Shown here piece by piece: positions 1 to 21,793 of a DNA stretch of 21,793 nt; the first letter of the stretch is position 1; each line of letters begins with the position of its first letter. The translations under genes were made by a program, and so were the position numbers. The notes under the pieces are model-generated. The model was not told the origin of the DNA. It ran no database searches and saw only the letters and a list, made by a program, of their open reading frames with translations. Origin of the DNA: a virus; IMG/VR virus record IMGVR_UViG_3300025138_000433, positions 1 to 21,793 of that record; one strand, 5' to 3'.

Positions 1-733
1 TATTGGTTGTAGAGTTGAATTCATTTTCACCAGACACGCATGTGTATGAGTATTCATTTATTGTAACCTGTGCCTTATATTTCAAAGAAAATCCATCAGA
101 ACCTTTTCCAGTTCCGACATTTATAAAATTAGAGCCGGTATTTGTAAAAACTAACACTCCTTGTTCGTAAAAAATATTACCAGCGAAACTAGCGGTAGCG
201 TGAATTTTATCATCATCAGCAAATCCACCCGAAGCAAATAATGCAAAGCTAGAGGAAAGGCTTGAATCATACAAGTTACCTTTTCCATCATCTACTATCG
301 TAACCGTAGCACTAGTGCTGTCATCTTCTAATTCTATTGAATATGGTTTAATTCTTTCTCCGTATAATTCTTTAGGAACTGATATTATAGATGCTGATTT
401 TTGCAATAACCTATATTGCTCGGCTTGATTTGAAGCAAAATTATTCCACGGGTTTATAGAGGCAAAGCTTCTTCTTATGCCGGAACCTCTTTGTCTATAA
501 TATCTATTATTAATCATAAAGTATGATGGAATATGATAGAAATGTTGAGGTGAATCAGTTTCTGTGTGATATGAGGTTTTCTGAGCTAATGCAGTTGTAA
601 ATCCCCTATGGCTTCCACTTATGGCTCTAAAGTTATATACATAACTACCACTATCAGCTTCGGTTAAAGTAAATTGTTTGTAAACTTTAAACGGTGTTTT
701 ATCTACATCTGTCGGGTCGAGCCTTTTAAACAT
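1..733 (-). CDS. Virion structural protein, C-terminus cut by window edge
   Basis: An open frame starts at ATG 733 and runs off the left edge with no stop, giving 244 visible residues (MFKRLDPTDVDKTPFKVYKQ...). A GGGAG Shine-Dalgarno lies 9 nt before the ATG, inside an 18-nt gap after the upstream gene. The region around residues 118-130 (SVPKELYGERIKP) and the following stretch (VDDGKGNLYDSS, about 147-158) resemble conserved segments I recall in virion proteins of uncultured marine T4-like phages. That resemblance is from memory and was not checked by search. The visible part is rich in serine, glycine and aromatic residues, as beta-rich tail or fibre proteins are, and has no signal peptide or membrane segment. 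It is the last gene of the leftward structural run. The exact virion location is unknown. Confidence 0.8.
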   Translation of the reverse strand, partial: MFKRLDPTDVDKTPFKVYKQFTLTEADSGSYVYNFRAISGSHRGFTTALAQKTSYHTETDSPQHFYHIPSYFMINNRYYRQRGSGIRRSFASINPWNNFASNQAEQYRLLQKSASIISVPKELYGERIKPYSIELEDDSTSATVTIVDDGKGNLYDSSLSSSFALFASGGFADDDKIHATASFAGNIFYEQGVLVFTNTGSNFINVGTGKGSDGFSLKYKAQVTINEYSYTCVSGENEFNSTTN

Positions 734-751
734 GACCTTTGTCTCCCAATC

Positions 752-1816
752 TTAGAAGTCTAATTTGACTTTGATAATCGCTTCTCTCGAATAAGATTTC
801 AGTAATGGTTTGCTCAACTTAGCAACTGCCAGTAATTCACCGTCATCATTATATAATCCAACTTGTGTAATAAATGTTTTTGGATTCTTAAAGAATGTCG
901 GTTGAGTTAGAGATCCATCAGACGCAGTAGCAAATGTTGGATTAGAACTAAAGTTAAATTCTTTGTTTGGTATTCTACAAAAGTAATGCTGTGATGTAAT
1001 TACTTCTTCTCTTCTTGCCTGAAACTTAGCACCACCGACAAATTTCTTAAAAAACTTATCATTATTTCCACCTAAATCATTAGATGTAGTATTTGTTCCT
1101 ATTGAAGCAGAAGCATTTAATACAGGACCATTTAAAATTATAATACCTAAGTCGGGATAAAATAATCCATATGAACCTCCTGGCTGATTGACAGCAGTTG
1201 TATTAGTAACTGCAGTTCCTGTTGCAATAGAACCACTAACGACATTAAATACCCTACCACCTTGATTTACAGTAGGATTAGTAGTAGCACCACTGTCGTC
1301 AATTAATTTAATTCTAGCATCAGTTGAGCCCAACAGAGTATCACTACCACTTAATTCTAATTCCCAGTTGCCGGGATCCATCTTTTCTCTAAGTTGTTGT
1401 CTAGCAACTGATATAGCATATACATATTTTGGTTTTACATGAGCTCCGCTTCCAGCAAATGTAAATTGACTAATATTTGGACCTAAAAGTGTTTGAGATA
1501 ATTGTCTATAAATAGCGGCTGATGCCCTATTCCCAACAACTCCAGCTTTTCCTAAAGAACCACTTCCATTAAAATGAGCGTATGCAATTGAAAATTGTGG
1601 TTTAGCAGTAGGTGTTGTAACTGGATGCTCAGAATAAACATCTAAGTAATGATCTCCAGAACTTCCTGATTGTGTAGATGATGTGTAATAAGCAGTTATT
1701 GTAGCTGCACCATTACCCCACATTCCAGAAGAAACTATATCTTTCGCATTTGATACCACATCACCTGATTCAGGACTTGCATCTGAAACTATATTAAACT
1801 CCTTATAAATAGACAT
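752..1816 (-). CDS. Virion structural protein, probably tail/baseplate periphery
   Basis: A 354-residue protein with ATG at 1816 preceded by AAAGGAG, 11 nt after the upstream gene ends. It is low in cysteine and rich in Ser/Thr/Gly/Asn, the composition of a beta-structured virion protein. Three segments look conserved: YVYAISVARQQLREKMDPG (131-149), IPNKEFNFSSNPTF (282-295) and VGLYNDDGELLAVAKLSKP (319-337), followed by the terminal IIKVKLDF. The last two segments recall families of marine T4-like phage structural proteins whose role is not established. It sits between two other structural genes downstream of the giant wedge/adhesin gene, so assembly at the baseplate rim or fibre network is the likeliest inference. 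I do not recognise a T4 counterpart. Confidence 0.75.
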   Translation of the reverse strand: MSIYKEFNIVSDASPESGDVVSNAKDIVSSGMWGNGAATITAYYTSSTQSGSSGDHYLDVYSEHPVTTPTAKPQFSIAYAHFNGSGSLGKAGVVGNRASAAIYRQLSQTLLGPNISQFTFAGSGAHVKPKYVYAISVARQQLREKMDPGNWELELSGSDTLLGSTDARIKLIDDSGATTNPTVNQGGRVFNVVSGSIATGTAVTNTTAVNQPGGSYGLFYPDLGIIILNGPVLNASASIGTNTTSNDLGGNNDKFFKKFVGGAKFQARREEVITSQHYFCRIPNKEFNFSSNPTFATASDGSLTQPTFFKNPKTFITQVGLYNDDGELLAVAKLSKPLLKSYSREAIIKVKLDF

Positions 1817-1827
1817 AAATTACTCCT

Positions 1828-2511
1828 TTAACCAAATGAACCAGCATTAAAGCCAGCGGTTAATATTACTTTATTAGTAACTGTTATAGATATTGTAGCA
1901 CCTGTATCGTTACCAATTATTGTTAATTGTGTTGATTTTCCTGTTGCGGTAGATCCTACTGATAGAGGAATCACACCAATTCTAACAGAGGATGCAACCA
2001 ATGTTTTACTATTTGGAACATCGTCATCGCCTAAGAAAAATGGTGTAGTTGCTCCTGCACCACCTGCGCCTGCTGCATTTACAACTGTCATTGTAGCTAC
2101 TGATTGATTATGTAAAATAAATGTATAAGATGTATCAGAGACATTAGCAGTTGTAGGTGTAATTACTGTAGCAGGTTGGTTTAAACCACCACCAGCATTA
2201 AATGTTACACTCTCTGGCTGAACACTAATAATAGGCATCTTTCTAGTGCTTTTTGGTAATGTTACCAACTTATATCTCATAATATGATTTTCATCAGGAA
2301 AAGCTTCTAATAATGGCATATTTTCAATTACAGCTCCATAGAAATCAGAACCGTTTGGATGAGATACATCAAAAAGTCTATAATCAACCTCATCGTCTGC
2401 CAAAGCGAATTTTGTTATGTTAAAAGCGTTAGTTCCTTGTGCTAATAATTCCCTACCTTTTTTGGTAAGAATAGCATCAACGGTAACTGTTGTGTTATTT
2501 AGAAATCCCAT
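1828..2511 (-). CDS. Virion structural protein with conserved N-domain and Ig-like C-part
   Basis: A 227-residue protein with ATG at 2511 and an AGGAG Shine-Dalgarno 8 nt upstream. Residues 1-85 (from MGFLNNTTVTVDAILTKKGR through ENMPLLEAFPDE) form a compact alpha/beta block that resembles a conserved family I associate with marine T4-like phages. Residues 95-225 are Thr/Val/Gly/Ala-rich with alternating hydrophobics, and the opening IISVQPESVTF recalls bacterial Ig-like repeats, suggesting a surface-exposed beta-sandwich. An AGAGGAGATT linker sits at about residue 147. It is the first gene after a 111-nt gap that carries the AT-rich motif, so it may head its own transcript with the two genes to its left. 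The molecular role is unknown. Confidence 0.75.
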   Translation of the reverse strand: MGFLNNTTVTVDAILTKKGRELLAQGTNAFNITKFALADDEVDYRLFDVSHPNGSDFYGAVIENMPLLEAFPDENHIMRYKLVTLPKSTRKMPIISVQPESVTFNAGGGLNQPATVITPTTANVSDTSYTFILHNQSVATMTVVNAAGAGGAGATTPFFLGDDDVPNSKTLVASSVRIGVIPLSVGSTATGKSTQLTIIGNDTGATISITVTNKVILTAGFNAGSFG

Positions 2512-2622
2512 AAGATAACTCCTAATTTAAATGTTTGGATTTTGTATAATTTGATTCATATATAAATATACTAATATCAAATTTTTATTAATTAATATTC
2601 TATTTTCTAACCTTTTCTTCTA
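2512..2622 (-). promoter_or_regulatory. Intergenic leader with candidate phage promoter motif
   Basis: This is the longest gap in the structural block (111 nt). It holds the 12-mer TATATAAATATA (plus strand) at 2559-2570, about 48 nt upstream of the ATG at 2511, and is otherwise very AT-rich. The same 12-mer is exact at 13836-13847 and 16214-16225. It is nearly self-complementary, so the direction of any promoter cannot be read with certainty. A leftward promoter is inferred because all neighbouring genes run left. No U-tract hairpin terminator was seen after the giant gene's TGA stop at 2623. Confidence 0.4.
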
Positions 2623-5600
2623 TCATCTAAAAAATTTCTTCTTTCTTTTCTTCCTTCTCTTCTTACTATTCTTTTTACCTGTAATACCAGCACCAAGCTT
2701 AAACCTGTCTATTGCTGTTGTAAATTGCGTTGGAGTAAGTTGTCCTCCACTTTGTTCTCTAGCTTCTTCAATTGCTTGCTCAGCATTTCTTGGTTTTACA
2801 TTTACTCTACTAAAGAAAACTTTTTTATTTTTCTTACGCCTTTTTGGTTTAAATTTAGCAACTGTTCCTTCTCCGGTATCTAATGATGATTCTCCCGGAG
2901 CTTTCTTTACGAGCTTCGTTGGTGAAGTAAGTGTAATCTCAATTGGAGGACCTCCATCAAATGTAGTTAATGCAGTATTTTTTACACCTTCAAAGTAAGA
3001 ACGTATTCTAGCTTCTACATCATTCAGTAAATAATCAGTATCGACATTGTAAAAGGATGAAGAGAAAAAGTTACCAATCGAAGCACTATTTGCTGTTGTA
3101 TAATATTTTTCCATCCGTTGATTATTACCTCTCACAACTGATCCCGAAAGCACAGGTTGTAAGGTTTCAAAATACTTTGTATCCCCATAAGTTACCGAAG
3201 CTGTAGCATAAAATTTATCAGGCCTATTCAATCTCTGCCATAAAGATAGTTCATAACTACTATCTAAAAATTCTGAAGATGAGCCTTCAAAATTAGGAGC
3301 TGATCCTGAAATATTATAAACCGAAGAGCCTGATTCATAACTATACATATCTATTCTTCCATCATATGCAGAAAATTTTGTTACTTCGTATCTATTATCG
3401 TGATTGTATGAAGATGATATCGTAATTAAATCAATTCCTATATCTATAGATGAGCTATAGTAGAAGTTTTCAAACTTAGGAGTTTTACCTATTACTACTT
3501 TTGTTCTTTCAAATATGTTAGGTTCTACTAAAATGCCTAAATTTGCTTTAGCTCTAGCAGGAATCATTTTTCTTATTTGACCAAATAGAGATTGATCATA
3601 AAATTTTATTAGTCTGATATAATCCCAAAAATTATTTGGAGACTTATACTTTTTCCAATAATTATCAGCAACATGCTTTAATCCTCTATATTCTAATTCT
3701 TGCAAGTCTCTAGGATCACCTAAAAAGTTATCAAAATTTAAATTAGCTACAGATTCTATTATATCTGTATTTATTACATCTGTTGGTGCGAAATATACAC
3801 CGACTTTGTTTGAATCATTCGGAGCGGTATCATAAGCACTTACTGTAGCTCTATGCTTAGCATTCAAATTAAATCCAGCTTTAATTGGGTTTGCTTCAAT
3901 TCTTATTTTATTGGTGGTTCTTCTCATAGCACCGATGCTCGGTATATTACTCTTTGTTTCATCTACAACATTACTGAAAAAGTTTCCTGTAAATCCACTA
4001 TGAGATCCTGAATATGCATTGGTTGAATTAGCGCTGATGTCTCTAATACCATCAGTATCTGCGCTTAAATCGTTATTATCATCAAATGAATATCTTAATA
4101 TTAAATTACTATAAGAAGATGAAATAGAATTTCCGTTATAAGCCTTTGGATTTCCTACGTGGTTTCTAAAAGAGCCGGTGTTTAATACCTCTGTCCAATG
4201 TCTATATTCCATCATAGAACCACTAAATTGATCACCGACACCTACTATATCTCCACTACCACCTATATAAATTTCCCCATCATTGTTCCAACTTTGGTTG
4301 TATGATGATGATGCGGCTATATCAGTTACCATCGTAGATTTAGAATATAAATTTATTTTACTTCTGCTAGCATCATATTTACTTACATGCAGTTCAAATG
4401 ATTGAGATACATTTGGATTATCGCTTCCAGAAGTTCTTCTAACCATTACAGAAAAGAAATCTTTATCATATACAGGAAAGTTAGATGATGACATTTCCTT
4501 TAATCCATCAGAACCACTAATTTGAAAGGAAACGTAGCCGTAATTATCTATTGAATTATTATCTTTTAGTCTAATGAAAAAACTAGAAGATACATTAGGG
4601 CTAGTTGGAGCCTTTTCAACTAATATTTGATTTGAGCCCGTAGGAGTTCTGAATCTAAATTCTATAGTATCAGGCTTTCTTCCCGTTGAAGAGTCGTCAA
4701 CCCAAGGAGTTTTAACAAATTGAGCACCTCTAAAATCTAAAGCCTTTGTAAATTTTCTTCCAATTTCAAATTGAGGAGAAGCATTATCTGGCAAATCAGG
4801 TCCACCATACTCTTTAACTCTTAGAATTGTAGATGGTATTCCATAAGCACTTATCAATCCTTTAATAGCTCTAACGCTTCCTTTATTCTTTAAGTAGTAT
4901 GGCATGTTATTAACAATACGACTCATTATTTCTCTCGAAACATCCCTTTCCGGAACACTTGACAAGTTTGAAAATGAAGAACCAGTAACCTCTTTACCCA
5001 ATGCAAATCTAGCAAGAGAAATTGTATCCTTACCATCATTTAATTGCCATCCCAATGATTTAGCAACACTCATAAACAATTCTTTAGACATACCCTCTGT
5101 TAACTTCTCTCTTCTGTCGTGTATATCACCCATAGCTTTGATATAAATCCATATATTATCAAAATGGTGAGCTACCATATTTACTAAATCTACATAGGTT
5201 TTATTACCGGGATCAAATTTTATATGCTGTGGTATGATACTACTTAGCTTATTAAAGCTATTTTCATCATATAAAGAGCCGCTTTTATGTTGTGTATTAT
5301 ACCAAGCAGCTGCTTGTGATGATGTGGTATGTGCTAAGACATACTCATCTCCTACGGTTCCTGTTCCGGAAACTTTTGGATATGCGTTACTAAAGAACTC
5401 TCCAAGAGAACTTGAAACATATGATGATGATTCAAAATACATATACTTTTCAAATCCATCAAAATTATTTTTTAATTCGTCAATAGATGATAAAGCTAAT
5501 TTAACATCAGCCGTAGACCCACTAACTCCATTGTAAGATGAGCTTATTGTAGTATATCTTTCGATTTCTGTTAATTTATATTTAAAATTCTGAATCCTCT

Positions 5601-8600
5601 TTGTTACTGAACTAAAATTTATAAAATTCTTAAAATTGCTATAGTCTACATTTATTTCAACACTATCCATACTCTGACTTAAAAATTCATCTCTTAATAA
5701 ACCTGATACAGTTGTATCTTCACTTAGAATTTCAGTCTGACTTACATAATCGGTAGTTCTTCTTTGTATAGGACTTTCAGCATTCATCATATCCGGAGAC
5801 TTTAAAACTACATCGCCAATTTCCGTATCAACAAAATCTATAATTTCAATATCTTCTTCAATAACATCAGCCATTTCTTTGACAACAACGACCTCGTCTA
5901 ATCTTTCAATATCAGTTGGTAATGGTTCATATAACTTATAAACAACTGAATATGGATACGGCATTGTTACAAAATCTTTTTTGAAATTGGTAGTTAAAAG
6001 CATCCTATTTCCGAATTTTAGATAAGTTCTCATATCATACGGATTATATACAAGATAAGAAACTGAAAAGTTTGAAAAATTTATTGGATTGCTGTCCTCT
6101 TCATAATCAGTAACATTTTCATTTGTATTAATTAATTCTCTACCAGCATTATTCCAATGCTTGTCTACCATTACTTGAGTTCCTTCTTGCTGAACTTGAA
6201 CTATATTAGCTTCGTAATCTGCGTATATTGGTAAGTTTGTTTCTTGTGAATTTAATGTAAAATCCATAAATAAATTATCAACCCACGATATTCCATATGA
6301 GTTATCTATAGTCAATCCTTTCGCAGTATCCCAAGCATTATCTCCTCTTATCTGTAAGAAAAATTCAGCAGTTGTAAACCAATCGGATGGTATATCCATC
6401 TCCACCTCTACTGTATTCCACCCACCAGCATTTGGAGCATATGCAGGTTCACTTATAGTTTTATAAACATAGCTTATCGCAACATTATCTCTCGAACCCC
6501 AAACAGCTGCTTGCCCGTCCCAAATCCATTGTTCTCCTACGCTCAAAGCTCCATCCTTAGTCGGATTTAAATCGTAACTAAATTCACTACTACCATCATC
6601 ATATAATGCAAATTGATTATAATTATCAGCGCCTGGATTTCTACTACCAAATATAATATCCTCACCTTCAGTTCCTTTAATACCAGCATTAAAGAAAAAA
6701 CTATTTATAGGTGTAGAGTTCTGACCTCCGCTTTTCGCTACATAGACTTGGTCTCCGATTATACCGGTGAATTTATCGGAAAAGCCAGAATTCTCTGCAA
6801 ATGCAACCTCATATTCTCCGGGCAATCCTTCAAAAGCATCATCAAATGGTCTTGTTCTACCAAATCCATTACCCCATTCTGCAAAGAAAGAATCGTCAGC
6901 AGTAGAAGATTCATAAAAATCACCATCTCCATCCTTTACTAAATATACTTGGTTACTACCAAGTATTGAAAAAAAATGTCTCCAGCTCTTACCATTTCCT
7001 CTATCGAACCAAGTCTCAAACTTACCATCTCCAGAATTTAATGCGTCATTAAACCCCTCATCGATGTCTATCCAAGCTCTTAGACCTTTATTATAATCCG
7101 TAATCTTACGACCACCTCTCGGGTTTGTAATATTATCCAAATCTTGTCCCAATAGCTTTGCTATAAAAATTCTATTTTGATCTTCAGCGCCAGTTCCATT
7201 ACTATAAAATATTACAAAATGTTCTCGCCAAACTCCATCTCCTGTGCTCGCCGTTGGGTCTGATCCGGGATCTCTAAGTCTAGAAACACTCTGTATAAAT
7301 CCATATCTAAAAATGTCATCGAATAAAGAAACTGTAAATGTTTCTCCATCAATGACTTGAGTTGTGGTTACATTCCTAACCGCAGGAAATAAATCTTCAA
7401 ATCTATGTAACACTAATTTATTCGAGCTTACTGTAAATTCTACCTGTTTTACTTCCCAAACTAAATCATCCTTAAATAAAAATGCACCATCGCCATTCGT
7501 TGTTCCTGTTTGCCAACCTAAATTTTGACCTTGATTATTTATCCTTTGATACTTAGGCTGTCCAGCATTTTCTGTTTGATACGGATGACCATTAACAACA
7601 TTCTCTCCAGAATACTGAACACTACTGACAGTTCCATCAGGAGCATTAGGACTATTTGCTGCACCTTTTGTTACCCATTGAGCACCTGACCATTCCCATT
7701 CACCATCTTCGCTTAACGTTCCCTTTTTCCAATATGGATCTTTTGCAATATTTGGAATCCATACCCATTTTCGAGGAATAATAGTTATTCCTGTATTGAT
7801 TCTTGGTGATATGATTCCGATTGCCCAAGCTCCCGCTCCACCAAAATCTGATGTAGTTTGGCCTACTTCTCCGCTGAAGGCTGTTACGCCAAAATGTGGT
7901 ATGAGCTCTGCTTCTGTCAATGGAGGTTTAATTTCTATAGTTGATGCATTAGATTCGTTATTTTCTAAATAACCTTCAGGTATATTTATCGGCTTTGTTT
8001 CTGCTGGTGGCGATGCAAATGGATTAAAATATCCATCTGGTGGAGAAATTGGCTCAGACTCAATAAATCTTTCTGTGGGATATTTTAATTGAACATTAAC
8101 TCCTTTTCCAGCTACACTACTCTTTAAATCTAATCTAAAATTTATTGTATCGCCTATTCCAGCACCAAAATTAATCAATGATGGCATAGTTTGTCCAATT
8201 TGCATAAGTCTATGACCACTAGCACCATCCCAAGCTTCAAAGTCTTGATATAAATTATTTTGATCTATGAATTTTATGCAATTACCACCACTATTACCTT
8301 CACCCTTTACAATTTTTGCGTGATATCCAATAGCACTACTTCCAGCGTGAGGTTCACCATAATTAAAATATCCAGTAGTCCAATCATCTAATACAACAGC
8401 ATCGCTGTGTAGACTACTATCCCAACCAACATTTATAGTAGCGGGAGTTCCTGTGTTTGTATCTATTGTAACATTTTCTAATTCTGCATTTTTTATTGCA
8501 TTTAAATTTGTGCGAACTTTACTATTTTGATAACCTGTAAGATAAGCATTTGGAAGTTTAATAGTTCCACCTACCATATTTTCTGTGAATATAAACCCAC

Positions 8601-9360
8601 CATCCGTTGGAGTAATTCTTATTATTTGAGAGTTATCATATTCAATTTTTGTTTCCGGAGGACTTAGTGCACTTGCGCCTGGTCCAGGAGGTCCTATTAC
8701 CTCATATCCTTTAAACCCTATCTCAGCATCTATGTTTTCTGTTCTAATAGATTCCTGTAATTTTAAAAAATCTGTCTGATAGTTATATCCACCCAAAGAA
8801 CTATCTGAAATATTCTTAGCTGATAACCTAACTTCTTTTCTTGTTGGAGAAATTGTTTCAATTTTATATTTATAATCTTCTATTAATAGTTGTTCAGCCG
8901 CATCTGGATTTTTTTCATATTCTGCTTTATTCTTATTGAATATCTTACCTTCATCATTTACATATATATTTTCCGGAGCAGGAAATTGTGCAATTGGATA
9001 TATCTCATTTTCAAATCCATTTTTAGTTCTGAGTAAAACAGGATCTTCTTTACCAGCTAAATTTCTTACAAATCTATATCTAATTTTAAATTTACCAGTT
9101 TCGTAACCAAATAATTTTAGGTGAGATGATGGACTTAATTTTATGAAATTTTCATTTATACCTTCAATAGCATCATACTTTACTATGTCTCTATATTCAA
9201 TTAAATTGCCAGCTTCATCCAATAGTTCTACAAGAACATAATCTCTATCTGCATTACCACCTTCGCCCCAATATCCATTTTCATAAGGTTTATCTCCAAT
9301 CTTTTTGGTAATGCCACGAAGTAATCGTTGTTTATCTATATCATTTAGTTGGCTTGACAT
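2623..9360 (-). CDS. Giant gp7/gpI-like baseplate wedge-adhesin protein with LamG-like domain
   Basis: A 2245-residue protein with ATG at 9360 overlapping the previous stop (TAATG) behind a GGGAG Shine-Dalgarno. Regions in order: N-terminal domain (1-215); a GPPGPG hinge (223-228); a long Gly/Asp/aromatic-rich part (240-1100) with a three-fold repeat at about 680-880; an acidic/helical link (1150-1300); a block at 1375-1522 whose VNNMPYYLKNKGSVRAIKGL (1483-1502) and following YGIPSTILRVKEYGG resemble the C-terminal part of P2 gpI/T4 gp7-type proteins; a concanavalin/LamG-like beta-sandwich (about 1535-1765); a segment with IRKMIPARAKANLGILVEP (1929-1947); and a Lys/Arg-rich tail (2171-2245). 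T4 gp7 is about half this length. Position after gp25 and gp6 supports a wedge role; host binding by the LamG-like part is inference. Confidence 0.7.
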   Translation of the reverse strand: MSSQLNDIDKQRLLRGITKKIGDKPYENGYWGEGGNADRDYVLVELLDEAGNLIEYRDIVKYDAIEGINENFIKLSPSSHLKLFGYETGKFKIRYRFVRNLAGKEDPVLLRTKNGFENEIYPIAQFPAPENIYVNDEGKIFNKNKAEYEKNPDAAEQLLIEDYKYKIETISPTRKEVRLSAKNISDSSLGGYNYQTDFLKLQESIRTENIDAEIGFKGYEVIGPPGPGASALSPPETKIEYDNSQIIRITPTDGGFIFTENMVGGTIKLPNAYLTGYQNSKVRTNLNAIKNAELENVTIDTNTGTPATINVGWDSSLHSDAVVLDDWTTGYFNYGEPHAGSSAIGYHAKIVKGEGNSGGNCIKFIDQNNLYQDFEAWDGASGHRLMQIGQTMPSLINFGAGIGDTINFRLDLKSSVAGKGVNVQLKYPTERFIESEPISPPDGYFNPFASPPAETKPINIPEGYLENNESNASTIEIKPPLTEAELIPHFGVTAFSGEVGQTTSDFGGAGAWAIGIISPRINTGITIIPRKWVWIPNIAKDPYWKKGTLSEDGEWEWSGAQWVTKGAANSPNAPDGTVSSVQYSGENVVNGHPYQTENAGQPKYQRINNQGQNLGWQTGTTNGDGAFLFKDDLVWEVKQVEFTVSSNKLVLHRFEDLFPAVRNVTTTQVIDGETFTVSLFDDIFRYGFIQSVSRLRDPGSDPTASTGDGVWREHFVIFYSNGTGAEDQNRIFIAKLLGQDLDNITNPRGGRKITDYNKGLRAWIDIDEGFNDALNSGDGKFETWFDRGNGKSWRHFFSILGSNQVYLVKDGDGDFYESSTADDSFFAEWGNGFGRTRPFDDAFEGLPGEYEVAFAENSGFSDKFTGIIGDQVYVAKSGGQNSTPINSFFFNAGIKGTEGEDIIFGSRNPGADNYNQFALYDDGSSEFSYDLNPTKDGALSVGEQWIWDGQAAVWGSRDNVAISYVYKTISEPAYAPNAGGWNTVEVEMDIPSDWFTTAEFFLQIRGDNAWDTAKGLTIDNSYGISWVDNLFMDFTLNSQETNLPIYADYEANIVQVQQEGTQVMVDKHWNNAGRELINTNENVTDYEEDSNPINFSNFSVSYLVYNPYDMRTYLKFGNRMLLTTNFKKDFVTMPYPYSVVYKLYEPLPTDIERLDEVVVVKEMADVIEEDIEIIDFVDTEIGDVVLKSPDMMNAESPIQRRTTDYVSQTEILSEDTTVSGLLRDEFLSQSMDSVEINVDYSNFKNFINFSSVTKRIQNFKYKLTEIERYTTISSSYNGVSGSTADVKLALSSIDELKNNFDGFEKYMYFESSSYVSSSLGEFFSNAYPKVSGTGTVGDEYVLAHTTSSQAAAWYNTQHKSGSLYDENSFNKLSSIIPQHIKFDPGNKTYVDLVNMVAHHFDNIWIYIKAMGDIHDRREKLTEGMSKELFMSVAKSLGWQLNDGKDTISLARFALGKEVTGSSFSNLSSVPERDVSREIMSRIVNNMPYYLKNKGSVRAIKGLISAYGIPSTILRVKEYGGPDLPDNASPQFEIGRKFTKALDFRGAQFVKTPWVDDSSTGRKPDTIEFRFRTPTGSNQILVEKAPTSPNVSSSFFIRLKDNNSIDNYGYVSFQISGSDGLKEMSSSNFPVYDKDFFSVMVRRTSGSDNPNVSQSFELHVSKYDASRSKINLYSKSTMVTDIAASSSYNQSWNNDGEIYIGGSGDIVGVGDQFSGSMMEYRHWTEVLNTGSFRNHVGNPKAYNGNSISSSYSNLILRYSFDDNNDLSADTDGIRDISANSTNAYSGSHSGFTGNFFSNVVDETKSNIPSIGAMRRTTNKIRIEANPIKAGFNLNAKHRATVSAYDTAPNDSNKVGVYFAPTDVINTDIIESVANLNFDNFLGDPRDLQELEYRGLKHVADNYWKKYKSPNNFWDYIRLIKFYDQSLFGQIRKMIPARAKANLGILVEPNIFERTKVVIGKTPKFENFYYSSSIDIGIDLITISSSYNHDNRYEVTKFSAYDGRIDMYSYESGSSVYNISGSAPNFEGSSSEFLDSSYELSLWQRLNRPDKFYATASVTYGDTKYFETLQPVLSGSVVRGNNQRMEKYYTTANSASIGNFFSSSFYNVDTDYLLNDVEARIRSYFEGVKNTALTTFDGGPPIEITLTSPTKLVKKAPGESSLDTGEGTVAKFKPKRRKKNKKVFFSRVNVKPRNAEQAIEEAREQSGGQLTPTQFTTAIDRFKLGAGITGKKNSKKRRKKRKKKFFR
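6721..7323 (-). repeat. Three degenerate tandem protein repeats inside the giant gene
   Basis: At residues 680-735, 770-811 and 839-879 the giant protein repeats the pattern F-D/N-D-A/I-F/L ... G ... F/W ... h-x-G-x-Q-V-Y-x-x-K. The second and third copies align well (FNDAL...SILGSNQVYLVKDG against FDDAF...GIIGDQVYVAKSGG). The first is longer and more diverged (FDDIF...QNRIFIAK). Unit spacing is 90 then 69 residues. No matching long DNA repeat was apparent by eye, so this is an old duplication at protein level. Confidence 0.55.
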
Positions 9361-9665
9361 TATAACTCCCTTAACTCTCTATCGATAATACCATTAATCT
9401 CATCAGTATCTTTTAATTGTTCAACTGTCCTATTAACATAAAGAACTGTGCTTTCATCTTCATATAATTCGCCTGTATAAGGATTTTCAAACGCTTGAAT
9501 TACTCCGCTTTTATCTCTAGTCAAAAGACTACCATCATAAGCAGAACCCGAAATCTCCATTCTGTTCATCATCACTTCTCTTTTTACTAAATATTCTTGT
9601 TCATCAGCGTTAGCTAAATTTTGATAAAAGGCTAAATCCTCAAGTTCTTTTTTTGTATATGGCAT
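9360..9665 (-). CDS. Small conserved-position protein between wedge genes (unknown)
   Basis: A 101-residue, mildly acidic, soluble protein with ATG at 9665 behind a GAGG Shine-Dalgarno, 2 nt after the preceding stop. Its own TAA overlaps the giant gene's ATG (TAATG), so the two are translationally coupled. The N-terminal third is helical and charged (KKELEDLAFYQNLANADEQE), and the middle has an SGSAYDG and an ENPYTGELYED turn-rich stretch. The C-terminus is helical (EINGIIDRELREL). No family is recognised. Tight coupling to the wedge/adhesin gene suggests a partner subunit or assembly factor for it, which is inference. Confidence 0.7.
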   Translation of the reverse strand: MPYTKKELEDLAFYQNLANADEQEYLVKREVMMNRMEISGSAYDGSLLTRDKSGVIQAFENPYTGELYEDESTVLYVNRTVEQLKDTDEINGIIDRELREL

Positions 9666-9667
9666 TT

Positions 9668-10834
9668 TTACCTCACAACTTTAAATGTAAAATTATCATC
9701 AAAATATTGAATAGTTTCTTCTGATGTTCCGCTACCGCTGACTACTTTAAATTCAAACTTATAAAATCTTTCTGCCTGAAAAGCATCTAACCACACATTA
9801 AAATAATTACCTTTAGAGTCACAGCTCACAAGTGAGCCTGTTCCAAATGGAACAATAACATCAGCAGTATCATCATCTATTATAGAGTAATAAACTCCAT
9901 CGCCTCCGATACTTTCTACGCTTCCACTTGGTAGATACTTTGATGTCAAATAAGCTGAAGAAGTATTTGAATAAGACTTGGTAGGATATCTTCCTCTACC
10001 ACTAACTCTAAACTTAATTTTAGATTTCTCTTTATAGCTATCCCTCATATTCTTCATATAAAAAACTAAATCATCTAACTCATCGCTATCTAAAGCACTT
10101 AAACTACCAGTAGACCATTTAGTATCAAACCACTCCACTTCTAATTTTGGTGGATAGATTGTATTTGTTTGTCGTGAGAAGAATGAAAAATTACCATATT
10201 TTTTCTTATTTCCCTCTTCGCCTGAGCCAGATATAAACGCATCTGCTTCAGCCGCGCCATTACCTAAACTTCCACTTCTTTTAATAACAAATCCTTCATT
10301 AGCATAAGTTCCATCAAGCCATTTATTTATAATAGGAGTAACATCCATCCTCATATCTTGTGAACCATAACTAAATGATTGCGAACCGTATACATTAGTA
10401 TGAAAAGTTCCACCCTGCGCAACAGAACCTGATAAACTAGCAGAAGCTTCTAACCACCAATCTGCGGTGTCTGCGCTAGTTCTGTAATTCCAACTTGCAC
10501 CCTCTGTTGTTCCAGGACTATCAAATCTAAACCCTTCTCCGACATCCCAACTTTGACTTACTGGATAAGCCCACAGTGATTGACTAATAGATAAATCGGT
10601 TGGATTAGCATCATAAAGATTTAAATAATATTTTGGGTTTGTAATTAATCCTCTGACTATAGATGATGAAATATAAGCCAAATCAAATTTCATAAGTATT
10701 CGAGAAACTTTAGCTTTAACTCCGCTATCATCAACATCTTTTCTTATTTCTAATATCTCATCTAAGCCAGTATTCATACTTCCTGAAGCTGAATATAATG
10801 TTGTATCCGATTCTGGATAAATAAAGTAATGCAT
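9668..10834 (-). CDS. DNRLRE-like beta-sandwich baseplate/adhesin protein
   Basis: A 388-residue protein with ATG at 10834, GGGAGG Shine-Dalgarno, 2 nt after gp6. Residues 5-235 follow the landmarks of DNRLRE/disaggregatase-related beta-sandwich domains: TLYSASGSMNTG (12-23), RILMKFDL (45-52), a W-D/E element before an N-Y-R strand (96-118), MDVTPIINKWLDGTYANEGF (163-182), and FFSRQ...YPPKLEVEWF (218-236). Such domains occur in cell-surface proteins and are usually structural or carbohydrate-associated. Residues 240-388 form a second domain of unknown type rich in Ser-Gly-Ser. It sits exactly between gp6 and the gp7-like gene, so it is probably a virion part. The domain call is by motif pattern only. 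Confidence 0.6.
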   Translation of the reverse strand: MHYFIYPESDTTLYSASGSMNTGLDEILEIRKDVDDSGVKAKVSRILMKFDLAYISSSIVRGLITNPKYYLNLYDANPTDLSISQSLWAYPVSQSWDVGEGFRFDSPGTTEGASWNYRTSADTADWWLEASASLSGSVAQGGTFHTNVYGSQSFSYGSQDMRMDVTPIINKWLDGTYANEGFVIKRSGSLGNGAAEADAFISGSGEEGNKKKYGNFSFFSRQTNTIYPPKLEVEWFDTKWSTGSLSALDSDELDDLVFYMKNMRDSYKEKSKIKFRVSGRGRYPTKSYSNTSSAYLTSKYLPSGSVESIGGDGVYYSIIDDDTADVIVPFGTGSLVSCDSKGNYFNVWLDAFQAERFYKFEFKVVSGSGTSEETIQYFDDNFTFKVVR

Positions 10835-10836
10835 TA

Positions 10837-12813
10837 TTAACCTCCCGCTGAATCGCCGACTACTTTACCTTCAATATCAGTAGTTGGAAATTTTAGTTGA
10901 AAACAACTTGGGTCCATAGACGGATAAATAACTCCTTCCTTAGTAGCCGTTTTTATGTCATACAAGTTACCAGAGTAACCAGCAGATGTAGCAAATTTGT
11001 TTACGATTGTAACCGGTGGCCTGTCATTAGTGCTTGAAAAAGGATCTGTATCTTCAGGCGGAACGACTGCTGAAACTCCGTCAACCAACGATATCTGATA
11101 AGCTAAGTCTGCCAATACTATAGGCTGTCCAATTTGCCACTTATCAATATCAAAAAATTCCTTAACTCTCTCAATAGCCTGTAGAACAATTTGTTCTTTA
11201 TTATATCCTGACTTTGCAAGTATATTGAACTTAACTCCTACATTAATAACATAAGCATCCTTTATATTTACAGCATCGGTAATCATTCTGAACTGAGTTA
11301 GATAAGTTTGTATATTTGATTTAACTGCTTGATTTACAGATGTTAAACTTTTATTGGCATCGTAACCTAAAATATACATATTAAGTGCCAATGGATTTTC
11401 AATTCTTTTAGCAGCTACTCCTGTGTTTCCTATTGTTCCAGCGGAAGGATCAATTTGTGAGTCTTGCACTATATAAGCCTTTGCTATATTACCATACTTA
11501 GGTGGCATAGCATACACTCTTGTTATGTAATCAGCTTTAGTGACTGCTCTTTGTTGTGTTTGAAAGTAAGCTAAAGTATTTTGTTTAACTTCAATTACGC
11601 TTTCAGCACCCTTACCACCAGAAGTAGGATCAGGATTAGTAACAGCTAAAGAATTTTTTGATGTAGTAACCAATCCAGCATTTAATCCAGTTTCATCAAG
11701 CGTAAGATTAAAAGAAGTTAGACTTTGTATAGAATTTGCTGGAACATTATGATTTACACCACCTCCGTATCTATAAGTTATAGTTAATGTAGTATTGGAT
11801 GGTGCCTGACCATAAGTCTTTGTGTTTAAAAAGTTAGATGGATCAAATGAAGTATTCAGATATGATGGCGATCCGGGCAAACTAGATCCTACATTATTTG
11901 GATTAGGAACTATCTCTTCATCAGGAGAATCTGATATACCAGCCCCAAAACGAATCTCAGTTCTATTATCAGTAGCTACAAATGTTACAAATCTTCTAGA
12001 AGTTTTTAATAACTTCATTAAATAAGGTGCTTGGTCAGCGTAAGAAGATAGTTCGGGATCATTAAGTTCTGTATTTTCCATATCTTGAAATACGGTGTCT
12101 TGTGCTAAAAAATCAACTTCATACCAATCATTACCATCATCATCTTTACAAGAAATAACTTCAGTAACTCCGGCATTAGCTAATTTAATTCTAGAATATT
12201 TTTCAGCAGCATTGAAACTAAAAAATTCTGTAACTGTATTTCCACTTTCTATTTTTACTGATTTTTTAAGTAAATAGGTAGTGGGAACATTATTAGCACT
12301 TTCGTATACAGAAGTTTCCATTGGATCGTAAGAGCTAGAAAATTTAAAATTAATATCCTCTACTGTTCTAAAATTTATTCCTGTATTAGATCCCATAGTT
12401 CCACCAGCATTGACTTTTACAGCATATCTTAAATCAGGCTTTACTGTATAGTTTGCTCCTGTTCCCGATGATATAGCAGGCACTGTTTGAAATACTTCTA
12501 CTATACCTGAAGATGGAGAAGCTACTTTTGGTTTGTATCCAAATGATTGTGCCATATTGTATACGGTTTTCTTTTCTTCAGCAAAAGCTAATAAACTTTC
12601 TTTAAATTGATTATCTATATAGTATGATAAAACATCTCCTACATAAGATGCCATTTCTATAAACATCATACCTGGTGATGATTCATTAAAATCATTATAT
12701 GTATTTGGAAAATAAACTTTAGCAAATTCAATTAGATTAGCTTTAAATGAAGAAAAGTCTTTATTTAAATATCTAACTTCTTTTACTGATTTTTTAGAAA
12801 CTGAATAAGGCAT
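10837..12813 (-). CDS. 6: Baseplate wedge protein gp6-like (gpJ family)
   Basis: A 658-residue protein, essentially the length of T4 gp6 (660). The N-terminal signature at residues 44-67 (ESSPGMMFIEMASYVGDVLS then YYID) followed by NMAQSFGYKP (87-96) is typical of gp6/baseplate-J proteins: an acidic-SPGxxFxE start, a long helix, and the G-Y-K/R-P turn. The C-terminal IGQPIVLADLAYQIS (561-575) and GVSAVVPPE also fit the gpJ C-terminal region. In T4, gp6 dimers link the wedges around the hub and trigger the dome-to-star change. The start at 12813 has a CGGAG Shine-Dalgarno. It follows gp25 by 12 nt, the canonical order in contractile tails. Confidence 0.9.
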   Translation of the reverse strand: MPYSVSKKSVKEVRYLNKDFSSFKANLIEFAKVYFPNTYNDFNESSPGMMFIEMASYVGDVLSYYIDNQFKESLLAFAEEKKTVYNMAQSFGYKPKVASPSSGIVEVFQTVPAISSGTGANYTVKPDLRYAVKVNAGGTMGSNTGINFRTVEDINFKFSSSYDPMETSVYESANNVPTTYLLKKSVKIESGNTVTEFFSFNAAEKYSRIKLANAGVTEVISCKDDDGNDWYEVDFLAQDTVFQDMENTELNDPELSSYADQAPYLMKLLKTSRRFVTFVATDNRTEIRFGAGISDSPDEEIVPNPNNVGSSLPGSPSYLNTSFDPSNFLNTKTYGQAPSNTTLTITYRYGGGVNHNVPANSIQSLTSFNLTLDETGLNAGLVTTSKNSLAVTNPDPTSGGKGAESVIEVKQNTLAYFQTQQRAVTKADYITRVYAMPPKYGNIAKAYIVQDSQIDPSAGTIGNTGVAAKRIENPLALNMYILGYDANKSLTSVNQAVKSNIQTYLTQFRMITDAVNIKDAYVINVGVKFNILAKSGYNKEQIVLQAIERVKEFFDIDKWQIGQPIVLADLAYQISLVDGVSAVVPPEDTDPFSSTNDRPPVTIVNKFATSAGYSGNLYDIKTATKEGVIYPSMDPSCFQLKFPTTDIEGKVVGDSAGG

Positions 12814-12825
12814 TTATTATCTCCG

Positions 12826-13338
12826 TTAAAAGTCGTAGAATGGATTTACTTCAAAATCGTTAACATCTTCATATTCTCCTGTATCTTCATTTAATACAGT
12901 GGTTTCAGTAGCTCCATCACCTACACTCAAATCACCCTTTTTTAGATTTAAATCTAATTGAGCAACTTTTTGATCTACATTTATTGTGAATTTCATACTA
13001 ACATTGACAGCATTTTCTAATTCGCCGCTTGTAGTTACATCAATTGATTGTATATTTACATACGGTAGCCATTCACCCATAGATTCTCTTATGGCTTCCT
13101 CTATACTACTTGCAATATTTCCATCATCTGGCTCAAATAAAACTCTGTATAAGTTACTTCCAAATGTAGGATTTCCTAATCGCTCACCCTTTATAGTTAG
13201 TAAAAGGTTTCTAATATTAGAACGAGCTTGATCTAATGTTGTTTTTGTTTTTGCAAAAAATCCTTGATCTCCGTGACTTAAAGGTAGGGATACACCTATA
13301 AATACATTAGGATCTAAATCTTTTTCAAGTGTTGACAT
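12826..13338 (-). CDS. 25: Baseplate wedge protein gp25-like (GPW/gp25 family)
   Basis: A 170-residue protein carrying the gp25/gpW core: FAKTKTTLDQARSNIRNLLL (28-47), then TIKGER (48-53), NPTFGSNLY (56-64), and a paired helix and strand LPYVNIQSIDV (91-101). T4 gp25 is about 132 residues. The extra length is an acidic C-terminal tail (about 138-170, EDTGEYEDVNDFEVN). gp25 joins the sheath to the baseplate wedge and is conserved in phage, T6SS and tailocin baseplates. ATG at 13338 overlaps the previous TAA (TAATG). The older label of gp25 as a lysozyme is not supported here; no catalytic motif is visible. Confidence 0.9.
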   Translation of the reverse strand: MSTLEKDLDPNVFIGVSLPLSHGDQGFFAKTKTTLDQARSNIRNLLLTIKGERLGNPTFGSNLYRVLFEPDDGNIASSIEEAIRESMGEWLPYVNIQSIDVTTSGELENAVNVSMKFTINVDQKVAQLDLNLKKGDLSVGDGATETTVLNEDTGEYEDVNDFEVNPFYDF

Positions 13339-13820
13339 TATATCTTACCATCTTTTTTATCTAAAGCTTTCATCACGCCCCTATAATCTTTTGTTAAATC
13401 GCCCATTACATCTTGAACCGCTTTATTTGATGTATCAGCGCCTGCTGCTTGTGCTGTTTGTATAGCTGACATCTTTCTTTTATCCTCAGCACTGCCTAGC
13501 ATACCACCATAACCCATAGCCTGCGCCATCTTTGAACTATCAAATGTTCCACCACCCATTGATGGATATTCATCGGTTTCACCGCCATTAGCAGTTTCAT
13601 TTAAAATATCATTTAATATAGGATTTTTGGTATATGTTACTTCTTTTTTTGGTTTAGGTTTTCTTTTAGGCAAAACTTCCACAACACTTTCCTCTGTTAG
13701 AGGAACACTATTTGCCATTGATTTTATACCTTCGTTAATAAATATCTGTCTAACTTCTTTTTTAACTTCTTGTTTGACTATTTCTTTAATTAATGATAAT
13801 AATTTACCTGATTTTGCCAT
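13338..13820 (-). CDS. Small Lys-rich protein upstream of gp25 (unknown)
   Basis: A 160-residue protein with ATG at 13820 and an AGGAG Shine-Dalgarno 7 nt upstream. The N-terminus is an amphipathic charged helix (SLIKEIVKQEVKKEVRQIF, 9-27), then a basic linker KRKPKPKKE (52-60), a Gly/Met-rich segment (88-109, MGGGTFDSSKMAQAMGYGGM) and a helical C-terminus. It looks partly disordered and has no enzymatic motif. It is coupled to gp25 by a TAATG overlap, so a scaffold or hub-assembly role is possible but unproven. The candidate promoter 12-mer lies only 16 nt before this ATG. Confidence 0.7.
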   Translation of the reverse strand: MAKSGKLLSLIKEIVKQEVKKEVRQIFINEGIKSMANSVPLTEESVVEVLPKRKPKPKKEVTYTKNPILNDILNETANGGETDEYPSMGGGTFDSSKMAQAMGYGGMLGSAEDKRKMSAIQTAQAAGADTSNKAVQDVMGDLTKDYRGVMKALDKKDGKI

Positions 13821-13835
13821 TACTAACTCCTATTT

Positions 13836-13847
13836 TATATAAATATA
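13836..13847 (-). promoter_or_regulatory. AT-rich 12-mer motif (candidate promoter)
   Basis: TATATAAATATA on the plus strand, exact match to the copies at 2559-2570 and 16214-16225. It lies in the 44-nt gap before the 160-residue gene. At 16 nt from the ATG it would leave very little leader if it were a -10 element, so here it may act differently or be a chance AT-rich match. Confidence 0.3.
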
Positions 13848-13864
13848 ACATTTTTAATTTAATT

Positions 13865-14368
13865 CTAATTTCTTAAAGCTTCTTCTCTATCTTTTTTAAG
13901 CTGATCTCTTTTCTTCTTATCCGCTATAGCCTTTGCTAATTTTTGTTTAGTGTCTCCAATAAAATTTCCTAACCCATCAACGGCTGGTCCTAAAGCATCT
14001 TTAGCAGACTTAACATCTTCTATTTCTTTTTCTATTTTATTTTGTAATTTGTCTTGAACAACTGATATAGCAGCTGCGGCTGGATTTAAAGCTGATCCTA
14101 TTGTATTAGCTTCTTTTAGAGCAACAGCTGTTTTTTTAGTAGCCGATACCGTATTAACTATATTAGTGAGTTGTTGTTCAGCAGCTTGTAAAGTTTCTTT
14201 TCTTTTTTCTAAATTTTTTAATTCATCTAACAACTTTTCTGCTTCTTCAAGTCCACCTCCGCCTGCATTGATTCCCTTAATTATTACACTAGCTTTATCA
14301 CCCAATACTTTAGATGGGTTATTTATTAAATTTGAAATCTGTTTTCTTATTGAGTCTCCAATCCCCAT
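13865..14368 (-). CDS. Coiled-coil protein next to hub gene (unknown)
   Basis: A 167-residue, Ala/Lys/Glu-rich helical protein. ATG at 14368 is shared with the stop of the preceding 15-codon ORF (TAATG), and a GGAG Shine-Dalgarno lies inside that ORF 10 nt upstream. A glycine hinge (GINAGGGG, 32-39) precedes a coiled coil (about 40-75). An Ala-rich helix (ALNPAAAAISVV, 93-104) leads into a second coil (103-125). The tail is basic (KKKRDQLKKDREEALRN). No signal peptide or catalytic residues are seen. Position between the gp5-like hub gene and gp25 suggests a baseplate hub or tail-length accessory. It is too short to be the tape measure itself. Confidence 0.65.
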   Translation of the reverse strand: MGIGDSIRKQISNLINNPSKVLGDKASVIIKGINAGGGGLEEAEKLLDELKNLEKRKETLQAAEQQLTNIVNTVSATKKTAVALKEANTIGSALNPAAAAISVVQDKLQNKIEKEIEDVKSAKDALGPAVDGLGNFIGDTKQKLAKAIADKKKRDQLKKDREEALRN

Positions 14369-14415
14369 TATTTATCAACTCCTTTATCTATCCCCTCAAT
14401 TATCTGATTAATCAT
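14368..14415 (-). CDS. 15-residue micro-ORF coupled to genes on both sides
   Basis: MINQIIEGIDKGVDK. Its ATG (14415-14413) overlaps the hub gene's TAA, and its own TAA (14370-14368) overlaps the next gene's ATG, both as TAATG. An AGGAG sits 10 nt before its ATG inside the hub gene. The Shine-Dalgarno of the next gene (GGAG) lies within it. It exactly fills the gap between two genes, so ribosomes ending the hub gene could re-initiate here and again at the next gene. It may be a coupling device rather than a functional peptide. Confidence 0.4.
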   Translation of the reverse strand: MINQIIEGIDKGVDK

Positions 14416-15782
14416 TATCCACGAACTCCTGCTGATTCAGTTCTCTTATCAATATCATACTCCTTAGTGGTAACCTCTTCAATTTCTTCCCATTTAGTAT
14501 CTGCGAACATAGATTCTAAGCTTGGTAACTCGCCATCTTCCTGAACCTTATCATCGGCTACAAAAACTTTTTTACTATTAAATTCAGCAGTAATATCTGG
14601 ATTAGCTAAATTTAATCTTTCTGTAAGTGCGTCTAAAGCTTTTTCTATCGGATCATACACGAGATTTACTGCGTCTACTATAGCTTGTTCTTTATTAGAA
14701 GTCAAATGTTTTTTCATTGATAAATTGTGATTCCTTAAAGCTAATAAAAAATCACTTAAATATATCGCCAGCTCATTACCTTTAACTATAGGATTTATAG
14801 AATCCACAGTTCCTAAATTAATTTCTCCAAATTCGCTTTCTAAGTTTATGCTTGTTCTTGCTGCTAACGATATGTGTCTTGAAGAGTAAACATTTATATC
14901 ACCATTGTTTTTGGTATTAAACACTATTGAATCAGCATTCATAGTAATCGTAGGCTTTGGTCGTGTTCTTTCCTTATCGTTAGCGTCTTTACCATCAGGA
15001 GCTACTCCTAAGTAAGGCGTTTTCATCTGACTTGCAACATCCGTTTTTAAAGGAATGTGTTCATTTGTTGTTATATAAATACTAGCATCATCATTATTAA
15101 TGTTAGTTTTGTGACTAACGAGTGCACTAGCTTCTTTAAGATTTAATTGTTCACTAGCAACTTTTGATTGACCAACTGTTATTTTTACAGAAGGATTTTT
15201 ATAATCAGGAGCACTGCTAAAATGAATGGATTGACCAAATCTTCCTTGTATTACAGTATCACCTTGCTTAATTGAAACCTTTCTATTTAACTTTATGTTC
15301 TGAGGAAAAACTAATCCTTCTCCTGGTTCACCAACTAACCTATTCATTACAACCCTACCATTTAAATTTAGTGGATTTGAATAATATAAAGACGATTCGT
15401 TTTTACTATTAATATATTTAGCAACATTAACTACTTCACCTTTTAATGGATACTGAACTATATGCTGGGATATTGGTTTTATAGGCTTGCTTATTCCAAT
15501 AGAACCACCACTTTTTTGACTTACTGTTAATTGAACAATAACGGCTCCTAAGTAATTTAAATCTGGAGCTGCTCCATCACCTTTTAGTTTAGGAAAATTT
15601 GGTTCTGTTGGGTCTGTAAATACTCTGATAACTTTAGCCGGCTCAATCTCATAAAATTCATCATTATTTTGACTCATTTCTTTGATTTTAGAAACCACTT
15701 GGTTCATATTTACATATCCACCACCATCCTTAACCTTTCCGCTAATAGACTTTATTCTTTTTCTGTATCCGGGCAACTGCAC
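14415..15782 (-). CDS. 5: gp5-like baseplate hub/central spike protein, no lysozyme domain
   Basis: A 455-residue protein with a GTG start (15782) behind a GGAG Shine-Dalgarno; no ATG gives a better start. Residues 45-150 look like the OB-fold part of gp5-type hubs (IEPAKVIRVF, then YPLKGEVVNV at 111-120 and YYSNPLNLNGRVV). KQGDTVIQGRFGQSIHFSS (172-190) followed by DDASIYITTNEHIPL (231-245) matches what I recall of marine T4-like gp5 proteins. Residues 277-325 carry short beta repeats (INVYSSRHISLAARTSINLE) like a triple beta-helix spike or beta-prism. The C-terminus (340-455) is helical and acidic. T4 gp5 has 575 residues with a lysozyme insert; none is visible here, so peptidoglycan digestion must be done elsewhere if at all. 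Confidence 0.75.
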   Translation of the reverse strand: MQLPGYRKRIKSISGKVKDGGGYVNMNQVVSKIKEMSQNNDEFYEIEPAKVIRVFTDPTEPNFPKLKGDGAAPDLNYLGAVIVQLTVSQKSGGSIGISKPIKPISQHIVQYPLKGEVVNVAKYINSKNESSLYYSNPLNLNGRVVMNRLVGEPGEGLVFPQNIKLNRKVSIKQGDTVIQGRFGQSIHFSSAPDYKNPSVKITVGQSKVASEQLNLKEASALVSHKTNINNDDASIYITTNEHIPLKTDVASQMKTPYLGVAPDGKDANDKERTRPKPTITMNADSIVFNTKNNGDINVYSSRHISLAARTSINLESEFGEINLGTVDSINPIVKGNELAIYLSDFLLALRNHNLSMKKHLTSNKEQAIVDAVNLVYDPIEKALDALTERLNLANPDITAEFNSKKVFVADDKVQEDGELPSLESMFADTKWEEIEEVTTKEYDIDKRTESAGVRG

Positions 15783-15784
15783 TT

Positions 15785-16177
15785 TTATTCTCCGAACAAA
15801 TTATCTGACTGTTCCGTTATACTATCGGAATGCTTTTGAACATCAGCGGCTACATCTTCAACAGCTGTCATAAGTTGCTCTTTCTCAGCATCAGTTAAAC
15901 CAAACTCATTACCATCACTAGCTTTAGCTTCGCTTGAAATCATACGCTGAACTATAGCAGCCATTTTAACTAGTTGGTCATCATTCTTAACATTAATCTC
16001 TAAGTATTCTTTCAACATAGGAATAATTTGAACAGCCGTATCTCCATCCTTTATAAATCCAACAACTTCTTTCATAAGGACTTCTAATTGTGTTTTATTC
16101 GTTTTGGTATTATCATATATGTCTTTAAATAAGTCGGATAATGACTTACCCTCAAACACTTCAAAATCGCTAGCCAT
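15785..16177 (-). CDS. Small acidic helical protein upstream of hub gene (unknown)
   Basis: A 130-residue acidic, helical protein with ATG at 16177 and a GAGG Shine-Dalgarno. It is the first gene after the terminator and the candidate promoter, so it probably opens the late structural transcript. The N-terminal FEGKSLSDLFKDIYDNTKTN (8-27) and the middle EYLEINVKNDDQLVKMAAIV (57-76) look like conserved helices. The tail ends in SDNLFGE. The following GTG start lies 2 nt after its stop. I recall similar small genes beside gp5-like hubs in marine myophages, but the function is not known to me. Confidence 0.7.
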   Translation of the reverse strand: MASDFEVFEGKSLSDLFKDIYDNTKTNKTQLEVLMKEVVGFIKDGDTAVQIIPMLKEYLEINVKNDDQLVKMAAIVQRMISSEAKASDGNEFGLTDAEKEQLMTAVEDVAADVQKHSDSITEQSDNLFGE

Positions 16178-16213
16178 TATATTTACCTCTTGATATTTTA
16201 GGGAATAGTTACA

Positions 16214-16225
16214 TATATAAATATA
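16214..16225 (-). promoter_or_regulatory. AT-rich 12-mer motif (candidate late promoter)
   Basis: TATATAAATATA on the plus strand, 37 nt before the first hub-region ATG and just beyond the intrinsic terminator, which is the expected place for a late promoter. On the minus strand it reads TATATTTATATATG, a 14-mer shared exactly with the 2557-2570 copy. The T4 late consensus TATAAATA is present but on the plus strand, so either this phage's consensus differs or orientation is ambiguous because the motif is nearly palindromic. Confidence 0.45.
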
Positions 16226-16261
16226 AGTTTATTATTTTTTTAACGAATATTTTTGCGCACA

Positions 16262-16288
16262 AAAAAAGGGAGTGAAACTCCCTTTTTT
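16262..16288 (-). terminator. Intrinsic (Rho-independent) terminator after the sigma gene
   Basis: AAAAAAGGGAGT pairs perfectly with ACTCCCTTTTTT around a GAA loop. On the minus strand a T7 run follows the GGGAG/CTCCC core, and A/T runs flank both sides, so it could work in either direction. It lies 17 nt after the sigma gene's stop and separates that operon from the hub/wedge operon. Confidence 0.9.
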
Positions 16289-16304
16289 ATTGTTATCGAT
16301 GGGT

Positions 16305-17087
16305 TTAGGATTCTTCTCTTATTAAAGATCCTGTATATGATAAATCTACGACACCTTTTCTGTCGAATTCATTGTATAGCCTATGTTGATATTTCTTCAT
16401 AACATTTATTATACGAGTAATGTGTTGGGTGTTAGAACCTGTCATCTCACGAATAAGGATATAAAGAGCCTTCTTATTGAAGTTCTCAATATTTTCTTTT
16501 ATACGAAAAATATGTAATACAGAATCAGCAACCCTAATATCCTTATCTCTACTGAATATGGATGTAAGGTTATGTTCCCAAAATCTAATTAACTCATCAG
16601 TAAATAGCGCATTAACCTCTGAACGTATTCTTGCACTTTCTTCACCGACTATATTTCTTTTGTAATCTATGACATCTATCTTATCGTGAATCTTACCCAT
16701 CTTATAATTCTTATTGTTATTAAGAATAAGATAGTTCTTAGCCACAATACTGAAGTAAGAGAAAGCTTTACCCTTACCTTCTTTGAATTTATGTATATTC
16801 ATAACTAAGAAAGCAACCACTTCATTCTTAACCTCTATTGAATTACTATCGAAGTAATAGAATTTAAAGGTATGGATAATATTCTCAGCTAATTTGTCAA
16901 AAGCAGCTCGAATATGTTCATTATAAATTTGATTTCTTTCATGAGGATTGGTTGATTTATTATAAGCAATTATACCATCTTCAGTTCCCTGATGAAAATA
17001 GTAATTCTTTTTCTTTTTAGCCCTCTTTTTCTTAGGTTTTACTTGCACCACATTTTCACTTTTTGATGATGATACTGCTGTTGCCAT
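16305..17087 (-). CDS. 55: gp55-like late-transcription sigma factor
   Basis: A 260-residue protein. After a Lys/Arg-rich N-terminus (KPKKKRAKKKK, 17-27), residues 60-135 match a sigma region 2-like core, with FLVMNIHKFKEGKGKAFSYF (93-112) then SIVAKNYLI; the K-G-K-A-F-x-Y-F element is characteristic of T4 gp55-type sigmas. Residues 204-235 (NKKALYILIREMTGSNTQHI and ITRIINVMKK) look like a helix-turn-helix. T4 gp55 has about 185 residues and lacks a typical region 4, so this C-terminal part is extra. T4 gp55 directs host RNA polymerase to late promoters with clamp gp45. ATG at 17087 overlaps the upstream stop (TAATG), with an AAGGAG Shine-Dalgarno. It is the last gene before the terminator. 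Confidence 0.8.
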   Translation of the reverse strand: MATAVSSSKSENVVQVKPKKKRAKKKKNYYFHQGTEDGIIAYNKSTNPHERNQIYNEHIRAAFDKLAENIIHTFKFYYFDSNSIEVKNEVVAFLVMNIHKFKEGKGKAFSYFSIVAKNYLILNNNKNYKMGKIHDKIDVIDYKRNIVGEESARIRSEVNALFTDELIRFWEHNLTSIFSRDKDIRVADSVLHIFRIKENIENFNKKALYILIREMTGSNTQHITRIINVMKKYQHRLYNEFDRKGVVDLSYTGSLIREES

Positions 17088-17347
17088 TATTGTTGTTCTC
17101 CTTTGAACTTATCTAGTTGCTTTATTGTATTTTTAATTTGATTGAATATTACTCCGACTTCATCGTCAGCTTCAAAATATCCTTTGTAATCTAATTTTTT
17201 CAAATCTATGTTTACCTTATTTACTGTATTGATAAAATTCTCAATCCAAGATTCTAATAGCTCTGTTTTTGTTATCAAGTTCCATATTACATAACATGAA
17301 GTTAAGAACAAAATGGTCATTAATACAAGACTTATTTTTAAAATCAT
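17087..17347 (-). CDS. Small membrane-anchored protein (unknown)
   Basis: An 86-residue protein with an N-terminal membrane segment (about 3-24, LKISLVLMTILFLTSCYVIW) and a charged cytoplasmic part. The C-terminal region YFEADDEVGVIFNQIKNTI (57-75) resembles a small conserved family I recall in T4-like marine phages, with a GxFE-x-DDxVG core. LTSC looks like a lipobox, but the hydrophobic run continues after the Cys, so a simple transmembrane anchor is more likely. It is coupled on both sides by TAATG, between a 40-residue coil gene and the sigma gene. The function is unknown. Confidence 0.7.
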   Translation of the reverse strand: MILKISLVLMTILFLTSCYVIWNLITKTELLESWIENFINTVNKVNIDLKKLDYKGYFEADDEVGVIFNQIKNTIKQLDKFKGEQQ

Positions 17348-17469
17348 TATGTTTTCTCCTGTAATATTGTGATTAAAATAAGTTCAATCTCCTCACATCT
17401 TTTTTCTAAGTCCTTGACCTTATTGGTTAGATTTCTTACTGTTGTGAATTGTTTGTTATTCTTCTTCAT
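17347..17469 (-). CDS. 40-residue coiled-coil protein (small gene)
   Basis: The frame ATG 17469 to TAA 17347 encodes MKKNNKQFTTVRNLTNKVKD and a second half ending in LQEKT. Hydrophobic residues V11, L14, V18, L21, C25, I28, L32 and I35 follow a perfect 3-4 heptad spacing, so it should form a parallel coiled coil. Its ATG overlaps the HD gene's TAA and its TAA overlaps the next ATG, both TAATG. GGAG lies 7 nt before its start. Without it there would be a 119-nt hole in an otherwise gapless operon. The partner is unknown; the neighbouring membrane protein and HD protein are candidates. Confidence 0.7.
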   Translation of the reverse strand: MKKNNKQFTTVRNLTNKVKDLEKRCEEIELILITILQEKT

Positions 17470-18251
17470 TACTTATCTCCAAATAACTCTTCAAATAAAT
17501 CAGCCGACTTCTTAGTTAAGTTAGGTGTTTTATTCTCCTTAACCACCTCTTTCTTAGGTTCAACAGCCTTCTTAATATTATCACTTATCTTAGTGTTAGT
17601 TTCTTCGTCAAGCCTATTCCATAAATCAAATTCAACATGCGTTGCCATCATATCTGCTTGATGTAAGATGTAAGCTATGTTAGATTTCAGAGACCAATCG
17701 GGATTGTAAGACATTAAGTAAGTCTTATTAGCTTCCTCATACAAACCATCTGTTAGTCTTAATCCGATATACTCCCACTCTGTCATCTTAATACCGAAAT
17801 GATTAAGTAGATAAATCGCTCTATCTGTTACTGACATATATTGTAACTTAGGATTATGTTTGAATATCTCGCCTCTATTCTTACGATGCCACTCTGAGTC
17901 CTGTGGTATATAGTAATCTTCTGTCAAGTCACCCACCTTACCTAAGTCATGATGCATAGCAGCAAATATTAATTCTTCATCTGTAAAATTTATTTTAGCT
18001 CCATCTTCTTCCCATAGCTTCTTAATCTTTAAAGCACAATCGGTAACGTGCAATACGTGATCTACATAACCACCCACCATAGCATTGTGATATGCGGCTT
18101 TCCCACTCGCAGGCGCCACCGACATCCTATCTTCAAAGTATTTATACATCTCTAATAGATTGTCTTTACGCTCTTCGTCAAACGTATCTTCGATGAGTTT
18201 CATTAACCTATTCCAATTAGCCAATATCTTTTCTTCTGAAAGTTGTCTCAT
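17469..18251 (-). CDS. HD-domain phosphohydrolase
   Basis: A 260-residue protein with an HD-superfamily metal site: H65 (in GYVDHVLHV), H101-D102 (in AAMHHDLGK) and D200 (in YILHQADMMATH). The HD fold spans about 55-205. HD proteins of this kind are metal-dependent phosphohydrolases acting on nucleotides or nucleic acids; the substrate here cannot be told from sequence. Residues 222-248 are a Lys-rich, probably disordered linker, and the C-terminus KKSADLFEELFGDK resembles phage sliding-clamp-binding tails such as that of RB69 DNA polymerase (KKASLFDMFDF). This suggests recruitment to the replication/late-transcription clamp. ATG at 18251 is behind GAGG. It leads a TAATG chain into the coil gene. 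Confidence 0.8.
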   Translation of the reverse strand: MRQLSEEKILANWNRLMKLIEDTFDEERKDNLLEMYKYFEDRMSVAPASGKAAYHNAMVGGYVDHVLHVTDCALKIKKLWEEDGAKINFTDEELIFAAMHHDLGKVGDLTEDYYIPQDSEWHRKNRGEIFKHNPKLQYMSVTDRAIYLLNHFGIKMTEWEYIGLRLTDGLYEEANKTYLMSYNPDWSLKSNIAYILHQADMMATHVEFDLWNRLDEETNTKISDNIKKAVEPKKEVVKENKTPNLTKKSADLFEELFGDK

Positions 18252-18263
18252 TTATCTAACCTC
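18252..18263 (-). repeat. Duplicated ribosome-binding cassette, copy 1
   Basis: TATCTAACCTC (plus strand), i.e. GAGGTTAGATA on the coding strand, lies directly before the HD gene's ATG. The same 11 nt precede the 104-residue gene's ATG at 18580-18591 with the same spacing. Identity over Shine-Dalgarno plus spacer is more than initiation requires. Confidence 0.45.
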
Positions 18264-18264
18264 T

Positions 18265-18579
18265 TTATTTTTTACCAAATTGTTTATGTCTATCTTTATA
18301 TTCACCACCAACTTTATCTGTTGCGCTTACTCCGTATTCTTTTTGCATCTTTTCACTTATTTTAATTTTGTTTACACGTTTTTTCTCTCTCTCAATCATT
18401 TTATTTTGAATGTTTTGCCATGCTTTAAATTTTCCTAGGTTATGTTTTACAGCACCACAAACACAATTTTCTAATGTGTGTTGAAATCCTGGTGGTAAAC
18501 CTATTTTATTTCTTTTTGATATGGGAGCTCCATACTTTTTCATATATTTTTTTAAGGTCCTTCTCCCTTTGGCGTTCAT
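18265..18579 (-). CDS. Small basic protein (unknown)
   Basis: A 104-residue, strongly basic protein (many Lys/Arg throughout) with ATG at 18579 immediately after the glycosyltransferase stop and a GAGG Shine-Dalgarno inside that gene. It has one CVC motif (39-41, in ENCVCGAVKHNLGKF), a helical KAWQNIQNKMIEREKKRVNK stretch (52-71) and a basic C-terminus. No membrane segment is seen. The composition suits a nucleic-acid-binding or ribonucleoprotein-associated role, but no family is recognised. Only two cysteines are present, so a zinc finger is unlikely unless it dimerises. Confidence 0.65.
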   Translation of the reverse strand: MNAKGRRTLKKYMKKYGAPISKRNKIGLPPGFQHTLENCVCGAVKHNLGKFKAWQNIQNKMIEREKKRVNKIKISEKMQKEYGVSATDKVGGEYKDRHKQFGKK

Positions 18580-18591
18580 CTATCTAACCTC
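18580..18591 (-). repeat. Duplicated ribosome-binding cassette, copy 2
   Basis: GAGGTTAGATAG on the coding strand, overlapping the last codons and the TAG stop of the glycosyltransferase gene and serving as Shine-Dalgarno for the 104-residue gene. It shares 11 nt with the element before the HD gene. Confidence 0.45.
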
Positions 18592-19923
18592 ATATCTATT
18601 TTTTGTAAATCTTATTGTAGGTTCATTTCTTAACCTATTACGATAGCCGCTAAAGGATATCCTCACACCCCAACCAAGATGTTCTAATATTTGTTTTCTA
18701 GTAACTGATTTCTTTTTATGGATAAAATCTACAACCTTTTTGTAAGACTCTGTATCTTCTTTTAACATTGATAAGCCATCAGTTGTTTCATTAATCATAT
18801 TATTAAATTGATGTATAGCTTTTTCCCATTTACCTTTTTCAAATCTATTTAAAGCTTTCTCAGAATATTTTTCTCTCAGTAAGTCACTATCTAAGAAAGA
18901 TTCTATGGTATCTATTAGTGCATCATCAACATCATAGTAGTAAACGCCATCGTCACCTGCGAGTTCGTGATAACTCCCATCATCTGAAAATAAATAAGGA
19001 ACTCCCACGCTCATACCATCAGTAGCGGATATAGCCCACCCTTCATACTTTTGCCTACAACATACACCGACTCGACAAGAAGATAGCTTAGAGAAGTAAC
19101 CTACTCTATCAAACTTCTCATTGGTTATGTATTCTCTTTCTCTACTTTCTGCAAGCGGCACCCATACTTCAAAGTCTTGTCTCTTCTCCCATAACTTATC
19201 CATCTGTTCTAAAAACCACGGATAGTTTTTGTATGTATGTGGACGATGATTATAAACAATAATCTTTTTATCAGTAGTTTGTTTTTCGTATTTAGGTGTT
19301 TCCCATCCAAGGTATTGTGGTTCTAATATCTTATCTAACTTAGCTACCACATCATCATTAAAATATTCCTTAGCATTCTTCAATACCAAATCTTTTTGAG
19401 CTTGTGTATTAATACCACACTTACTCATCTGTAAAAGACCAACTATATTGTAAGCTAAACCAACCTGATATTCATAATTGGTAATCTCTTTAAACTCTGT
19501 CCAATGAGTATAACCTATGATGGCTGGTGATATGTTGGTAGAGTTATATAATAGATTCTTTAGATTACCTGTATGTTCCGGCAGATGAGAATACACAATA
19601 TCATAATCATTTTCTTTCCATTTAAGACCAGCGAATACTTCCTTATATGGAAAAGCCATTCTCATAGAATTAGGATAACTGATTTGAGGAGCTATAATCT
19701 GTTCTGTATTCTCAAAGTCTAAACTATTGATATGAGATGGAGATATTATTGTAAAGAATAAATCATCACGTATCTTATTCAGTTCTTTAATGATGTTGCA
19801 GAGGACAACAACATAAGAATCCTTTTCCAAGTCCTTTTGAAAGGTAATATTTGGATATACAAGTATTTTGTATTTGTATTCTTTGTCGTTGTCCTCAACA
19901 TCTGTAAATTGAAATATGTTCAA
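18580..19923 (-). CDS. GT-B glycosyltransferase with winged-helix-like C-terminal domain
   Basis: A 447-residue protein. The start is TTG (19923), 6 nt after a GAGG Shine-Dalgarno and 3 nt after the GHKL gene; no Met follows until residue 88. Residues about 15-205 form the N-terminal Rossmann-like half. Residues 220-375 form the donor half, with YNHRPHTYKNYPWFLEQ (224-240) and a GT4-like signature EGWAISATDGMSVGVP (294-309), where the usual E-x7-E is E294-x7-D302. Then SDDGSYHELAGDDG (313-326) fits the nucleotide-sugar site. Residues 390-447 (KKVVDFIHKKKSVTRKQIL, a turn, IRFTKNRYEV) look like a winged helix. A sugar transferase with a DNA-binding tail suggests DNA-base glycosylation, which would protect the genome; the acceptor is inferred. 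Confidence 0.75.
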   Translation of the reverse strand: MNIFQFTDVEDNDKEYKYKILVYPNITFQKDLEKDSYVVVLCNIIKELNKIRDDLFFTIISPSHINSLDFENTEQIIAPQISYPNSMRMAFPYKEVFAGLKWKENDYDIVYSHLPEHTGNLKNLLYNSTNISPAIIGYTHWTEFKEITNYEYQVGLAYNIVGLLQMSKCGINTQAQKDLVLKNAKEYFNDDVVAKLDKILEPQYLGWETPKYEKQTTDKKIIVYNHRPHTYKNYPWFLEQMDKLWEKRQDFEVWVPLAESREREYITNEKFDRVGYFSKLSSCRVGVCCRQKYEGWAISATDGMSVGVPYLFSDDGSYHELAGDDGVYYYDVDDALIDTIESFLDSDLLREKYSEKALNRFEKGKWEKAIHQFNNMINETTDGLSMLKEDTESYKKVVDFIHKKKSVTRKQILEHLGWGVRISFSGYRNRLRNEPTIRFTKNRYEVR

Positions 19924-19926
19924 ATA

Positions 19927-21555
19927 TTACCTCAATACCTTATTAAGATGATAAGTCATATCTTCAACTTCTTCTTTCATTTTATCTGTTATTTCTTCGC
20001 CAGCTAAGCATCCACTTACCTCAACAGCATCAGCAGCTTTGGTAAGACCAACATGTATTTTAGCATAAATTTGCCAAAGTAGCGAATCCATTTCTGGAGC
20101 AGACGCGGCTCCTTTTGGAAGCATCGCTCCCCACTCAGTATCTAAATTGAGTGTTATATGTAGAACACCATCATCGCTTTTAGTCCAAGTATACATACTA
20201 TTGGCTCTACCATCACCATCAAAATTCCAACTGACTAACTTTTTATTACCAGTTTTTGTTTTTCCACTTCTTGTGCGACCTGTTTTTTTAGGAGTAACGC
20301 CAGCTCCATTTGGGTCTCTACCGTTTGATATTCTTTTTTCTACTAGTTTACCAGTATTACCTGTAGCTAATGATGGTAAAGCCATTTTCTTTAGCTTAGA
20401 ATTGAATCTATCATTTATTTGTTTAAGTAACTTTTTCTCATCACCACTTAACTTTTTACCACGAGTCTTAACCCATTCTTCAATAAACTCCTTACATTCA
20501 CGACGCACCACTCGAACTAAATCCTCTAAGATAGGACTGTTTTCTGGTAACTTTACTTTAGCTTTGTTAACCTCTATACCACACTTTTTCAGTTTATGAT
20601 GTGGTATCGTAATCTCAAATCTTACATTCTTAAGTTTATCTAATCTAGCAGTGCCTGGAAATAAGCATTTACCAGTATTCACATACCTACCACCTACTCT
20701 GATATACAACCCAGAGTTTTCTCTAAGAGGACCGGGAGAGTTATTAGCTCTAACATCCCAATGATACTTCAAAAGATTACTTTCATCAAAATTTGGCATA
20801 AACTTTAGAACTTCCATATCTAAAACTTCGTTTTCAATTTTAACCTTTACAGTTTTACGATACACTCCTTCAGCTTCACCCCACTTAGTATTTCTGTAAA
20901 GAGGGTCTATAAAATCTACTTTTTTATCATTTACAGTTATTTCAAAAGGTTTTTTGTTGCGTTCTGATGTTCTGTCAAAATTTGGAAAATATGTAACTCC
21001 TGCCTTTTTTATTAGTGCTGATTCTGTTAATCTAGCTCTTACTTCATCTATTTTGATAGAAGTGCCGGGCTTTTTATCATATTCAACTCTTTCTGGTAAA
21101 ATTTTTCCACTAACGCCATCGCGCGTTAATGTAACTGGCATAAGAGTGGTTTCTTTACTTTCTTTATGGGATGACTTAATATTAATATTTGATTCAATAC
21201 ATAAGTTGATTATTGCAGCAGTTCCACCAGAACCATAGTTACCAATAGACTCTTCTTTATAGTCGGTCATATCTTTTGGTGTTCCAAGACCTACAAATGA
21301 CGGAATCATACTTTCCCCGTCAACACCAGTCCCATTATCTTCTATACTAAACTGATATGAAGTATAATCTTTATTATTAGCTTTAGGAATTTTACTCCAA
21401 TCTAATTTGATTGTAGATGACTTAGCATCAATTGAATTGTCTATAAGTTCAAATATGGAAGATTCTGTTGACCAGCCCATACTTCTTAAACCTTCATAGA
21501 TAAAGCGGTCGTATACTAGAAAGCCGTTGATTGGCTCCATTTTCTTTTTACTCAT
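19927..21555 (-). CDS. GHKL-fold ATPase (MORC/MutL/Hsp90-like N-domain)
   Basis: A 542-residue protein, ATG at 21555 behind AAAGGAG. The Bergerat-fold ATP site is complete: N box ELIDNSIDA (36-44, catalytic Glu and Mg-binding Asn), G1 box EDNGTGVD (72-79) and G2 box GNYGSGGTAAI (105-115). Residues 225-345 look like an S5-type transducer domain, with VNKAKVKL (329-336) offering a lysine where GHKL enzymes contact ATP. Residues 395-440 are a Lys/Gly/Thr-rich linker, and 440-542 form a further alpha/beta domain. These ATPases dimerise when ATP binds, usually to clamp nucleic acid or partners. T4 gp39-type topoisomerase II is unlikely: no Toprim motif is seen. The biological role is unknown. Confidence 0.75.
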   Translation of the reverse strand: MSKKKMEPINGFLVYDRFIYEGLRSMGWSTESSIFELIDNSIDAKSSTIKLDWSKIPKANNKDYTSYQFSIEDNGTGVDGESMIPSFVGLGTPKDMTDYKEESIGNYGSGGTAAIINLCIESNINIKSSHKESKETTLMPVTLTRDGVSGKILPERVEYDKKPGTSIKIDEVRARLTESALIKKAGVTYFPNFDRTSERNKKPFEITVNDKKVDFIDPLYRNTKWGEAEGVYRKTVKVKIENEVLDMEVLKFMPNFDESNLLKYHWDVRANNSPGPLRENSGLYIRVGGRYVNTGKCLFPGTARLDKLKNVRFEITIPHHKLKKCGIEVNKAKVKLPENSPILEDLVRVVRRECKEFIEEWVKTRGKKLSGDEKKLLKQINDRFNSKLKKMALPSLATGNTGKLVEKRISNGRDPNGAGVTPKKTGRTRSGKTKTGNKKLVSWNFDGDGRANSMYTWTKSDDGVLHITLNLDTEWGAMLPKGAASAPEMDSLLWQIYAKIHVGLTKAADAVEVSGCLAGEEITDKMKEEVEDMTYHLNKVLR

Positions 21556-21682
21556 TTTATTTCTCCTTTACGTTCTAATTTTAAGAACGAGCGATTGTTA
21601 TTAAGTAATTTATGTAAATATATATTGTGTAAATTTTTCAAATACAACTTTTTTTATTTCCTATTTTTTAATTAAGTTGTTC
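21556..21682 (-). promoter_or_regulatory. Leader gap before the GHKL gene
   Basis: A 127-nt AT-rich gap. It holds an 11/12 match to the window's repeat motif (TATGTAAATATA, 21611-21622), a 6-bp hairpin next to the Shine-Dalgarno (21571-21589), and runs of A/T. A transcription start for the right operon here is plausible; no convincing host -35/-10 pair with 17-nt spacing was found by eye. Confidence 0.35.
21571..21589 (-). promoter_or_regulatory. 5' leader hairpin abutting the GHKL Shine-Dalgarno
   Basis: CGTTCT and AGAACG form a 6-bp stem with a 7-nt loop (TAAAATT on the coding strand). The stem ends 2 nt before AAAGGAG. Its position suits a translational operator or mRNA-stabilising 5' hairpin as used in T4-like phages; this is inference. 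Confidence 0.4.
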
Positions 21683-21695
21683 TTATCCGAACAAC
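21676..21695 (-). other. Hairpin with the upstream gene's stop codon in the loop
   Basis: GTTGTTC and GAACAAC form a perfect 7-bp stem; the 6-nt loop (GGATAA on the coding strand) contains the TAA stop of the gene entering from the right. The following coding-strand sequence is A/T-rich but lacks a clean T-run, so termination is doubtful. mRNA 3'-end protection or processing is another option. Confidence 0.4.
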
Positions 21696-21793
21696 AATTC
21701 TCTTTTACTCTTTGCAACTTTACAATTAGGATAAGACTTAACTAAATCTTTTCCATCTTTAAATATAACTTTAACTTTAGGGAAGTCTACAAT
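21683..21793 (-). CDS. C-terminal end of an unidentified gene
   Basis: A frame open from the right window edge to TAA at 21685-21683 gives 36 residues starting IVDFPKVKVIFKDGKDL and ending KSKRELLFG. It is on the same strand as all other genes, and its hydrophobic/charged alternation looks like real coding sequence. It is too short to assign. The start lies outside the window. Confidence 0.6.
   Translation of the reverse strand: MVDFPKVKVIFKDGKDLVKSYPNCKVAKSKRELLFG

Follow-up and report, generated by a model that had tools for sequence, protein, structure and literature searches.

A GT4-fold glycosyltransferase with a C-terminal winged helix in uncultured marine viruses, a candidate DNA-base glycosyltransferase

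Introduction

The T4 alpha-glucosyltransferase (a-gt, GT72) is a phage DNA glucosyltransferase of the GT-B type, and to our knowledge it carries no fused winged helix. The T4 b-gt (GT63) and T6-type TAGT (PF20691) enzymes also transfer a sugar to a DNA base. In T4 the gene order is 43, imm.1, imm, 42, b-gt, segA, uvsX, 40, 41. TAGT of phage T6 is found at the position of T4 b-gt (PMC13390438), and the interval between the DNA polymerase gene and uvsX is thus a known site of DNA glycosyltransferases. According to PMC10853773, DUF4338/DruA is a domain of the GNAT type. Mom, also a GNAT, acylates adenine at N6 (PMC7824862).

The present paper describes a glycosyltransferase (GT) encoded in a window which is a complete IMG/VR record of 21.8 kb with baseplate-type tail genes, one of them matching a baseplate wedge protein.

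The gene and its neighbours in the window

The features of the gene and of its neighbours are collected in Table 1. The GT open reading frame begins with a TTG codon at 19923, with GAGG 6 nt upstream, and this codon lies 3 nt past the end of the gene upstream, which encodes a GHKL ATPase. The relatives of the GT start at the same point with ATG, TTG or GTG.

Table 1 Features of the GT gene and adjacent genes (positions in the window)
Feature	Position	Strand	Evidence
GT4-fold glycosyltransferase with C-terminal winged helix, 447 aa	18580..19923	-	ORF, Pfam, AF2, fold comparison
GT-B core, residues 15-385	18769..19881	-	AF2 pLDDT 88.7; VIA Z
Donor-site motif E294-x7-D302	19018..19044	-	46-sequence alignment; D302 alone conserved
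Winged-helix domain, residues 392-446	18586..18750	-	Predicted structures, fold matches
Helix 3 SGYRNRL, residues 425-431, recognition-helix position	18631..18651	-	DSSP on AF2 model
Ribosome-binding-site-like GAGGT	19929..19933	-	Sequence; overlaps stop of upstream gene
GHKL (HATPase_c_3) ATPase, 542 aa	19927..21555	-	Pfam E 6.7e-14
Basic protein of 104 aa, encoded between the GT and HD-domain genes	18265..18579	-	No family match
HD-domain hydrolase-like protein	17469..18251	-	phrog_5889 E 7.9e-13, HD E 0.003

The HD-domain gene is usually the next one downstream of the GT in the clade of the window (clustered in 62 loci), and its product is a possible nucleotidase partner. It follows the GT even in locus L064, where the other neighbours differ. 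No family match was found for the basic protein encoded between the two in the window. The GHKL ATPase gene fills the slot between DruA and GT that is variable among the relatives, and the contig ends before the position at which DruA would be expected. The ATPase shows weak similarity to MzaB, and a search of cultured phages at E 1e-4 found nothing like it. A gene located downstream of those for the baseplate (2623-9360, minus strand) encodes 2,245 aa; judging by size and position, our guess is that its product is probably a very large tail protein or adhesin.

The glycosyltransferase core

The initial annotation had read the gene as a glycosyltransferase fused to a winged-helix-like domain, and this was confirmed by the coordinates, Pfam, AF2 and fold matches. 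Pfam Glycos_transf_1 (PF00534) matched above the cut-off (E 2.6e-9) over residues 281-358, i.e. the C-lobe only. PHROGs and NCBIfam gave nothing useful for the window protein, nor did PHROGs for its family, and profile searches of PDB sequences with the family alignments gave only chance-level or partial matches. The AF2 model built from a 46-sequence alignment had a pLDDT of 88.7 and a pTM of 0.87. When the core was compared with solved GT4 enzymes, VIA Z scores of 24-27 over approximately 330-348 residues were obtained. The best match was 7qsg (Z 27.2 over 341 residues, rmsd 3.5), and BshA and MshA scored about 26. In the predicted structure the core is a GT-B fold of the GT4 type, with two Rossmann-like lobes as in the solved enzymes. 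A GT of phage HY126 (PDB 9ir0/9iqz) scored much like the remaining GT4 folds; a literature search by name found no paper naming it. Homology to T4 BGT and AGT was rejected, as hhalign gave probabilities of 3.1 % and 0.3 %, respectively, and a plain GT4 control scored higher.

A GT4-like donor signature, E294-x7-D302, had been noted earlier. It is literally present and D302 occurs in 46 of 46 sequences, the second position of the motif thus being Asp, but E-x7-E is not conserved in the family, the first Glu being found in only 11 of the 46 relatives (column 294: S12 E11 G11 A7 T2 K2 D1). Invariant in the 46 sequences are D35, S36, R88, L114-E116, N172, N225-H226-R227, D250, W296, D302 and G303. 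The enzyme thus has the appearance of an active one whose donor site has diverged.

The C-terminal winged helix

The C-terminus of the AF2 model contains helices at 392-404, 409-416 and 425-431 and strands at 437-440 and 444-446, and the domain folded alone gives the same structure (pLDDT 84.2). Its fold matches are mostly winged helices (Zbeta of ZBP1, TFIIE, MecI, MarR), with Zbeta of ZBP1 at the top (rmsd 1.9 over 57 residues, Z 7.4, a value below 8 and hence indicative of the fold class, not of a specific family). Residues 392-446 are confidently modelled as a winged helix with H1-(b)-H2-H3-b-b topology. The initial annotation had read the last ~58 residues in the same way, and the other outcome it had considered, a non-DNA-binding bundle, does not appear in the predicted fold. 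Its choice of recognition helix has to be corrected: SVTRKQILEHLG is helix 2, and by topology the recognition-helix position falls on helix 3, preceded by W418. Y427, R428 and L431 are found in 42 of the 46 relatives, the remaining four (among L076-L081) being without the domain.

The net charge of residues 386-447 is +9 in the window protein, and all members with the domain have a basic one (+4 to +12); for the GT core of the window protein the net charge is -17. The charge is an indirect sign that the winged helix would bind DNA. Pairwise comparisons with near relatives gave a dN/dS of approximately 0-0.12, which indicates that the domain is under purifying selection and hence is not a chance extension. 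Pfam contains no family for it, one member matching TP6A_N weakly (E 6.5e-4). The domain was not found in other proteins of the collected loci, and cultured phage records gave chance matches only.

Distribution of the fusion

The C-domain alone was searched in viral contigs, and the best 80 of 121 and best 80 of 215 matches led to 157 loci. Among these matches the domain belongs to this GT in 150 loci, and in the other seven the open reading frame is cut by the contig end; since only the best matches were considered, rarer contexts of the domain may be missed. The search for homologues proposed in the initial annotation thus returned the same fusion in about 150 of the loci listed, and the fusion of GT and winged helix defines a family. 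It was found in uncultured marine viruses, and the GT had no match in 50,697 cultured-phage records. Relatives in viral contigs with at least ~40 % identity carry the C-terminal domain. The distant members L076-L081 (32-37 % identity) end near residue 378 and are without the winged helix, which is therefore not essential to GT chemistry.

One contig (L083:9968-13344) was binned as Acidiferrobacteraceae and contains cellular genes. Its GT faces, in opposite orientation, an adjacent DruA-containing gene of 621 aa, the N-terminal part of which reads like ParB. This contig is possibly a prophage or chimeric.

Gene context

In 97 of the 103 informative loci a gene of the DruA family (Pfam PF14236; E 1.6e-27 for L005) was found at most four genes from the GT. 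The loci are related and thus do not represent 97 independent events. A locus was regarded as informative if it had a DruA match or an upstream flank of at least 2.5 kb (103 among 163 loci). The DruA-GT pair persists in several arrangements: it may form part of the replisome operon, adjoin the clamp loader or, in the window clade, precede the HD/baseplate block, and in L077-L081 its two genes flank the DNA polymerase and clamp. In the last case the DNA polymerase directly follows the GT, and then come the clamp and DruA where the locus extends far enough. Homology between DruA and Mom was rejected (profile comparison probability 0.4 %). A DruA-family protein of Synechococcus phage S-SCSM2R (PQ898602.1, 133706-134827) is annotated as 'methylcarbamoylase mom', despite the dissimilarity of the two profiles.

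The slot between DruA and GT is variable. It contains Mom (PF25680, E 3.6e-40) in L024, a D12 DNA adenine methylase in L002, and GmrSD_N-HNH or, judged by eye, proteins resembling GIY-YIG or ParB/nuclease in some loci. Nuclease genes of the GmrSD/NsnA-like-HNH, GIY-YIG-like and ParB-like types replace each other in L012:1350-3119, L198:812-2338, L063:1-1581 and others. The slot thus seems to be a hot spot, which may be compared with segA next to b-gt in T4.

Further modification genes were also met. Mom was above the cut-off on 13 of 66 contigs, beside the GT or elsewhere, and TAGT (PF20691) adjoins the GT, after it in L065 and before it in L052. 2OG-Fe(II) oxygenases (PF13640) matched on 10 of 39 contigs. 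L081 (5181-7077 and 9253-11110), and likewise L077, has the GT without winged helix grouped with a pair of Mom-family genes and a glycosyltransferase of the PLOD type (PF25342, E 1.2e-29), all upstream of the DNA polymerase. These may form a cluster for hypermodification in several steps. Some loci (L082:2621-3670, L220:750-1802) have another GT4-type glycosyltransferase adjoining the GT, which suggests the addition of a second sugar.

In the L172-L251 clade DNA polymerase B is followed in turn by DruA, the slot, GT, MazG, UvsX/RecA, 2OG-Fe(II) oxygenase and DnaB-type helicase, with certain elements absent from certain loci. The GT is thus located between the DNA polymerase and uvsX in this clade, and elsewhere in the window's own clade. 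Pelagibacter phage HTVC008M has the polymerase, DruA, a small hypothetical gene, uvsX and the helicase, without a GT.

No thymidylate-synthase-type hydroxymethylase (PF00303) was found on 73 contigs, all of which may be fragments, in a search whose positive controls matched and which included contigs of 188, 165 and 126 kb and several of more than 90 kb. The T-even hmC route is thus not supported. No Tet_JBP was found on 26 contigs, in a search whose control matched nowhere, and no in-situ hydroxylase was common to all contigs tested.

Discussion

With moderate confidence we regard the protein as a probable DNA-base glycosyltransferase of phages that docks on DNA through its winged helix. DNA binding, DNA as the acceptor and an anti-restriction role are inferred, as parts of the following picture. 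The core, with its predicted GT4 fold, would bind a nucleotide sugar, and D302 and N225-H226-R227 would be in the donor site of the C-lobe, as judged from the GT4 motif. With its wing and its basic helix 3 the winged helix would face the double-stranded DNA of the phage and hold the enzyme on its substrate during glycosylation of a hydroxyl- or otherwise acceptor-bearing base, and the sugar may mask the phage DNA from host nucleases. The acceptor is probably not 5hmC or 5hmU derived from thymidylate synthase. A modifier encoded nearby could produce it in situ; the first candidate for this is the DruA-family GNAT, and the 2OG-Fe(II) oxygenases come second.

That the GT probably puts a sugar on viral DNA is indicated by its occurrence, in one clade, at the position of the DNA-glucosylating gene of T4; this is stronger evidence than the initial annotation had. 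The C-domain occurs only with this GT among the matches listed, is basic in all members and is under purifying selection, and DruA is a near-constant neighbour, with Mom, TAGT or D12 DNA methylase sometimes adjacent. All these, and the folds of the two domains, argue for DNA-base glycosylation. The earlier idea that sugar transfer and a DNA module together serve base glycosylation is partly supported: the winged helix, its basic charge and the phage-only setting of DNA replication and modification genes speak for it, but the hydroxymethyl-pyrimidine route is not supported. Against glycosylation of DNA bases speak the lack of a hydroxymethylase and of a common in-situ hydroxylase on the contigs searched, the members without a winged helix, the similarity to BGT and AGT at the generic GT-B level only, and the fact that RNA and proteins, too, can be ligands of winged helices. 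Moreover, the gene of the window clade is outside the replisome operon, and the contigs may be fragments.

The protein could also act on the cell surface or the virion (O-antigen conversion, superinfection exclusion, capsid or tail glycosylation), with the winged helix as a protein-interaction module. The nearest solved folds are indeed GT4 enzymes acting on small molecules, lipids and polysaccharides, GT4-type GTs occur in phage polysaccharide clusters (PMC7824862), and in the window clade the gene is upstream of baseplate genes. However, the inspected loci contained neither capsule or teichoic clusters, the setting that had been named as contrary evidence, nor a cluster of sugar-activation, flippase or polymerase genes. 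The conserved basic winged helix, the replisome operon position and the DruA, Mom, TAGT and methylase neighbours also make such a role unlikely. RNA binding is known for winged helices, and ribosomal proteins were among the Foldseek matches of the C-domain, as would suit an RNA or tRNA glycosyltransferase reading RNA structure during takeover of host translation, but as no tRNA was found in the window and the neighbours are DNA replication and modification genes, we regard this as quite improbable. The least probable is a sugar-responsive regulator, in which a catalytically altered GT senses a nucleotide sugar and controls promoters via its winged helix: the rarity of Glu in column 294 and the MecI, MarR and ROK regulator-like fold matches would fit it, but the invariant residues from D35 to G303 are as in an active enzyme.

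Within the preferred reading, a DNA-base glycosyltransferase, a more specific and tentative scheme, which we do not expect to hold as a whole, is that the DruA-family GNAT provides a base with an acyl-type acceptor, to which the GT4-winged-helix enzyme encoded next to it adds the sugar in situ, independently of hydroxymethylase. The slot genes (nuclease, Mom, methylase, GHKL ATPase) would then be interchangeable, some possibly forming an attack arm against unmodified DNA.

Should the DNA-base reading be correct, uncultured phages that are abundant in the sea have arrived anew at DNA glycosylation, by way of a GT4-type enzyme equipped with a DNA-reading domain and apparently with no use of the T-even hydroxymethyl pathway. 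This enzyme would then be the one to test for a glycosylated base; the reading would also open the function of DruA/DUF4338 to biochemical study and provide a new tool for labelling modified DNA.

Compared with described proteins, the same GT core is found in A0A6J5M983 from an uncultured Caudovirales phage (366 aa, 31 % identity, TM 0.70-0.85) and in L076-L081, in both cases without the winged helix. The retaining GT4 enzymes MshA, BshA, PimA and the methylmannose transferase 7qsg share the fold at 12-15 % identity, and the second acidic residue of their donor site is retained in the family as Asp. In contrast to them, the family mostly lacks the first Glu of EX7E, carries a DNA-binding-type C-terminal domain and occurs on phage-type contigs only. 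Compared to T4 b-gt, the GT has an additional winged helix and no gp42-type hydroxymethylase was found with it on the 73 contigs, whereas the GT of the replisome-linked clade shares its genomic interval with both b-gt and TAGT.
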